From Isoptericola dokdonensis DS-3 (GTDB taxonomy: Bacteria; Actinomycetota; Actinomycetes; Actinomycetales; Cellulomonadaceae), in assembly GCF_001636295.1 (NCBI RefSeq), contig NZ_CP014209.1, forward strand, positions 2,666,001 through 2,730,000: a DNA stretch of 64,000 bases. Direction: 5' to 3'. A program made the translations under genes and the position numbers. The notes beneath the pieces were generated by a model. The model was not told where the DNA came from and did not search any database. It saw nothing but the letters and a program-made list of their open reading frames with translations. Shown here piece after piece: positions 1 through 64,000 of this stretch (position 1 is the first letter of the stretch; the number at the start of each line of letters is the position of its first letter).

Positions 1-234
1 GTCGCGTCCGAGTGTCGACGACATCGCCGACACGAGCTGGTCGCGAGCACTGGTCTCGAGATAGGTGCGGGTCTGCTCGTGCGGCACCGCGATGAAGACG
101 GTGTCCTCCAGGATGGCCATCGGCTTGGCCAGCCGGATGAACGCGAGCTGCCGGGCGGAGATGTCCGAACGGGCCTCGAGGGTCGCCAACGTCTGGGACC
201 AGACGTCGGTGATGTTGGCGTCGGACTGTGCCAC
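1..234 (-). CDS. dnaA: Chromosomal replication initiator DnaA, N-terminal part
   Basis: This is the first 78 codons of dnaA, running off the left edge. Read from a GTG start, the protein begins VAQSDANITDVWSQTLATLE and continues into a stretch containing ISARQLAFIRLAKPM and VPHEQTRTYLETS. That is the typical actinobacterial DnaA domain I, which mediates oligomerisation and helicase loading. DnaA binds DnaA boxes at oriC and opens the duplex. The gene is divergent from rpmH, the standard actinobacterial order, so dnaN, recF and gyrB would be expected beyond the edge. The AAA+ and DNA-binding domains lie outside the window. A cluster of DnaA-box-like words starts 25 bases upstream of the start codon, consistent with autoregulation. 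Confidence 0.93.
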   Translation of the reverse strand, partial: MAQSDANITDVWSQTLATLEARSDISARQLAFIRLAKPMAILEDTVFIAVPHEQTRTYLETSARDQLVSAMSSTLGRD

Positions 235-258
235 GGGTTCCTCCGGCTCTCAGGTGCA

Positions 259-312
259 GTGTCCACATAGTTTTCCACACCCTGTGGACCCTGTGGACAG
301 CGGTGTGGAAAC
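259..312. promoter_or_regulatory. Cluster of DnaA-box-like sites between dnaA and rpmH
   Basis: Five nonamers ending in TCCACA (or the complement) lie within 54 bp: GTGTCCACA (259-267), TTTTCCACA (271-279), and on the other strand TGTGGACCC (283-291), TGTGGACAG (292-300) and TGTGGAAAC (304-312). The consensus is TTATCCACA, often TTGTCCACA in actinobacteria, so each has one or more mismatches. They sit in the 298-bp dnaA-rpmH divergent region and probably control dnaA transcription. The main oriC in this phylum is usually on the dnaN side, outside the window. I see no gene in 235-532. Confidence 0.7.
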
Positions 313-532
313 ACCACGATCGTGCGGCTCGTGTCACCGTCGTCACGTCGGCGCCGGTTGACCTGAGAGCCCCCGACGGCGTAACGTCGGACAGCCGTTC
401 CAGGTACTTCTGCGCGCCCTTACCCGAGCGCAGTCCTCGGGTCGGCCCGGTCACCGCACTGGTCGACCTGCAACCAGACCGACATCGTCGAGGACAGACG
501 GTGTACCTCCCCGACGTTTCTTGGAGTACCTC

Positions 533-670
533 GTGAGCAAGCGGACCTTCCAGCCGAACACCCGCCGTCGTGCCAAGACCCACGGCTTCCGCCTTCGCAT
601 GCGCACCCGTGCCGGCCGCGCCATCCTGGCGAACCGCCGCCGCAAGGGTCGCGTCGAGCTCTCTGCCTGA
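533..670 (+). CDS. rpmH: 50S ribosomal protein L34
   Basis: This 45-residue protein starts at GTG and reads [19 protein letters not shown], followed by a basic tail rich in RMRTRAGRA and [11 protein letters not shown]. It is a full-length match to bacterial L34, a very basic peptide of the large ribosomal subunit. It is too short for the usual ORF length cut-off. It is the first gene of the rightward rpmH-rnpA-yidD-yidC-jag set and is followed after 3 bases by rnpA. The ribosome-binding region is the run TTGGAGTACCTC just upstream. Confidence 0.97.
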
Positions 671-673
671 GCG

Positions 674-1033
674 ATGCTCCCCGCGGCGCGCCGCATGCGC
701 CGCTCCGTCGACTTCGAACGGGCGGTGCGCGGCGGCGCGCGCGCGGGGCGACCGACGGTGGTCGTCCACCTGGCCCGTGACACGGACCGGACGGACGGAC
801 CGCTCGTCGGTCTCGTCGTCTCCAAGGCCGTGGGCAACGCCGTGCACCGCAACCTCGTGAAGCGTCGTCTGCGGACCGCCGCAGCACAGCGGATCGACGT
901 GCTGCCCGACGACACCCTCGTCGTGCTGCGCGCGCTTCCGCGCGCCCTCGACGTGGAGTACGCCCAGCTCCAGCGGGACGTCACCCGCGGCATCGACCGC
1001 GCGCTCGACCGTGCGCCCCGGCCGGTCCGATGA
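674..1033 (+). CDS. rnpA: Ribonuclease P protein component
   Basis: This 119-residue basic protein is the protein subunit of RNase P, which removes the 5' leader of tRNA precursors. It carries the family signature around residues 50-70: [20 protein letters not shown], the conserved RNR-type helix that contacts the RNA. The start follows the rpmH stop by 3 bases, and the end overlaps the yidD start by 4 bases (ATGA). Length and position are typical. The RNA subunit rnpB is not in the window. Confidence 0.95.
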
Positions 1034-1326
1034 GCAACCCCGTGATCTCGCGGAGCCGAGAGCTCCTGCGCATCGTGCCCGCCGCCGTCCTCGTGGGCGC
1101 GATCCGGGTGTATCAGGCGGTCGTGTCGCCGATGACCGGCCCGACCTGCAAGTACTACCCGTCCTGCTCCAACTACGCGCTCGTCGCGATCCGCACGCAC
1201 GGACCGCTGCGCGGTACCGGGCTGGCCCTCTGGCGGATCCTGCGGTGCAACCCCTGGAGCCTCGGCGGCGTCGACGACGTCCCGCCGGCTCGCACGCACG
1301 AGCACCGCGGCGCCCACACTCACTGA
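1030..1326 (+). CDS. yidD: Membrane protein insertion efficiency factor YidD
   Basis: This 98-residue protein has the YidD core: [20 protein letters not shown], then [11 protein letters not shown] and ILRCNPW. The three conserved cysteines of the family (TCKYYPSC and RCNPW) are present. The family is a small, probably membrane-associated factor that helps YidC insert membrane proteins. The start overlaps the rnpA stop (ATGA), indicating translational coupling. yidC follows after 54 bases. The His-rich C-terminal tail (HEHRGAHTH) is unremarkable. Confidence 0.94.
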
Positions 1327-1380
1327 GCCCCGGGACGCGCCGCCCGGAGCACAGACTTCCGACAGAGGAGACATACCGGG

Positions 1381-2322
1381 ATGATCGACACCATCCTGTA
1401 CCCGATCCAATGGGTCGTGGCCTGGATCATGTACGGCTCTCACCAGGTGCTCACCGCCCTGGGGATGCAGGACGGGCCGGGCCTCGCCTGGGTGCTGTCC
1501 ATCGTCGCCCTGACGATCGTCATCCGCATCCTGCTCATCCCGCTGTTCTTCAAGCAGATCAAGGCGTCCCGCGGGATGCAGATCATGCAGCCCGAGCTGC
1601 AGGCGATCCAGAAGAAGTACAAGGGCAAGACCGACCCGTCGGCACGTGAGGCCATGGGCCGCGAGACGATGGAGCTGTACCGCAAGCACGGGACGAACCC
1701 GTTCGCCTCCTGCATGCCGATCCTGCTGCAGTCGCCCATCTTCTTCGCGCTGTTCCGGGTGCTGTACAACTTGCAGCCGATCGCCGAGGGCACGAAGGAC
1801 CCGATCGGTCCGATCAACGCCGCCGTGGCGAGCGACATCGAGAACTCCGACCTCCTCGGTGCCAAGCTCTCCGACGTCTTCATGCAGACCGAGGACTGGG
1901 GCGTGCGCGCCGTCATCCTCGTGCTCATCGTCGCCATGAGCGCCACGACGTTCTTCACGCAGCGCCAGCTCACCATGAAGAACATGCCGAAGGCCGCGCT
2001 CGAGGGCCCCATGGCGAACACGCAGAAGATCATGCTGTACGCGCTGCCGCTGATCTTCCTCGTCTCCGGCGTGAACTTCCCCGTCGGCGTGCTCATCTAC
2101 TGGACCACGACGAACCTGTGGTCCATGGGTCAGCAGTTCTATACGATCCGGCGGATGCCTGCTCCGGGCTCCGAGGCCGAGCGGCTGCTCAACGAGCGCA
2201 AGGCCGCCAAGGCGTCCAAGAAGGGCGTGGTCGTCGTCGAGGACGAAGCGCCCGAGGCGCCGGAGATCCGCGGGCAGCGGCAGCAGCCCGTGCGGAAGAA
2301 CCGCCAGAAGAAGAGGAAGTGA
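1381..2322 (+). CDS. yidC: Membrane protein insertase YidC/Oxa1
   Basis: This 313-residue polytopic protein inserts proteins into the cytoplasmic membrane, alone or with SecYEG. Transmembrane segments are visible near residues 35-60, 110-130, 175-195 and 215-245. The cytoplasmic loop FFKQIKASRGMQIMQPELQ and the GTNPFASCMPILLQSPIFFALF segment are diagnostic. It has the short Gram-positive layout without the large periplasmic domain. The C-terminus is strongly basic (PVRKNRQKKRK), which in this family can contact the ribosome. An AGAGGAG ribosome-binding site precedes the ATG. It sits between yidD and jag. Confidence 0.96.
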   Translation: MIDTILYPIQWVVAWIMYGSHQVLTALGMQDGPGLAWVLSIVALTIVIRILLIPLFFKQIKASRGMQIMQPELQAIQKKYKGKTDPSAREAMGRETMELYRKHGTNPFASCMPILLQSPIFFALFRVLYNLQPIAEGTKDPIGPINAAVASDIENSDLLGAKLSDVFMQTEDWGVRAVILVLIVAMSATTFFTQRQLTMKNMPKAALEGPMANTQKIMLYALPLIFLVSGVNFPVGVLIYWTTTNLWSMGQQFYTIRRMPAPGSEAERLLNERKAAKASKKGVVVVEDEAPEAPEIRGQRQQPVRKNRQKKRK

Positions 2323-2332
2323 GGTCGGCCCG

Positions 2333-2842
2333 ATGACGGCAGACACGACCCCGGAGAAGTCCACGGTCGCCCGGCTCGAGGAGGAAGGCGAGGTCGCGGC
2401 CGACTACCTCGAGGAGCTCCTCGACATCGCCGACCTCGACGGCGACATCGACCTGGACATCAAGCACGACCGCGCCGCCGTCGAGATCGTCTCCGAGGAT
2501 GCACCGGAGCTGCTCTCGCCGCTGGTCGGACGGGACGGCGAAGTCCTGGAAGCACTGCAGGACCTCACCCGCCTCGCGGTGCTGGCGCGGACGGGGGAGC
2601 GCAGCCGTCTCATGCTCGACGTCGCCGGCTACCGTTCCGGCCGCCGCACCGAGCTGGAGGGCGTCGCCCAGGACGCCGTCACCCGCGTCCGGGAGAACGG
2701 AGAGAGCGTCTCGCTCGCCCCGATGAACGCGTTCGAGCGCAAGGTCGTGCACGACGTCGTCACCGCCGCCGGGCTGGTCAGCGACTCGGCCGGAGTCGAG
2801 CCGAACCGGCACGTCGTGATCCGCGCGGCGCCCGCTCACTGA
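2333..2842 (+). CDS. jag: Jag/KhpB family RNA-binding protein (KH and R3H domains)
   Basis: This 169-residue protein has an acidic N-terminus, a KH-like domain (about residues 30-95, with LLSPLVGRDGEVLEALQDLT) and a C-terminal R3H motif, R-x3-H in ERKVVHDVV, followed by GVEPNRHVVIR. Jag/KhpB proteins bind RNA and influence cell shape and division in Gram-positive bacteria. It starts 11 bases after yidC and ends the operon. A parS-containing palindromic terminator lies immediately downstream. Confidence 0.93.
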   Translation: MTADTTPEKSTVARLEEEGEVAADYLEELLDIADLDGDIDLDIKHDRAAVEIVSEDAPELLSPLVGRDGEVLEALQDLTRLAVLARTGERSRLMLDVAGYRSGRRTELEGVAQDAVTRVRENGESVSLAPMNAFERKVVHDVVTAAGLVSDSAGVEPNRHVVIRAAPAH

Positions 2843-2852
2843 GTGCTCTGAG

Positions 2853-2888
2853 GAAGGCCCGTCGTTTCACGTGAAACGACGGGCCTTC
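2853..2888. terminator. parS site 1 inside a perfect 36-bp palindrome after jag
   Basis: The sequence is perfectly self-complementary from 2853 to 2888, with the ParB site GTTTCACGTGAAAC (2864-2877) at its centre. The GC-rich outer stem (GAAGGCCCGTC / GACGGGCCTTC) makes it a plausible rho-independent terminator for the rpmH-jag operon, although the downstream tail is not T-rich. It is therefore both a ParB nucleation site and a likely RNA hairpin. The same design recurs after parB. Confidence 0.85.
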
Positions 2889-2950
2889 GTCTGCCGGTCA
2901 AGGAGAACCCGTCGCACAGCACGCGACGAGACGAAGACAGGAGAGGAAGC

Positions 2951-3619
2951 ATGGGCACGGACGACACGACCCACGGCGCACCGCTCGGCTCCGACGAGAC
3001 CATCGGAGCGAGCGCCGAGGTCAGGGACTTCTTCGGTGACTCGTATGCCGCAGCGGCTCGGTTCCACGACAGGTTGCGCGACGAGGGAGAGACCCGCGGA
3101 CTGATCGGGCCGCGCGAGGTAGAGCGACTCTGGGAGCGACACCTGCTCAACTCCGCCGCCGTGGTGCCGCACCTCGGTGCTGCGGCGTCTGTCGCCGACA
3201 TCGGTTCGGGCGCGGGTCTGCCGGGCATCGTCATCGCCTTTATGCGTCCCGAGACCCGCGTGTACCTCGTCGAGCCGATGGAACGGCGCGTCGCGTGGTT
3301 GACCGAGATCGCCGAGGACCTCGGCCTGGCGAACGTCGAGGTCAAGCACGGGCGGGCCGAGGAGTACGACGGTGCCTTCGAGGTGGACGTGGTGACCTCT
3401 CGCGCTGTCGCCGCACTGTCGAAGCTCGCGCGGATGAGCATGCCGCTGCTGCGTCGCGGTGGCGAGATGATCATCCTCAAGGGTCGCAACGTCGACAAGG
3501 AGATCGAGCCCGCGCGCAAGGTGCTCCGAGCGTTCCGCGCGTCAGAGCCGGAGATCCTCGACGGTGTGACCGTGCCGGGTGTGGAGTCGACGACCATCCT
3601 GAGGGTGCGCCGCGGCTGA
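2951..3619 (+). CDS. rsmG: 16S rRNA (guanine-N7) methyltransferase RsmG
   Basis: This 222-residue SAM-dependent methyltransferase (GidB) modifies G527 of 16S rRNA; loss gives low-level streptomycin resistance in other bacteria. The SAM-binding signature VADIGSGAGLPGIVIA lies near residue 80, and the family elements IGPREVERLWERHLLNS and VVTSRAVAAL are present. An AGGAGAGGAAG ribosome-binding region precedes the ATG. It sits between jag and parA, the usual position in actinobacteria, but is separated from parA by an unusually long 1.2-kb gap. Confidence 0.95.
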   Translation: MGTDDTTHGAPLGSDETIGASAEVRDFFGDSYAAAARFHDRLRDEGETRGLIGPREVERLWERHLLNSAAVVPHLGAAASVADIGSGAGLPGIVIAFMRPETRVYLVEPMERRVAWLTEIAEDLGLANVEVKHGRAEEYDGAFEVDVVTSRAVAALSKLARMSMPLLRRGGEMIILKGRNVDKEIEPARKVLRAFRASEPEILDGVTVPGVESTTILRVRRG

Positions 3620-4255
3620 CCCGGCACGGCACGGTGGCCTGTGTTCACCGGTCGCCGGTCGCGACTCCTGTGGTTCGCGTGGGGCGGGTCGCACCGCTTG
3701 CGAGGCGGGCTACGGGGTGAGGACTGCAGGCCTTCGGCGTGATCGGCGGCGCACGGTGCGCGACCTGTCGGTGACGCTCACGTCGCAGGTTCGGAGGGTG
3801 AGGACGCGACGACTCGCGCACTCCCGCGCGATCCCTGCGAAGGGTGTCCCCGCAGGTGGGGCGCGGACATGGCCCCTCCACGGGCCTGACCGTTCAGGAT
3901 GCTGACCTGCTTCCCCGAGGGGTGTCAGGGCGTCGTGGCGCCCGCCCGGAGGTGACGTTCCATGGATGGGCGGGAGGACGATGTCAGGCTGGCGGTGGTG
4001 GTGCAGTCCCTGGGCGAGGAAGCCAGCGTGGGGAGGTCAGTCGTGCCACGGTGGCCGACGGCACCGGTCGAGGCTCTCGATGCGCGAGATCTTCGCTCGG
4101 GCGTGAGGCGAGAACGAGGCAGTCCATTCAGGCCCGCTGCTGCCGGCCGAGACGGCGAGGACGTCTTGGTCTCCGCTGATCGCCTCGACCCGAGCGCGGT
4201 GTCGGCGGTGAGTGAGGGAGCCGCCCACCAGCGCGCGCTCGGTGTCGCAGGGTAC

Positions 4256-4269
4256 GTTTCACGTGAAAC
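4256..4269. promoter_or_regulatory. parS site 2 (perfect core)
   Basis: The 14-bp palindrome GTTTCACGTGAAAC is an exact match to the core of the bacterial parS consensus TGTTTCACGTGAAACA. The symmetry extends to 18 bp (4254-4271). It lies in the non-coding region upstream of parA, away from any terminator stem. Confidence 0.92.
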
Positions 4270-4641
4270 GTGAGATCTGGTGCTTGTGCTGGTGCCGATC
4301 CCCATGCGTGGGGTGCGGGGTGGACGGTGCGCTCGAACCGCTCGCGCCACCGCAGGGAACACGTAGGTTCTGAGCCCCGCGAGAGGCTCACATGCTCACG
4401 CCGCGCGGGCCGGAGTCACGAGGTGGGCGGGGTGCTGCATGACGGCGAGGGCGTTCTGCCGCGAAGCATCCAGGAATGCCCTGTTCTCCCAGCCCATGCA
4501 GGGTCAGCGCCGCACAACCGGAGTCAGTAAGGGTGTGGCGGCGGACCTCCCTGACGGTCAGGGATGGGTGGCCGCGCGACGAAGTCCCGCCTCGAGGAGC
4601 GCTCGGCGCCTGACCACGCCGCGCAGGGCGATGAGCCGCAC

Positions 4642-4655
4642 GTTCCACGTGAAAC
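4642..4655. promoter_or_regulatory. parS site 3 (one mismatch)
   Basis: GTTCCACGTGAAAC differs from the parS core at a single base in one half-site. The same variant occurs at 7666. Such near-matches are commonly still bound by ParB, though probably more weakly. It lies 170 bases upstream of parA. Confidence 0.8.
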
Positions 4656-4813
4656 GGCACCACCGCGAGCTGTGGACAGGCGGAGCGAGTTGCCACGTCA
4701 GGGCGGTCAACAGGATGGATCGAGCTCGGAGCCTGTCGGACTGTCGGCCGTCCGCGCGAGCCGTGGAGCCCGTAGAGTGAACGCGGCATGGAGTACCGAC
4801 GTGGAGGACACCG

Positions 4814-5872
4814 GTGAGCATGAGAGCGGAGCACCCCGACGTGCCGTCGGAGGGGCGTTGGGCGGACGGTACCGACACCGACGTTTCACGTGAAACAGGG
4901 GAGGGGTGGACTGTTCCGGCCATCCCGGATCCAGAGGCGCAGCGTGAGGCGCTCATCGACTCGGTCCCCACGATGGACGAGGAGACGCCCCTCGCTGCGC
5001 AGCTCGCGCTCGACGCGCGCAGACGGATCGACCTGGCGGGCCGGCAGTTCCCTCGACCCTCGCAGACGCGCATCATCACGGTCGCGAATCAGAAGGGTGG
5101 CGTCGGTAAGACGACTACGACGGTCAACCTTGCCGCTGGCCTGGCTCGCGCGGGCTTGAAGGTCCTCGTGATCGACAACGATCCGCAGGGGAACGCGTCG
5201 ACGGCGTTGGGTATCGATCACCGGGCGGGCACGCCGTCGATCTACGAGGTGCTGGTCGACGACGCGCCGTTGGCGAGTGCGGTGCAGGCATGCCCTGACG
5301 TCGATGGGCTGTGGGCTGTCCCCGCGACGATCGACCTGTCGGGCGCGGAGATCGAGCTGGTCTCCCTCGTCTCCCGGGAGACCCGACTGCGCAAGGCGCT
5401 CGACGTGTATCTCCGCGAGAGGATCGAGAACGGGGAGGACCCGATCGACTACGTGCTCGTCGACTGCCCGCCGAGCCTGGGCCTGCTCACGGTGAACGCG
5501 TTCGTGACCGGGCGAGAGGTCCTCATCCCGATCCAGTGCGAGTACTACGCGCTGGAGGGACTGAGCCAGCTCCTCAAGACGATCGAGCTCATCAAGGCGC
5601 ACCTGAACCCGGAACTTGTCGTGTCCACCATCCTCCTGACGATGTACGACGGGAGGACCAACCTGGCGCAGCAGGTCGCCACCGAGGTGCGGACGCACTT
5701 CCCGGAGCAGACGCTGCGGACCACCGTTCCGCGCTCCGTGCGGATCTCCGAGGCGCCCTCCCACGGGCAGACGGTCATGACGTACGATCCTGGGTCAACC
5801 GGTGCGCTGGCATACCTCGAGGCTGCCCGCGAGCTGGCAGAGCATGCAGTTCAGCGCGCTGACCTGCAGTGA
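4814..5872 (+). CDS. parA: Chromosome partitioning ATPase ParA
   Basis: This 352-residue ATPase drives segregation of origin regions by interacting with ParB-parS complexes. The deviant Walker A motif KGGVGKT is at residues 94-100, followed by the IDNDPQGNAS and YVLVDCPPSLGLL motifs typical of chromosomal ParA. A 90-residue N-terminal extension precedes the ATPase core. I chose the GTG at 4814 because GGAGG lies seven bases upstream. A perfect parS site sits inside the coding sequence, where GTTTCACGTGAAACA is read as V-S-R-E-T (residues 24-28). parB follows after 111 bases. Confidence 0.95.
   Translation: MSMRAEHPDVPSEGRWADGTDTDVSRETGEGWTVPAIPDPEAQREALIDSVPTMDEETPLAAQLALDARRRIDLAGRQFPRPSQTRIITVANQKGGVGKTTTTVNLAAGLARAGLKVLVIDNDPQGNASTALGIDHRAGTPSIYEVLVDDAPLASAVQACPDVDGLWAVPATIDLSGAEIELVSLVSRETRLRKALDVYLRERIENGEDPIDYVLVDCPPSLGLLTVNAFVTGREVLIPIQCEYYALEGLSQLLKTIELIKAHLNPELVVSTILLTMYDGRTNLAQQVATEVRTHFPEQTLRTTVPRSVRISEAPSHGQTVMTYDPGSTGALAYLEAARELAEHAVQRADLQ
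4883..4896. promoter_or_regulatory. parS site 4, inside the parA coding sequence
   Basis: A perfect GTTTCACGTGAAAC core lies within codons 24-28 of parA. It is read in frame as V-S-R-E-T in the poorly conserved N-terminal extension, so the protein tolerates it. ParB loading here would place the partition complex directly on its own operon. Confidence 0.92.
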
Positions 5873-5983
5873 CGCGCGTAGCATCATGAACATCGACACG
5901 AACTGCGCGGCACCGACACTGCGCACGACGAGCTTGAACGGCAGGGCCGGAAGCCCTGTCGGTGACCAGGAGGCTGGGGGATC

Positions 5984-7315
5984 ATGAGCCAGAAGAAGCG
6001 CGGACTAGGTCGCGGACTGGGTGCTCTGATCCCGCAGGGGCCGCCGCAGGAGAAGCCCGTCGACGTGTTCTTCCCGTCGACTGACGCGACGCCGGCGGCA
6101 CCGACGACGGTGGTCGAGGAAGACTCCACCCTTCGGGACGGCGCGCCTGACTCGGCGTCGAGCGCCAGTCGGGGCGACCGCCGCACGGCGTCGTGGGACT
6201 CGGCTATCGCCGGTGGACGGTTGGCGATCAACAGCCAACCCCGTGGTGCGGCCGGCGACTCGTCGCCCGATGCGCTGTCAGAGCTTGCCGGGCTGGCGAC
6301 GCGTCTGGAGGCGGAGGCCTCGGACTCCGGGATCGTCCAGGACCTGGGCGTCGTGACCACGGTGATGGTGGCCGAGCACGACGCTCCCGAAGATCTGGCC
6401 GCCGCCACCGCCACGGGTGAGCTTCCCCAGGTGGCTGCGGAGTCGGTGACGCCTCTGGGGACCAGCGACGACGACCTGGTGCCGGTGCCGGGTGCACGGT
6501 TCGCAGAGATCTCCGTCGGAGCGATCCGGCCGAACGCCCGTCAGCCACGGACGGTGTTCGACGAGAGCGACCTCGACGAGCTGGTCGACTCGATCTCGCA
6601 GATCGGCGTGCTCCAGCCGATCATCGTTCGCCCTGACCCCGAGGTCGACGGCACCTACGAACTCATCATGGGTGAGAGGCGCTGGCGGGCCTCTCAGGCG
6701 GCCGGACTCGAGGTCATCCCGGCGATCGTCCGCGAGACCGAGGACTCACAGATGCTCCGGGATGCACTCCTGGAGAACCTGCACAGGGCGGCCCTGAACC
6801 CGCTCGAAGAGGCAGCTGCGTATCGGCAGCTTCTCGACGACTTCGGCTGTACCCATGAAGAGCTCGCCGTCCGGATCGCGCGCTCGCGACCCCAGATCTC
6901 CAACACCCTCCGACTGCTCAAGCTCCCTCCACTGGTGCAGCGGCGTGTGGCAGCTGGCGTACTCTCCGCGGGTCATGCACGGGCTCTGCTCGGCCTGACG
7001 GATGGCGCAGAGATCGAGCGCCTCGCGCAGAGGATCGTGTCCGAAGGGCTCTCTGTCCGCGCGACCGAGGAGATCGTCACCTTGCTGGCCGACGGCAGCG
7101 AGGAGAAGGCTGCCCGCCGATCGCCACGTGCCGGCCAGCGGAGCGAAGCCATGACGGAGCTGGCCACCCGCCTGTCGGATCGCTTCGAGACGCGCGTGAA
7201 GGTCGACCTCGGCAAGACCAAGGGACGGATGACGGTGGAGTTCGCCTCGGTGGAGGACCTCAACCGCATCCTCGCCGTCATGGCGCCGTCTGACCCCGGG
7301 CTGTTGAAGCCCTGA
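5984..7315 (+). CDS. parB: Chromosome partitioning protein ParB (parS-binding CTPase)
   Basis: This 443-residue protein binds parS and spreads along DNA as a CTP-dependent clamp. Order of parts: a basic start ([14 protein letters not shown]), a long low-complexity linker to about residue 165, the N-terminal CTP-binding domain with [20 protein letters not shown] and GERRWRA, a helix-turn-helix ([21 protein letters not shown]) and a C-terminal dimerisation domain ([18 protein letters not shown]). It is longer than many ParB proteins because of the linker. An AGGAGG ribosome-binding site precedes the ATG. It ends at a terminator that contains parS. Confidence 0.96.
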
Positions 7316-7334
7316 AGCCTTCGGAGGGTGCGCT

Positions 7335-7370
7335 CAGGGTCCGCTGTTTCACGTGAAACAGCGGACCCTG
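7335..7370. terminator. parS site 5 inside a perfect 36-bp palindrome after parB
   Basis: A perfect 36-bp palindrome begins 19 bases after the parB stop. Its centre is the full 16-bp parS consensus TGTTTCACGTGAAACA (7345-7360), and the flanks CAGGGTCCGC and GCGGACCCTG form a strong stem. A moderately T-rich tail (TTGCTT) follows. It should act as the parAB terminator as well as a ParB site, matching the design after jag. Confidence 0.88.
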
Positions 7371-7920
7371 TTGCTTGCGGGTCGCATGGTGAGTGGTGTG
7401 GCTGGTGTCCGTCGAAGCGCGGCGCCGCGGCCGTCGAGGGCCTCGGCTCCCTGATCAGCCCCTCGCCGCCGAGCCACGGCCGCAGCAGCGGCGGGGTAGT
7501 CCCGTGCCCGCGGAGGTCCGTCCGGACAAAGAGCATGATGCCTGTGCGATGTACCGCATACCAGTCCATAGCCGACATGAGCGAGCAGCGGCCAGGCGTC
7601 GTTCATGACGCACGTCGTCGGGCCGTCAGCGCCGCAGGAGACGGGTTCGGGCTCGATGTCCTGGCGTTCCACGTGAAACATGCCGGGATGGCGAGATCGC
7701 GAGTCGGGCGGGCTCACGCGGTCAACAGGAGACCGTCATCTCTGTCCTTTGCCGGACCAGGTCAGGGCACAGATCGCGCCAGTGGGAGGCGTGTTGTCGC
7801 CGCCGGAAGCGACAGCATCGCGCGTCCCGCACGCCGGGGATGACGCCTCGGGTGCGGTCGATCTGCGACAAGTATCGAGCCCGGCGACCCGTGGCCGAAG
7901 CAGGCGGGCGAACGACCTCG
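7371..7920. other. Gene-free stretch downstream of parB
   Basis: No gene is supportable here. Actinobacteria such as mycobacteria carry cwlM between parB and the thioredoxin gene, but no such gene is present. The open frames lack domains and consistent third-position GC bias. The only signal is the parS-type site at 7666. The stretch runs into the tandem repeats at 7921. Confidence 0.65.
7666..7679. promoter_or_regulatory. parS site 6 (one mismatch)
   Basis: GTTCCACGTGAAAC is the same one-mismatch variant as the site at 4642. It is the last of six parS-type sites found between 2.86 and 7.68 kb. I saw no further copy in the remaining 56 kb. Confidence 0.8.
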
Positions 7921-8021
7921 TGCTGACTCGCGCAGGCCTGCGCTGACTGGTGCCGGCCTGCGCTGACTGGTGCCGGCCTGCGCTGACTCGCGCCTTGCCC
8001 AGCGCTGACTCGCGCCTTGCC
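7921..8021. repeat. 20-bp tandem repeat array (five units)
   Basis: Five back-to-back units of about 20 bp run from 7921 to 8021. The two central units (7941-7960 and 7961-7980) are identical, CGCTGACTGGTGCCGGCCTG, and the flanking ones diverge (for example CGCTGACTCGCGCCTTGCCC). Each contains CGCTGACT, the same word that recurs near 22.0 and 28.97 kb. The array sits between the parAB operon and the trxA terminator. There are no spacers, so it is not a CRISPR. Confidence 0.85.
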
Positions 8022-8058
8022 AGCGGGGGACAGGGTGCAGGGTGGTGGGGGAGACGAC

Positions 8059-8091
8059 GATGGCCGCCGCCCCTGTGGGGCGGCGGCCATC
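8059..8091 (-). terminator. Terminator of the trxB-trxA genes
   Basis: A perfect 15-bp stem (8059-8073 paired with 8077-8091, GATGGCCGCCGCCCC on one side) closes a 3-base loop, 30 bases beyond the trxA stop on the minus strand. It probably ends leftward transcription and insulates the repeat region. Confidence 0.8.
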
Positions 8092-8120
8092 CTCGGTGGT
8101 TCAGCAGGTGGGCCCGGAGG

Positions 8121-8459
8121 TCAGGTCGCGGGGGAGGAGGCGAGGACCTGCTCGATCTCCTCGGTGAGGGCGCGCTTGGGGCGGGCGCCGATGATCGACT
8201 TCACGATCTCCCCGCCGGAGTAGACGTTGAGCGTGGGGATCGAGGTGATGCCGTAGGCCATCGTGGTGGCCTGGTTGGCGTCGGTGTCGAGCTTGACGAT
8301 CTTGACCTTGCCCGCGTACTCCTCGGAGAGCTCCTCGAGGATGGGCGCGACCATGCGGCACGGGCCGCACCAGGTGGCCCAGAAGTCCACCAGGACGGGG
8401 ACGTCGGACTCGAGGACCTCGGACTTGAAGGTCTCGTCGGTGACGGCGACGGTGGCCAT
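8121..8459 (-). CDS. trxA: Thioredoxin
   Basis: This 112-residue thioredoxin has the active site W-C-G-P-C with cysteines at residues 31 and 34, the preceding VDFWAT strand, and the cis-proline loop [10 protein letters not shown]. It reduces protein disulfides using electrons from thioredoxin reductase. It lies 36 bases downstream of trxB and ends before a strong terminator. A GGAGCG ribosome-binding site precedes the ATG. Pairing with trxB near the origin is conserved across actinobacteria. Confidence 0.96.
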
Positions 8460-8495
8460 GTGTGCGCTCCTTCGGTGGTGGGTAGGGAAGTCTGC

Positions 8496-9503
8496 TCAGC
8501 CGGCGACCGCGTCGAGGGCGGCCGGGAGCTCCTCGGGGTCGGGCTGGTCCTGGCCGGCGAGGTCGGCGAGGTAGGCCTGGGCGTCGAGGGCGGCGGCGCA
8601 GCCGGACCCGGCGGCGGTGATGGCCTGGCGGTAGGTGTGGTCGACGAGGTCGCCGCAGGCGAACACGCCGGGCTGGTTGGTGCGGGTGGTGCGTCCTTCG
8701 ACCAGGACGTAGCCGTCGTCGTCGAGGTCGATCTGCCCGGCGAGGAGCTCGCTGCGGGGGTCGTGGCCGATGGCGACGAACAGGCCGGTGGCGTCCAGGT
8801 CGGTCTCGACGCCGGTGACGGTGTCGTGCAGGCGCACGCCGGTGACCTTGTCCTGGCCGTGGATGGCCACCACGGCGCTGTTCCACGCGAAGTCGATCTT
8901 GGGGTCGGCGGTGGCGCGGTCGGCCATGATCTTGGAGGCGCGCAGCGCGTCGCGGCGGTGCACCACGGTGACCTTCGAGGCGAACCGGGTCAGGAAGGTC
9001 GCTTCCTCCATGGCGGAGTCGCCGCCGCCGACGACCACGACGTGCTGGTCGCGGAAGAAGAATCCGTCGCAGGTCGCGCACCAGGACACCCCGCGCCCGG
9101 ACAGGCGCTTCTCGTCGTCCAGGCCGAGCTCGCGGTAGGCGGACCCGGTGGCCAGGACGACGGCGCGGGCACGGAACGTCTCCCCGCCGCCGGTGGTGAC
9201 CGTCTTGACCTGGCCGGTCAGCTCCAGGGTCTCGGCGTCGTCCCACAGGACCTTCGCGCCGAACTTCTCGGCCTGCTCGCGCAGCTGTTCCATGAGGTCG
9301 GGGCCCTGCACCCCGGTGGGGAACCCGGGGAAGTTCTCCACCTCGGTGGTGTTCATCAGGGCGCCACCGGCGGTCACCGAACCCGCGACCACGACCGGGG
9401 CGAGCCCGGCACGGGCCGCGTAGATCGCCGCGGTGTACCCGGCAGGGCCGGAACCCACGATGACGATGTCGTGCGTCGGGGACGAGGTCGACTGGTCGGT
9501 CAC
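8496..9503 (-). CDS. trxB: Thioredoxin-disulfide reductase
   Basis: This 335-residue flavoprotein transfers electrons from NADPH to thioredoxin. It shows the FAD-binding GSGPAG near residue 17, the redox-active C-A-T-C (cysteines 142 and 145), the NADPH motif GGGDSA and the C-terminal FAD motif [15 protein letters not shown]. Length is typical. It begins 95 bases after the stop of the pseudokinase gene, so it may be cotranscribed with the envelope genes or have its own promoter. I cannot identify a promoter by eye. Confidence 0.96.
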
Positions 9504-9598
9504 GTTCGCTCCAGGTGGTCGGTCAGGATCCGGCGCCGGGAGGTGGGTCCCGGGTCGCCAGGGTTGTCAACACACCGGCGGCGCCGTGTGTTCCAGGG

Positions 9599-11443
9599 TC
9601 AGGACAGGGTGATCTCGTTGAGCTCGAGCCGGTAGTCGCCGTCGGTGGTGGGGAGCTCGGTGATCCACAGGACCATGTCGCCGACGATGACGGGCTCGTC
9701 CAGCTCGATCGCGGTCTCGGCGTCGAAGGAGCCCTCGGCGAGGAGGTCGCCGCCGGTCGGGTCGTCACCGGTGGTCGCGCGCAGCTCCCAGCGGCCGCCC
9801 TGGCTGTTGGTGAGGAGGTCGACGCGGGACACGGGGGCGTTCTCCCGGAGCTGGACCTCGTAGCCGAGTCCCTCCTTGAGCCCGCCGAAGACCGGGTTGT
9901 TGCGGTACGTGTACGTGTACCAGAACGTCGACGGGTCGGAGTCGTACGCGAGCTCGGCGGCCTCGGGCTTGTCGGCCTCCGCGTCACCGAGCGCGACGAC
10001 GGTGCCGGCGTCGATGATCGGCCGCACCTCGGGCGTCTCCTCCTCGGTGGGCTCCGGCTCCTCGCTGGAGGTGGCGCCGTCGGTGGGGGCCGCGCTGGTG
10101 CTGGTCTCGGCGACGGGCGGCGGGGCGTCGAACGGCCTGATCGCCTGGCTGACCGCCCAGATCGCGGCGAGCACGACGAGCACCAGGATGATGCCGAGGA
10201 CGATGGGCGTCGGGTTGACGCCGCGGCGCTTCGGTGCGGCGGTGGACGAGAACGACCCGGTCGTGGGGCTGCCGGACCCGGGGGGCGCGGTGTACCCGCC
10301 GGGCGGCGGCGGGACGGGCGCGTGCTGCTGGGTGGCGCCCGGCTGCCCGGCGTAGGCCTGCTGGGGCGCGGGCTGCTGCGGGTACGCGGTGGGTGCGGGC
10401 GGGGCGACCGGCGGGGTGCCGTAGCCGGCGGCCGGCGAGTACGCGGCGGTGGGTGCGGCCTGACCGTAGGCGGACCCGGCCACGGCACCGACGGCTCCCG
10501 CACGTGCGATGCGCCCGGTGGTCGAGGGGCGTCGCACGGGGGGTGCGGGCGGCGGCGTCCCGGGACGGCTCTCGGCGGAGCTGCCCGTGCCGAGGACGGA
10601 CGCGCGCACGGGCCGGTCCGGCGCGGGCTGCACGAACTGGGGCAGAGCGGCCATGACGGACACCTGACCCCACGGCTCGAGGGCCGCGACGACGTCGCCG
10701 GGTCCGGCGGGGACGTCGTCCCCGGTGCCGAAGGCGCGGCGGGCCAGCGCGTCGAGCTCGGGGTCGACGTGGGGGACCAGCGCGGACAGCGGGACCGCGC
10801 CGTCGGCGTCGCCCTGGGCAGGCAGGGGGCGGACGGCGTCGGGCGCGATCCAGGGGTTGTCGAGCGGTTCGCCCGGCCAGCGGGCCGTGAGGGCGTAGTA
10901 GCCGAGCGCGACGAGGCCGCGCGCGTCGGTGGCCCCGGCGTCGACGTCGGAGGCCTCGACGCCGGCGAGCCCGGCGTCGATCCCGAGCCCGGTGACGACG
11001 ACCCGGTGCCCGTCGACGCGGACGGCCTCGGGACGCAGGGCGAGGTGGTGGACGCCGCGCTGGCGGGCCGCCTCGAGGGCGGTGGCGGCCTCGCCGACGA
11101 GGGCGCGGGCCTGCTGGGCGTCGACGAGCCCGCGGGAGACGATCTGGGTGAGCGACTCGCCGGCGTAGGGCTCGGTGATGACGTAGGAGGTCTCGCCGGA
11201 CCCGAGGTCGGTGCTGCCGACGTCGAGCACGCGGCACAGGCGGGGGTCGGCGACGAGGGCGGCGCGGCGGGCGGCGTCCATGGCGGCCGAGGCGTTCGGG
11301 CCGGTGACGAAGGTGACGCGGACGGCGCGGTCCAGGATCTGGTCCTGCGCCTCCCAGGCCTCCGCCTCCGCGAGGTCGGTCGCGGCGGGGCGGGTCAGCC
11401 GGTAACGGTCGACCATGACGGTCCCGGGCTGGACGTTGCTCAC
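9599..11443 (-). CDS. Membrane pseudokinase with extracellular binding domain (MviN C-terminal-like)
   Basis: This 614-residue protein has three parts: an N-terminal kinase-like fold (to about 270), a Pro/Ala/Gln-rich linker, one transmembrane helix (IVLGIILVLVVLAAIWAV), then an acidic segment and a beta-rich outer domain. Catalytic residues are missing: the HRD loop reads HLALRPEA, the DFG position reads GLG, and the VAIK lysine position holds arginine (AVRV). It corresponds to the pseudokinase and extracellular portion fused to MurJ (MviN) in Mycobacterium tuberculosis, where phosphorylation by PknB recruits an FHA protein. Here it is a separate gene downstream of murJ. I chose the GTG at 11443, eight bases after GGAGG. 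Confidence 0.8.
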   Translation of the reverse strand: MSNVQPGTVMVDRYRLTRPAATDLAEAEAWEAQDQILDRAVRVTFVTGPNASAAMDAARRAALVADPRLCRVLDVGSTDLGSGETSYVITEPYAGESLTQIVSRGLVDAQQARALVGEAATALEAARQRGVHHLALRPEAVRVDGHRVVVTGLGIDAGLAGVEASDVDAGATDARGLVALGYYALTARWPGEPLDNPWIAPDAVRPLPAQGDADGAVPLSALVPHVDPELDALARRAFGTGDDVPAGPGDVVAALEPWGQVSVMAALPQFVQPAPDRPVRASVLGTGSSAESRPGTPPPAPPVRRPSTTGRIARAGAVGAVAGSAYGQAAPTAAYSPAAGYGTPPVAPPAPTAYPQQPAPQQAYAGQPGATQQHAPVPPPPGGYTAPPGSGSPTTGSFSSTAAPKRRGVNPTPIVLGIILVLVVLAAIWAVSQAIRPFDAPPPVAETSTSAAPTDGATSSEEPEPTEEETPEVRPIIDAGTVVALGDAEADKPEAAELAYDSDPSTFWYTYTYRNNPVFGGLKEGLGYEVQLRENAPVSRVDLLTNSQGGRWELRATTGDDPTGGDLLAEGSFDAETAIELDEPVIVGDMVLWITELPTTDGDYRLELNEITLS

Positions 11444-11549
11444 CTGGACGCCTCCGTGGTGGTGTGGTGGGGGTGCGGACCTGGGCCGGACCAGCAGGTG
11501 TGCCGCTCCGTCGGTCCATGGTAGGGGGAAGTGCTCACGGCGCGGCCCG

Positions 11550-13277
11550 TCACGCGGCGTTCCGACGAACCCTGCGCAGGATCGGCGCAAGCGCGTCGTC
11601 GAGCTCGCGTGCGCGCAGCAGCTTGAGCAGGGCGACGTAGACGGCGGTCATGAGGAGCCCGGCGGTGGCGGTGACGAGCAGCGCCCACGGCCAGGACGAT
11701 CCGGCGGAGCCGCCGAGCAGGTCGACGACGAGCCAGCCGAGCCCTGCGGCGACGAGGGCGGACAGCGCGGCCTTGCCGTAGAGGCCGAGGACGCGTGCGG
11801 CGTCCATGCCCTGGAGCTTGCGGCTCATGCCGCGCACGCGCAGCAGGAGGGAGATCCAGGTGGCCAGGGCGAACGCGCCGCCGGCGGCGACGGCCCAGTA
11901 CTCGACGGGCAGCAGCTCGACGGCGATCCACAGGGCGACGACCATCGAGACGGTGGCGAAGATCTGGATGACGAAGACGCTGCGGCCGTCCTCGAACGCG
12001 AAGTACATGCGGCGCACCAGGACGGTGGCGCCGAGGGCGATGCAGCCCACGGCCATCGCCTGCAGGATCGGCGCGATGGCGTCCACGGCGACGTCGGACG
12101 CGGTGGGGACGAGCGTCTTGACCAGCGGGTGCGCCAACGTGACGAGGGCGGCCGCGGAGAACACGGAGAAGATGCCGGCGGAGCGCAGGCCGAGCGACAT
12201 GTCGCGGCGCACGGCGGGCAGGTCCCCGGCGGTCACGGCGGCGCTCATCCGGGGGAACAGGACGGTGACGATGGAGACCACCACGAGGGAGTGGGGGAGC
12301 AGGTAGATCGTCATCGCGTTGGTGTAGGCGGCGTTGCCGGCGACGGCGTCGCCCGCCGCGGTGACGGTCTGGCCGGCGGCACCCAGCACGTTCGTCAGGT
12401 ACAGGACGCCGAGCTGTTCCAGCACGACGGCGCCGATGGTCCACCCGACGACCTTCCCGGCGGAGCGCAGACCGATCCCGCGCAGGCCGAGGCGGAAGCC
12501 CCAGCGGAACCCGGCGCGGCGCAGCGGGACGACGAGCAGCAGCGCCTGGGCGGCGATGCCGAGCGTGGCGGTCCCGGCGAGCAGCACCGTCTGCGTCGTC
12601 GTCCACCCGGCGATCTCGTCGATGCCCGCGTCGGGGGCGCTGCCGAACAGGACGAGGAACGCCCCGAAGCCGACGAAGGAGACGACGTTGTTCGCGACCG
12701 GCGCCCACCCGTAGGCGGCGAACCGGCCGTGCGCGCCGAGCACCTGCCCGAGCAGCGTGTACAGCCCGTAGAAGAAGACCTGCGGCAGGCACCAGTAGGC
12801 GAAGACGGTGGCGAGCTCGCGTGCCTCGGGCGTCCACTCACCGCTGAGGGTGAACAGGTGCACGACGACCGGCGCCGCCGCGACCAGCACGATCGTGCCG
12901 GACAGCAGGCCCAGCCCGGACAGGGTGAGCAGCTTGTCGAGTCGCTCACGGGCGTTGTGCGCCTGCATGGACTTGAGGATCTGCGGCACGAGGACGGACT
13001 GGAGCACGCCCGCCGAGATGAGGGCGAACAGCATGTTGGGCAGCTTGTTCGCGATGTCGAACGCGTTCGCGGCGGTCCCGGTGGCGCCCACGCACGCGAC
13101 GAGCAGCATGGTGCGCACGAGGCCGGACGCGCGGGACGCGGTGGTGCCCAGGGACATCGCCAGGGAGCTGCGGCCCAGGCTGCTGCGCCGCACCCCGGGG
13201 GTGCTCGCGGCGGCGGGCGCCCCGGGGTCGTCGGGCGACGGCCCGGCGGCGTTCGGCACGGGCGGCTCGGCGGTCAT
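11550..13277 (-). CDS. murJ: Lipid II flippase MurJ (MviN)
   Basis: This 575-residue polytopic protein of the MOP exporter family flips the peptidoglycan precursor lipid II across the membrane. After a Pro/Ala-rich cytoplasmic start, the signature SLAMSLGTTASRASGLVRTM and about 14 hydrophobic segments follow, including KLPNMLFALISAGVLQSVLVP. The ATG at 13277 overlaps the stop of the upstream DUF6049 gene by four bases. In mycobacteria the pseudokinase is fused to MurJ, but here the protein ends at RRNAA and the pseudokinase starts 106 bases downstream. Confidence 0.93.
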   Translation of the reverse strand: MTAEPPVPNAAGPSPDDPGAPAAASTPGVRRSSLGRSSLAMSLGTTASRASGLVRTMLLVACVGATGTAANAFDIANKLPNMLFALISAGVLQSVLVPQILKSMQAHNARERLDKLLTLSGLGLLSGTIVLVAAAPVVVHLFTLSGEWTPEARELATVFAYWCLPQVFFYGLYTLLGQVLGAHGRFAAYGWAPVANNVVSFVGFGAFLVLFGSAPDAGIDEIAGWTTTQTVLLAGTATLGIAAQALLLVVPLRRAGFRWGFRLGLRGIGLRSAGKVVGWTIGAVVLEQLGVLYLTNVLGAAGQTVTAAGDAVAGNAAYTNAMTIYLLPHSLVVVSIVTVLFPRMSAAVTAGDLPAVRRDMSLGLRSAGIFSVFSAAALVTLAHPLVKTLVPTASDVAVDAIAPILQAMAVGCIALGATVLVRRMYFAFEDGRSVFVIQIFATVSMVVALWIAVELLPVEYWAVAAGGAFALATWISLLLRVRGMSRKLQGMDAARVLGLYGKAALSALVAAGLGWLVVDLLGGSAGSSWPWALLVTATAGLLMTAVYVALLKLLRARELDDALAPILRRVRRNAA

Positions 13278-15379
13278 GGTGCGCGGTCCTCCGGGAGGTC
13301 GTCGTCGGTGGGGAGGGTGTGCTGCGGGCCGGTGGGGACGGCGGCCTCGGTGACCTGCTCCCCGGTGGTGCGCCGGTCGGACCGGCCGCGACGGACGGTC
13401 CGCCAGATGCCGGCGACGAACAGCAGCCCGACGCCGCCCGCGAGGACCGCGGTCCCCACCGTCTCCCACCCGGCGCGGACCTTGACGGTGAGCTCGGTGG
13501 GGTCGGTGACGGCGACGCCGCTCGGGGCGAGGACCTCGACGTCGAGCGTGACGTCGCCGGACCCGATGGCGCGGACGCGGATCTCGGCGTCGCGGGACGT
13601 CCCGGCGGGCACGACGATCGTCGGGTTGGTCTCGACGACCAGCCGGGGGTCGTCGGGGGTGAGGCGGACCGACACGGTGGCGTCGACGGGCAGCTCGTTC
13701 CGGATGCGCACGGGCAGGTTGCCGGCGTCGCTGATGAGGGTGACGTCGGCGCGGTCGGCGACGTCGATCCCGTCCTGGAGCTGGTCGGCCTGGGCGGTCG
13801 CGAGCCCGACGGCGGTGGCCCGCGCGTCGGGGTCGGTCCGGTAGGCGATCGACATCGGGGCGGTGAGGTCCCGGTCCGCGGTGCCGGTGAGCGCGGCCGG
13901 GTCGGCGGCGACGGTGGCGAACGACGCGAGGCCGGTGCGGGTGGTGACGAGGTCCGCCACCGACGCGGGGTCGAGCTCCGCCTCGCTCACGGTGGAGCGC
14001 TCGACCCGGTACTCGGTGCCGGGGACCGCGTCGAGCACCTGCGTGAAGGGGGAGACGTCCACCCAGTCCTGCGCGGCGAGCGTGGTGAGCACGGTGTCGA
14101 ACGTCGGCACGTCCGGCGCCCACCCGCGGGGCATGGCGGCGACGACGTCGCGGTCGCCCGCCGGCGACCGCTGCTCTCCGGCGAGCACGGCGGTGTCCGC
14201 CAGGAGGTGCTGGACAAGCTCTGTGGTGGAGGCGCCCGTGCCGGTCCCGGCGACCAGCGCTCCGAGGGTCTCGTCGGCGACGACGACGGGGACGTCGCGA
14301 CCACCGGCGGGCGCGGTGCCGACGGCGGACGCCGCCCCCTCGGCGGTGGGGCGGGCCCCGGACTCGACGACGACGTGCTGCGCACCGGCCGCGGCGGCGG
14401 TCGCCAGGGTGGGCCGGTCGGGCGCGCCGACCGGCCAGGCGACCGAGGTGGTCCAGCGGCCTGGCGCCGCCCAGTCGTCGGCGACGAGGTCCAGGGAGGT
14501 CGTCGCGGCGACGTCCGTGGCGGTGACGTCGGCGTGGGCGAGGGCTGCGAGGTCGGTGTCGTACGGCGGCAGCACGGCGACGTCGGCGCCGCCGGCACGC
14601 TGGAGGCGACCGGCCCACCCGTTGGCGGTGTCGTCGGTGCTGGTGGCGGCCGCGGCGACGACGGCGGGGTCGACGGCCAGCGACAGCGCGGCGCTGCCGG
14701 TGGTGGCGGCGTCGAGGAGGCGGGCGTAGGTGCCGCCGGCACCGGTGGCGTCGGCGACCGCGTCGACGTACTCGGCGGGCGCGGCCGGGTCGAGCGCGGG
14801 CCCCGTGAGGGGTGCCACGACGGCGAGCCCGATCGCGTCGGGTGCCGTGCGTCCGGCGCGCGGCGTGCCGCCGTCAGGGTCGTACAGCAGGAACGAGTGC
14901 AGGACGGCGACCGTGCCGCTGCCGTCGGTGACGCGGACGGACATCTCGCGGGGGCCCCACTCGGCGTCGGCGCCGAGCTGGAGGGTGGCGACGTCGAGCT
15001 CGAACGTGACCTCGGTGGACTCACCCGGGTCGAGGTCGTCGAGGGGGAGGTCGAGCTGGCCGGTCGCGACGCCCCGGCCGCCGTCCGCCCACGCGGCGAC
15101 GTCGGCCCGGGTCGACACGACCCGCCAGCCGACGCCGAGCTCGGCGCGCAGGCCCGTCACCGGGTCGGTGCCGGGGTTGGTGACCCGGGCGGTCACGCGC
15201 TGCGTTGCGTCGGGGCCGACGACGGTGGGCGCGACGGCGACGAGCTCGACCGTGACGTCGTCGGCGTCCGCGGACGCGGGCCCGACCGGCACCCCGACGA
15301 GCAGGGCCAGCAGCAGCAGGAGCGCGGGCACGACGGCCAGGACGCGGGGCAGGTGCCCGGCGGGGAGGGAAGGGTTCAC
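13274..15379 (-). CDS. DUF6049 family membrane-anchored protein (Rv3909-like)
   Basis: This 701-residue protein has a signal sequence (VLAVVPALLLLLALLVGVPVG, ending near PASADA), a long exported portion with Ig-like beta-strand stretches (VTARVTNPGTDPVTGL near the start and DVTLDVEVLAPSG near the end), and a C-terminal transmembrane helix followed by a basic, cytoplasmic tail. Proteins of this type sit immediately upstream of murJ throughout actinobacteria (Rv3909 in M. tuberculosis). Their biochemical role is not established; a part in cell-wall precursor export is inference from synteny. The GTG start at 15379 lies 10 bases after the NUDIX stop. Confidence 0.82.
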   Translation of the reverse strand: MNPSLPAGHLPRVLAVVPALLLLLALLVGVPVGPASADADDVTVELVAVAPTVVGPDATQRVTARVTNPGTDPVTGLRAELGVGWRVVSTRADVAAWADGGRGVATGQLDLPLDDLDPGESTEVTFELDVATLQLGADAEWGPREMSVRVTDGSGTVAVLHSFLLYDPDGGTPRAGRTAPDAIGLAVVAPLTGPALDPAAPAEYVDAVADATGAGGTYARLLDAATTGSAALSLAVDPAVVAAAATSTDDTANGWAGRLQRAGGADVAVLPPYDTDLAALAHADVTATDVAATTSLDLVADDWAAPGRWTTSVAWPVGAPDRPTLATAAAAGAQHVVVESGARPTAEGAASAVGTAPAGGRDVPVVVADETLGALVAGTGTGASTTELVQHLLADTAVLAGEQRSPAGDRDVVAAMPRGWAPDVPTFDTVLTTLAAQDWVDVSPFTQVLDAVPGTEYRVERSTVSEAELDPASVADLVTTRTGLASFATVAADPAALTGTADRDLTAPMSIAYRTDPDARATAVGLATAQADQLQDGIDVADRADVTLISDAGNLPVRIRNELPVDATVSVRLTPDDPRLVVETNPTIVVPAGTSRDAEIRVRAIGSGDVTLDVEVLAPSGVAVTDPTELTVKVRAGWETVGTAVLAGGVGLLFVAGIWRTVRRGRSDRRTTGEQVTEAAVPTGPQHTLPTDDDLPEDRAP

Positions 15380-15389
15380 GCGCGCACGC

Positions 15390-15995
15390 TCACTCGACGA
15401 GCTCCGGCGCGCGGTCCAGCACCTGGAGCGCCGTCGCGGCGAGCCGCTGCTCGTTGGGGTAGGCCAGGAGGTCGGGCAGGTCGGCGAGCGGCACCCACCG
15501 CGCGTCCTCCGCCTCGCCGTCGGGGTCGCCGTCGGCGGTGATGAGGCCCCCTTCGGCGCGCAGCAGGAAGTGGTGGACGACCTTGTGGACGCGGCGGTCG
15601 TCGCCGCTGAACCAGTAGTCGATGACGCCCAGGGTGCTGCGCACGGACCCGATGATGCCGGTCTCCTCACGGATCTCGCGGACGGCCGCCTCCGCCGGGG
15701 TCTCCCGGCCCTCCAGGTGTCCCTTGGGCAGGCACATCTCGAGGCGCCCCGCCCGGTTGCGCCGCAGGATGACCGCGGCGCGGGGGCCGGCGGCGTGCCG
15801 GGCGACGACGAGACCCCCGGCGGACGTCTCGTCGACGACGGGCAGCTGCCCGGCGGGGGTGCCCGTCGCAGGCCCGACGGTGCCGGTGGCCAGGCGCGCC
15901 GGGTCGACCCGCAGGGGGTGCCCGCCGGGCGGGACGGGAACCGGCACGGAAGGACGCCCCTCGGGGCCCCCTGGTGCCGGTACCGCGGATGACAT
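15390..15995 (-). CDS. NUDIX hydrolase (MutT4-like)
   Basis: This 201-residue protein carries a complete Nudix box G-x5-E-x7-R-E-x2-E-E-x-G: GHLEGRETPAEAAVREIREE followed by TG, near residues 92-113. The family hydrolyses nucleoside diphosphates linked to another moiety, using a divalent metal. An N-terminal Pro/Gly-rich segment of about 55 residues is probably disordered. It is the first gene of the leftward NUDIX-DUF6049-murJ operon and diverges from the CCA-type polymerase, as mutT4 does from pcnA in mycobacteria. The substrate cannot be told from sequence. Confidence 0.9.
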   Translation of the reverse strand: MSSAVPAPGGPEGRPSVPVPVPPGGHPLRVDPARLATGTVGPATGTPAGQLPVVDETSAGGLVVARHAAGPRAAVILRRNRAGRLEMCLPKGHLEGRETPAEAAVREIREETGIIGSVRSTLGVIDYWFSGDDRRVHKVVHHFLLRAEGGLITADGDPDGEAEDARWVPLADLPDLLAYPNEQRLAATALQVLDRAPELVE

Positions 15996-16144
15996 GGGGC
16001 CACCCTACCGAGTTCACCCGTGGCGGCGGACGAGCGGCCGACGTCGTCGCGCCGCTGGTCGCGGACGCCTGGCGCCCCGGGCGTCCGGGCGGGCCGGTCG
16101 CGCCGGTGCGCGACCACGGCGCGGATCTGGGAGGATCGGACGTC

Positions 16145-17617
16145 GTGTCGACTCCTGAACCTCTGCCCCCCGCGGCCCTGCTGCGACGCGCGCTGGGCGT
16201 GCTCACCGAGATGGCGCCCGCCGCGATCGAGCTGGGCGAGGTGTTCACCGCCGCCGGGCACGAGCTGGCGCTCGTCGGCGGGCCGGTCCGCGACGCCTTC
16301 CTGGGCCGCGCGAGCGCCGACCTGGACTTCGCGACGTCCGCCTCGCCGGACGAGACGCAGCGCCTCCTGGCCCGGTGGGGCGACGCGCACTGGGACATCG
16401 GCAAGGAGTTCGGCACCATCGGCGCCCGCCGCTTCGGCCGCGACGGCGCGGACGACGTCGTCGTCGAGGTGACGACGTACCGCACCGACGAGTACGACCC
16501 GTCCTCCCGCAAGCCCCTGGTGGCGTTCGGGGACACCCTGGACGGCGACCTGTCCCGCCGCGACTTCACCGTGAACGCGATGGCGGTCCGGCTGCCCGAC
16601 CTGACGTTCGTCGACCCGTTCGACGGCCTGACCGACCTCGCGGCCGGCGTGCTGCGGACCCCGATCGCGCCGGAGCGGTCCTTCGACGACGACCCGCTGC
16701 GCATGCTGCGTGCCGCCCGGTTCGCGGCGCAGCTCGGGTTCGCGGTCGAGCCGGGCACCCGCGCGGCGATCGAGCAGATGGCGTCCCGCCTGGACATCGT
16801 GTCGGCGGAGCGCGGGCAGGCCGAGCTGACGAAGCTGCTGTGCGCGGCGTCGCCCCGCGAGGGCCTGCGGGTGCTGGTCGACACCGGCATGGCCGACGAG
16901 GTGCTGCCGGAGCTGCCCGCGCTGCGGCTCGAGATCGACGAGCACCACCGCCACAAGGACGTCTACGAGCACTCCCTCATCGTGCTCGACCAGGCCATCG
17001 CGCAGGAGACCGGGCCCGGCGGCGCCGTCCCCGCCCCCGACCTGGTGCTGCGCCTCGCCGCGCTGCTGCACGACATCGGCAAGCCCGCGACGCGCCGGTT
17101 CGAGGCCGGCGGCGGCGTCAGCTTCCACCACCACGAGGTCGTCGGGGCCAAGCTCGTCGCGAAGCGGCTGCGTGCACTGAAGTTCGAGAAGCAGGTCGTC
17201 AAGGACGTCGCGCGGCTCGTGGAGCTGCACCTGCGGTTCCACGGCTACGGCGACGGCGCCTGGACCGACTCGGCGGTGCGCCGCTACGTCACCGACGCCG
17301 GACCCCTGCTGGAGCGCCTGCACCGCCTCACCCGCGCCGACTGCACGACGCGGAACAAGCGCAAGGCGAAGCGCCTGGCGGACGCCTACACCGACCTCGA
17401 GCAGCGCATCGCGCAGCTGCGCGAGCAGGAGGAGCTCGACGCGATCCGCCCCGACCTCGACGGCACCCAGATCATGGCGATCCTCGGCATCGCCCCCGGT
17501 CGGGAGGTCGGGCAGGCGTACCAGCACCTGCTCGCGCTACGCATGGAGCACGGGCCGCTGGGCGAGGAGCGCGCCACCGCCGAGCTCCGCGCCTGGTGGG
17601 GGGCTCGTCAGGCCTGA
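16145..17617 (+). CDS. pcnA: CCA tRNA nucleotidyltransferase / poly(A) polymerase family
   Basis: This 490-residue protein adds or repairs the 3' CCA end of tRNAs. The class II nucleotidyltransferase signature is clear: LVGGPVRDAFLGR followed by DLDFATSA, with the metal-binding D-x-D. Then come RRDFTVNAMA and the HD phosphohydrolase-type domain with LLHDIGKPATR. I chose the GTG at 16145 because GGGAGG lies upstream and the length matches mycobacterial PcnA. It diverges from the NUDIX gene. A long upstream extension of the frame lacks homology and overlaps the divergent promoter region. Confidence 0.93.
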   Translation: MSTPEPLPPAALLRRALGVLTEMAPAAIELGEVFTAAGHELALVGGPVRDAFLGRASADLDFATSASPDETQRLLARWGDAHWDIGKEFGTIGARRFGRDGADDVVVEVTTYRTDEYDPSSRKPLVAFGDTLDGDLSRRDFTVNAMAVRLPDLTFVDPFDGLTDLAAGVLRTPIAPERSFDDDPLRMLRAARFAAQLGFAVEPGTRAAIEQMASRLDIVSAERGQAELTKLLCAASPREGLRVLVDTGMADEVLPELPALRLEIDEHHRHKDVYEHSLIVLDQAIAQETGPGGAVPAPDLVLRLAALLHDIGKPATRRFEAGGGVSFHHHEVVGAKLVAKRLRALKFEKQVVKDVARLVELHLRFHGYGDGAWTDSAVRRYVTDAGPLLERLHRLTRADCTTRNKRKAKRLADAYTDLEQRIAQLREQEELDAIRPDLDGTQIMAILGIAPGREVGQAYQHLLALRMEHGPLGEERATAELRAWWGARQA

Positions 17618-17683
17618 CCTGCGGCCCTAGGGTGAGCCCGGGACCCCGCGGCGGAGCGGGGGCACGGGCGAGCGGAGGCTCAC

Positions 17684-18880
17684 GTGGGGACCGATCGCAG
17701 GGTGCGCACGGCGACGAGCGCGTTCTTCTTCGTGCAGGGTCTCTGCTTCGCGGGGCTGCTGGCCCAGGTGCCGACGCTGCAGCGCGGGCTGGGGATCTCC
17801 GACGCCGAGCTCACCCTCGTGCTGCTCGTCGTCCCCGTCGTGGCGGGCGTCGGCAGCGTCCTCGCCGGACATCTCGCGCCGCGGACCGGCAGCGCCGTCC
17901 TGCTGCGCACCGCCGGGCCGCTCGTCGCGCTGGCGGTGCTCGCGACCGCCTTCGCGCCGTCCGCAGCCCTGCTGTACCCGGTCGTGGCGGTCGTCGGGCT
18001 GCTGCTCGGCGTCGTCGACGCGACGATGAACATGCAGGGCGTCGCCGTGCAGCGGCGCTACGGCCGGAGCCTCCTCAACTCCTTCCACGGCTGGTGGAGC
18101 GTCGGCGGCATCCTCGGGGCGCTCGCTGCCGTGCTCGCGCACTCCCTGGACTGGAGCCTGGTGGCGGGCCTCGCGCTGGTCGCCACCACGGGAGCGGTGC
18201 TCGACCTGGCCGCGGGGTCGTCGCTCGACGGCGCGGCCGACGGCCCGGCGCCGACGCCGGGGCAGGTGTCGGACGACGCACCCTCGGTGCTGGTGCCGTG
18301 GCGGCCGGTGCTGCTCGTGGGCGTCGCCGTGGCGATCGTCTACCTCGCCGACTCGGCGGTCTCGAGCTGGTCGACGAAGTACGTCGAGGACGTCCTGTCC
18401 GGCCCGGACGCCGTGGCACCGCTCGGGCTCGCCGCCTACCTGGGCTGCCAGCTCGTCGGGCGCCTCGTGGCCGACCACCTGGTCGACCGAGCGGGACCGG
18501 TGCCGACCGTCGTGGGCGGCGGCGGGGTGGGGGCCGCGGGTCTCGCCCTGGTGGCGGTCGCCCCGGCGCCCTGGGTCGCCGTGATCGGGTTCGGCGCCAC
18601 CGGGCTCGGGCTCAGCGTCGTCGTGCCGCTGGCGTTCTCCGTGGCCGGTGCGCTCGACCGGACCGGGGTCGCGGTGGCGCGGGTCAACCTCTTCAACTAC
18701 GTCGGGTTCGTGCTCGGCGCCGCCGTGGTCGGTGGGGTCGCCGAGCTGACGAGCCTGCGGTGGGCGTTCGCGGTGCCCGCCGTGCTCGCGCTCGGCGTCG
18801 TCGCGCTGGCGCCGGCGTTCCGGCCGGTGCCGGCCACCGCGCCGGGCCTCCCGGAGGTGCAGCGCACCCCGCCGGGCTGA
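17684..18880 (+). CDS. MFS transporter
   Basis: This 398-residue protein has about 12 hydrophobic helices and the MFS loop pattern (AGHLAPRTGS, and GRLVADHLVDRAG between helices of the second half). The motif NSFHGWWSVGG resembles a subgroup of MFS proteins that includes sugar-type permeases, but the substrate cannot be assigned. It starts with GTG 66 bases after the tRNA nucleotidyltransferase gene and may share its transcript. It ends at a bidirectional terminator facing the next MFS gene. Confidence 0.85.
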   Translation: MGTDRRVRTATSAFFFVQGLCFAGLLAQVPTLQRGLGISDAELTLVLLVVPVVAGVGSVLAGHLAPRTGSAVLLRTAGPLVALAVLATAFAPSAALLYPVVAVVGLLLGVVDATMNMQGVAVQRRYGRSLLNSFHGWWSVGGILGALAAVLAHSLDWSLVAGLALVATTGAVLDLAAGSSLDGAADGPAPTPGQVSDDAPSVLVPWRPVLLVGVAVAIVYLADSAVSSWSTKYVEDVLSGPDAVAPLGLAAYLGCQLVGRLVADHLVDRAGPVPTVVGGGGVGAAGLALVAVAPAPWVAVIGFGATGLGLSVVVPLAFSVAGALDRTGVAVARVNLFNYVGFVLGAAVVGGVAELTSLRWAFAVPAVLALGVVALAPAFRPVPATAPGLPEVQRTPPG

Positions 18881-18895
18881 GCCCGACGGGGTGCG
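18863..18895. terminator. Bidirectional terminator between convergent MFS genes
   Basis: CGCACCCCG (18863-18871) pairs with CGGGGTGCG (18887-18895), with an inner GGG/CCC extension. The stem overlaps the stop codon of the rightward gene and lies 21 bases from the stop of the leftward gene. Confidence 0.65.
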
Positions 18896-18916
18896 TGACG
18901 TGCGGTGGCCGACGCC

Positions 18917-20398
18917 TCAGTGCGCGGGTGCGCCCGCCGGTGCGTCCGCCTTGCGCAGCCGGAGCGCCAGCACGACGGCGCCGACCATGACGGCCGCACC
19001 CACCAGGAAGGCGAGCTGCGCGCCACCGGCCGTGGCCTCCGCCGCGGAGGCGCCGCCGTCGGACAGCGTCACGGACCGGATGGTCAGCAGCGCGACGAAC
19101 GTGGCGGTACCGGCCGCCCCCGCGAGCTGCTGCACGGTGCTGATGGTGGCCGAACCGTGGGAGTACAGCGACGGGACGAGCCCGCCGAGCGAGGACGTGA
19201 ACGTCGGCGTGAAGATGCACGCCAGGCCGAGGCTCAGCACCAGGTGGCCGGCGAGCACCCACACCAGCGTCGACCCCGGGCCCAGGGTCGAGAACATCAG
19301 CATGGCCAGCCCGACGGCGATCACGCCCGGCAGGACCAGGGGGCGCGGCCCGACCCGGTCGTACAGACGCCCGACGACGGGACCGAGCAGACCCATGAGG
19401 AGGCCGCCCGGCAGCATGATCAGGCCGGCGGTCAACGGGGGGAGACCCATCGCCTCCTGCAGCACGAGCGGCAGGCCGATGATCATGCCGAACATGGCGA
19501 TCATGCTCACCGCGAGGACCAGGAGGCCCGCGGTGAACCCGGGAGCGCGGAAGACGCGCAGGTCCAGCAGGGCGGCGTCCGTGCGCTGCAGCACGAGCTG
19601 GCGCCACACGAACAGTGCCAGCGCCACCACACCCACGGCGATCGGCACCAGCGGGTTGACCGGCATCTCGTGCTGCGCGGACTCGCCCAGCGCCGACAGG
19701 CCGTACACCAGGCCGCCGAACGCGAAGACGGAGACGACCAGGGACAGCACGTCGAGCCGGGTCCGGGCCCGGGTCGACACGTCGCGGACGAGGACCGCCC
19801 CGAGGACCAGGGCCGCCAGGGAGATGGGCAGGACCACCCAGAAGATGGCGCGCCATCCCAGCGACGAGGCGACCGCGCCGGACATCGTCGGGCCGAGCGC
19901 CGGCGCGACGGCGATCACCAGCGACACGTTGCCCATGACCCGCCCGCGGTGGTGCGGCGGGACGAGCGTCATCACCGTCGTCATGAGCAGCGGCATCATG
20001 ATGGCGGTGCCGGTGGCCTGCACCACGCGCGCCGTCACGAGCAGGCCGAACGTGGGTGCCAGCGGGGCGAGCAGCGTCCCGGCGCTGAACAGCGACATCG
20101 CCAGGATGAACGCCCCCCGGGTGCCGAGCCGCTGCAGCAGCCAACCGGTGGTGGGGATGACGATCGCCATCGTCAGCAGGAACGCCGTCGTCAGCCACTG
20201 GCCCGCCGCCGCCGTGATGCCGAGGTCCTCCATGATGACCGGCAGGGCGATGCCCATGGTGGTCTCGTTGAGGATCACCACGAAACCCGAGACGAGCAGG
20301 AGCGAGATCACGCTCAGGTGCGCGCGCGAGAGCCTGCCGTCGTCGTGCGCGGGCGGGGCGACGGCGCCGGGCGGGGCCTCGGTGGTACGTGCAGTCAT
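18917..20398 (-). CDS. Drug-resistance type MFS transporter (DHA2, 14 TM)
   Basis: This 493-residue protein has about 14 hydrophobic segments and the DHA2 hallmarks: NETTMGIALPVIMEDLGI near residue 45, GQWLTTAFLLTMAIVIPTTG, and the LVTARVVQATGTAIMMPLLM helix. Family members are proton-driven exporters of drugs and toxic compounds (EmrB/QacA type). The ATG at 20398 was chosen because the upstream extension is non-homologous. No regulator gene lies next to it, so the inducer is unknown. Direction of transport is inferred from family. Confidence 0.85.
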   Translation of the reverse strand: MTARTTEAPPGAVAPPAHDDGRLSRAHLSVISLLLVSGFVVILNETTMGIALPVIMEDLGITAAAGQWLTTAFLLTMAIVIPTTGWLLQRLGTRGAFILAMSLFSAGTLLAPLAPTFGLLVTARVVQATGTAIMMPLLMTTVMTLVPPHHRGRVMGNVSLVIAVAPALGPTMSGAVASSLGWRAIFWVVLPISLAALVLGAVLVRDVSTRARTRLDVLSLVVSVFAFGGLVYGLSALGESAQHEMPVNPLVPIAVGVVALALFVWRQLVLQRTDAALLDLRVFRAPGFTAGLLVLAVSMIAMFGMIIGLPLVLQEAMGLPPLTAGLIMLPGGLLMGLLGPVVGRLYDRVGPRPLVLPGVIAVGLAMLMFSTLGPGSTLVWVLAGHLVLSLGLACIFTPTFTSSLGGLVPSLYSHGSATISTVQQLAGAAGTATFVALLTIRSVTLSDGGASAAEATAGGAQLAFLVGAAVMVGAVVLALRLRKADAPAGAPAH

Positions 20399-20558
20399 GG
20401 TCCCTCTCAAAGTTCGGCTGCCTGGAGCGGGCCACGCTGCGCACGCCAGAGTTCTCCCAGAAGAAGTGCTTGTCGAGCGTGCCGTATTCCCGCCACGGGG
20501 GTCGACCTCATTTCCGCGTCGCACTCATCGGTGCGGCGTGCGGCGTGCGGGCGGACGT

Positions 20559-21899
20559 TCAGGCGGTGGCGCGTTCCGGGCCGGCGACCGCCGGCACGTC
20601 CGCCGCGACACGGGCGCCGCGCAACCCCAGCCACGCCGCGACCAGCACGTACGCGACGGCCAGCACGACGAACAACCCGCGCGACCAGCCGTCGTCGGGC
20701 ACCACCCAGGCCGCCAGCACCGCCGCTCCGACGAACGCCGCGTTGTACAGCACGTCGTAGAACGCGAACGCGCGGCCCCGGTAGTCGTCGTGGGTGTCGC
20801 GCTGCACGATCGTGTCGACGGCGATCTTGGCGCTCTGCGCGGGCAGGCCGAGCAACCCGGCCCCCACCAGCACCACCGTGCGCGACGGGACCGTCGCCAG
20901 CAGCAGCTGGGAGGCGGCCGCCAGCAGGAGCATCCACACGATCCAGCCCTGCGGACCCGTGCGCCGCGAGAACACCGGCGTGACCAGCACCGCCGCGGCA
21001 CCGCCGATGCCCGTCATCGCGATGACCATCGCGAAGTTCGCGAGACCCGCCGACGTGTCGCCCGGTGCGGCCAGCAGGTTGCGGGAGATGAGGATGGCGG
21101 CGATGAACACGACGCCGTAGAGGAACCGGTGCGCCGCCATGACGAGCAGACCCTGCCCCGGGGTGCGACGCGCCACCAGATAGCGGGCGCCGTCGGCCAG
21201 ACCGTGCGCCACCGCCGCGACCTCCGCCACCAGGGGTGCGCGCGACGGGTGGTCGGGACCCAGCTCGTCGCGGCCGAGGCGCAGGGTGAGCAGCGCCGCG
21301 AGCCCGAAGACCACCGACGCGCACACCAGAGCGGCCGCGTCGTGCAACCCGCCCGGAGGGATGCCGAGCCCCAGGACGAACCCGATGCCGCCACCCACGA
21401 ACAGCGCCCCCGCCCCGAGGGTCGGGGTGAGGGCGTTGGCCGTGAGCAGCAGCGGGCCGTCGACCACCCGGGGCAGGCCGGCGCTCAGGGCGGCCAGCAG
21501 GAACCGGTTGACGCTCAGCGCCACCAGGCCCAGCACGATCACGGTCGCCTCGCCGCCGCCGTCCAACCCGACCGTCAGCATCACGGTCGCCATCGTCGCC
21601 GTCACGACCACGCGCACCGCGTTGCCGACCGCCAGCACCTGACGACGGCGCCAACGGTCCAGCAGCACTCCCGCGAACGGGCCCACCAGCGTGAACGGCG
21701 CCAGCATGATCGCGAACGCGCCGGCCACCCCCGCCGCCGTGCCCGCCCGCTCGGGCGAGAAGAACAGCAGCGACGCCAGGCCCACCTGGAACATGCCGTC
21801 GCCCGCCTGCGAGACCAGCCGGACCGCGAACAGCCGGCGGAACCTCGGCAGGCGGAGCAGGTCGCGCAGGTCGTGCGCCGTCTCTCGCAGTGCCCCCAC
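20559..21899 (-). CDS. MFS transporter
   Basis: This 446-residue protein has about 12 hydrophobic helices, starting with a basic cytoplasmic N-terminus (RDLLRLPRFRRLFAVRLVSQ) and the MFS loop VLLDRWRRRQVLAV between helices 2 and 3. The pattern resembles the MFS_3-type (enterobactin exporter-like) group, and the substrate is unknown. It begins with GTG at 21899, next to a repeat-rich intergenic region, and ends 160 bases upstream of the DHA2 transporter. The 160-base gap shows no gene. Confidence 0.85.
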   Translation of the reverse strand: MGALRETAHDLRDLLRLPRFRRLFAVRLVSQAGDGMFQVGLASLLFFSPERAGTAAGVAGAFAIMLAPFTLVGPFAGVLLDRWRRRQVLAVGNAVRVVVTATMATVMLTVGLDGGGEATVIVLGLVALSVNRFLLAALSAGLPRVVDGPLLLTANALTPTLGAGALFVGGGIGFVLGLGIPPGGLHDAAALVCASVVFGLAALLTLRLGRDELGPDHPSRAPLVAEVAAVAHGLADGARYLVARRTPGQGLLVMAAHRFLYGVVFIAAILISRNLLAAPGDTSAGLANFAMVIAMTGIGGAAAVLVTPVFSRRTGPQGWIVWMLLLAAASQLLLATVPSRTVVLVGAGLLGLPAQSAKIAVDTIVQRDTHDDYRGRAFAFYDVLYNAAFVGAAVLAAWVVPDDGWSRGLFVVLAVAYVLVAAWLGLRGARVAADVPAVAGPERATA

Positions 21900-21949
21900 G
21901 CGTCCAGCCTCCCATGTCGTCCGTCCGCGGGTCGGCGCGGTGGTGCCGA

Positions 21950-22258
21950 GTCAGCGCACACCGGCGCCAGTCAGCGCAAGCTCCCGCGAGTCAGCGCTCG
22001 TGGTCGTGAGTCAGCGCGGCGGGTGGTGCGTCCCGCGCGTCGTCGCGTTCACGGGCCCCAGGGGGCCCTCCACTCCGGGTCTGACGACGACGCGCGGGAC
22101 GCACCACCCGCCGTCGGCACCTCGCCGCTCGCTGGGCGAACCCGGCGTCGGCGCGAGTCAGCGCAGGCTCTCGCGAGTCAGCGTGGGCTGCGCCGAGTCA
22201 GCGCAAGGGCGCGCGAGTCAGCGCGTCCTGCGCTGACTCGCGCCGATGAGCGCTGACT
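21950..22258. repeat. Dispersed GCGAGTCAGCGC repeat cluster
   Basis: At least ten copies or close variants of the word GAGTCAGCGC or its complement occur in about 300 bases (for example near 21951, 21970, 21989, 22007, 22156, 22176, 22195, 22217, 22233 and 22250). Most read in one direction, and the last two are inverted. The same word appears at 7921-8021 and twice near 28970. It separates the MFS gene from ino1, both leftward. No gene is supportable in 21900-22395. Confidence 0.8.
22018..22112. repeat. Palindromic element A: 28-bp perfect arms, conserved loop
   Basis: The arms 22018-22045 and 22085-22112 are perfect inverted repeats of 28 bp, enclosing a 39-base loop. Read on the minus strand, the loop holds GGGCCCCCTGGGGCCCGTGA, which is shared with the loops of two palindromes inside hrpA (59943-60028 and 61587-61684). 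The arm sequences are unrelated to the hrpA arms. It lies within the GAGTCAGCGC repeat cluster. Confidence 0.85.
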
Positions 22259-22268
22259 CGCGCCGTGC

Positions 22269-22410
22269 TCGCCAGCTCGCTCCAGGTCAGCGCACACCTG
22301 GATGGTCGCGATCGTCCTGCACTCGCCAGCTCGCTCCGGACTATCGCTCCACCTGGATGGTCGCGCTGACCTTGCACTCGCCAGCTCGCTCCAGGTCAGC
22401 GCTCCACGTC
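22269..22410. repeat. 54-bp imperfect tandem repeat at the 3' end of ino1
   Basis: The phrase TCGCCAGCTCGCTCC recurs at 22269, 22323 and 22378, giving two full units of 54-55 bp and a partial third. Units differ by small blocks (AGGTCAGCGCACACC against GGACTATCGCTCCACC). The third copy runs into the last codons of ino1, whose stop is at 22396, so the array was probably seeded from or next to the gene end. Confidence 0.8.
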
Positions 22411-23487
22411 ACCGCGGATGAAGGCCTCCAGGTGCGCGCGACCCTCGGTGTCCTCCATCTGGACGGGCGGCGACTTCATGAAGTACGTCGACGCCGACAG
22501 GATGGGGCCGCCGACGCCGCGGTCCTTGGCGATCTTCGCCGCACGGATGGCGTCGATGATGATGCCGGCGGAGTTGGGGGAGTCCCACACCTCGAGCTTG
22601 TACTCCAGGTTCAGGGGCACCTCGCCGAAAGCGCGGCCCTCGAGGCGGACGTACGCCCACTTGCGGTCGTCGAGCCACGCCACGTAGTCCGACGGACCGA
22701 TGTGGACGTTGCGGTCCTCCTTCTTGCCGGCGAGGGTGCCGGTGAGGTTGGAGGTGACGGCCTGCGTCTTGGAGACCTTCTTCGACTCCAGGCGGTCGCG
22801 CTGCAGCATGTTCTTGAAGTCCATGTTGCCGCCGACGTTCAGCTGGTAGGTGCGGTCCAGCGCGACGCCGCGGTCCTCGAACAGCTTCGCGAGGACGCGG
22901 TGCGTGATGGTGGCACCCACCTGCGACTTGATGTCGTCGCCGACGATCGGCACACCGGCGTCCTCGAACTTCTTCGCCCACTCGGGGTCCGAGGCGATGA
23001 AGACGGGCAGGGCGTTGACGAAGCCGACGCCGGCGTCGATGGCGCACTGGGCGTAGAACTTGTCGGCGTCCTCGGAACCCACCGGGAGGTAGGAGACGAG
23101 CACGTCGACCTTCGCGTCCTTCAGCGCCTGCACGACGTCGACCGGGTCGCCCGAGGCCTCGTCGATGGTCGCGGCGTAGTACTGGCCGAGACCGTCCAGG
23201 GTGTGGCCCCGCTGGACGATGACGCCGGTGGGCGGCACGTCCGCGAACTTGATGGTGTTGTTCTCCGAGGCGTGGATCGCCTCGGCCAGGTCGAAGCCGA
23301 CCTTCTTCGCGTCGACGTCGAACGCCGCCACGAACTCGAGGTCCCGCACGTGGTAGTCACCGAACTGCACGTGCATGAGGCCCGGGACGGTGCTGGCGGG
23401 GTCGGCGTCGCGGTAGAACTGCACTCCCTGTACCAGGGACGACGCGCAGTTCCCGACTCCGACGATGGCAACGCGGACGGAGGTCAT
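22396..23487 (-). CDS. ino1: Inositol-3-phosphate synthase
   Basis: This 363-residue enzyme converts glucose 6-phosphate to inositol 3-phosphate with bound NAD, the first step to phosphatidylinositol and mycothiol in actinobacteria. The N-terminal [16 protein letters not shown] dinucleotide-binding motif, the [11 protein letters not shown] motif and the NVGGNMDF motif are present. Its length fits the short bacterial form. The start overlaps the stop of the upstream padR gene by four bases (ATGA), so the two are translationally coupled. Confidence 0.95.
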
Positions 23488-24149
23488 CCTCGCTCCTTGT
23501 TTCTCTGGGCCGGGGCGTCGTGCGCCCCGGCGTTTCGGTCGCGGTCGCGGCCGCTCACGCGGTCGCGCTCTGTGGTGATGAGCCCGTCGAGCCAGCGCAC
23601 CTCGCGCTCGACCTGCTCCAGCCCGTGCCGCTGCAGCTCGAGCGTGTACTCGTCGAGCCGCTCGCGGGTCCGGGCGGCGGACTCCCGGACTGCCTCCAGC
23701 CGCTCGGTCAGCCGGGTGCGCCGGCCCTCGAGGATGCGGAGGCGGGTCTCGGCGTCCGTCTGCGCGAAGAACGCGAACCGGACGTCGAAGCTCTCGTCCT
23801 CCCAGGCGGCAGGCCCGGCGGAGGCGAGAGTGGTCTGAAGGTGCTCCTTGCCCTCGGCGGTGAGCCGGTAGACGATCCGTCCGTGGCGGCCGGCGAGCGG
23901 CTTGTTCCCCGCGGCCGGGCGTCCCGACGCGGAGGCGGCCGCCCGCGCCGGTGCCGGCTCGGGGTCGACGGTCTCGATGAGGCCGCGGGCCACGAGCGAC
24001 TTGAGGGCGGGGTAGAGCGTCCCGTAGGAGAACGCGCGGAACGACCCGAGGAGCAGGTTGAGCCGCTTGCGCAGCTCGTAGCCGTGCAGGGGCGAGGAGG
24101 ACAGGAGGCCGAGGACGGCGGTCTCGAGCACGTTGGAACGGCTGCGCAC
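23484..24149 (-). CDS. PadR family transcriptional regulator
   Basis: This 221-residue protein has an N-terminal winged helix typical of PadR ([20 protein letters not shown], then [20 protein letters not shown]) and a long C-terminal helical region suited to dimerisation. The GTG at 24149 was chosen for the GGGAGGGAG ribosome-binding site. It forms an operon with ino1 and probably represses it together with itself, binding the palindrome at 24192-24208. The effector is unknown. A low-complexity Ala/Gly segment (residues about 75-95) is inserted before the wing region ends. Confidence 0.88.
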
Positions 24150-24191
24150 GAGGCTCCCTCCCTCCGGTGTCCCTGACGATCGTCGACTCGT

Positions 24192-24208
24192 TGTATCGAG
24201 TCGATACA
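24192..24208. promoter_or_regulatory. Probable PadR operator
   Basis: TGTATCGAGTCGATACA is a 17-bp perfect palindrome around a central base, located 43 bases upstream of padR. AT-rich TATCGAnTCGATA palindromes are typical of PadR-type operators. The divergent PBP gene begins about 250 bases away and may also be affected. I see no other feature in the 308-bp divergent gap. Confidence 0.7.
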
Positions 24209-24457
24209 TCGCGAGGATAGGCCTGTGCGTGGCACGGGGCAACGCGGCCCGCCGTGCGCGGCGCCGACGGTCGACCGTACGCCTGTTTGTGAAGGGGACG
24301 TGGAGCCGCGGCCAGAGGTCTGCGGACGGAGCGCGAGAAAGCCGGTCAGGCGTTGTTCGGCCTGGACACCCCGCCAGGACGATCCCCTAGGGTTCCTCTG
24401 GCTGCTCATGCCCTCACGAGGGTGGGCACCGAGCAACCGACCGATCGAAAGGTGGAC

Positions 24458-27004
24458 GTGGCGAACATGCGCATGCGTCGCTTCTGGAACTATCCCCGCC
24501 GCGGCAAGGGTGTCGTCCAGCGGTGGCTGCCGTCGTGGCGCTTCGTCGTCGGCTGCCTGCTCGCCGGCATCGCCCTGGGCGGCGGCGTCTTCTTCGCCGC
24601 GTGGACGTCGACGGAGATCCCCGACGACCTCGACGAGGTGCAGAACCAGGCCACGACCGTCTACTACGGGAACGGCAAGGAGGTCGGCACGTTCTCGGAG
24701 ATGCAGCGGGAGATCGTCGACCTCGAGACGCTCCCGGAGTACGTGGGCAACGCGGTGGTCGCGTCGGAGAACGAGTCCTTCTGGGAGGACCCGGGCATCG
24801 ACGTCAAGGCGCTGGCCCGCGCCATGGTGAACAACGTGACGAACCCGGGAGCACGCCAGGGTGGTTCGACGCTCACGCAGCAGTACGTGGAGCGGTACTA
24901 CCTGGGCAGCACCACCGACCTGGTCGGCAAGGCCCGCGAGGCGATCATCGCGCTCAAGATCACGCAGACCCAGGACAAGGAACTCATCCTGGAGCGCTAC
25001 CTCAACACCATCTACTTCGGTCGCGGCGCCTACGGCATCCAGGCGGCCGCGCAGGCGTACTTCGACAAGGACGCCGCCGACCTCACCTACTCCGAGGCGG
25101 CGATGCTGTCCGGCATCATCCCGTCGCCGGTGCGGTACGACCCGTCCGTCGGCCCCGACCTGGCGACGGCGCGCTGGGAGCGCAGCCTGAACCGCATGGC
25201 GGAGCAGGGCTACATCACCGCGGACGAGGCGGCCACCGCCCAGGCCGAGGGTCTGCCCGACTTCGTCGAGAAGGAGGACGGGACCAACAGCCTGGGCGGC
25301 CAGCGCGGCTACGTCATGGCCGCGGTGAAGAAGGAGCTGCGGGCGAACGGCTTCACCGACGAGGAGATCGAGTCCGGCGGGCTGCGCATCTACACGACGA
25401 TCAAGCCGAAGCTCCAGCGCGAGGCCGCGAAGATCGTCAAGAACATGCCCGACGACACGAACAAGAAGATCCGCGCCTCCATCGTCTCCATCGACCCCGA
25501 GACGGGCGCGGTCGTGGCCGCCTACGGCGGTGCGGACTACATCAAGCAGTCCCTCAACACGGCGACCGACGACCACGTCCAGGGCGGGTCGACGTTCAAG
25601 CCGTTCACCCTCATCGGTGCCCTCGAGGAGGGCCACGAGCTCTCCGAGACGTTCGACGGCAACTCGCCCGGGCAGTTCATCGAGGACGGCAAGCCGTGGC
25701 CGACGAACTTCGGCCTCACCGACTACGGCACGATCGACCTGGTCAAGGCGACCGCGAACTCCGTCAACACGGTGTACGCGACCCTCAACGACGAGATCGG
25801 ACCCGAGAAGACCGCCGAGGTCGCGCACCGGCTCGGCATCCGCGAGGACACCGTCATCGACCCTGTGAAGTCGAACGTGCTGGGCACGGCGGACGTGTAC
25901 CCGATCGACCTCGCGTCGGCGTACGCGACGATCGCGTCGGGCGGGTACTACACGAAGCCGCACTTCGTGGAGAAGGTGGAGCACCTCGACGGCTCGCTGC
26001 GCTACGAGCCGGAGATGACGGCGGAGCAGCGGTTCAAGGCCGACGTCATCACGCCCGCCACCTACGCGATGACGCAGGTCGTCGAGCAGGGCTCCGGGCG
26101 GGCCGCGCTGGAGCTCACCGGCCCGGACGGCGAGCGACGCCCTGTCGCCGGCAAGACGGGGACGTCCAACGACAACGTGACCGCGTGGTTCGCCGGGTTC
26201 ACCCCGCAGCTCGCCACGGTGGTCAACGTGCGCCAGTACAAGAACCTGGACCTCGAGGCGGGCATCCTCGGCGGGTGGGAGCCGATCGAGACGTTCGGCG
26301 GCTACGACGAGATCACCGGCTCCACGTGGCCCTCCGAGGCCTGGACCGAGTTCATGCAGGTCGCGCTCGACGGCAAGGAGGTCGCGGAGTTCCCCGAGTA
26401 CACGCCGCCGCGCCCGTCGTTCTCGCCGTCGCCGTCGCCCAGCGAGTCCACCCCGGAGTGGGTGGAGCTGCCGGGGAACCTCGTCGGCATGGACGTCGCG
26501 CGGGCGACGAGCCTGCTGAAGGACCTGGGGCTGAACGTCTCGACGCAGGCGCAGGACGACGACTCGCCCAAGGGCACGGTCGTCAACGTCAGTAACCAGG
26601 GTCGGGTGCCGGCGGGGTCGAGCATCACGCTGTGGGTCTCGACGGGCCAGTCGGCCGAGCCGGAGGGCGTGGCCGTGCCGGACGTCAACGGGCAGAACGT
26701 GTTCGCCGCGCAGAACCAGCTGCGGCGGGTCGGTCTCCAGGTGAGCACCGTCGAGGAGTACAGCGACCAGCCGGCGGGCACCGTCATCGGGATGGACCCG
26801 GGGGCCGGGAACACGGTCGACGACGGCAGCACGGTGACGATCACCGTGTCCCGCGGCCCCGAGGTGGTCGAGGAGGAGCCGACGACGGAGCCCGAGCCCG
26901 AACCGGAGCCCACGGCGTCCGAGGACCCCGGGGACGAGGGCGAGGACCCCGGCAACGGCGGCGGACCCGGCGGTGGTGAGGGCGGCGGTGGCGAGGGTGA
27001 CTGA
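24458..27004 (+). CDS. ponA: Class A penicillin-binding protein with PASTA domains
   Basis: This 848-residue bifunctional enzyme polymerises and cross-links peptidoglycan. Order: basic cytoplasmic start, one transmembrane helix (residues about 25-50), a GT51 glycosyltransferase domain with ASENESFWEDPGID and GGSTLTQQYVE, a transpeptidase domain with S-T-F-K (GGSTFKPF), S-V-N and K-T-G (AGKTGTSND), then two PASTA repeats, each ending in a TGTV/GTVI-type strand, and an acidic Pro/Glu then Gly-rich tail. The start could be this GTG (AAAGG upstream) or the ATG at 24467. It diverges from padR and precedes rpsF. Confidence 0.93.
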   Translation: MANMRMRRFWNYPRRGKGVVQRWLPSWRFVVGCLLAGIALGGGVFFAAWTSTEIPDDLDEVQNQATTVYYGNGKEVGTFSEMQREIVDLETLPEYVGNAVVASENESFWEDPGIDVKALARAMVNNVTNPGARQGGSTLTQQYVERYYLGSTTDLVGKAREAIIALKITQTQDKELILERYLNTIYFGRGAYGIQAAAQAYFDKDAADLTYSEAAMLSGIIPSPVRYDPSVGPDLATARWERSLNRMAEQGYITADEAATAQAEGLPDFVEKEDGTNSLGGQRGYVMAAVKKELRANGFTDEEIESGGLRIYTTIKPKLQREAAKIVKNMPDDTNKKIRASIVSIDPETGAVVAAYGGADYIKQSLNTATDDHVQGGSTFKPFTLIGALEEGHELSETFDGNSPGQFIEDGKPWPTNFGLTDYGTIDLVKATANSVNTVYATLNDEIGPEKTAEVAHRLGIREDTVIDPVKSNVLGTADVYPIDLASAYATIASGGYYTKPHFVEKVEHLDGSLRYEPEMTAEQRFKADVITPATYAMTQVVEQGSGRAALELTGPDGERRPVAGKTGTSNDNVTAWFAGFTPQLATVVNVRQYKNLDLEAGILGGWEPIETFGGYDEITGSTWPSEAWTEFMQVALDGKEVAEFPEYTPPRPSFSPSPSPSESTPEWVELPGNLVGMDVARATSLLKDLGLNVSTQAQDDDSPKGTVVNVSNQGRVPAGSSITLWVSTGQSAEPEGVAVPDVNGQNVFAAQNQLRRVGLQVSTVEEYSDQPAGTVIGMDPGAGNTVDDGSTVTITVSRGPEVVEEEPTTEPEPEPEPTASEDPGDEGEDPGNGGGPGGGEGGGGEGD

Positions 27005-27029
27005 CGCCACGTGACCACGAGTTCGCCCG

Positions 27030-27051
27030 GGATGCCCGCCGGCGGGTATCC
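27030..27051 (+). terminator. Possible terminator after ponA
   Basis: GGATGCCCGCC (27030-27040) is followed directly by GGCGGGTATCC (27041-27051), giving an 11-bp stem with one G-U pair. It lies 25 bases after the PBP stop and before the rpsF leader. A second hairpin (27061-27083) follows. No long T tract is present. Confidence 0.45.
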
Positions 27052-27153
27052 TGGACGACTGGCCGTGTCCACCGGACGCGGCCGACGCACGCACTAACCC
27101 TCCTGCCACGGAACGACCGTGGCCGTTGAGACCAGAGGAGGTGGGTTGAACTC

Positions 27154-27444
27154 ATGCGTCAGTACGAACTGATGGTGATCCTGGACCCGGAGGTCGAGGA
27201 GCGCACCGTTGCCCCGTCGCTGGACAAGCTGCTGACGGTCATCAAGACCGATGGCGGTTCCGTCGACAACGTGGACATCTGGGGTCGTCGCCGTATGGCC
27301 TACGACATCAACAAGCGCTCCGAGGGCATCTACGCCGTCGTCGACTTCACGTCGACCTCGGACACCGCGAAGGAGCTGGACCGCCAGCTCGGCCTGAACG
27401 AGGCCGTGCTGCGTACCAAGATCCTGCGCGCCGACGCTCGCTGA
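27154..27444 (+). CDS. rpsF: 30S ribosomal protein S6
   Basis: This 96-residue protein has the S6 fold signature: [16 protein letters not shown] at the start, [25 protein letters not shown] in the middle and [14 protein letters not shown] near the end. S6 pairs with S18 on the platform of the small subunit. It opens the conserved rpsF-ssb-rpsR-rplI operon. A strong AGAGGAGG ribosome-binding site precedes the ATG. A small hairpin (27105-27124) in the leader might be an autoregulatory element, but I cannot confirm that. Confidence 0.97.
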
Positions 27445-27465
27445 GACCAGCTGAGCCGAGACGCC

Positions 27466-27510
27466 GGCATCCCCGGGTGGGCACCTGTCGGTGCCCCGTG
27501 ATGGGATGCC
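27466..27510 (+). promoter_or_regulatory. Two-tier hairpin between rpsF and ssb
   Basis: GGCATCCC (27466-27473) pairs with GGGATGCC (27503-27510), and inside it GGGCACC (27479-27485) pairs with GGTGCCC (27490-27496) around a TGTC loop. It fills much of the 117-base rpsF-ssb gap. It lacks a T tract, so it may be a processing or partial attenuation site separating S6 from ssb expression. Confidence 0.55.
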
Positions 27511-27561
27511 ACCTGGAAATCGTGCACAGCCGAACCTCGCGGACGAACGAAGGAGATTGGC

Positions 27562-28113
27562 ATGGCTGGTGAGACCGTCATCACGGTCGTCGGAAACCTG
27601 ACCGCGGACCCGGAGCTTCGCTTCACCCCGTCGGGTGCAGCCGTCGCCAACTTCACGATCGCGTCCACCCCGCGCACGTTCGACCGTCAGTCGAACGAGT
27701 GGAAGGACGGAGAGGCGCTGTTCCTGCGCTGCTCCATCTGGCGCGAGGCTGCGGAGAACGTCGCCGAGTCGTTGACGAAGGGCATGCGCGTCATCGCGCA
27801 GGGCCGTCTGACGCAGCGCTCGTACGAGACCCGCGAGGGCGAGAAGCGCACCGTCGTCGAGCTGCAGGTGGACGAGATCGGTCCGTCGCTGAGGTACGCC
27901 TCGGCGAAGGTCACTCGTGCCCAGCGCAGCGGTGGCGGCGGTGGAGGTTTCGGCGGTGGCGGTGGCTACAGCGGCGGCGGCAACGCCGGCGGTGGTGGCA
28001 ACCAGGGAGGCGGCTTCGGCTCGTCCGGCGGCGGTCAGCAGCAGAACGACCCGTGGGCGACGGCAGGTCCGTCGAACGCGGGTGGCGGGTTCTCGGACGA
28101 ACCCCCGTTCTGA
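27562..28113 (+). CDS. ssb: Single-stranded DNA-binding protein
   Basis: This 183-residue protein has an OB-fold of about 110 residues ([25 protein letters not shown] to [16 protein letters not shown]), then a Gly-rich flexible linker with [15 protein letters not shown] runs, and the acidic tip FSDEPPF that recruits partner proteins. It coats single-stranded DNA in replication and repair. Its position between rpsF and rpsR is standard. A GAAGGAGA ribosome-binding site precedes the ATG. Confidence 0.96.
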
Positions 28114-28178
28114 TCGTCGTCCACACCCACGATCACCCGTCCCCGTGAGGGGACCGCACCTGTGAAGGAGCAACCACC

Positions 28179-28415
28179 ATGGCAAAGCCTGTGGTGCGCA
28201 AGCCCAAGAAGAAGGCCAACCCGCTCAAGGCGGCCAAGATCGAGTCGGTGGACTACAAGGACACCGCTCTTCTGCGCAAGTTCATCTCCGACCGCGGCAA
28301 GATCCGTGCCCGTCGCGTGACCGGCGTCTCCGTCCAGGAGCAGCGCCAGATCGCCAAGGCCGTCAAGAACGCGCGCGAGATGGCCCTGCTGCCGTACTCG
28401 TCGTCGGCCCGCTGA
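28179..28415 (+). CDS. rpsR: 30S ribosomal protein S18
   Basis: This 78-residue basic protein shows the S18 core [20 protein letters not shown] and [21 protein letters not shown]. It binds the platform of the 30S subunit with S6. It lacks the N-terminal cysteine pairs found in the zinc-binding paralogue of many actinobacteria, beginning instead [19 protein letters not shown], so it is the zinc-independent form. A GAAGGAG ribosome-binding site precedes the ATG. rplI follows after 18 bases. Confidence 0.96.
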
Positions 28416-28433
28416 CCGGAAGGATCACAGATC

Positions 28434-28883
28434 ATGGCAAAGCTGATCCTGACCCACGAGGTGACCGGCCTCGGTGAGCCCGGCGACGTCGTCGAGGTGA
28501 AGGACGGGTACGCCCGTAACTTCCTCGTCCCGCGTTCGCTGGCGACGCCGTGGACCAAGGGCGCCGAGTCGCAGGTCTCCGCGATCCGCAAGGCTCGCAA
28601 GGCCCGCGAGATCGCCTCGCGCGACGACGCCCAGTCGGCCGCCGAGTCGATCCAGTCGCGCACGTACACCGTCGAGGCGCACGCCGGCGAGTCCGGCCGC
28701 CTGTTCGGTGCCGTGACGACGGCCGACATCGCCGCCGCGGTCTCGGCCGCCGGTGGTCCGTCGGTCGACAAGCGCAAGATCGAGATCGGCCAGCCGATCA
28801 AGTCGACCGGTGCCTACACCGTGTCGGTCCGCCTGCACCCCGAGGTGTCGGCGAAGATCGCGCTCGAGGTCGTCGCGGGCTGA
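28434..28883 (+). CDS. rplI: 50S ribosomal protein L9
   Basis: This 149-residue protein has the L9 N-terminal domain [20 protein letters not shown] with the signature [15 protein letters not shown], a long connecting helix rich in Ala/Arg, and the C-terminal RNA-binding domain ([16 protein letters not shown]). It is the last gene of the operon and is followed by a clear terminator. A GGAAGG ribosome-binding site precedes the ATG. Confidence 0.97.
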
Positions 28884-28900
28884 CCGCCCGACGCTCGACG

Positions 28901-28933
28901 AAGGCCCCGGCTCCCTGGTGGAGCCGGGGCCTT
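28901..28933 (+). terminator. Terminator of the rpsF-rplI operon
   Basis: A 14-bp perfect stem (AAGGCCCCGGCTCC, 28901-28914, with 28920-28933) encloses the loop CTGGT, 17 bases after the rplI stop, followed by a short TT-rich tail. It is a strong rho-independent terminator. Confidence 0.88.
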
Positions 28934-28963
28934 TCGCGTCCTCGGACGCTCGTGAGCGTGCGC

Positions 28964-29027
28964 TGACTCGCGGTTTCGTGCGCTGACTCGCGAGCGCTGT
29001 TCGCTCACAGCGAACAGCGCTCGCGAG
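28964..29027. repeat. GCGCTGACTCGCG copies and a 19-bp inverted repeat
   Basis: Two copies of TGCGCTGACTCGCG lie at about 28969 and 28980. The second runs into a perfect inverted repeat, 28987-29005 with 29009-29027 (CTCGCGAGCGCTGTTCGCT on one arm, loop CAC). It separates the convergent rplI and metE genes and probably terminates metE transcription from the minus strand. The 14-bp word is the one seen near 8.0 and 22.0 kb. Confidence 0.75.
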
Positions 29028-29041
29028 GTGGGCGCACGAGG

Positions 29042-31459
29042 TCAGAGGGTCGCGCGCACGGCCTTCGCGGCGGCGACGAGGTGCTCCAGCGACGGGACCG
29101 TCTCCTCGTACCGCCGCGTCTTCAGCCCGCAGTCGGGGTTGACCCACACCACGCGCGGGTCGATGGACGTCGCCGCGAGCTGCAGCAGCTCGGTGACCTC
29201 GTCGACGGACGGCACGCGGGGGGAGTGGATGTCGTACACGCCCGGGCCGATGCCGCGCGCGTACCCGGCGCCGCGCAGCTCGGGCACGATCTCCATGCGG
29301 GAGCGGGCCGCCTCGACGGACGTCACGTCGGCGTCGAGGCCGTCGATCGCCCCGATGACCTCGCCGAACTCCGAGTAGCACAGGTGGGTGTGGATCTGCG
29401 TGCCCGCCTCGACCCCGGACGTGGCGAGGCGGAACGAGCGCACCGACCAGTCGAGGTAGGCGGGCTGGTCGGCCCGGCGCAGGGGCAGCAGCTCGCGCAG
29501 GGCGGGCTCGTCGACCTGCACGATGCCGATGCCGGCGGCCTCCAGGTCGGCGATCTCGTCCCGGAGGGCGAGGCCGACCTGGTTCGCGGTGTCGCCGAGA
29601 GGCTGGTCGTCGCGGACGAACGACCAGGCCAGGATCGTCACCGGACCGGTGAGCATGCCCTTGACCGGCTTGTCGGTGAGCGACGCGGTGTACGCCGACC
29701 ACTCGACGGTGATGGGGGCCGGGCGCTGCACGTCGCCCCACAGGATCGGCGGGCGGACGCAGCGCGAGCCGTACGACTGCACCCAGCCGTTCGCCGTGAC
29801 GGCGAACCCGTCGAGGTGCTCGGCGAAGTACTGCACCATGTCGTTGCGCTCGGGCTCGCCGTGCACGAGCACGTCGAGGCCGAGGTCCTCCTGGATCCGC
29901 ACGACCCGGGCGACCTCCTCGCGCATGGCGGTCGTGTAGTCGGCGTCCGACAGCTGGCCCTTCGTCCACTGGGCGCGGGCGCGGCGGATCTCGGGCGTCT
30001 GCGGGAACGACCCGATGGTGGTCGTGGGCAGGGCGGGGAGGTCCAGCCGCGCCGACTGCGCCGCGGCGCGCTCGGCGTACGGGCCGCGGGCGAAGTCGTC
30101 GTCGGTGAGCGCGGCGGCACGGTCGCGGACTGCCGGGACGACGACGCCCTCGGCGGTCGCGCGGGACGCGACGGCGGCGGAAGACGCGGCGAGGGCGTCG
30201 GCGACGGCGTCCCGGCCGTCGACGACGGCGCGCGCGAGGGTGACGACCTCGGCCACCTTCTGGTCGGCGAACGCGAGCCAGTCGCGCAGGCGCGGGTCCA
30301 GCACGGTGCCCGGGGTCCCCGGGCCGCCGAACACCTCGTCGTCGACGTCGTGCGGGACGTGCAGCAGCGACGTGGACGTGCCGACGGCGACCGCACCGGC
30401 ACCGAGGCCGGCGAGGGAATCCACGACGTCGAGCTTCGCGGCGAGGTCGGCCCGCCACACGTTGTGGCCGTCGACGACGCCTGCCACGAGGGTCTTCGAC
30501 GCGAGCCCGGCGACGGCGCCCGTCGGCACCGCGCCCTTGACGAGGTCGATCGCGACCGCGTCGACGTCGGTGCCGGCGAGCAGCGCGAGGCCGTCGCGCG
30601 CGTCACCGCCGGCCAGCGGCGCGCCCCGGAGGTCGCCGAACGGCGCCGTGACGAGGATCGCGGGCCGGTCGGTCCCGGCCGTGAGGTCGGTCGCGAGCGC
30701 GCCGTAGGCGCGGGCGACGGCGTCGGACAGCTCGGGGAACGCCACGTCGACCGAGTCGGTGACCAGGGCGGGCTCGTCGAGCTGCACCCACGGGGCGCCG
30801 GCCGCGGCCAGCGCACGCAGCAGGTCGGCGTACGCGGCGACGACGTCGTCGAGCCGGTCGAGCGGGCGGAAGCCCTCGGGGGCGCCGTCGGCCGCCTTGG
30901 ACAGGGCGAGGAACGTCACCGGTCCGACGACGACGGGGCGCGTCACCACGCCCGCCGCGCGCGCCTCGGAGAACGCGGCGACGAAGCGGTCGTCGACGAA
31001 CGAGATCGGGGTGTCCGGGCCGATCTCGGGCACGAGGTAGTGGTAGTTCGTGTCGAACCACTTGGTCATCTCGAGCGGTGCGTCGTCGCCGGCGCCCCGT
31101 GCCACCGTGAAGTAGGCGGCGGCGTCGAGCCGACCCGCGGCGTCGGTGAGGGGGGTGAACCGGGCGGGCACGGCGCCGAGCGTCGCGACGACGTCGAGCA
31201 CCTGGTCGTAGGACGAGAACGACCCGGGCACGGAGCCGTCGGACGGGTCGAGCCCGAGCTCGACGAGCCGTTGCACGGTGGCGAGCCGCAGGTCGGCGGC
31301 CGTGGCCTCGAGCTCGGCGGCGGTGGTGCGCCCGGCCCAGAACGCCTCGACGGCGCGCTTGAGCTCGCGGCGCCGCCCGATGCGGGGGTAGCCGAGGACG
31401 GTGCCGCCGGGGAAGGCGGGCGACGTGGACGCAGGGACGGGGGTGACGCTGGTGGACAT
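29042..31459 (-). CDS. metE: Cobalamin-independent methionine synthase
   Basis: This 805-residue enzyme transfers a methyl group from 5-methyltetrahydrofolate to homocysteine without B12. The duplicated TIM barrels begin with [20 protein letters not shown] and, in the C-terminal half, [18 protein letters not shown]. Zinc-ligand motifs are present: HTHLCYSEF and NPDCGLKTR near the end. It lies 89 bases downstream of metF, which supplies its methyl donor, and both are probably under the SAM riboswitch in front of metF. A GGAGAG ribosome-binding site precedes the ATG. Confidence 0.97.
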
Positions 31460-31505
31460 GAGCTCTCCTCAGATGGGTAGACGCCGCCGGGGTACGCCAC
31501 GGCAA

Positions 31506-31527
31506 CCGTCGTCCCGGGGGACGACGG
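31506..31527 (-). promoter_or_regulatory. Hairpin between metF and metE
   Basis: CCGTCGTCC (31506-31514) pairs with GGACGACGG (31519-31527) around a four-base loop, in the 89-base gap between the two genes. It may tune relative expression by partial termination or RNA stabilisation. No long T run follows. Confidence 0.5.
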
Positions 31528-31548
31528 GGAGCCGCTGCGGTCAGCGGG

Positions 31549-32529
31549 TCAGACTGCGGGGATGCTCGGTACCCACGGCCTTCTGGCCAGGTCGACGCCG
31601 TCGGACGGCGTACCGCCGAGGTTGACACCCTCGAGCAGGTCCAGAGCGGGACGGAACTGGTTGAACGTGTACACGTGCAGGCCGGGGGCGCCGGCGTCGA
31701 GCACGCGCTGGGCGAGCTCGGTGCCGTAGGCCGTGCCGTAGGCGTGCTGCGCCTCGGCGTCCGGCAGGGCGTCGAGCGCGTCCAGCAGGTGCTGGGGCGC
31801 GCGGACGCCGGTGAGCTCCTCGACGCGACGGAGCCGGCGCGGGTCCGTCGTGGGCAGCAGCCCGGCGAGGATCGGGATCGTCACCCCGGCCGCGCGGGCC
31901 GCAGTGACGAAGTCGGTGTACGAGGTGGCCTCGTAGAACAGCTGGGTGATGGCGAAGGACGCCCCGGCCTGCTGCTTCTCCAGCAGGCGCTGCACCTCCT
32001 GGGCGCGCGTGGTGCCGGCCTGGACGTTGCCGTCGACGAACGTGGCGACGGCGATGGTCAGGGGGCGGGCGGCACCGCGCAGCGCCGTGGAGGGGTCGGA
32101 CTCGCAGCGGCGCGCCTCGACCTCCCGCAGCAGGGCGATGAGCTCGAGCGAGGAGTGCACGCCGTCGGCGGGAGGCCGCCAGTCGGGCTGGTCCTTCGGG
32201 GGGTCCCCGCGCAGCGCGAGCACGGTGCGGACCCCGGCCTCGAGGAACGTGTCGATGACCGCCGAGACGTCCTCGCGGGACGCCCCGACGCAGGTGAGGT
32301 GCGCGACGGGCAGCACGGAGGTGCCGGCCAGGAGCGTGGCGACGACGTCGCGTGCCGTGTCGCGGTCACCGCCGCCGGCGCCGTACGTGACCGACACGAA
32401 GTCGGGCCGCGCGTCGACCAGACGGCGGGCCGTCTCCCAGAACCTGGGCGCGGCGGCGGGCCGCCGCGGCGGCATGAGCTCGAAGCTCACCGTCGGACGG
32501 TGCGGGTGCGGTAGTGCCTCTGCGACCAT
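31549..32529 (-). CDS. metF: 5,10-methylenetetrahydrofolate reductase
   Basis: This 326-residue flavoprotein makes 5-methyltetrahydrofolate for methionine synthesis. Family elements are present: VSFELMPPR at the start, SVTYGAGGGDRDTA, HLTCVGASREDV, LALRGDPPKDQPDW and ITQLFYEATSY. The ATG at 32529 lies six bases after GGAG, part of which is in the P1 stem of the upstream SAM riboswitch. It forms an operon with metE. Divergent to it is a large LuxR-type regulator. Confidence 0.94.
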   Translation of the reverse strand: MVAEALPHPHRPTVSFELMPPRRPAAAPRFWETARRLVDARPDFVSVTYGAGGGDRDTARDVVATLLAGTSVLPVAHLTCVGASREDVSAVIDTFLEAGVRTVLALRGDPPKDQPDWRPPADGVHSSLELIALLREVEARRCESDPSTALRGAARPLTIAVATFVDGNVQAGTTRAQEVQRLLEKQQAGASFAITQLFYEATSYTDFVTAARAAGVTIPILAGLLPTTDPRRLRRVEELTGVRAPQHLLDALDALPDAEAQHAYGTAYGTELAQRVLDAGAPGLHVYTFNQFRPALDLLEGVNLGGTPSDGVDLARRPWVPSIPAV

Positions 32530-32537
32530 GCGTCACT

Positions 32538-32640
32538 CCATCGGGCCTGGTGTTGAGCACCTTCGTCCTCGGGAGGCTTCCGTCGGAGAACGGGTTGCTG
32601 CGGCGTCGTCGAGCCAGGACTCTCGGCCGCTCTGGATGGC
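32538..32640 (-). promoter_or_regulatory. SAM riboswitch (S-box type) controlling metF-metE
   Basis: On the minus strand the segment reads CCATCCAGAGCGGCCGAGAG, then a TCCTGGCTC loop, GACGACGCCGCAGCAACC, a P3 stem (CGTTCTC with GAGGACG), AAGGTGCTCAACACC and GATGG. These match the S-box order: P1, the AGAGnGGnnGAG internal loop, GCAACC, and the GGTGC joining segment. A loop-to-joining pseudoknot (CCTGG with CCAGG) is possible. P4 appears very short or missing. The P1 3' strand GATGG overlaps the GGAG ribosome-binding site, pointing to translational control: SAM closes P1 and hides the site. SAM-I rather than SAM-IV is my reading of the conserved core. Confidence 0.82.
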
Positions 32641-32649
32641 TTGGCGACG

Positions 32650-32678
32650 ACTCTAGAGCCTGTTCGACCAGCGGACAA
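32650..32678 (-). promoter_or_regulatory. Promoter of the metF-metE operon
   Basis: On the minus strand TTGTCC (-35, 32678-32673) and TAGAGT (-10, 32655-32650) are separated by exactly 17 bases. Transcription would start about seven bases further, a few bases before the riboswitch P1 stem, which fits well. Confidence 0.65.
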
Positions 32679-32776
32679 CACTCTCCACATCGTGAGACGC
32701 CCGTGTCTGCTCTCCGACGACGGCGCGACGACCGACTCACCAGGCGCGAGCCCGCCGACCTTCCTAGCATGACCCC

Positions 32777-35383
32777 ATGGCGCTGCCCCGGCTGCACGAG
32801 CACGTCGTCGCCGACGTCGTCGACGGCGTCCGCGCGGGGACCAGCACCGTCGTGACCGGCCTGCCCGGGGCCGGCCGCACCGCCGTCCTGCGCCGCGTCG
32901 GCGACCTGCTCGGCGACGACGGGTACCGGCTGCTGACCGTCCGCGGAGCCCGTGCCCTCCAGGACAGGCCGCTCGAGGCGCTCGCGGTCAGCACGCTGGG
33001 CGTCGAGCGGCCCGCCCGCGGCCCGTCGCTGCTCGCCACCTACGTGACCGCGCTCGAACGACAGGCCGAGGGCGGCCGCCTCGTGCTCCTCGTCGACGAC
33101 GTCGACGACCTCGACGCGGACTCCGTCGGCGCGCTGGTCGCCGCCTGGGGGCGGGTCCCGTTCCCCGTCGTCGCCACCTCGCGGCCCGCGCTGCCGGCCT
33201 CCGACGGTCGCGGGCTCGTCGCCTCCGTCACGCCGGTCGACCTGGTCGAGCTGCCGCCGCTGTCCTACGAGGACTCCGCGCGCCTCGCCGAGAGCGTCGT
33301 CGGCGGCCCCCTCGCCGCCGAGACCGCCGGGCGCATCCATGCCAAATCCGGCGGGATGCCGGGTTTCGTCGCCGGCATCGCGCGCACCGCGCGCCGCGGC
33401 GGTCGCCTCGTCCGCGTGGACGGCGTCTGGCGGGCCCACGGCGAGCTCTGGGCGCCCGCGCTGGCCGCCACCGTCGACCGGCTCACCGCCGGGCTCGACA
33501 CCGAGACGCTGCACGCCGCCCAGGTCCTGGCGCTCGCCGGACCGGTCACCACGACCGTCGCCCGGCGGCTCGTGCCCTGGCCGGTCCTCGAGCAGCTCGA
33601 CGGTCACGGCCTGCTGCGCACCCTGCGGCAGGCCGACCGCGACCACGTCGCGCTCTACCCGCCCCTCGTCGCCGAGCAGCTCCAGCACGCCGGGCGCAGC
33701 ACGCTGCGGCTGCGCGTCACCCAGGAGATCAGCCGCGCCCTGTCCGGCGACGTCCCCGAAGGTCTCAGCGGACCTGTCGAGGCGCGGCAGGTGCGGGCCG
33801 GCCTCGAGGTGTCCACCGCCGAGGGCCGCGAGACCAGCACGCTGCGCAACCGGCTCATCGCCGAGCACGTGCTGCGGCAGCGCGCCGTCCGCGGCGCCGA
33901 GTGGGAGCACGACCGCACCGCGGCCACCGCCGTCCCCTACCTGGAGACCCTGCTCGTCCAGGGCGGCAAGGGCTCGGCGGAGGTCGTCGCGGGCACCCGG
34001 GAGGTCGGCGACCCCACCGCCGTCGCCCTGCTGCGGGCCATGGAGGCGGTCCGGCTCGCGGTCGAGGTCGGGGACGTCGACGCGGCCCACCGCGCCCTCT
34101 CCGCCCCGCTGCCCGCCGCGATCGCCCGCGAACCCGGTCTCGACCGGCTCCTCGCGGCCCTCGACCGGCGCCTGAGCCTCGTCGTCGAGGGTGTCGGGAC
34201 TGGTGCCGCAGAGCCGGACGCCCCGGTCGTGCGGCCCGCCGACGACGAACCGAGCAGCGTCGGGGCGCTCGGCACCGAGGTCGGGGGAGTCGTCCAGGCC
34301 GAGCGGCTCGTCGCCGAGGGGCACGCCGCCGACGCGCTCGCCCTGCTGGACACCGTCCCGCGGACCGGCGCGTGGGAGCGGCCGCGCCAGGCCGCCGTCG
34401 GGCTCGCGAAGGTGCTCGCCGGGCGCCCCGCCGAGGCGCTCGCGGAGGCCGACAGACGCCTCGACGAGTCCCTCGACGACCTCGACCTCGACGGCATCTG
34501 GGTGCACGGGTACACCCGCGCTCTCGCACTGGCGGCCCTCGGCCGGTTCACCGAGCTGCGTGACCACGTCGGCGCGGTGATGTCCGTGGGCATCATCCCG
34601 CTGCGACAGTTCCACCACGCCGTCGGCAACCTCGCTCTCGGCGCGTACGCCGCGCTCCAGCAGGGTGCTGTCGACAGCGCCCTGCTCCTGGCACGCCAGG
34701 CGCTGGACGTCACCACCGTGCCCGGTCCGTGGCCGATGATGTCCGTCACCTGGATCGAGCCGGTCGTCGCGGCGCGCGTGGCGGGCGACCCGCAGGCCGA
34801 GGCCGACGCCTACTGGGCCGAGGCCGACATGCTCGCCGGTCGGGGCTTCGCCGCCGCTGCCGGGGTGGCGGGGATCCTCGCCCTCGGCACCGCCTCCGAC
34901 GGTGGGCGGGCCGCACGGGTCGCCCGCTGCCTGCCCGCCGGGCAGGGCGACGGGATCGACGACATGATCGCCCTGGCGCGCGTCGGCACGGCGGACGCCC
35001 CCGGGCCCGCCCTCGACCTGTACCGCGACGCCCTCGCCCGCGGGGCGGTCCTCGTCGCCGGGCGAGCGCTCGCCCACGCGGTCCGCATCGGCCGGGCCAC
35101 GGGGGACGGCGCCGTGGACCGGTGGGTGACCGACGCCGGCCGGGTGCTGCCTCCCGAGCTGCTCGCGACGCTCACGCCCGCCGTCGACCTGGAGGCGCTC
35201 ACCGCACGTGAGCTCGACGTCACGCGGCTCGTGGAGGCCGGGCTGTCCAACCAGCAGGCCGCGCGACGCCTCGGCATCTCCGTCTCCACCGTGGAGAACC
35301 ACCTCAACCGCGTCTACCGGAAGCTCGGCGCCGACGGCCGCCACGAGCTCGTGGTGCTGCTGCGCGACCGTCGCGGCGGGTGA
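32777..35383 (+). CDS. Large ATP-binding LuxR-type regulator
   Basis: This 868-residue protein has an N-terminal P-loop NTPase (Walker A GLPGAGRT, residues 28-35; Walker B LVLLVDDVDDLD), a long helical middle with TPR-like Ala-rich segments, and a C-terminal LuxR helix-turn-helix (LTARELDVTRLVEAGLSNQQ and STVENHLNRVYRKLG). This is the LAL/MalT-like architecture of signal-transducing regulators. Target and ligand are unknown. It diverges from metF and converges on the LPXTG gene, which could be a target only by proximity. Confidence 0.88.
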   Translation: MALPRLHEHVVADVVDGVRAGTSTVVTGLPGAGRTAVLRRVGDLLGDDGYRLLTVRGARALQDRPLEALAVSTLGVERPARGPSLLATYVTALERQAEGGRLVLLVDDVDDLDADSVGALVAAWGRVPFPVVATSRPALPASDGRGLVASVTPVDLVELPPLSYEDSARLAESVVGGPLAAETAGRIHAKSGGMPGFVAGIARTARRGGRLVRVDGVWRAHGELWAPALAATVDRLTAGLDTETLHAAQVLALAGPVTTTVARRLVPWPVLEQLDGHGLLRTLRQADRDHVALYPPLVAEQLQHAGRSTLRLRVTQEISRALSGDVPEGLSGPVEARQVRAGLEVSTAEGRETSTLRNRLIAEHVLRQRAVRGAEWEHDRTAATAVPYLETLLVQGGKGSAEVVAGTREVGDPTAVALLRAMEAVRLAVEVGDVDAAHRALSAPLPAAIAREPGLDRLLAALDRRLSLVVEGVGTGAAEPDAPVVRPADDEPSSVGALGTEVGGVVQAERLVAEGHAADALALLDTVPRTGAWERPRQAAVGLAKVLAGRPAEALAEADRRLDESLDDLDLDGIWVHGYTRALALAALGRFTELRDHVGAVMSVGIIPLRQFHHAVGNLALGAYAALQQGAVDSALLLARQALDVTTVPGPWPMMSVTWIEPVVAARVAGDPQAEADAYWAEADMLAGRGFAAAAGVAGILALGTASDGGRAARVARCLPAGQGDGIDDMIALARVGTADAPGPALDLYRDALARGAVLVAGRALAHAVRIGRATGDGAVDRWVTDAGRVLPPELLATLTPAVDLEALTARELDVTRLVEAGLSNQQAARRLGISVSTVENHLNRVYRKLGADGRHELVVLLRDRRGG

Positions 35384-35418
35384 CGGGACGGTCGCGCAGG
35401 CCTGCCGGTCGACGACGG

Positions 35419-35438
35419 CGCGGGGCGGAGGCCCCGCG
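35419..35438. terminator. Terminator between the LuxR gene and the LPXTG gene
   Basis: CGCGGGGC (35419-35426) pairs with GCCCCGCG (35431-35438) around GGAG, in the 63-bp gap between the convergent genes. Confidence 0.55.
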
Positions 35439-35446
35439 GCCGGGCG

Positions 35447-36385
35447 TCAGCGGGTCAGCCGGCGCCGCACCAGCAGCACGATCCCGCCGACCAGCACCAG
35501 GCCGCCCGCCGCGACCCCCAGGGGCAGCGCCGTCGACCCCGTCCAGGGGAGACGGTCGACGACCTGCTCCTGCTCCTGCGTCGCGGCGCCCTGCGTGTCA
35601 CGCGTCGCCGTGGACCCCGCCGAGGGGCTCCCCGCCGGGTCGTCGGTGTCGACCACCGTCGTCGAGCCGTCCGTGCCGGGCACCGTCGGGACGGACGGCA
35701 CCGTCGGCGTGACCGGGTCGGTCGGGTCCGTCGGTGTGACGGTGTCGGTCGGGTCCGGGGTGGGGGTCACCGGGACGGACGGCGTGGGGGTGGGCTCCGT
35801 CGGGTCCGGGGTCGGGGTGACCGGGTCGGTGGGCTCCGGCGTCGGATCCGTGGGCAGCGGGCTGGGCTCGGGCTCCGGGAAGGGTGTGGGCGTCGGCGTC
35901 GGATCCGTGGGCAGCGGGCTGGGCTCAGGCTCCGGGAAGGGCGTCGGTGTCGGCGTCGGGTCGGTGGGTTCCGGCGTGGGCTCGGGCTCCGGATCGGTCG
36001 TGCAGACCGGCTCCTGACCGCCCTCGCCGAAGTGCTCGTCGAAGTCCGACACCTGCACCCAGGTGATGCAGTAGTCGTCGTCGTCGATGAGGTACGACCA
36101 CGGCAGGAAGCTCTGACCGATGAACTGCCCGGACGGCTGGTCGTTCAGCGACTCGAAGTGCACGCCCGCCGACTTCTCCACCCCGTCGACGGTGTACTTG
36201 ATGTTGACGTGCTCGTGGTCCTCGAAGGTGTTCCCCGCGGGCAGCGTCAGCCCGTCCGGCGAGACGTCGTAGGGGACCGGCGCGTCGGACCCGCCGGCGA
36301 CGGCGGCGCCCACGGGGAGCAGCACGAGGGTGGTCGCGGCGGTGGCGGCGAGGGAGGTACGGACGGTCTTCGCGAGGTCACGCAT
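35447..36385 (-). CDS. LPXTG-type cell-wall-anchored protein
   Basis: This 312-residue exported protein has a signal peptide (LAATAATTLVLLPVGAAVAG), a small globular region of about 100 residues (NIKYTVDGVEKSAGVHFESL, with two possible disulfide cysteines near residues 106 and 129), a Pro/Thr/Glu-rich wall-spanning region, and a C-terminal sorting signal LPWTG followed by a hydrophobic stretch and RRRLTR. Sortase would attach it to peptidoglycan. The Pro-rich region holds a 19-residue direct duplication. No sortase gene is in the window. Function of the globular part is unknown. Confidence 0.88.
   Translation of the reverse strand: MRDLAKTVRTSLAATAATTLVLLPVGAAVAGGSDAPVPYDVSPDGLTLPAGNTFEDHEHVNIKYTVDGVEKSAGVHFESLNDQPSGQFIGQSFLPWSYLIDDDDYCITWVQVSDFDEHFGEGGQEPVCTTDPEPEPTPEPTDPTPTPTPFPEPEPSPLPTDPTPTPTPFPEPEPSPLPTDPTPEPTDPVTPTPDPTEPTPTPSVPVTPTPDPTDTVTPTDPTDPVTPTVPSVPTVPGTDGSTTVVDTDDPAGSPSAGSTATRDTQGAATQEQEQVVDRLPWTGSTALPLGVAAGGLVLVGGIVLLVRRRLTR
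35841..35954 (-). repeat. 57-bp direct duplication in the LPXTG gene
   Basis: Two nearly identical 57-bp units (starting at 35841 and 35898) encode DPTPTPTPFPEPEPSPLPT twice. The copies differ at only a few bases, so the duplication is recent and the wall-spanning length may vary between strains. Confidence 0.8.
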
Positions 36386-36556
36386 GGTCGTCTCCTGGGT
36401 TCGGTGTACCCAGGTTCGACGACCCCCCGCGCGCGCACGGGCCCCGGCTGCCCCGGTGGGTGGTGCCGGTGACCGGAGTGGGTGGTGCCGGTGGAGGGTC
36501 CGGGTGCGGGACCGTCGGTGCGGTGCGGCGCCCCGGCGCGGCATAGGCTGGCGGGC

Positions 36557-37816
36557 ATGGACACCGAAGAGCGCCTGGCAGTCTTCCTCGACTACGAGAA
36601 CCTGGCGCTGGGTGCGCGGGAGCACCTGGGCGGGATGCAGTTCGACTTCCAGCCGATCGCCGACGCCCTCGCCGTGCGCGGCCGGGTGGTGACGCGTCGC
36701 GCCTACGCGGACTGGTCGTACTTCGACGAGGACCGCCGCGCGCTGACCCGCCACCAGGTCGAGCTCATCGAGATGCCGCAGCGCATGGGGGCCTCCCGCA
36801 AGAACGCCGCCGACATCAAGATGGTCGTCGACGCGATCGAGATGGCGTTCGAGCGGGACTACATCTCGACGTTCGTCATGTGCACGGGCGACTCCGACTT
36901 CTCCCCGCTCGTCCACAAGCTGCGGGAGCTGAACAAGCGCGTCATCGGTGTCGGCGTGGAGAACTCCACGTCCCGCCTGCTGCCGTCCGCGTGCGACGAG
37001 TTCATCTTCTACGACCGGCTCGAGGGCGTGGACGTCCCCGACGAGTCCGAGCGCAAGCGGTCCGGCCGCGGGGGTTCCTCCCGGCGGTCCGGCTCGACGT
37101 CCGGTGGCCGCGGCGGTCGTTCCCGGGCGAGCGCCGCCACGACGTCGTCCGCCCCGGAGGCCCCGGCCGCGGAGGCGCCCGTCGAGGCCGCCCCCGAGGC
37201 CCCGGACGCGATCGAGGAGACCGCACCGCCGTCGTCGGGCGGCCGGAGCCGCCGCCGCAAGGCCGACGCGACCCCCGCCCCGGAACCCGTCGAGGCGCCC
37301 GTGCCCGACGAGGACGACGACGCGCCCGCCGGCGACCCCCCCACCATGGAGGTCAAGGTCGCGCAGACCCTCGCCGGGCTGCACGCCTCGTCGTCGGGCT
37401 CGATCACGGCGTCGCAGCTCAAGCGCACCCTGGTGCGCAAGGAGCCGACGTTCTCCGAGGCCGACTACGGGTTCCGCACCTTCACCGAGTTCCTGCGCTA
37501 CCTCGCCGAGCGGGACGTCGTCGTGCTGTCCGAGGGGCCGTCCACGGGCGACCCCGTCGTCGCGCTGCCCGAGCAGCAGGACGGTGCGGGGGCGTTCGAC
37601 CTGCTGCGGTCCGTCGTCCAGGAGGAGGGCGGTTCCGCCCAGCTCTCCGGCCTGAAGAACCACCTGCGCAAGCGCCGCCCCGACTTCTCCGAGAAGGCGC
37701 TCGGCTACCGCGGGTTCCTGCAGTTCTGCAAGGGGGCCGAGGCCGCCGGTGCCGTGGCCCTGGCCTGGGACGACGACGCCGACGACTACCTCGTGACGCT
37801 CGGCACGGCGGCCTGA
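36557..37816 (+). CDS. NYN-domain (LabA/DUF88) protein with two OST-HTH domains
   Basis: This 419-residue protein starts with a NYN (PIN-like) nuclease domain: VFLDYENLALGA, KNAADIKMVVDAIE and MCTGDSDFSPLVHKL, with the acidic residues expected to bind metal. A basic then Ala/Pro-rich linker (about 165-260) leads to two OST-HTH/LOTUS domains (MEVKVAQTLAGLHASSSGSI to ERDVVVL, and GAFDLLRSVVQEEGGSAQL to AGAVALAW). NYN/OST-HTH proteins are proposed RNA-processing factors. The ATG at 36557 starts exactly at the domain; the upstream frame is non-homologous. Divergent from the LPXTG gene. Confidence 0.88.
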   Translation: MDTEERLAVFLDYENLALGAREHLGGMQFDFQPIADALAVRGRVVTRRAYADWSYFDEDRRALTRHQVELIEMPQRMGASRKNAADIKMVVDAIEMAFERDYISTFVMCTGDSDFSPLVHKLRELNKRVIGVGVENSTSRLLPSACDEFIFYDRLEGVDVPDESERKRSGRGGSSRRSGSTSGGRGGRSRASAATTSSAPEAPAAEAPVEAAPEAPDAIEETAPPSSGGRSRRRKADATPAPEPVEAPVPDEDDDAPAGDPPTMEVKVAQTLAGLHASSSGSITASQLKRTLVRKEPTFSEADYGFRTFTEFLRYLAERDVVVLSEGPSTGDPVVALPEQQDGAGAFDLLRSVVQEEGGSAQLSGLKNHLRKRRPDFSEKALGYRGFLQFCKGAEAAGAVALAWDDDADDYLVTLGTAA

Positions 37817-37888
37817 CGACCGCGTGACGTCCGGCACCGGCCGCCCGGGATGCCCGGGACCGGCCGGTGCCGGGGGCACAATGGTGCG

Positions 37889-38533
37889 GTGACCTACCGT
37901 GTGCTCAAGCTGATCGCGTCGCTCCTGGTGGCCGTCTTCCTGCGGCCACGGGTGACCGGACTGCACCACATCCCGGTGCGCGGTCCCGTCATCATCGCCA
38001 GCAACCACCTGTCGTTCATCGACTCGATCATCCTGCCCCTGGTGGTGCCGCGGCACGTCACGTTCATCGCGAAGGCCGAGTACTGGACGGGGCGCGGGAT
38101 CAAGGGGCGCGTCTCCCGCTGGTTCTTCACCACGATGGGCCACATCCCCGTCGACCGCACCGACCCGCGCGCCGGCCAGCGTTCCCTCGAGGACGCCCTG
38201 GCCGTGCTCCAGCGCGGCGGCGCGTTCGGCATCTACCCCGAGGGCACCCGGTCGCGCGACGGCCGCCTCCAGAAGGGGCACACCGGGGTCGCGTGGCTGG
38301 CCCTGGCCGGGTCGACGCCGGTCGTGCCCGTCGCGCTGCGCGGCACCGACCGCGTCCAGCCCGTCGGAAAGATGCCGCGACCCGTCCGCGGCGTCGAGGT
38401 CACGTTCGGGCCGCCCCTCGACCCCTCCCGGCAGATCGCGGCGGGCACCAGGCCCGCACAGGCGCGGCGCGAGCTCACCGACCAGGTCATGGCCTCCATC
38501 CACGCGATGAGCGGCCAGGAGCTCGTCGCCTGA
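37889..38533 (+). CDS. 1-acyl-sn-glycerol-3-phosphate acyltransferase (PlsC family)
   Basis: This 214-residue membrane-associated acyltransferase shows the NHLSFIDS catalytic motif (the NHxxxxD acceptor), GHIPVDR and YPEGTRSRDG, the glycerophosphate-binding block. It makes phosphatidic acid or a related lipid. The GTG at 37889 is the first usable start near the domain; it has only a weak ribosome-binding site. It follows the NYN gene by 72 bases and precedes a methyltransferase by 55. Confidence 0.88.
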   Translation: MTYRVLKLIASLLVAVFLRPRVTGLHHIPVRGPVIIASNHLSFIDSIILPLVVPRHVTFIAKAEYWTGRGIKGRVSRWFFTTMGHIPVDRTDPRAGQRSLEDALAVLQRGGAFGIYPEGTRSRDGRLQKGHTGVAWLALAGSTPVVPVALRGTDRVQPVGKMPRPVRGVEVTFGPPLDPSRQIAAGTRPAQARRELTDQVMASIHAMSGQELVA

Positions 38534-38588
38534 CCCACCCCGGTCCGCCGCCCTGGCGAGTCGCACGCCCCCGGCGCAGCATCGGGGG

Positions 38589-39680
38589 ATGGACGACACC
38601 CGGGCCACCGACGTCGCGCCGGTCGCGGACGACGAGCCCCGCGAACCGCTGGCCGACCGCGTCTTCGAGGTCGGCGTCGCCGCGATGGAGTGCCTGTCCA
38701 TCCACCTCGGGGACAAGCTCGGCTGGTACCGCGAGCTCGCCGCCTCCGGCCCGCTGACCCCTGCCGACCTCGCCGCCCGTACCCGCACCCAGGAGCGGTA
38801 CGCGCGCGAGTGGTGCGAGCAGCAGGCCGTCGCCGGGTTCCTCGTGGCCGACGAGACCGGCCCTGACCGCCGGTTCCGCCTCGACGACGAGGGCGTCGCC
38901 GTCTTCACCGACGCCGCGTCCACCGACTTCCTCGCGCCCCTCGCCCGGTTCGTCACCGCCGCCACCGTGCAGGCACCCGCGCTGCTCGACGCCTACCGGG
39001 ACGGGGGAGGCGTGTCCTGGGACCAGCTCGGCGACGACGTCCGCGCCGGCCAGGCCGACATGAACCGCCCCTGGTTCGAGCAGGTCCTGCCCGGCGAGCT
39101 CGCCGCCGTGCCCCACCTGCACGAGATCCTGTCCCGTCCGGGCGCGCTCGTCGCCGACGTCGGCTGCGGGTTCGGCTGGTCCACGATCGCCCTCGCCCGC
39201 GCCTATCCCCAGGCCCGGTTCGTCGGCGTCGACGTCGACGCCCCCTCCGTGGAGGCCGCCCGCGTCAACGCGCTCGACGCCGGCACCGTCAACGCCACCT
39301 TCGAGACCTCCTGGCAGGACGCCCCCGCCGGCCCTTACGACCTCGCGTTCCTCTTCGAGTGCCTGCACGACATGCCCCACCCCGTCGATGTCCTCACCGA
39401 GGTCAGGGCGTCGCTGGCGGACGGCGGTCGTGTCGTCGTGATGGACGAGGCGGCCGACGACGTCTACACCGCGCCCGGCGACCAGGTGCAGCGTGCCCTG
39501 TACGGGTACAGCGTGCTGTGCTGCCTGCCCGACAGCCTCAGCCACGTCGGGTCGGTCGGCACCGGCACCGTGATGCGGCGCGGCACCCTCGCGCGGTACG
39601 CCCGCCAGGCCGGGTTCGCCGTCGTCGAGGACCTGCCGATCGAGGACTTCGGTTTCTGGCGGTTCACCGAGCTGCGCTGA
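38589..39680 (+). CDS. SAM-dependent methyltransferase
   Basis: This 363-residue protein has an N-terminal winged-helix-like region (GPLTPADLAARTRTQERYAREWCEQQ), as in O-methyltransferase-like and rRNA-modification-like enzymes, and a Rossmann methyltransferase domain with VADVGCGFGWSTIALA, FVGVDVDAPSVEAARVN and LFECLHDMPHP. Such proteins often act on small molecules, but the substrate is not evident. The ATG at 38589 has no obvious strong ribosome-binding site. It converges on the APP1-type phosphatase gene with a 13-bp gap. Confidence 0.85.
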   Translation: MDDTRATDVAPVADDEPREPLADRVFEVGVAAMECLSIHLGDKLGWYRELAASGPLTPADLAARTRTQERYAREWCEQQAVAGFLVADETGPDRRFRLDDEGVAVFTDAASTDFLAPLARFVTAATVQAPALLDAYRDGGGVSWDQLGDDVRAGQADMNRPWFEQVLPGELAAVPHLHEILSRPGALVADVGCGFGWSTIALARAYPQARFVGVDVDAPSVEAARVNALDAGTVNATFETSWQDAPAGPYDLAFLFECLHDMPHPVDVLTEVRASLADGGRVVVMDEAADDVYTAPGDQVQRALYGYSVLCCLPDSLSHVGSVGTGTVMRRGTLARYARQAGFAVVEDLPIEDFGFWRFTELR

Positions 39681-39693
39681 CCGGGGCGCGACG

Positions 39694-40806
39694 CTAGCGG
39701 TCGGCGCCGGGGGAGCCGAGGACGCCGGGGACGTCGACGAGCTGTTCGCCGAGCCCGATCCCGTCGGGCGCGCGGACGACGGGGACGTCGTCGTCGAGCA
39801 GGCCGTCGAGCTGGTCCTCGGCGACGGGCCGGCCGCCCCCCACCTGCCGGATCGCGACGGCCCGCACCCGCCCGGGCCAGCGCTCGACGGCGCGCGCGTA
39901 GATCTCCGGGTCGTGCTGGCCGTCGTCGCCGACGAGCAGCCACCGCACGTCGGGGAACCGGGACATGAGCAGGTCGAGGCTGGACGACTTGTGCTCCGGG
40001 CCGCTGCGGAACCAGCCGGTGAGCGTGGGCCCCCAGTCGGTGAGCAGCAGCGGACCGGCCGGGTAGCCGTTGCGGGACAGGAAGGCGCGCAGCGCGCCGG
40101 CGATGTTCCACGCGCCGTTCGACAGGTAGACGACGAGCGGCTCGTCGTGGGCGTCCCGCAGCTTCCGGTAGAGCTCCGGCATGCCGGTCACGGCCCGGCG
40201 GGACGTCCCGTGCCGCACGAACGTGTTCCACGTCGCGAGGAGCGGCCGGGGGACCGCGGTGACGAGGGTCGTGTCGTCGATGTCGCTGACCAGCCCGAAG
40301 CGGGTGTCCGGGCCCACCACCAGCAGCGGCGCGACCGCGCGCTCGCCCACGACGTCGCGCACCGGGTCGCGGGGCTCGATCGTCACCTCCCGCCACCCGG
40401 GCTCCAGCGGGGCGTCGGGATCCAGGCCGATCTCGACGTCGACGTACCCGGACCGGTCGGTGACGACCTCGACGGTGCAGCCCTCGACGTGCAGCCGCAC
40501 GTCGTTCTGCGGTGCCGGCACCGTGAGGAAGTGCCGGAACCCGCGCCGGGCCGCCCGGCGCTCGTCGCGGCGCGCCGCCTGCGGGGGAGCGAGCAGCACC
40601 CGGGCCAGGACGCGCACCCGCTCCGGCGACCCGTGGCCGGTGAAGGGCTGCACCCGGGGACGCCACCCGAGCCGGCGCAGGACCGCGCCCAGCAGGTCGT
40701 AGCACCAGTCCTCGACGAGGGCCGCCAGGTGGGGCCGCTGCGTCGGGTGCGGGGTGGGGGAGGCGGTCGGTCCGGCGTACGGCGGCCGGTCCGGCGGATG
40801 CGTCAT
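39694..40806 (-). CDS. APP1-type phosphatase domain protein (DUF2183)
   Basis: This 370-residue protein carries the HAD-like D-x-D-x-T motif DIDDTTL in the block FGLVSDIDDTTLVT, followed by YLSNGAWNIA and VGDDGQHDPEIY, typical of APP1-type phosphatidate phosphatases (DUF2183). The N-terminal 120 residues have a beta-rich pattern. Activity on phosphatidate is inference from yeast APP1. The ATG at 40806 lies just after the stop of the upstream ZIP-like gene, so translation may be coupled. A GTG at 40815 is an alternative start. Confidence 0.83.
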   Translation of the reverse strand: MTHPPDRPPYAGPTASPTPHPTQRPHLAALVEDWCYDLLGAVLRRLGWRPRVQPFTGHGSPERVRVLARVLLAPPQAARRDERRAARRGFRHFLTVPAPQNDVRLHVEGCTVEVVTDRSGYVDVEIGLDPDAPLEPGWREVTIEPRDPVRDVVGERAVAPLLVVGPDTRFGLVSDIDDTTLVTAVPRPLLATWNTFVRHGTSRRAVTGMPELYRKLRDAHDEPLVVYLSNGAWNIAGALRAFLSRNGYPAGPLLLTDWGPTLTGWFRSGPEHKSSSLDLLMSRFPDVRWLLVGDDGQHDPEIYARAVERWPGRVRAVAIRQVGGGRPVAEDQLDGLLDDDVPVVRAPDGIGLGEQLVDVPGVLGSPGADR

Positions 40807-40807
40807 C

Positions 40808-41539
40808 TCAACCACCCACCTGCGAGAGCCCGAACGCCGTCGCGAAACCCAGCACCGTCACCAGTCCTCCCACCGGGCCGGCGAACTCCGCCGCCTCCGG
40901 GATCATCGTGTCCACCAACATCGTCAGGAGGGCCCCGGCGGCGAACGCCTGCACCAGCGCCACCGTCGTCCCGGACGCCGACCCGAGCGCCAGGTAGCCG
41001 ACGCCCGCCGCGACCGCCGAGACCAGGGTCGTGCCGCCCCACAGCACGAACAACCGCGACCGCGACGTGCCCGCCTTGAGCAGACCCGCCGTCGCCGACA
41101 TCGCCTCCGGCAGGTTCGACAGGAACACCGCCGCGAGCAGCGCCACGCTGACACCGCCACCGCCCACCAGGGTCGACCCCAGCACCACGGACTCGGGGAT
41201 GCCGTCGAGCACGGTGCCGAGCGCGATCGCCCCGCCGGCCCCCTGCTGCTGTGCGCCCGTCGAACGCTTGCGGTCCGCGCCACCCCGGCGGTCGATGAGC
41301 AGGTCGCCGACGAAGAACGTCAGCGCCCCCGCGGCCAGTCCGGCCAGCAGCACCCAGCCGCCGTCGGTGGCGTCCGCGGCGTCCTCCACCAGGTCGTACG
41401 CGACGGCACTGATGAGGATGCCGGAGCCGAACGCCATGACCAGCCCCACCACCCGCTGGCTCAGGGGCCGGACCATCACGATCGCGGCGCCGATGAGCAG
41501 CGACGAGCTGCCCACCAGTCCCCACCAGAAGCCCTCCAC
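40808..41539 (-). CDS. ZIP-like metal transporter family membrane protein
   Basis: This 243-residue protein has about eight hydrophobic helices and the ZIP layout with two short metal-site-like blocks, LDGIPESVVLGS and LSNLPEAMSATAG. The typical ZIP histidines (HNxPEG and HExP) are absent: aspartate and asparagine stand in their place, so metal transport is uncertain. The GTG at 41539 was chosen because it precedes the first helix (GLVGSSSLLIGAAIVMV). Alternative starts lie upstream. Divergent from the DoxX gene. Confidence 0.65.
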   Translation of the reverse strand: MEGFWWGLVGSSSLLIGAAIVMVRPLSQRVVGLVMAFGSGILISAVAYDLVEDAADATDGGWVLLAGLAAGALTFFVGDLLIDRRGGADRKRSTGAQQQGAGGAIALGTVLDGIPESVVLGSTLVGGGGVSVALLAAVFLSNLPEAMSATAGLLKAGTSRSRLFVLWGGTTLVSAVAAGVGYLALGSASGTTVALVQAFAAGALLTMLVDTMIPEAAEFAGPVGGLVTVLGFATAFGLSQVGG

Positions 41540-41648
41540 CGGAACATTCGACCAGATCAGCGGCGCTCCCGCCGTCCGACCCCGCCGCGCCCGCCTCCGT
41601 GGAGGTGCCACAGGTGCGGCGCGCCGCGTCCGGTGGAAGCATCGCGGC

Positions 41649-42092
41649 ATGGACCTCGCCGAGCTGACGAAGCAGACCCCGACCTCGATCCCGCAGACCC
41701 TCGGCCGTGTCGCCCTCGGCCTCGCGCTCGCCGGTGCGGGCATCACGCACCTCACGGTGGCGCGCGAGGAGTTCCAGGCGCAGGTGCCCTCCTGGTTCCC
41801 GGTGGACGAGGACGTCACCGTGCTGGCGTCCGGCGTCGTCGAGATCGTCATCGGCGGTGCGCTGGTCGCCCTGCCGCGGTGGAAGGTGGCCGTCGGCCTG
41901 GTCGCCGCGGCGTTCTTCGTCGTCATCTTCCCGGGCAACGTCGCGCAGTGGCTGGAGCACAAGGACGGGTTCGGCCTCGACACCGACGCGAAGCGCCTCG
42001 CCCGGCTGCCGTTCCAGGCGGTGCTCGTCGCGCTCGCCCTGTGGTCGACGGGCGCCTGGTCGGCGACGCGCCGCGCGCTGCACCGCGACTGA
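41649..42092 (+). CDS. DoxX family membrane protein
   Basis: This 147-residue protein has four hydrophobic helices with the DoxX-like pattern TLGRVALGLALAGAGITHL, then LASGVVEIVIGGALVAL, VGLVAAAFFVVIFPGNVAQW and a final helix. Its function in this subgroup is unknown. The ATG at 41649 follows a modest AAGC-rich leader and is divergent from the ZIP-like gene. Convergent with tag, 28 bp apart. Confidence 0.8.
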   Translation: MDLAELTKQTPTSIPQTLGRVALGLALAGAGITHLTVAREEFQAQVPSWFPVDEDVTVLASGVVEIVIGGALVALPRWKVAVGLVAAAFFVVIFPGNVAQWLEHKDGFGLDTDAKRLARLPFQAVLVALALWSTGAWSATRRALHRD

Positions 42093-42119
42093 GCCCGGTC
42101 CACCCGGGCGCGGCCCGCC

Positions 42120-42746
42120 TCAGCCCCGGACGACGCCGGCCCCGAGCACGACGGGACAGGTGGCCAGGTGGTCGTCCACCAGGCCGCACGCCTGCATGGC
42201 GGCGTACGCCGTCGTCGGGCCGAAGAACCGGAACCCCTCCTTCTTCAGCGCCTTCGCCAGGGCCTTCGACTCGTCGGTCAGGGCGGGCACGTCCGTCCAC
42301 GTCGCGACGCGCGCGGCCCGCGGCGGGGGAGCGAAGGACCAGAACAGCTCGTCGAGCGAGCGTCCGGCGTCGTGCAGGGCGAGGACGGCACGGCCGTTGG
42401 CGATCGTCGCCTCGATCTTCGCGCGGTTGCGCACGATCCGGGCGTCACCCAGCAGCCGTTCGACGTCGTCCGGCCCCAGCGCGGCGACCCGTTCCGGGTC
42501 GAAGCGGGCGAAGACCTCCCGGAAGGCGTCCCGCTTGCGCAGGATCGTCAGCCACGACAACCCCGACTGGAACCCCTCGAGCGCGATCCGCTCCAGCAGC
42601 TCGGCCTCCCCGTGGACGGGCAGGCCCCACTCCGTGTCGTGGTACTGCTCGTACAGCGGGTCGCCGTCACCGAAGCAGCGCCCGGCGTGGGGGGTCGGCG
42701 GTGCGGCCGGGGCCGTGCCCGACGGGTTCTCGACGTCTGTGGTCAT
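42120..42746 (-). CDS. tag: DNA-3-methyladenine glycosylase I
   Basis: This 208-residue repair enzyme removes 3-methyladenine from DNA. It shows CFGDGDPLYEQYHDTEWG (cysteine and histidine zinc ligands), EGFQSGLSWLTILRKRDAFR and the second zinc pair in QACGLVDDHLATC. About 25 low-complexity residues precede the domain. I chose the ATG at 42746; it has a poor ribosome-binding site, and a GTG at 42791 is possible. It lies downstream of the LuxR-type regulator, from which a long inverted repeat separates it. Confidence 0.9.
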   Translation of the reverse strand: MTTDVENPSGTAPAAPPTPHAGRCFGDGDPLYEQYHDTEWGLPVHGEAELLERIALEGFQSGLSWLTILRKRDAFREVFARFDPERVAALGPDDVERLLGDARIVRNRAKIEATIANGRAVLALHDAGRSLDELFWSFAPPPRAARVATWTDVPALTDESKALAKALKKEGFRFFGPTTAYAAMQACGLVDDHLATCPVVLGAGVVRG

Positions 42747-42808
42747 GCCCCCAGGCTGCCGTACGCGACCGACACCAGGGCGGTCGTCCACAGGGGGTCA
42801 CGATCCCC

Positions 42809-42877
42809 GCCCGTCGAGCGTCTCTGACAGTCCGGTATCCCGGCCGGATGCGTGACATCCAGAGACGCTCGACGGGC
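42809..42877. terminator. 18-bp inverted repeat between the HTH regulator and tag
   Basis: GCCCGTCGAGCGTCTCTG (42809-42826) is perfectly repeated in inverse at 42860-42877, with a 33-base loop containing a smaller CCGG-rich hairpin. It begins 12 bases after the regulator stop on the minus strand and ends before tag, so it probably terminates the regulator transcript. The design resembles the long hairpin at 47748. Confidence 0.7.
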
Positions 42878-42888
42878 AAGGGGGGTGA

Positions 42889-43926
42889 TCAGTCGCCCCA
42901 GCCCGCCCGGGCGGCGTGCCAGCCCAGCTGTGCCCGCGTGCGCACGCCCGCGCGGTCCATGAGCTCACGGACGCGCCGCTGCACGGTCCGCGGCGAGATC
43001 CCGAGCTGGTTCGCCGCCGACTCGTCGGTGTACCCGGCGAGCAGCAGGGACAGCAGGCGGGCGTCGACGTCGTCGGCCACCCCCACGGCGGGCACACCGG
43101 ACGGCAGGTCGAGGACGACGGGCGCCGCGCGCGTCCACAGGGTGTCGAAGAGGGTGACGAGGCCGGTGAGCAGCGAGCTCGGCCGCACGAGCATCGCCGC
43201 GGCGGCGGCGTGCGACGGATCGGTGAGCACCGGCAGGAGCGCGAGGTCGCGGTCCGCGATCACCATGCGCAGCGGCAACGACCCCGTCACCCGCGCGGAC
43301 TCCCCGGCCCGCAGCCCGGCGGCGAACGCGTCGAGCCCGCCGGGAAAGGCGTCCAGCATGGCCTGCTCGAACAGCACCCGGTACTGGACGCCGCGGCGCA
43401 CCAGGTCGTCCTCCACGTGGTTCTCGTCCGCTCCCGTCACCGCCACCGGGTGCTGCACGAACGCCATCACCTCGGACCGGGCCCCGGACTGCACCCGCGC
43501 GAACCAGTGCGCCACCTCGGCGGCGCCGTGCACCACCTGCACGACGTCGTCCGCCCCGCCCTCGGCCCCGGCGAGTCGGTACATCTGCTCCAGGGTGTCC
43601 AGCTCGGCCTGCGCACGCCGCATCGCGACCTCGTGCGCCGCCAACCGGGTGCCGAGCACCAGCGACGGGGGCGCCGCCACGTAGCGGGCCTCGGCCGTGC
43701 CGGCGTCCTGCGTCCCGACCGCCCGGCCGACGAACCCCAGGTCCGCGAGGGCCCGGAGGCGCTCGCGGGCGTCGTCGGGCCCGACGTCCAGCGCCGCCGC
43801 CACCCGGCCGACCGTGGCGTACGGCGCCGCCACCAGCACGCGGTACGCGGCCAGCAGGGCGGGGGTGAGCCCGACTCCGCTGTCGAGGAGGTCGAGGACG
43901 TCGTCCCCGGGGCCGTCGTCGGTCAT
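42889..43926 (-). CDS. TrmB-type / LuxR-type HTH regulator
   Basis: This 345-residue protein has an N-terminal winged helix of TrmB type (LTPALLAAYRVLVAAPYATV), a coiled middle (AELDTLEQMYRLAG), an effector-like domain with ARSEVMAFVQHPVAV and a C-terminal LuxR helix-turn-helix (LLSLLLAGYTDESAANQLGI then SPRTVQRRVREL). The combination fits regulators seen in Streptomyces and relatives. It is divergent from the large subtilase gene, with 132 bases between them, so it may control that gene. The ligand is unknown. Confidence 0.8.
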   Translation of the reverse strand: MTDDGPGDDVLDLLDSGVGLTPALLAAYRVLVAAPYATVGRVAAALDVGPDDARERLRALADLGFVGRAVGTQDAGTAEARYVAAPPSLVLGTRLAAHEVAMRRAQAELDTLEQMYRLAGAEGGADDVVQVVHGAAEVAHWFARVQSGARSEVMAFVQHPVAVTGADENHVEDDLVRRGVQYRVLFEQAMLDAFPGGLDAFAAGLRAGESARVTGSLPLRMVIADRDLALLPVLTDPSHAAAAAMLVRPSSLLTGLVTLFDTLWTRAAPVVLDLPSGVPAVGVADDVDARLLSLLLAGYTDESAANQLGISPRTVQRRVRELMDRAGVRTRAQLGWHAARAGWGD

Positions 43927-44058
43927 CGTGCCTCCCTCCGGCGCGGCCCCTGCGGGTTCGCGCCATGTCGCATTCTCGCCAGCGTCCGCCATTGTGCCCA
44001 CCCGGTGTTGCCTGGAAGTGTCCCGAGGCATCGATGTAGTCCTCCGAAAGGCGACACC

Positions 44059-47000
44059 ATGCGACCACTCGTCCGAGCCGGGATCGCCGCGACCGCGGCG
44101 GGTGCCGCGCTGGCCGCGGGAGTGCTTCCCGGCTGGGGAGCGAACCCGCCCACCGAGACCGACCCCGACACCTCCGCCCACGGCGAGGCGACGACCGTCA
44201 CCCTCGTCACCGGGGACGTCGTCCGGGTCACCACGACGGCTGACGGTCAGGAGGTCTACGCCGTCGAGCCGGCACCCGGCTCCACGGGCACGGCGCAGAC
44301 CCTGATGGTCGGCGACGACACCTACGTCCTGCCCGACGCCGCCCTGCCGTACCTCGCGTCGGGCGCGCTCGACCAGGAGCTGTTCAACGTCAGCGACCTC
44401 GTCGAGTTCGGTTACGACGACGCGTCGGGCGGCATCCCCGTCATCGCGCAGCACTCCGCGCGGCTGCGCTCGGCGCCGCGCGCCCCCGCCGGCAGCGAGA
44501 AGGTCCTCGACCTGCCGTCCGTCGACGCCACCGCCCTGGTCAGGGCCGCCGACGAGGCCGACGAGTTCTGGGCCGCCGTCACCGGGGCCGCCACCACCGG
44601 CCGGGCGCGGGCCGCGGTCGCGCCGGGCACCCTGGCGGGCGGCCTCACCGCCCTCTGGCTCGACGGTCGGGTGGAGTCGACGCTGGACGTGAGCGTCCCG
44701 CTCGTCGGCGCCCCCGAGGCCTGGGCCGGCGGCAACGACGGCACCGGCGCGCGCGTCGCCGTGCTCGACTCGGGCGTGGACCCCGAGCACCCCGACCTGG
44801 TCGACGCCGTCACGACCATGCAGTCGTTCGTCCCCGGCGAGGAGGTGACCGACGCCAACGGTCACGGGACCCACGTGGCGTCCACGGTGGCCGGGTCCGG
44901 CGCCGCGAGCGACGGCCGGCACACCGGCGTGGCACCGGGAGCCGAGCTCGCCGTCGGCAAGGTGCTGGGCGACGACGGTTACGGCCAGGACTCGTGGATC
45001 ATCGCCGGGATGGAGTGGGCGGTCACGCAGGCCGACGCCGACGTCGTCAGCATGAGCCTCGGCGACGACTCCCGGACCGACCAGACCGACCCGATCGCGC
45101 AGTCCCTCAACGCGCTGTCCGCCGAGCACGACACGCTGTTCGTCGTCGCGGCGGGCAACGCGGGCGCCGTGGGCTCCGTCCACAGCCCGGGCACCGCCGA
45201 CGCGGCCCTGACCATCGCGGCGACGGACGACCGCGACGCCCGCGCGTCGTTCTCGTCGCAGGGCCCGCGCGGTCTCGACGACGGCCTCAAGCCCGACATG
45301 GCGGCGCCGGGCGTCGGCATCACCGCGGCGCGGTCGCAGTTCTCGTCCGGCTCGGGCGCGTACCGCTCGCTGAACGGCACGTCGATGGCGACGCCGCACG
45401 TCGCGGGCGCTGCGGCCCTCCTGACCGTCCAGCACCCCGACTGGGGCGCGCAGCGGCTCAAGGACGCGCTCATGTCCTCCACGCACGAGATCGCCGGCAC
45501 GCACTACGAGGTCGGCACCGGCCGCCTCGACGTGCCCGCCGCGCTCGACGACATCGCCGCGACCGGCTCGGTCTACTTCGGCATGGTCTCCTGGGGCGAC
45601 GCCGACCCGGAGCCGCAGACACGCACGATCACGTACACGAACGACACCGACGCCGACGTGGCGCTCGACCTGACCACGGCCACCGACGGCGCCACCGATG
45701 TCGTCCGGCTGTCCGCCGCCGAGGTCGTCGTGCCGGCGCACGGGTCGGCCTCCGTCGAGGCGACCGCGTCGTACGCCGACGCCCCGGAGCCCGGCCACTA
45801 CCTCGGCGAGGTCGTCGCGACCGACGCCGCAGGGACGGTCGTCGCCCGCACGAGCACCGGCCTGACGCGGGAGACCGAGAAGTACGACCTCGACGTCACC
45901 GTCCTCGACCTCGCCGGCAAGCCCGTCGTCGGTGCCCAGATCATGGGCTACGACTACCAGGGCGCGCGCTTCGGCTACTGGTACACGGGCGCGGACGGCT
46001 CCGTGGGCGCCCGACGCGTGGAGCCCGGCGCCTGGGCGGTCTCCACGAAGATCCGCGTGGCCGACGCCGACGGCACCGACCGCCTCTTCTGGCTGGCGGA
46101 TCCGCGCGTCGACGTCGTCGACGGCGACGTGAGCGTCGTCCTCGACGCCCGGGAGGCCACCGAAGTCCGCCTCGACACCCCCTTGCCGTCCGAGGCGTAC
46201 GCCGGGCGGATCGACTGGTACCACGCCCCGGCCGAAGGGACGTCCCTGCTCATGGCGAACCCCGTGAACCGCGGGGTGGAGACCTGGGTGCTCCCGACGG
46301 ACGACGTCCCGGACGGCGAGCTCTACACCACCGCCCGGTGGTCGCGGACGGCACCCCTGCTCGACCTGCGCGCGTGGAGCCCGCAGCCCCGCGCCATCGA
46401 GCCGGTCTACCAGTCGGGCAGCACGCGGCTCGACGGCCGGGTCGACCTGCGGGTCGTGACGGCGGGCGAGGGCACCCCCGCGGAGATCGCCGCGGTGGAC
46501 GCCACCGGGAAGGCCCTCGTGGTCACCGCCGGCGGCGACGTCACGCCCGCCGCCCGCGCCGCCGCCGCGCAGGCCGCGGGGGCCGAGCTGCTCGTCGTCG
46601 TCGCCGACGGGCCGGGCACGTTGTTCGAGCCCGCGGGCGGCACGACGCTCCCCGTCGTGTCCGTGAGCGTCGAGGAGGGCGAGCGACTGCTCTCCGGCTC
46701 GTCGAAGGGGCGGCTCCGCGGCTGGGCGGACGCCTTCCCCGAGTACGCCTACGACTACGCGCACACGTGGGAGGGGAGCACGCCGGAGCGGATGGTCCTC
46801 GCCCCGCGCACGCGGGACCTGGCGCAGGTGACGGACCGGTTCGTCGACACGCAGGAGCGGATCGCGTTCCTGTCGCGGGCCGACTGCCCCGACTACCTGC
46901 TCCGCTGCCAGGCCATCGCCGTGCCGTGGCAGACGGCGGACGAGCACGTCACGTTCCTCAGCGCGGGTGTCGACGGCGCCGGGACGGTGTGGGGCGCGAG

Positions 47001-47733
47001 CGTCCTCGGGGAGAACCTGTGGGACGTGCGCGACACCACCCGGCAGTACGCGCCCGGCGAGCGGGACACGCTGAACTGGTTCGGCGTCGCGGCGCCGCGC
47101 CAGGGCGACGGCTTCTGGAAGTCGTCGAACACCGGGACGATGCTGCGGATGAACGTGCCGCCGGCGAGCCCGGGGGGCGGCATGACTGGGACGTTCGGGT
47201 CGGGGCGGACCGTCGCCTCGCGCCTCTACCACGACGACACCCTGCTGCGGTCGGCCTCCTCGCAGGCCATGAACCAGCTCCGCTCCGACGGGACAGGACC
47301 GCAGACGTACCGCTACGAGATGGACGTGACCGTCGACCCGTCGACGTGGGCGTGGTCGTCGCGGACGTCGACGGCGTGGACCTTCGTCACCGACCGGGCG
47401 GCGCCCGGCGACCTGCCGCTGCTGGGCGTCGAGTACGACGTGCCCACACGGCTGGACGGCACGGTGCGGGGCGGCCGGACGACCGTCGGCCTCACCGTGG
47501 GCCACGTCCCCGACGCCGTGGGCACCGGCACCGTGACGGACGTCGCGCTCGAGGTGTCCTACGACGAGGGCGCGACCTGGTCGGACGCGACCGTCCGCAC
47601 GGACGGTGACGGCTGGTCGGCGCAGCTGCGCACCCCGAAGAGCGCGGACTCGGTGTCGTTGCGCACCACCGCGCACGACGACGCCGGCAACGCCGTCACG
47701 CAGGAGGTCGTGCGGGCGTTCGGCGTGAGCTGA
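44059..47733 (+). CDS. Secreted S8 (subtilisin-like) peptidase
   Basis: This 1,224-residue exported protease has a signal peptide (AGIAATAAGAALAAGVLPGW) and an N-terminal pro-region, then the catalytic domain: Asp 237 (VAVLDSGVD), His 269 (GHGTHVA) and Ser 442 (GTSMATPHVAG), with the oxyanion Asn in AAGNAGAV. Downstream are beta-sandwich domains and, near 815-880, a PA-like block (ALVVTAGGDVTPAARA and LPVVSVSVEEGERL). The remainder is a long beta-rich C-terminus of unknown role. It lacks an LPXTG anchor, so is presumably released. An AAAGG ribosome-binding site precedes the ATG. Confidence 0.93.
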   Translation: MRPLVRAGIAATAAGAALAAGVLPGWGANPPTETDPDTSAHGEATTVTLVTGDVVRVTTTADGQEVYAVEPAPGSTGTAQTLMVGDDTYVLPDAALPYLASGALDQELFNVSDLVEFGYDDASGGIPVIAQHSARLRSAPRAPAGSEKVLDLPSVDATALVRAADEADEFWAAVTGAATTGRARAAVAPGTLAGGLTALWLDGRVESTLDVSVPLVGAPEAWAGGNDGTGARVAVLDSGVDPEHPDLVDAVTTMQSFVPGEEVTDANGHGTHVASTVAGSGAASDGRHTGVAPGAELAVGKVLGDDGYGQDSWIIAGMEWAVTQADADVVSMSLGDDSRTDQTDPIAQSLNALSAEHDTLFVVAAGNAGAVGSVHSPGTADAALTIAATDDRDARASFSSQGPRGLDDGLKPDMAAPGVGITAARSQFSSGSGAYRSLNGTSMATPHVAGAAALLTVQHPDWGAQRLKDALMSSTHEIAGTHYEVGTGRLDVPAALDDIAATGSVYFGMVSWGDADPEPQTRTITYTNDTDADVALDLTTATDGATDVVRLSAAEVVVPAHGSASVEATASYADAPEPGHYLGEVVATDAAGTVVARTSTGLTRETEKYDLDVTVLDLAGKPVVGAQIMGYDYQGARFGYWYTGADGSVGARRVEPGAWAVSTKIRVADADGTDRLFWLADPRVDVVDGDVSVVLDAREATEVRLDTPLPSEAYAGRIDWYHAPAEGTSLLMANPVNRGVETWVLPTDDVPDGELYTTARWSRTAPLLDLRAWSPQPRAIEPVYQSGSTRLDGRVDLRVVTAGEGTPAEIAAVDATGKALVVTAGGDVTPAARAAAAQAAGAELLVVVADGPGTLFEPAGGTTLPVVSVSVEEGERLLSGSSKGRLRGWADAFPEYAYDYAHTWEGSTPERMVLAPRTRDLAQVTDRFVDTQERIAFLSRADCPDYLLRCQAIAVPWQTADEHVTFLSAGVDGAGTVWGASVLGENLWDVRDTTRQYAPGERDTLNWFGVAAPRQGDGFWKSSNTGTMLRMNVPPASPGGGMTGTFGSGRTVASRLYHDDTLLRSASSQAMNQLRSDGTGPQTYRYEMDVTVDPSTWAWSSRTSTAWTFVTDRAAPGDLPLLGVEYDVPTRLDGTVRGGRTTVGLTVGHVPDAVGTGTVTDVALEVSYDEGATWSDATVRTDGDGWSAQLRTPKSADSVSLRTTAHDDAGNAVTQEVVRAFGVS

Positions 47734-47747
47734 CGTCTCGGCCCTGA

Positions 47748-47821
47748 CGACGCGACGAGCGTGCAGGTTCGGTACCCCAAACCTCGGTTTGAGGTACCGA
47801 ACCTGCACGCTCGTTGCGTCG
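47748..47821. terminator. Long hairpin between the peptidase and ketosynthase genes
   Basis: Arms 47748-47776 and 47793-47821 are complementary over 29 bp with a single G-U position, and the 16-base loop itself folds (CAAAC / GTTTG). It lies 15 bases after the peptidase stop and 50 from the ketosynthase stop, so it would work as a bidirectional terminator. It is much longer than a terminator needs to be. Confidence 0.8.
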
Positions 47822-47870
47822 AGGGGTGGCGGGCAGAGGTCGAAGGTCGACGACTCGACGGACCGACGCG

Positions 47871-49085
47871 TCAGGCGCGGGACAGCACCAGCGCGGAGCT
47901 GTGCCCGCCGAACCCGAAGGCGTCGACCAGCGCGTGCCGGGCGGACGTCGGGCGGGCGGCGGTGACGACGTCGAGGTCGACGCCGGGGTCCTGCTCGTCG
48001 AGGTTGAGGGTGGGCGGCACGACGGCGTCGCCGAACGCACCGAGGCCGCCGAGCGCGGCGAGCACGCCGAGCGGCCCGGACGCGCCGAGCAGGTGGCCGG
48101 TGGAGGCCTTGGTCGCGGTGACGGGCGGCGGGTCCCCGAACACGGACCGCAGGGCGCGGGCCTCGTTGAGGTCGCCGGCGGGGGTGGACGTGGCGTGGGC
48201 GTGGACGAGCCCGACGTCGGCGGGATCGAGCCCCGCGGACCGCAGCGCGAGGCGGATGGTGCGTGCCTGGTTGACGGGCTCCCCGCCGACGATGTCGTGG
48301 GCGTCGGAGGTCAGGGACCCGCCCTCGACGACGCCGTGGACGCGCGCCCCGCGGGCGCGGGCGTGCTCCTCGGCCTCCAGCACCACGAGCACGCAGCCCT
48401 CGCCCATGACGAACCCGTCGCGGCCGGCGTCGAACGGCCGGGAGGCGCGTTCGGGCTCGTCGTTGCGGGTGGACATCGCGCGGGACCGGGCGAACGCGGA
48501 GACGCACAGGTCGACGATGGTGGCCTCGACGCCGCCGCACACGACGATGTCGGCCTCGCCGTCACGGATCATGGACCGTCCGGCGAGGATCGCCTCGACC
48601 CCGGCGGCGCAGGCGCTGACGGGTGCGCGCGCGCCGGCCTTCGCGCCGAGGTCGATGGACACCCAGGCGGCCGGTCCGTTGTTCATCACCATGGTCACCG
48701 CGTGCGGGCTGACGGCGCGGTGCCCCTGCCCCTTGAGCAGCAGGTGCTGGCGCAGGGTGGTGCCGAACCCGCCGTTGGCGGTGCCGATAGCGACGCCGAG
48801 GCGTTCCGGTTCGACGTCCGGTGCTCCGGCGTCGTCCCACGCCTGGCGCCCGGTGACCAGGGCGAGCTGTTCGCCGCGGTCGGTGCGGCGCTGCTCGCGG
48901 ACCTGGAGCGCGTCGACGAACCGGTCGTCGACGCGGGCGCCGATCCGGACGGGGACGTCCTGCGGCCAGTCGTCGTCGAGCGGCGCGACCCCGGACCTCC
49001 CGGCGAGCAGCGCCGCCCACGTCTGCGGCCCCGTGAGACCCAGGGGCGTGACCGCCCCGATACCCGTGACCACCGTCCGTCGCAC
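47871..49085 (-). CDS. Beta-ketoacyl-ACP synthase (FabF-like)
   Basis: This 404-residue condensing enzyme has the KAS fold with the catalytic triad: Cys in VSACAAGVEAI, His in HAHATSTPAGD and His in KASTGHLLGASG. The N-terminal VVTGIGAVTPLGL and the C-terminal GFGGHSSALVLSRA are typical of KAS II. It would elongate acyl chains on ACP, but no ACP, ketoreductase or transferase gene is nearby, so it is an orphan copy with an unknown partner. The GTG at 49085 is preceded by GGAGG. TetR lies upstream in the same direction. Confidence 0.88.
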   Translation of the reverse strand: MRRTVVTGIGAVTPLGLTGPQTWAALLAGRSGVAPLDDDWPQDVPVRIGARVDDRFVDALQVREQRRTDRGEQLALVTGRQAWDDAGAPDVEPERLGVAIGTANGGFGTTLRQHLLLKGQGHRAVSPHAVTMVMNNGPAAWVSIDLGAKAGARAPVSACAAGVEAILAGRSMIRDGEADIVVCGGVEATIVDLCVSAFARSRAMSTRNDEPERASRPFDAGRDGFVMGEGCVLVVLEAEEHARARGARVHGVVEGGSLTSDAHDIVGGEPVNQARTIRLALRSAGLDPADVGLVHAHATSTPAGDLNEARALRSVFGDPPPVTATKASTGHLLGASGPLGVLAALGGLGAFGDAVVPPTLNLDEQDPGVDLDVVTAARPTSARHALVDAFGFGGHSSALVLSRA

Positions 49086-49237
49086 CTGCGGACACCTCCG
49101 TCGCTGGGTGGCCCCGTCGTCGGCGAGGCCTGCACACGCCCACCCTGCCCTATCGGGACGGCCGGGTTCCAGTGACACGCGCAAGGCCGTGACCTGGGGA
49201 TTCGTGGCAGGGAAGCGTTTCGACGACGTCGCGGTCG

Positions 49238-50065
49238 TCAGCCGACGGCGTCGCCCGTCCGTCGGCGCAGGTAGACCTCGATGCCGTCGAGGACGATGCC
49301 GATCCCGAACGCCGCGTCGTCCACGGGGTCCGGCGGTGCGGCGTCGGGGTCCCAGGCGGCGGCGGTGGCGAACAGGTGGGGGTACTGGTCGGGCGTCGCG
49401 AGCCGGGTGAGGACGGTCTCGAAGTCGTAGTAGGGGTTGGCGCGGTCGACGGCGTCCGGGTCGAGCTCGGTGTCCGGCACGTCGGGGGCGACGCCGGAGG
49501 TGCGCCGCACGCGCTCGACGGCGGCGCGGCGCGTGTCGGCCTGCACCTGCGCCTCGCCGAGCACGTGCTGGGCGAGGAGCCCGATGAGGGCCAGCTTCTC
49601 GTCGAAGGGGAGCGGCACGTCGGAGAGCGCCTCGAGGGCGTGGTCGAACCAGCGCAGCCGGTTCGGGCCGGGGAACGCGGTGGCGAGCGGCAGGTCGAGG
49701 TACCAGGGGTGCGCGACGACGAGCTCGATCTGGAGCCGGGTCCACAGCTCGAGCCCGGCACGCCAGCCGAGCCCGGCGGGCAGCGGGGGGAGCAGGGCGG
49801 CGACGCGGTCGGTGAGCAGCACCAGCAGCTCGTCCTTGCCGGCGACGTGCCGGTAGAGGGCCATGGGGGAGCAGCCGACCGTCTCGGCGACGCGGGCCAT
49901 CGACAGGGCGTCGAGCCCGTCGGCCTCCGCGATCTCGAAGGCGGCCTCGACGATCTGCTCGGCGCTCAGGGCGGGCTTGGGCCCGCGGCGGGGGCGGGGC
50001 TGCTGCCCCCAGAGGCGCTGCACCGTCAGGTCCGGTGTCGGTGGGTCGGTGCTCATCGGCTCCAT
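49238..50065 (-). CDS. TetR/AcrR family transcriptional regulator
   Basis: This 275-residue protein has the TetR DNA-binding domain (LSAEQIVEAAFEIAEADGLD, VAETVGCSPMALYRHVAGKDEL) and the longer C-terminal domain of the TetR_C group (LELWTRLQIELVVAHPWYL). It is divergent from a DrrAB-like ABC exporter and probably represses it. A strong promoter and short inverted sequences lie in the 144-base gap. It starts at the ATG at 50065; an ATG three codons on is possible. Confidence 0.9.
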   Translation of the reverse strand: MEPMSTDPPTPDLTVQRLWGQQPRPRRGPKPALSAEQIVEAAFEIAEADGLDALSMARVAETVGCSPMALYRHVAGKDELLVLLTDRVAALLPPLPAGLGWRAGLELWTRLQIELVVAHPWYLDLPLATAFPGPNRLRWFDHALEALSDVPLPFDEKLALIGLLAQHVLGEAQVQADTRRAAVERVRRTSGVAPDVPDTELDPDAVDRANPYYDFETVLTRLATPDQYPHLFATAAAWDPDAAPPDPVDDAAFGIGIVLDGIEVYLRRRTGDAVG

Positions 50066-50118
50066 GGTGGCCTACCCGTCGGTTCCTGTCCGTCGCGGGG
50101 TCGCGACGGGCCGCGCTC

Positions 50119-50147
50119 TTGACGCGACCCTCCCTACTGTGTATAGC
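50119..50147 (+). promoter_or_regulatory. Promoter (and likely TetR operator) of the DrrAB-like genes
   Basis: TTGACG (50119-50124) and TATAGC (50142-50147) are spaced by 17 bases, a good housekeeping promoter. The start would be near 50154, leaving a leader of about 55 bases. A TACTG/CAGTA inverted pair (50135-50157) overlaps the -10 and is a candidate operator, weakly supported. Confidence 0.6.
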
Positions 50148-50209
50148 ATCCGCAGTAGCGCGTATCCCATAAACAGTTTCCCATCCACGCAGATTCCCGG
50201 AGGCAAGCC

Positions 50210-51234
<1,025 letters not shown>

Positions 51235-51238
<4 letters not shown>

Positions 51239-52059
51239 CCGCCCTCGCCCTGCCCGCCCGCACCGACGTCCACGTCGGGGCCGTCCGCGGCCTCGCCGCC
51301 GACCTCGGCGCCATGACGTCCCGCGCCGTCCGCCTCACCGTGCGCGACGTCGACTCGATGATCACCGCCGCCGTGCTGCCCGTGGTCATCCTGCTGATGT
51401 TCACGTACGTGTTCGGCGGTGCGATGGACGTCGGCACGTCGTACGTCACCTACGCGACGCCCGGCATCATCCTGCTCGCCGCCGGGTTCGGCGCCGCCTC
51501 CACCGCGCTGTTCGTCGAGCGCGACATGTCCGGCGGCATGATCGACCGCATCCGGTCCATGCCCGTCGTGCCGTGGACGGTGCTCACCGGGCACGTCGTG
51601 GCCAGCCTCGCGAAGAACCTGCTCACCACCGCCGTCGTGTTCGCCGTCGCCTGGGCCATCGGGTTCCGGCCGACCGCCGGCCTCCCCGAGTGGCTCGGCG
51701 CCGTCGGGATCCTCGTGCTGTTCCTGCATGCCATCACCTGGTCGGCCGTGCTCGTCGGCGTGCTCGTGCGCTCGCCCGACGCCGCCAGCGGCTTCACGTT
51801 CTTCGTCATGTTCCTGCCGTACGTGTCCAGCGCGTTCGTGCCCGTCGAGACCATGCCGACGTGGCTGCGCGGCTTCGCGGAGCACCAGCCCGTCACCCCC
51901 GTCATCGAGTCCGTCCGCGGCCTCCTCGTCGGCGGCACCCCCGGCGCGCCCACCGGTGACGCCCTCACCGACGCGATCGTCCTCGCCGTCGTCTGGTGCG
52001 TGGGGCTGTCGGTCGTCTTCATGACCGCCTCGGGCTTCGCGTTCCGGCGACGCCGGTAG
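51235..52059 (+). CDS. ABC exporter permease (DrrB-like)
   Basis: This 274-residue permease of the ABC-2 family has six hydrophobic helices (ITAAVLPVVILLMFTYVFGG at the start, ASGFTFFVMFLPYVSSAFVP near the end) and the conserved ERDMSGGMIDRIRSMPV loop. It forms the transporter with the upstream ATPase. The ATG overlaps the ATPase stop and lies after GGAGG. It ends at a weak hairpin. The substrate is unknown. Confidence 0.92.
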
Positions 52060-52072
52060 CCGGTTCTCGTCG

Positions 52073-52101
52073 CGAGTCCGCCCGGGTGTCGGGGGGACTC
52101 G
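52073..52101 (+). terminator. Weak terminator after the DrrAB-like genes
   Basis: CGAGTCC (52073-52079) pairs with GGACTCG (52095-52101), with an inner CCC/GGG extension, 14 bases after the permease stop. It opens a 191-base gap before a small open frame; I see no other gene in that gap. Confidence 0.5.
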
Positions 52102-52250
52102 GAAGGCTCCCGCTCAACGGGGATCGCCTCCAGAGACCTTCGGCTTGCTCACCGTGCCGAGGAATCCTCCGAGGTCGGCCCTCGTGAGAGCCGCGTCACC
52201 ACGTGAGACAACGCTTTCCGTGGGCTCGTGCGGGCTCTAGGATCCCGGGA

Positions 52251-52424
52251 ATGACCTACGCCCCGGCGATCCTGCCCTCGACGAGGAGGCTGCCGATTCA
52301 CGCGCGTTCCCGGGACGTTCGTCGTCAGTCGCGCTGCGACCCTGACCGGACGCTACTCGTCTCAGGGTCCGGCACGGTGACGCACGGAGAGGTAGCAGAA
52401 GCGATCGGCACCGCCCGGAGATGA
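52251..52424 (+). CDS. Small ORF coupled to an ABC exporter (57 codons)
   Basis: This frame encodes 57 residues, MTYAPAILPSTRRLPIHARS onward, ending DRTLLVSGSGTVTHGEVAEAI plus GTARR. Its stop overlaps the ATG of the downstream exporter (ATGA), which implies coupled translation. A TAGGAT -10-like hexamer lies seven bases before the ATG, so a leaderless transcript is possible; no good ribosome-binding site is present. The last 25 residues resemble the start of AMP-forming ligases (PDR-x-LL-x(5)-T-HGE), so it may be a remnant, but this is speculative. Function unknown. Confidence 0.35.
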   Translation: MTYAPAILPSTRRLPIHARSRDVRRQSRCDPDRTLLVSGSGTVTHGEVAEAIGTARR

Positions 52425-54328
52425 GACGACGACGTTCGAACGCCCCCAGGGCTCGGCACCCGCACGCACAAGCGCACGTCCGCAATCAGCGTGGCCTCTT
52501 CGCCAGGTCCTACGTGTTCCAGGTTGTCGGAGGGGTCGCGCCACTCTTTCAGGTGCTGCTCCTGCGGTCGATCATCGATGCCCTCGTTGCCGGCGGAGCG
52601 ATGGGGAGCGAGGTCACCTGGCAGATCGCGGGGATGCTGGCCCTGGGCCTGGTCGCCGTCTGGTCGACGTTCGCGGCGAGCGTCATGTCGGCAAGAGCGG
52701 CCGGTGTCGCGATCGCCGGGATGCAGTCGGCCATGTTCCGACGCCTGACCACGATGCCGATCCACTTCTACACGACGGTCCGCCCCGGGGCGATCGTCAG
52801 TCGACTGACCAGCGACGCCATCGGGGCAGAGGCGATGTACACGTCGGTGATCCCGGTCGTCGTGTCCAGCGTGACGACGATCGTCACCTCGGTGGCCATC
52901 GTCGCCTTCGTCGATCCGCGCCTGGTGCTGCTGCTGATCGCCGTCCCGGCGGCCATCTTCTACGTCCGCAAGGCCGAGTCGCGCATCAACGAGATCATCA
53001 CCAGGTCCTTCGACGTCACCAAGGAGCTCGCCTCCAGCGCCGAGACCTTCGTCAGTCGCGACGGCGCGATCCTTGCGCGGCAGAACGGCCGGACCGCGCG
53101 CGAGCAGGCACAGTTCGAGGAGAAGGCGAGCGAACTGGCGAGTCTCTCGGCGGCGACCAGGCGTGCCGCCGCGACGGCGGGTGCGAGCTACGGGACGGCG
53201 TTCGTCGTCATCACCGCAGGGGCCCTGGCGATGGGTGTGGGGCTCGCGACGACGCAGAGCGTGACGGTGGGCAGCGTCATCCTCGTGGTGCTCTATCTCC
53301 AGCAGCTCCAGGCCCCGGTCCAGGCGCTGCTCGGGACCCGCTACCCGAAGATGCGCGCGAGCATCGCGCTCGATCGGGTCGAGGCAGTTCTCGCCGCGAG
53401 CCCCGGGAACCCTGCGAGCAGCGACGGCGCTCCGGCCGAGGGGCCGAACTCTGCCGAGCCGTCCACCACGGCTCTCCGGATCGACGGAGTCAGGTACCGC
53501 TATCCGGCGGTGTCCTCGTACTCGATCGAGGGCCTCTCGCACGCCGGCGACGCGCTGTCCATCCCGTGGTTGCCGATCTCCGGCATGTCAGGGGACGACG
53601 GGGTGACGGACGACCCCGGCCGTAGGGGTCCGGCCAGCGGAAACGCCCTGGACGGCCTGTGCCTGTCCGTCGGGCGGGGTGAGGTCGTGGCGGTGGTCGG
53701 GCCGTCGGGCGCCGGCAAGTCGACACTCGCAGGCATCGCCTCGGGACTCGTGCGACCCGACGAGGGCATCGTCGAGATCGGGGGCGTCACCATCGCCGAG
53801 CTGGACGAGCATCGCCGCGCCTCGCTCGTCGCCTATATTCCCCAGGAACCGTACGTGCTGCATGCGAGCGTCCGTGACAACCTGCGGTACGCCAAGCCGG
53901 GCGCCTCGGACGCCGAGCTGATGGAGGTGTGCAACAAGGTCGCTCTCGACGGTCTCGTCCGCCAGCTCGAGGACGGACTCGACACCGTGATCGGCGAGAA
54001 GGGCCACCGCCTCTCCGGGGGCGAACGGCAACGGTTGGCCATAGCCAGGGCCGCGCTCAAGCAGCCCGCTCTCGTGGTGCTCGACGAACCCACCGCGCAT
54101 CTCGACACCGCCACAGAGTCCCGGGTCCGGGCTTCGATGGGTGAGCTCTTCGGTCAGGCCGGCGTGCTGATGATCGCGCATCGGCTCTCCACCGTCCGCG
54201 ACGCGGATCGCATCGTCGTTGTCGACGGTGGGAGGATCGTCCAGTCCGGCCGGCACGAGGAACTCGTCGAGGACCCACGTGGAAGCTACCGGATGCTGCT
54301 CGACGCGGGAGCAGACCTGGCGTCCTGA
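52421..54328 (+). CDS. ABC exporter (fused membrane and ATPase domains)
   Basis: This 635-residue half-transporter has an N-terminal six-helix domain (SYVFQVVGGVAPLFQVLLLR onward, with FYTTVRPGAIVSRLTSDAIG) and an ATPase domain with Walker A GPSGAGKST, Q-loop IPQEPYVL, signature HRLSGGERQRLAIARA and Walker B ALVVLDEPTAHLD. An unusual insert of about 40 residues (SYSIEGLSHAGDALSIPWLP and on to RRGPASGNAL) lies between the A-loop tyrosines and the next strand of the ATPase. Codon use is less GC-biased than its neighbours. The start overlaps the small ORF. Substrate unknown. Confidence 0.87.
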   Translation: MRRRRSNAPRARHPHAQAHVRNQRGLFARSYVFQVVGGVAPLFQVLLLRSIIDALVAGGAMGSEVTWQIAGMLALGLVAVWSTFAASVMSARAAGVAIAGMQSAMFRRLTTMPIHFYTTVRPGAIVSRLTSDAIGAEAMYTSVIPVVVSSVTTIVTSVAIVAFVDPRLVLLLIAVPAAIFYVRKAESRINEIITRSFDVTKELASSAETFVSRDGAILARQNGRTAREQAQFEEKASELASLSAATRRAAATAGASYGTAFVVITAGALAMGVGLATTQSVTVGSVILVVLYLQQLQAPVQALLGTRYPKMRASIALDRVEAVLAASPGNPASSDGAPAEGPNSAEPSTTALRIDGVRYRYPAVSSYSIEGLSHAGDALSIPWLPISGMSGDDGVTDDPGRRGPASGNALDGLCLSVGRGEVVAVVGPSGAGKSTLAGIASGLVRPDEGIVEIGGVTIAELDEHRRASLVAYIPQEPYVLHASVRDNLRYAKPGASDAELMEVCNKVALDGLVRQLEDGLDTVIGEKGHRLSGGERQRLAIARAALKQPALVVLDEPTAHLDTATESRVRASMGELFGQAGVLMIAHRLSTVRDADRIVVVDGGRIVQSGRHEELVEDPRGSYRMLLDAGADLAS

Positions 54329-54670
54329 CGTGGTGAGCTCGGACAGCAGGGCTTCACCTGGACGTCTGATTCACCGAATCTCTGGGTCCCGACCTCAGTG
54401 ACCACCCTCCGCAAGGCGCGTGGGTCAGGATCGGCCACCGCGCCGACGATTCCGTCGCAGGACCTGGCGGCCTCGAAGTGAGTCACCTGCGGTACGGGGC
54501 CTCGGTGTGCGAATTCAACCGGCCGACGCAACTTCGGGTTGTTGGAGTGATCCCTCGCCACATGCCCGCCGGGCCAGGTCCCGGCGTCGTTCGACGCGCG
54601 GGATCCGTCGCCCGGGGGTTCCATGGATGCATTCCCGACATCCGGGACGTGACGGACGAGGAGGTCAGGC
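54329..54670. other. Gene-free gap between the ABC exporter and the APC permease
   Basis: I see no gene or strong terminator in these 342 bases. A short stem (GCAACTT/GGTTGTTG region near 54530) and a less GC-rich patch around 54500-54545 are the only visible features. The open frames lack domains and a consistent codon pattern. Confidence 0.55.
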
Positions 54671-56158
54671 ATGAGCGCGACGACCGAGACGCCAGGGCAG
54701 GGCGGCAACCCCGCCGAGCCCGGGCTGAAGCGCGTCATGGGACGCAAGCTCCTGCTGCTGTTCATCGTCGGGGACATCCTCGGCACCGGGGTGTACGCCC
54801 TGACCGGGCAGGTCGCCGGCGAGGTCGGCGGCGCCGCGTGGGCGCCGTTCCTCATCGCGTTCGTCGTCGCCACGATCACGGCGTTCTCGTACCTGGAACT
54901 GGTGACGAAGTACCCGCAGGCGGCCGGCGCGGCGCTGTACACGCACAAGGCGTTCGGCATCCATCTCGTCACGTTCGTCATCGCGTTCATGGTGATGAGC
55001 TCGGGCATCACGTCGGCGTCGACGGCGTCGAACGCGTTCGCCGGGTTCCTCAACGACGGGTTCGGGCTGGGCATGGAGGACGGCTCGACGCCGCTGCTGC
55101 TCATCGCGCTCGGGTTCATGACGCTCGTGGCGCTGGTGAACTTCCGGGGCGTGGGGGAGAGCGTCAAGGCGAACGTGGTGCTGACGCTCGTGGAGCTGTC
55201 CGGCCTGCTGCTGGTGATCTTCGTGGGCCTGTGGGGCATGACGCAGGGGCGGGCCGACTTCTCCCGCGTCGTCGTCTTCGAGAGCGCCGACGACAAGTCG
55301 GTGTTCCTCGCGGTGACGGCGGCGACGACCTTGGCGTTCTTCGCGATGGTGGGCTTCGAGGACTCCGTGAACATGGCGGAGGAGTGCAAGGACCCGGTGA
55401 AGGACTTCCCGCGGGTGATGCTCACCGGCCTGTCCGTCACCGGACTCATCTACGTGCTCGTCGCGATCACCGCGGTGGCGCTGGTGCCGGTGGGTGACCT
55501 GACCGACCCGACGAAGGCGTCGGCGCTGACGCAGGTCGTCGCGGCCGGCGCGCCGAACCTCCCGTTCGACGTCATCTTCCCGTTCATCGGCATGTTCGCC
55601 GTCGCGAACTCCGCCCTCATCAACATGCTCATGGCCTCCCGCCTGCTGTACGGCCTCGCGAACCAGGGCGTCCTGCCGCGCGCCTTCGGCAAGGTGCACC
55701 GCACCCGGCGGACCCCCTGGGTGTCGATCGTCGTCACCACGCTCATCTCGTACGGGCTCATCACCTACGTCGTCCTGCAGAGCGGCACCGAGGGCGGCTC
55801 GGACTCCATCGCCCTGCTCGGCGGCACGACGTCGCTGCTGCTGCTCGTCGTGTTCACCGTCGTGAACATCGCCCTGCTCGTGCTGCGCCGCAAGACCGTC
55901 GACCACTCGCACTTCCGCACCTGGACGCCGCTCGCCGTCATCGGCGCGCTCACCTGCGCGTTCCTCGCCGGCCCCTGGGCGCGCAGCGCCGAGCAGCAGG
56001 AGCAGTACGTCATCGCCGGCGGGCTCGTCGCCGTCGGCCTCGTCCTGTCGTTCTTCACGTGGCTGTACCGGCGCACCGCCAAGCACGAGAAGATCGGCTT
56101 CGAGCACCCCGAGGACCTCGACGCCGACAAGCCGCAGGCTGGCTACCCGAAGCGCTGA
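54671..56158 (+). CDS. APC superfamily amino acid permease
   Basis: This 495-residue protein has about 12 hydrophobic helices with the APC motif IVGDILGTGVYALTGQVAGE in helix 1, a helix-6 region with FFAMVGFEDSVNMAEECKDP and a loop KVHRTRRTPW. It probably imports or exchanges an amino acid; the substrate is not evident. A GGAGGTCAGGC ribosome-binding region precedes the ATG. It stands alone between gaps, ahead of the ArsR-type gene. Confidence 0.88.
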   Translation: MSATTETPGQGGNPAEPGLKRVMGRKLLLLFIVGDILGTGVYALTGQVAGEVGGAAWAPFLIAFVVATITAFSYLELVTKYPQAAGAALYTHKAFGIHLVTFVIAFMVMSSGITSASTASNAFAGFLNDGFGLGMEDGSTPLLLIALGFMTLVALVNFRGVGESVKANVVLTLVELSGLLLVIFVGLWGMTQGRADFSRVVVFESADDKSVFLAVTAATTLAFFAMVGFEDSVNMAEECKDPVKDFPRVMLTGLSVTGLIYVLVAITAVALVPVGDLTDPTKASALTQVVAAGAPNLPFDVIFPFIGMFAVANSALINMLMASRLLYGLANQGVLPRAFGKVHRTRRTPWVSIVVTTLISYGLITYVVLQSGTEGGSDSIALLGGTTSLLLLVVFTVVNIALLVLRRKTVDHSHFRTWTPLAVIGALTCAFLAGPWARSAEQQEQYVIAGGLVAVGLVLSFFTWLYRRTAKHEKIGFEHPEDLDADKPQAGYPKR

Positions 56159-56288
56159 CCGCGTCCTGCTGCGCCGCGTCGAGGACCCGGGCGTCGACAG
56201 GGCGCCGCCGGATCGTGCAGGACCGTCGGCGGCGATCCGGTCGGCACCGCACGAGGCGCAGGCGTGCGGGACGGCTGCCCGTCCGATA

Positions 56289-56312
56289 CTATTTCGATGT
56301 GACGCGAAATAG
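56289..56312. promoter_or_regulatory. Operator of the ArsR-type gene, overlapping its start codon
   Basis: CTATTTCG (56289-56296) is repeated in inverse as CGAAATAG (56305-56312), with an 8-base spacer centred on the GTG start at 56299-56301. An AT-rich palindrome in this GC-rich context is conspicuous. It suggests autorepression. Binding over the start codon fits a leaderless or very short-leader transcript, which is inference. Confidence 0.7.
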
Positions 56313-56655
56313 CGAAGAAGCGGCGAGCGGACTGTTCGCCGCCCTCGCGCACGAGGGAAGGCGGGACGTCCTGCGCTTCCTGCGCGACCGGGACTACGTG
56401 CGCGCCGGCGACATCGGTACGGCGCTCGCGATCGGGCCGAGCACGCTGTCGGGCCACCTCAAGGTGCTCCGACAGGCCGGGCTCGTCGAGTCCCGCCGAC
56501 GCGGTACGGAGATCCAGTACCGACTCCGGATGAGCCTCGTGGACGAGGCGATCCTGGCGCTCATGGCCCTGCGTCGCGAGCAGGGCGCCCCGGGCCCCGA
56601 CGACCCCGAGCACGTCTCGTCCCCGACGGACGAACGAGAGGAGCCGATCCGATGA
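56299..56655 (+). CDS. ArsR-family transcriptional regulator
   Basis: This 118-residue winged-helix regulator has SGLFAALAHEGRRDVLRFLR and the recognition region GPSTLSGHLKVLRQAGLVESRR, followed by GTEIQYRL. The metal-binding CxC of arsenic or cadmium sensors is absent, so it is the SdpR-like/non-metal type. The GTG at 56299 sits in its own putative operator. The stop overlaps the start of the next gene (ATGA). The pairing with a membrane protein resembles the SdpR-SdpI arrangement. Confidence 0.87.
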   Translation: MTRNSEEAASGLFAALAHEGRRDVLRFLRDRDYVRAGDIGTALAIGPSTLSGHLKVLRQAGLVESRRRGTEIQYRLRMSLVDEAILALMALRREQGAPGPDDPEHVSSPTDEREEPIR

Positions 56656-57377
56656 GCACGACGCACAGGACCGCGGACGCCCAGGGCAGCACGGCACCGC
56701 CGTGGCTGATGATCCCCTGGCCCGGGGCCGCGATCGCTCTCGGGGCCGTCGCCGCCATGGTGACGACGTCGATCGTCGCCTGGCCCGAGATGTCCGCCGA
56801 GATCGTCACGCGTGCCGCGGACGGACGGCACGGCGAGAGCGTGTCGAGCCGGGGCATGACGGCCGTCGCCCTGCCGCTGGCGCTGCTCGTGCTGACCGCA
56901 CTGCTGTCCGTCGTCCCCCGGCTCGACCACGAGCTGCTCCACCGCACACCGCTCGGCCAGGACCGCGACCCGGAGCGGGCGCGGCGCGTCCTCAGCTGGA
57001 CGCTGAGCGGGCTGTCCGTCGTGCTGCTCGTCCTGCACGTCGGGCTGGTCTCGCAGCACACCGGGGACGCCTTCCCCCTGGAGCAGGCGGTGGCGGGTGC
57101 TGTCGGCGCCTTCCTGGTCTGCCTGGGCGTGGCACTGCCCCTGGCGGCGCCGGGTGGGCGGTTCGACGGTCGCGTCGAGCGCTTCCGGGCCGCGCTCGGA
57201 CCCGCCTACCGCGTCGCGGGGATCGTCCTCGTCGTCGGCGGCGTGGCCACGGTGATGGCAGCCGTCGTCTCCTCGCAGGCGGCGATGGCGACCGCGGTGA
57301 CCGCGGTCGTGGTCACGTTCCTCGTGCTGCTCGGTCTGGCGCTGGGTCGCCGGTGGTCGCGCGACGGGAAGAGCTGA
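56652..57377 (+). CDS. DUF1648/SdpI-like membrane protein
   Basis: This 241-residue protein has about six hydrophobic helices. After the first helix, the stretch AWPEMSAEIVTRAADGRHGE then SVSSRGMTAVALPLALLVL and SVVPRLDHELL resembles the DUF1648 pattern (a P-x2-P-like loop, a G-x-S segment and a second helix). SdpI is the immunity/signalling protein for the Bacillus toxin SdpC, and its operon mate is an ArsR repressor. Here the overlap with the ArsR gene supports that comparison, but sequence similarity is weak and the role is inferred. Confidence 0.6.
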   Translation: MSTTHRTADAQGSTAPPWLMIPWPGAAIALGAVAAMVTTSIVAWPEMSAEIVTRAADGRHGESVSSRGMTAVALPLALLVLTALLSVVPRLDHELLHRTPLGQDRDPERARRVLSWTLSGLSVVLLVLHVGLVSQHTGDAFPLEQAVAGAVGAFLVCLGVALPLAAPGGRFDGRVERFRAALGPAYRVAGIVLVVGGVATVMAAVVSSQAAMATAVTAVVVTFLVLLGLALGRRWSRDGKS

Positions 57378-57404
57378 GAGCGCCGCTCGGTCGCCGCCAG
57401 GTCG

Positions 57405-57923
57405 TCAGGCGGACAGGGCGTCCTCGAACGTCGCCATGACGTCGGCGCTGAACAGCACGAAGCGGACCTCGTCGATCGCTCCCGGGTTCTCGTCGTGCCA
57501 GGTGCTGACGGCGTCGACGGCGATCCGCGCGACGTCGGCCGGGTCCCAGCCGTAGACGCCCGCGCTCACCGCGGGGAACGCGACCGTGCGGGCCTTCGCG
57601 TCCGCGGTGACGTCGAGCGAGCGCGTGAAGCAGGACGCGAGACGGCGCGGGTTCGTCTGGCCGCGGTGCCGGTTCGGGCCCACCGTGTGCACCACCCACA
57701 TCGCGGGCAGGTCGAAGCCCGGGGTGACGACGGCGTCCCCGACGTCGAGCCCGTCCGGCAGCGTGGTGCTCCGCAGCTCCTGGCACGCCGCCAGCAGCCG
57801 CGGACCCGCCGCGGCGTGGATCGCGCCGTCCACCCCGCCCCCGCCCAGCAGCGAGGAGTTCGCCGCGTTGATCGCCTCGGTCGTGGCGGTGGTGATGTCG
57901 CCCTGCTCGGCGGTGATGCGCAT
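57405..57923 (-). CDS. Macro-domain protein (MacroD-type ADP-ribose hydrolase)
   Basis: This 172-residue single-domain protein has the macro fold: GDITTATTEAINAANSSLLG then GGGVDGAIHAAAG, and VVHTVGPN, with AFPAVSAGVYGWD, which bind ADP-ribose. MacroD-type enzymes remove ADP-ribose from proteins or cleave O-acetyl-ADP-ribose. The start ATG was chosen because the upstream frame is non-homologous. A GAGGCCACC leader precedes it. It converges on the SdpI-like gene with a 27-bp gap. Confidence 0.92.
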   Translation of the reverse strand: MRITAEQGDITTATTEAINAANSSLLGGGGVDGAIHAAAGPRLLAACQELRSTTLPDGLDVGDAVVTPGFDLPAMWVVHTVGPNRHRGQTNPRRLASCFTRSLDVTADAKARTVAFPAVSAGVYGWDPADVARIAVDAVSTWHDENPGAIDEVRFVLFSADVMATFEDALSA

Positions 57924-58105
57924 GGTGGCCTCCTGTCGGCGAGAGCCCCGGCCGGAGCGCAGGGCGGCGTGCTGTCCAGGTCGTCCTACGACCGTAGGCC
58001 GTGACGCGCCGCACGGAAAGTCCGGCCCACCTAGGCGGCCGCGCCGCGAGCCGGACGGGTGATGCGTCGACGACGCGCCTGCCGGAGGCCTCCCGGACCT
58101 GCGCG

Positions 58106-58846
58106 TCAGGCGACCCCTGCCGGCCGGGCCTCCCTGGCGCGCGCCACGGCGCCGTGCCAGCACGCCCCCGTCACGGCTGCGGCGAGCACCAAACCCTGGA
58201 CGCCCGCGACGGCGGCAGCCACCGCGCCGTGGTGCAGGTCGTCCGCACCGGCGAGCGCGACGGCCCCCGCGACGACGGCCACCGCGGGGGCCACGAGGAA
58301 CCAGAGCAGCGGCCGGGCCACCCGGGAGGCCCGCGGTGCGACCGGCTCCCTGGCGATCCAGCGGACCGTGTACGTCGCGACGACCAGGAGTCCCAGCACC
58401 CCGGACGCCCACTGCGCCCACTGCGCGCCCGCGATCCCGGCGTGCTCGCTCGCGAGCCACGGCACGTGCGTCGCGATCCATCGACCCTCGTGCGTCGCCG
58501 AGTCCCACACGACGTGCGTCAGCGCCCCCAGCGCGGCCGCCACCGGCACGAGGGTCCACTGCCGGGAGGTGAGCCGCGCCCGCGCCGGGACCCGGTCCCG
58601 CACCCACGGCGTGACGTCCGCGTACGCGTCCCGCACCAGCGCGAACCACAGCCAGACCGCCACCGACGCCAGCAGCACGTCCAGGGTGAGCACCGCCCAC
58701 AGGCTGTGGGTGACGTCGTAGCCCGGGCGGCCGGGCAGGAACATCGGCAGGTCCGGCACCGTGGCCCCCGCGACCAGGGCGCTGAGCGGCAGGCCGAGCC
58801 GCCGGAGCGGCAGCACGACGGCTGCATGGGCAGGGGTGAACGGCAT
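58106..58846 (-). CDS. DUF4184 family membrane protein
   Basis: This 246-residue protein begins MPFTPAHAAVVLPLRRLGLP, followed by SALVAGATVPDLPMFLPG and THVVWDSATHEGRW. It has about six hydrophobic helices. This matches the DUF4184 family, whose conserved N-terminal PFTPAH and PD motif resemble those of metal-dependent membrane hydrolases, but no activity is known. It lies downstream of hrpA, in the same direction, with a 78-base gap. Confidence 0.82.
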   Translation of the reverse strand: MPFTPAHAAVVLPLRRLGLPLSALVAGATVPDLPMFLPGRPGYDVTHSLWAVLTLDVLLASVAVWLWFALVRDAYADVTPWVRDRVPARARLTSRQWTLVPVAAALGALTHVVWDSATHEGRWIATHVPWLASEHAGIAGAQWAQWASGVLGLLVVATYTVRWIAREPVAPRASRVARPLLWFLVAPAVAVVAGAVALAGADDLHHGAVAAAVAGVQGLVLAAAVTGACWHGAVARAREARPAGVA

Positions 58847-58924
58847 GGCGTCACCGTAGTGCGCTCCCGGCGATCACCTGAGTCGGCGTGCCCGACGCCG
58901 GGTTCGCCCGGCGGCAGGCAGCGG

Positions 58925-61900
58925 TCACCAGCCGCCGGGGCTGAGGATCTTGCGGATGCGCTTCTCGCTGACGCTGCCGTCGGTGCCGAGCTGCTGGGCG
59001 AACAGCGAGACGCGCAGCTCCTCCAGCAGCCAGCGGACGTCGGCGAGCTCGGCCGCGCGGGCCGGGTCGGGCGCCCCGGCCGCGTACGTCGCACGGGCCT
59101 GGGTGTACACGCCGGTGACGTCGCGGATGCGCCAGGCGAGCTCCCCGTCCCGGACCGGGTTGGCCTGCGCCTTGTCGAGCCGGTAGGAGTCGGCCCGCAG
59201 GTAGCGCACCAGGTGCGGGAGGCGCCGGGGCGGCGTCGCGGAGACGAAGCCGTCGTGCACCAGCGTGGCCACGTGCTCGCGCACGTCCTGCAACGTGCTG
59301 AGCAGCGCGAGCGACGACGACGCCCGCACCTCGCCCTCGACGGTGCGCCACGCGGTCAGCGCGGCGACCACGTGCCCGACGACGCGGTGCACCTCGTCCT
59401 CCAGGTGCTGCCGCACGAAGGTCAGCGCAGACTTGTACGACTCGGCGTCCCGAATATGTACAGCATCCGGCCCGCCTGTCGGCGTGCCGGGCGCCTTCTC
59501 ACCGTCCGGGCTGGTCAGCGCGATCACGGCGGCGAGCTGGAGGTCTGCCACGAGCGCGTCGGTGTTCTTGTACGGTGCCGCGGCGAGCGTCAGCGCCTGG
59601 TTCCCCGACCATCGCGACGACACCCGACCCGTCGCCAGCGCCACTTCGGACAGCAGCAGCCGGCGCACGCCGCGCGCGTGCACGACGTCCCGCTCGGTCA
59701 CGTCGGCCAGCACCCGCAGCGCCACCGACGGCGCAGCCTTCGATCCCGAGCCCTTCGCTCCCGGCTCCTCGACGAGCGCCGGGTACCCCCGCACCACCAC
59801 CCCGCCGCCGAGGTCCGTCGACACCGCCGCGGGCAGCACGCCGTCGGCGAGCGAAGCCGGCCACGTCGCCAACCCGGACTCCTCGCGCACCACGGAGCCC
59901 GTACCGGACGAAGCGCCGGGTGTCCCCTCCGCGGAACCGGGCGCTGAGGGTGTCGGTGCGCCGCCGTCAAGCCGTAGCGGAGGGCCCCCCGGGGCCCGTG
60001 AGCGAGGCGGCGCACCGACACCCTCAGCACCCGGCGAACCAGCCGCCTGCGCCGACGCACCAGCACCTGCCGCGGACGACGACCGTGCCTCCTCGAGCGC
60101 GAGACCCACAGCCCCCTTGACGGCGGCCCGGACCGCTTCCTCCGCCTGGGCCGCGAACCGCTTCTGGAGCGAGAGCAGGTCCTTCGACTCGCCGAGGACG
60201 ACGGGCTTGCCCGACGGTCCGGCGTCGTGGCCCCGGCCAGGTCGTCGACCGCGCCCCTTGCCGGCTCGGCCGGCACCGGTGTCGGCGGGGGCCGGACCCT
60301 CGACGCGGAACGTCATGCGCAGGTGCGCGGGCAGGCGTTCGACGCGCTCGGCGTCCCACACGTCGTCGTCGATGACGACGTCGCGCAGGGCACGCACGGC
60401 GCGCGTGAACTCGACGTGGAACGGCGGCGCCATCTCCCCGGCGCGGGTCATGTCGGACCAGGAGGGGGTGTTCTCGCGCAGCCAGCCGGCGACGGCGGCG
60501 CCGACGTCGGGCGCGGGGACGAGCTCGCGGCGGACCGCCTTGGGCAGTGACCGGATGGTGGCGACGCACAGCTCGTCGATCAGGCCGGGCACCATGCGGT
60601 CGAACCCGGCGGGGGAGACGCGGTTGAGGATCGACACGGGGACGTGCACGGTGACGCCGTCGGCGTCGGCGCCGGGGGAGAACTGGTAGGTGAGCGGCAG
60701 GGTGACCTCGCCCTGCGTCCACGTCTCCGGGAACTGGGTGGTGTCGACGGCGTCGGCGTCGACGAGCTGTGCGAGCGTGAAGGTGAGCAGGTCGGGGTCG
60801 TCCCGCTGCGCGGACTTCCACCAGGTGTCGAAGTGGCGGGCGCTGACGACGTCGGCGGGGACCCGCTCGTCGTAGAAGGCGAACAGGTCGTCCTCGGAGG
60901 CGACGAGGCCGCGCTGCCGGGACCGCGCCTCGAGCTCCTCGGCCTCGGCGAGCAGCCGCCGGTTCTCGGCGAAGAACCGATGGTGGGTCGTCCACTGGCC
61001 CTCGACGAGCGCGTGCCGGACGAACATCTCGCGGGCCGCCTCGGGGTCGACCTTGGCGAACAGCACGGGCCGGTCGGCGACGATGGGCACGCCGTAGAGC
61101 AGCACCTTCTCCGTCGCCATGGCGGCGCCCTGCCGGGTGGACCAGTGCGGGTCGGAGTAGGTGCGCTTCGCGAGGTCGCCGGCGAGCGACTCGGCCCACT
61201 CGGGCTGGATCTTCGCGACGTCGCGCGCCCACAGCCGGGACGTCTCGACGAGCTCGCCCGCCATGATCCACTCGGGCGGCTTCTTGCTCAGCGGCGACCC
61301 GGGGAAGATCGCGAACCGCGCCCCGCGCGCGCCCAGGTACTCGTTGCGGGCCCGCTTCGCGGCCTGCCGCAGCGCCCGGGCCCGCGCCTCGCCCCGCAGG
61401 TGCGCGACGGAGGACGCCTTGATCTCCCCGGTGTCCTGCATCCCGATCTGCGACAGCATGCCGCTCAGCAGCGCCCGGTGCACGGTGTCGCCGTCCCAGA
61501 CGCGCCGCCAGTCCTGCGTGTCCCCTCCGGCTGTCGCGTCTCTGCCATCCGACGCCGGTCGAGAGTCGTCCGTGCCATTCGACGAAGCGGGTCCGGTGGA
61601 GGTCGGTGCGCCGCCGTCAAGCCGTAGCGGAGGGCCCCCTGGGGCCCGTGAGCGAGGCGGCGCACCGACCTCCACCGGACCCGCGGCCCGCGGACGGTAC
61701 GAGATGTCGATGTCGAGCTGCTTCGCCATCTGGCGGAGCTGCGCGACGACGTCCTGCCACTCGCGGATGCGCAGGAAGTTGAGGTGCTCGGACTTGCAGA
61801 GGCGGCGGAACGCCGACGACCCCATGGCGTGCTGCTGCTCGCGCAGGTACTCCCAGAGGTTGAGGTAGCTGAGGAAGTCCGACGTCGGGTCGGTGAACCG

Positions 61901-63706
61901 GCGGTGGAGCTGGTCGGCCTGCTCGCGGCCCTCGGCGGGACGTTCGCGCGGGTCCTGGATGGACAGGGCGGCGGCGATGATCGCGACCTCGTGGGCGACG
62001 CCGAGCCTCGCGCCCTCGATGACCATGCGGGCGAGCCGGGGGTCCATGGGGAGGCGGGCGAGGGTGCGGCCGACGTCGGTGAGGTGCACGTCGTTCGACG
62101 CCGTGCCGTCGCGCCCGTGTCGACGGCCGAGCGCGCCGAGCTCGGTGAGGAGCTGGACGCCGTCGCGCACGGAGCGCGTGTCCGGGGGTTCGACGAAGGG
62201 GAACTTGGCGACGTCGTCGGGGGTGGCGACGACCCCGACGGAGATCATCTGGAGCAGCACGGACGCGAGCGAGGTCCGCAGGATCTCCGGTTCGGTGAAC
62301 TCGGGGCGGGACACGTAGTCGTCGGCGGAGTAGAGGCGGATCGCGACGCCGTCGGCGACGCGGCCGGAGCGGCCGGAGCGCTGGTTCGCGGACGCCTGGC
62401 TGATGGGCTCGATGGGGAGCCGCTGCACCTTGGTCGCCTTGGAGTAGCGGGAGATGCGGGCGGTGCCGGGGTCGACGACGTAGTGGATGCCGGGCACCGT
62501 CAGGGACGTCTCGGCGACGTTGGTGGACAGCACGATGCGGCGGCCGGGGTGCGACTGGAAGACGCGGTGCTGCTCGGCGGCGGACAGTCGCGAGTACAGC
62601 GGCAGGATCTCGACGTGCTGCGGGTGCTTGACGTCCCGCACGCGCTCCTTGAGGTGACCTTCGAGGGCGTCGGCGGCGTCGTGGATCTCCCGCTCGCCGG
62701 ACAGGAAGACGAGGATGTCGCCGGGGCCCTCGCGCATCAGCTCGTCGCAGGCCTCGACGATGCCGGTGACGAGGTCCTTCTCCTCGCCCTTCTTCTTGGC
62801 GGGGGCCGCCGGGTCGGGGTCCGGGGTGAGGGGGCGGTACCGGATCTCGACGGGGTAGGTGCGCCCGGAGACCTCGACGACGGGGGCGGCGTCGGGCAGG
62901 ACGTCGACGACGGCCTGCGGGGCCCCGCCGATCTCGGCGAGGTGCGACGGCGAGAAGTGCTCGGCGAACCGCGCGGAGTCGATCGTCGCGGACGTGATGA
63001 CGACCTTGAGGTCGGGGCGGCGCGGCAGCAGGCGGGAGAGGTAGCCGAGCAGGAAGTCGATGTTGAGGGACCGCTCGTGCGCCTCGTCGATGACGATGGT
63101 GTCGTAGGCGAGCAGGTCGGGGTCGCGCTGGATCTGCGCGAGGAGGATGCCGTCCGTCATCACCTTGACGAGGGTGTCCTCGCCGGACGTGTCCGTGAAC
63201 CGCACCTGGTACCCGACGACGCCGCCCAGCTCGCCCCCGAGCTCCTCGGCGATGCGCTCGGCCACGGAGCGGGCCGCGATGCGGCGGGGCTGGGTGTGCC
63301 CGATCTGCCCGGCGCGGCCCCGGCCGAGGTCGAGGAGGATCTTCGGCAGCTGCGTCGTCTTGCCGGAGCCGGTCTCGCCCGCGACGATCACGACCTGGTG
63401 CTCGCGGATCGCGTCGGCGATCTCCGCACGGCGGGCGGAGACGGGGAGCTGCTCGGGGTAGACGATGGGCGGGACGACGACGGCGGCGCGCAGCGCTGCC
63501 GCCTTGTCGAGCTGCTCACGGCTGACGCGTGCGGGCCCCCCGGTGCGGGCGCGGCCCTGGCCGGTGCGGCGTCCGCGACGTCGGCCCTCGCCCCGGCCGC
63601 CGTCCTGGCGCCGCTCGCCGTGCGCCGCGCCGTCCGGGTGCGGACGGCGGTCAGGAGTGTCGCCGTCCGTGCGGGACGATGCGGCGGGGGAGGGCTCGGT
63701 GCTCAC
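58925..63706 (-). CDS. hrpA: ATP-dependent RNA helicase HrpA (DEAH family)
   Basis: This 1,593-residue helicase is longer than the roughly 1,300 residues usual for HrpA. After a basic Arg/Gly-rich start come Walker A GETGSGKT (110-117), DEAH (207-210), SAT, and QRSGRSGRVADG (motif VI), then helicase-associated domains and the HrpA-specific C-terminus (DUF3418) ending RIRKILSPGGW. Two palindromic inserts encode the same peptide (VGAPPRSRAPGGPPLRLDG) at about 675-707 and 1227-1255, explaining part of the extra length. HrpA unwinds RNA and rescues stalled ribosomes in other bacteria. GTG start at 63706. Confidence 0.93.
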   Translation of the reverse strand: MSTEPSPAASSRTDGDTPDRRPHPDGAAHGERRQDGGRGEGRRRGRRTGQGRARTGGPARVSREQLDKAAALRAAVVVPPIVYPEQLPVSARRAEIADAIREHQVVIVAGETGSGKTTQLPKILLDLGRGRAGQIGHTQPRRIAARSVAERIAEELGGELGGVVGYQVRFTDTSGEDTLVKVMTDGILLAQIQRDPDLLAYDTIVIDEAHERSLNIDFLLGYLSRLLPRRPDLKVVITSATIDSARFAEHFSPSHLAEIGGAPQAVVDVLPDAAPVVEVSGRTYPVEIRYRPLTPDPDPAAPAKKKGEEKDLVTGIVEACDELMREGPGDILVFLSGEREIHDAADALEGHLKERVRDVKHPQHVEILPLYSRLSAAEQHRVFQSHPGRRIVLSTNVAETSLTVPGIHYVVDPGTARISRYSKATKVQRLPIEPISQASANQRSGRSGRVADGVAIRLYSADDYVSRPEFTEPEILRTSLASVLLQMISVGVVATPDDVAKFPFVEPPDTRSVRDGVQLLTELGALGRRHGRDGTASNDVHLTDVGRTLARLPMDPRLARMVIEGARLGVAHEVAIIAAALSIQDPRERPAEGREQADQLHRRFTDPTSDFLSYLNLWEYLREQQHAMGSSAFRRLCKSEHLNFLRIREWQDVVAQLRQMAKQLDIDISYRPRAAGPVEVGAPPRSRAPGGPPLRLDGGAPTSTGPASSNGTDDSRPASDGRDATAGGDTQDWRRVWDGDTVHRALLSGMLSQIGMQDTGEIKASSVAHLRGEARARALRQAAKRARNEYLGARGARFAIFPGSPLSKKPPEWIMAGELVETSRLWARDVAKIQPEWAESLAGDLAKRTYSDPHWSTRQGAAMATEKVLLYGVPIVADRPVLFAKVDPEAAREMFVRHALVEGQWTTHHRFFAENRRLLAEAEELEARSRQRGLVASEDDLFAFYDERVPADVVSARHFDTWWKSAQRDDPDLLTFTLAQLVDADAVDTTQFPETWTQGEVTLPLTYQFSPGADADGVTVHVPVSILNRVSPAGFDRMVPGLIDELCVATIRSLPKAVRRELVPAPDVGAAVAGWLRENTPSWSDMTRAGEMAPPFHVEFTRAVRALRDVVIDDDVWDAERVERLPAHLRMTFRVEGPAPADTGAGRAGKGRGRRPGRGHDAGPSGKPVVLGESKDLLSLQKRFAAQAEEAVRAAVKGAVGLALEEARSSSAAGAGASAQAAGSPGAEGVGAPPRSRAPGGPPLRLDGGAPTPSAPGSAEGTPGASSGTGSVVREESGLATWPASLADGVLPAAVSTDLGGGVVVRGYPALVEEPGAKGSGSKAAPSVALRVLADVTERDVVHARGVRRLLLSEVALATGRVSSRWSGNQALTLAAAPYKNTDALVADLQLAAVIALTSPDGEKAPGTPTGGPDAVHIRDAESYKSALTFVRQHLEDEVHRVVGHVVAALTAWRTVEGEVRASSSLALLSTLQDVREHVATLVHDGFVSATPPRRLPHLVRYLRADSYRLDKAQANPVRDGELAWRIRDVTGVYTQARATYAAGAPDPARAAELADVRWLLEELRVSLFAQQLGTDGSVSEKRIRKILSPGGW
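59943..60028. repeat. Palindromic element B, in frame within hrpA
   Basis: Perfect 23-bp arms (59943-59965 and 60006-60028) enclose a 40-base loop that differs from the loop of element C at a single base. The inner arm GTCGGTGCGCCGCC is shared with C but the outer nine bases are not. It adds no stop or frameshift to hrpA and lies in an Ala/Gly-rich linker. Confidence 0.9.
61587..61684. repeat. Palindromic element C, in frame within hrpA
   Basis: Perfect 29-bp arms (61587-61615 and 61656-61684) enclose a 40-base loop beginning GTCAAGCCGTAGCGGAGGGC. It is 1.6 kb from element B in the same orientation, and its loop is the same except for one base. The outer arm bases are unique to this copy and perfectly matched. 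In HrpA it lies in a linker after YRPRAAGPVE. Confidence 0.9.
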
Positions 63707-63819
63707 GGCGCACCATTCTCCCAGCCGGTGCAAACCGTTATCCCCACCGGGCGTGGACAGGGGGTGCGCACGCCCCTGACCTCCTGACATGCTCGGACAG
63801 GGACGAGGGAGGGCGACCG

Positions 63820-64000
63820 GTGAGCGACGGACTACGGGTGGACGGCGACGGGGTCGCGGGGGTGACGGCGGGACTGCGCGCCCTCGCTGCGGCGTGGTCG
63901 CCTTCGCGCGGCGCCACGGACATCGCCGGCGTGGGCTCCGGCGTGGCCGACACGGCGGACGAGGCCGCGGCCCGCTGGTCGACCGAGCTGACGACGGCGG
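63820..64000 (+). CDS. Possible ESX/WXG-like small protein, N-terminal part
   Basis: From the GTG at 63820 (GAGGGAGGG ribosome-binding site) the frame reads SDGLRVDGDGVAGVTAGLRA and on to VGSGVADTADEAAARWSTEL, open to the window edge. The short, helical, Ala-rich pattern resembles the start of WXG100-type or related secreted proteins of actinobacteria, but no W-x-G motif is visible in the 60 residues present. It diverges from hrpA. Identity is uncertain until the rest of the gene is seen. Confidence 0.5.
   Translation, partial: MSDGLRVDGDGVAGVTAGLRALAAAWSPSRGATDIAGVGSGVADTADEAAARWSTELTTA

Follow-up and report, generated by a model that had tools for sequence, protein, structure and literature searches.

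How can a dispersed palindrome keep its loop while its arms change from copy to copy and yet stay matched? The question is raised by three palindromes of Isoptericola dokdonensis DS-3 (here G000), whose genome is one contig of 3,826,972 bases and in which we analysed a stretch of 64,000 nucleotides (positions 2666001-2730000; hereafter, the window). An inverted-repeat scan of the window re-found the three palindromes independently and, together with searches for their core, bore out the initial annotation, which had described a shared loop core between differing arms. The exact 20-base core lies at 22049-22068 (- strand), 59982-60001 (+) and 61632-61651 (+); allowing up to three mismatches, the window holds five core matches, two of which are not elements of their own, against a mean of 0.81 in shuffled sequence. 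The elements and the genes around them are the following.

22017..22113, - strand: element 1, a tip-bearing palindrome (arms 22017-22045 and 22085-22113, tip 22046-22084; covariance-model match G000:C1:2688014-2688116)
59937..60034, + strand: element 2, a tip-bearing palindrome lying in frame within an HrpA-type gene (arms 59937-59965 and 60006-60034, tip 59966-60005; covariance-model match G000:C1:2725935-2726036)
61587..61684, + strand: element 3, a tip-bearing palindrome lying in frame in the same gene as element 2 (arms 61587-61615 and 61656-61684, tip 61616-61655; covariance-model match G000:C1:2727585-2727686)
20559..21899, - strand: MFS-type transporter gene, downstream neighbour of element 1 (MFS_1 match under the Pfam cut-off)
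22396..23487, - strand: myo-inositol-1-phosphate synthase gene, upstream neighbour of element 1
58925..63790, - strand: HrpA-type DEAH helicase gene (DUF3418, OB_NTP_bind, HA2), with elements 2 and 3 in variable linkers

Each of the three has arms of 29 bp. The earlier statement that every arm pair is perfect holds for elements 1 and 3 (100% matched) and for the inner 23 bp of element 2, but not for the full 29 bp of the latter (97%, one mismatch). The elements at 59937 and 61587, which sit in one host gene, have the inner 14 bp of their arms in common, while element 1 occupies the gap between the inositol-phosphate synthase and transporter genes.

The family extends far beyond the window. Across the genome the core occurs 21 times exactly and 40 times with up to two mismatches (GCGCCC..GGGCGC subtype included), compared to a single match for the reversed pattern, and a covariance model built from 25 copies finds at least 55 distinct copies (69 rows, 14 of them other-strand readings of the same places). 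The genome-wide loop search proposed with the initial annotation thus leads to 55 places rather than three, and the restriction to three sites, which that annotation had regarded as the mark of an old duplication, does not hold. Because a limited number of candidates was scored per genome (150 in this genome, 105 in a search of 38 genomes and 16 in an order-wide search), all copy numbers are lower bounds. In the 38-genome search, the family was present in 18 of 18 genomes of the genus, with at least 2 to at least 68 rows each, as well as in two of six other genera of the taxonomic family, whereas none of 14 genomes from other families matched. A stricter order-wide search matched 6 of 248 genomes, all from this genus, and gave no match in 13 genomes from other genera of the family. 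One of the two additional matching genera may be Promicromonospora, and the tip is also present in the helicase gene of Promicromonospora loci; judged by that gene, the nearest named relatives are Isoptericola species first. Ten sister species carry just 2-7 detected copies each (lower bounds again), so the element is not a general requirement. Viral contigs gave no match to one exact degenerate core pattern, and plasmids gave none with a single element as the query. A search of the literature by title or abstract start, with subscription journals mostly outside its coverage, returned no description of such an element.

The anatomy was read from 135 copies, comprising 55 from this genome (102 rows after removal of other-strand readings, double listings of overlapping loci and three partial rows) and 80 from relatives (118 rows from 71 chosen sources, minus 38 other-strand readings). 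In each element a stem, with arms of 25-35 bp in 132 of the 135 copies, carries an asymmetric, conserved tip 38-42 nt long. Along the motif strand the first arm, which mostly ends in GTCG, gives way to some 16 nt (TC....CCSRRAGYGGA); the inner stem comes next, then GTGARCG and finally the second arm. The inner stem appears as GGGCCC, GCGCCC, GGGCGC, GGTCGC and other variants, each with its complement, and is closed by a loop of 3-4 nt. What the initial annotation called a conserved loop is shared in its core and is not a simple loop, since it folds into an inner stem (about 6 bp) with an asymmetric internal loop, for which a k-turn reading was considered by eye and dropped. The internal pair beside the tip stem is TA in 98 copies, CG in 26, GG in 8, CA in 2 and GA in 1; we read the eight GG rows as a text-pattern slip on C-G copies, which would make this pair T-A or C-G nearly everywhere.

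Pairing along the stem is close to complete. In the 25 model copies, 99.2% of 900 pair cells are paired, and changes on both sides are seen in 25 of 36 pairs (23 of 28 in the arms, 1 of 2 internal and 1 of 6 in the inner stem); none of 500 shuffles scored as high, and slid controls were 35-48% paired. Among 4007 arm pairs of the full set, 3886 are Watson-Crick, 54 G.T, 20 A.C and 47 other, with 58 of the 135 copies perfect over the delimited arm. Sequence identity follows a different course: among the 55 own copies it reaches 75% over the inner 11 bp and falls to 48% over the outer 15 bp, against 43% expected from composition. With identity near random and pairing near complete, the outer stem is conserved mainly in its pairing and not in its sequence. 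The arms, which had been described as locally unique, are so in their outer 15 bp but not in their inner 11 bp, and outer-arm identity rules out an ordinary dispersed repeat with conserved arms, save for a similar-arm subset (67 of 1485 own copy pairs with at least 80% arm identity).

Similarity can extend into the flanks: for many copies, 250-580 nt of flanking sequence with GCGCTGACTCG boxes is alike at different loci. Element 1 is itself surrounded by many GCGCTGACTCG/CGAGTCAGCGC boxes (window 21950-22400), and boxes of the GCGCTGACTCG type flank many other copies, inside the regions that are alike between loci, in both this genome and its sister.

The initial annotation made no mention of two further features that are seen here, namely that copies flank the 3′ ends of genes in one set orientation and that two lie in frame inside a gene. 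Using gene calls from our own codon-usage finder, trained on the window and not curated, we placed 51 of the 55 own copies between genes and four inside predicted ORFs: hrpA holds two, a long ORF at 2785493 a third, and the fourth is at 2953660. Convergent gaps host 37 of the 51 intergenic copies, compared to 41 of 258 background gaps in the window and 27 fetched stretches. In all 37 convergent copies the 3′ side of the motif is the one nearer the opposing stop codon (p=1.5e-11; median 43 versus 210 nt), and 43 of the 51 intergenic copies have an antisense gene on that side. Element 1 is among the eight that do not, being an exception in placement with co-directed genes on either side, 283 nt past the inositol-phosphate synthase stop. 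Copies within 700 nt of each other are arranged in '- then +' order in five of five cases here and in six of six among the matches listed for the sister genome G010, and therefore each of two facing genes can own a copy. The 80 copies from relatives comprise 48 in convergent gaps, 9 anti/anti, 8 same/same, 1 with one side undefined and 14 inside ORFs. So strict an orientation towards the nearer stop suggests a function linked to the direction of transcription. The genes concerned show no common theme among the 10 neighbouring proteins scanned.

Hairpins that lack the tip also stand at gene ends in this genome: 39 rows, about 31 of them distinct, were found 0-62 nt past stops, long and locus-specific, with arms of 11-36 bp and mostly loops of 0-9 nt. 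Other palindromes were encountered along the way. At 2850-2891 and 7335-7370 of the window, GTTTCACGTGAAAC is centred in longer locus-specific palindromes behind genes, forming another conserved core with unique matched arms; these cores resemble parS. A different dispersed palindrome, TTCGGTCG..TCACCGGTTCGGTC, stands at gene ends in L278 (near 6049) and L283 (near 6729 and 8021), while long palindromes at 47748-47821 of the window and in L277 (near 16585) share ACGAGCGTGC near the stem start.

Comparison with relatives, which the initial annotation had suggested as a check on whether orthologous loci have the same arms, revealed that they mostly carry different, still matched arms, so an old duplication with fixed arms does not account for the family. 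Sister genome G010 has a tip-bearing copy at 23 own loci (pair list) and at eight more, lacks the tip at six (L105, L049, L040, L034, L098 and L038) and holds five copies without a counterpart in this genome; the eight and the six belong to a set of 24 loci tried against it, of which the remaining 10 have no two-sided match and decide nothing. The 23 shared loci provide 27 copy pairs and 744 stem pairs, of which 612 are the same in both genomes; 97 differ in both arms and 35 in a single arm. This comparison favours 'same', since at two-copy loci the partner was picked by arm similarity. The tips at these loci are 0.95 identical (19 of the 27 copy pairs, those of equal tip length). The excess of two-arm over one-arm changes, together with the covariation, supports selection on the stem, one of the origins proposed in the initial annotation.

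Inside hrpA, elements 2 and 3 encode extra VGAPPRSRAPGGPPLRLDGGAPT peptides in the helicase linkers. Of 13 named Isoptericola loci, 5 (L109, L110, L111, L113 and L116) have a copy at site 2, as do, with other arms and tip subtypes, Promicromonospora L124, L125, L128, L129, L139 and L152; site 1 holds a reverse-orientation copy in L110 and, in G010, the same tip with 30 bp of a different arm. Three tip-less hrpA linkers show no palindrome by eye. A different repeated insert is found in mostly Cellulosimicrobium hrpA linkers (L120, L121, L131, L142 and L159) and in Isoptericola luteus L114, encoding peptides like DAKGVEGLAGAPRGTSGADGSPST on one strand and containing an inner hairpin GCRCCGYGAGGAACGAGCGGYGC; as its outer arms are weakly matched, we did not count it as the same layout.

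Element 3 in this gene bears most directly on how arms may be renewed, through two stretches of its stem.

61587..61599, + strand: outer left arm of element 3, an inverted copy of 61672-61684 that is absent from that side in the sister
61672..61684, + strand: outer right arm of element 3, read as flank DNA, with its CCACCGGAC part common with the sister flank

In G010, CCACCGGAC is found on just one side, within a few bases of the conserved GGTACGAG; G000 has CCACCGGACCCGC at that flank position and its inverted copy on the other side. In other words, 13 nt of hrpA flank are duplicated in inverted form, and 9 of these 13 nt are recognisable in the sister, on one side only. The plainest reading of the alignment is that the G000 arm grew outward by copying of flanking DNA from one side to the other, although the reverse polarity may also hold. 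The template-switch formation envisaged in the initial annotation is accordingly suggested at this one copy (61587, with its inverted 13-nt flank), where copying from arm to arm is fairly clear; elsewhere, stepwise compensation would do.

Loci without the tip speak to its gain or loss. Among 11 tip-less orthologous gaps from both sisters, a plain hairpin related in its arms or apex is present at L098 and L105 only; the hairpins at L034, L207 and L215 are unrelated, none is listed for the rest, and L040 was too long for the scan. At several of these gaps the difference amounts to a few hundred bases, more than the tip itself, which agrees with a larger unit having been gained or lost. At L098, G010 has a plain hairpin with nearly the same arms, at the centre of which G000 carries 48 nt (by eye); alternatively, the difference reads as 40 nt plus an 8-bp repeat, GACCGGTC, itself palindromic and possibly a target-site duplication at this one locus. 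A survey in which stops were located by text pattern and the best hairpin was taken per genome found the tip at the L098 gene in 3 of 17 genomes (G000, G017 and G002) and at the rpoC 3′ end in 4 of 17 (G000, G008, G009 and G017), there with partly similar, matched arms; it is missing from the best hairpins of the other 13, and, judged by eye, most of the G012 hairpin has been lost by deletion. On a 17-genome tree built from rpoC and ino1 pieces, the rpoC tip falls in three subclades of one clade (support 84/76), a spread that makes loss at least as likely as gain; at L098 and L105, too, loss of the tip seems at least as plausible as its gain. On the 3′ side of ino1, the tip is confined to G000 and G010 among 16 readable genomes (two further contigs end there), and the hairpins listed for the other 14 lack it.

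These observations can be set against several explanations. In one, a mobile tip, about 40-48 nt long, enters pre-existing terminator hairpins at their apex, the arms being the stems of the host terminators. The plain gene-end hairpins of this genome, already long and locus-specific, would supply such targets, and both the 48-nt difference at L098 and the patchy presence at rpoC agree with it. Nevertheless, we consider it unlikely: a related plain hairpin is present at just 2 of the 11 tip-less gaps, several gaps differ by more than the tip, the rpoC distribution fits an old tip lost several times, the 8-bp repeat at L098 permits loss by slippage, and the three tip-less hrpA linkers show no palindrome by eye. 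Moreover, palindromic targets should accept the tip in both orientations, yet its orientation is fixed. The targeting by way of flanking DNA suggested in the initial annotation is weakened in the same manner, as its two supporting gaps look as much like loss. More improbable still is a relative of this idea in which the tip module of about 40-48 nt is its own genetic unit, gained at the apices of gene-end hairpins with an orientation set by transcription, while the stem is host DNA continually rewritten arm from arm, such that pairing is inherited and sequence is not. The count of 2 in 11 lowers the odds of both proposals and raises those of a repeat, which in its pure form would be selfish or neutral, with arms matched only via template-switch repair and gene-end placement resulting from purging elsewhere. 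The rows per genome, the paired arm changes at shared loci, the flank-to-arm copy of element 3 and the larger intergenic repeat that carries a subset of copies are in keeping with it, and REPs likewise stand at gene ends according to one account (PMC3733652). We think this pure form improbable, since purging leaves the single orientation of 37 out of 37 copies unexplained, as it does the conserved tip beside 82% unchanged stem pairs at shared loci.

A structured RNA (for example, a 3′-UTR or antisense regulatory RNA), in which the tip would be the binding site for a protein or ligand and the stem only a scaffold, appears no more probable than the purely selfish repeat. It could account for the conserved tip with its covarying internal pair, the orientation rule and the type of mismatch. 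Over the first 28 pairs of the motif strand, G.T exceeds A.C by 17:4 in own copies (p=0.007) and by 33:11 in those of relatives (p=0.001), the copies not all being independent, compared to 20:14 in plain hairpins read in gene sense (n=62). This hints that the motif-strand RNA, antisense toward the 3′ end of the nearer gene, is the strand that must fold, but the excess may reflect a strand bias of mutation rather than selection. G.U pairs are nevertheless rare (54 of 4007) for an RNA stem selected on one strand only, and the neighbouring proteins offer no common theme. RNA folding of six tips on both strands gave no consistent preference for one of them, and in a comparison of 20 out of 30 loci with Rfam 15, no family reached its gathering score on the element; sub-gathering matches overlapping elements (mir-Ro6-3 in L013 and asX3 in L028) were taken as chance. 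The sole gathering-level match, to the Guanidine-II riboswitch (L027:1665-1713; 32.6 versus a gathering score of 32 bits), lies about 110 nt beyond an element copy.

Intrinsic and bidirectional terminators of high-GC actinobacteria are one known system with which the elements may be compared. The two are alike in position, and the elements have the look of the plain hairpins of this genome, as GC-rich hairpins shortly past a stop codon (median 43 nt for the 37 convergent copies). They differ from terminators in having a conserved 40-nt tip, a single orientation and no T-run; indeed, no such run was seen by eye in either flank of the 55 copies, and, as none follows on either strand, these are not textbook intrinsic terminators.

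The element looks like a variant of the repeat hairpins known from gene ends in other bacteria. According to PMC3733652, REPs (GTAG- or CGTC-tagged) have stems of 5-13 bp with family-specific sequence and loops of 2-20 nt. They adjoin the 3′ ends of genes, mainly where neighbouring genes converge or run in one direction; they often form pairs of opposite orientation, and some occur within genes. By that description, both are dispersed palindromes near gene 3′ ends, with oppositely oriented pairs and some copies in genes, and the excess of our copies in convergent gaps corresponds to REP placement; unlike REPs, the present elements have stems that are longer (mostly 25-35 bp) and free in sequence, topped by a structured tip of 38-42 nt. 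No common GTAG or CGTC tag was seen by eye outside the stem in the 55 own copies with 40-nt flanks. The Y1/RAYT transposase family (PF01797), which goes with the GTAG type of REP only, was not found in any of the 18 genomes of the genus, with the control positive in 5 of 14; RAYT-driven REP membership is therefore not supported, and this transposase was rejected as the mobiliser. Rickettsia palindromic elements (RPEs), as described in PMC3733652, are palindromic inserts lying in frame in coding genes, which recalls the two hrpA copies and the one in the ORF at 2785493; RPEs belong to another phylum, and in our elements the arms are not conserved between copies. Perfect inverted repeats are also kept in coding genes of Nematomorpha mitochondria, the abstract of that report naming no shared conserved tip for these coding palindromes (PMC6649704).

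Taken together, we favour, at roughly even chances, a REP/RPE-like dispersed hairpin family with a role at gene ends, a stem under selection for pairing and an old spread. Slightly less firmly, we propose that the element is a gene-end hairpin whose effect depends on orientation, most probably a terminator or insulator, and that the tip is the part recognised. Such a hairpin would keep transcription from entering the neighbouring gene through its 3′ end. Selection for pairing would maintain the stem, aided now and then by the copying of one arm from its partner as the DNA replicates, and the family would have spread long ago as a REP/RPE-like repeat and multiplied in the lineage that G000 shares with G010. 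The helicase-gene copies are hard to square with termination in that gene. While the copy number, the anatomy and covariation, the shared positions with changing arms, the one-orientation placement at gene ends and the in-frame copies were observed directly, it is function, mobility and a general role of template switching that we infer from them.

With tens of loci in 18 genomes, this family is a natural series in which a conserved tip can be traced together with a stem that varies freely but stays paired. Such a series makes it possible to test how near-perfect palindromes are maintained in bacteria, by stepwise compensation or by arm-to-arm copying, and what purpose dispersed hairpins serve at gene ends.
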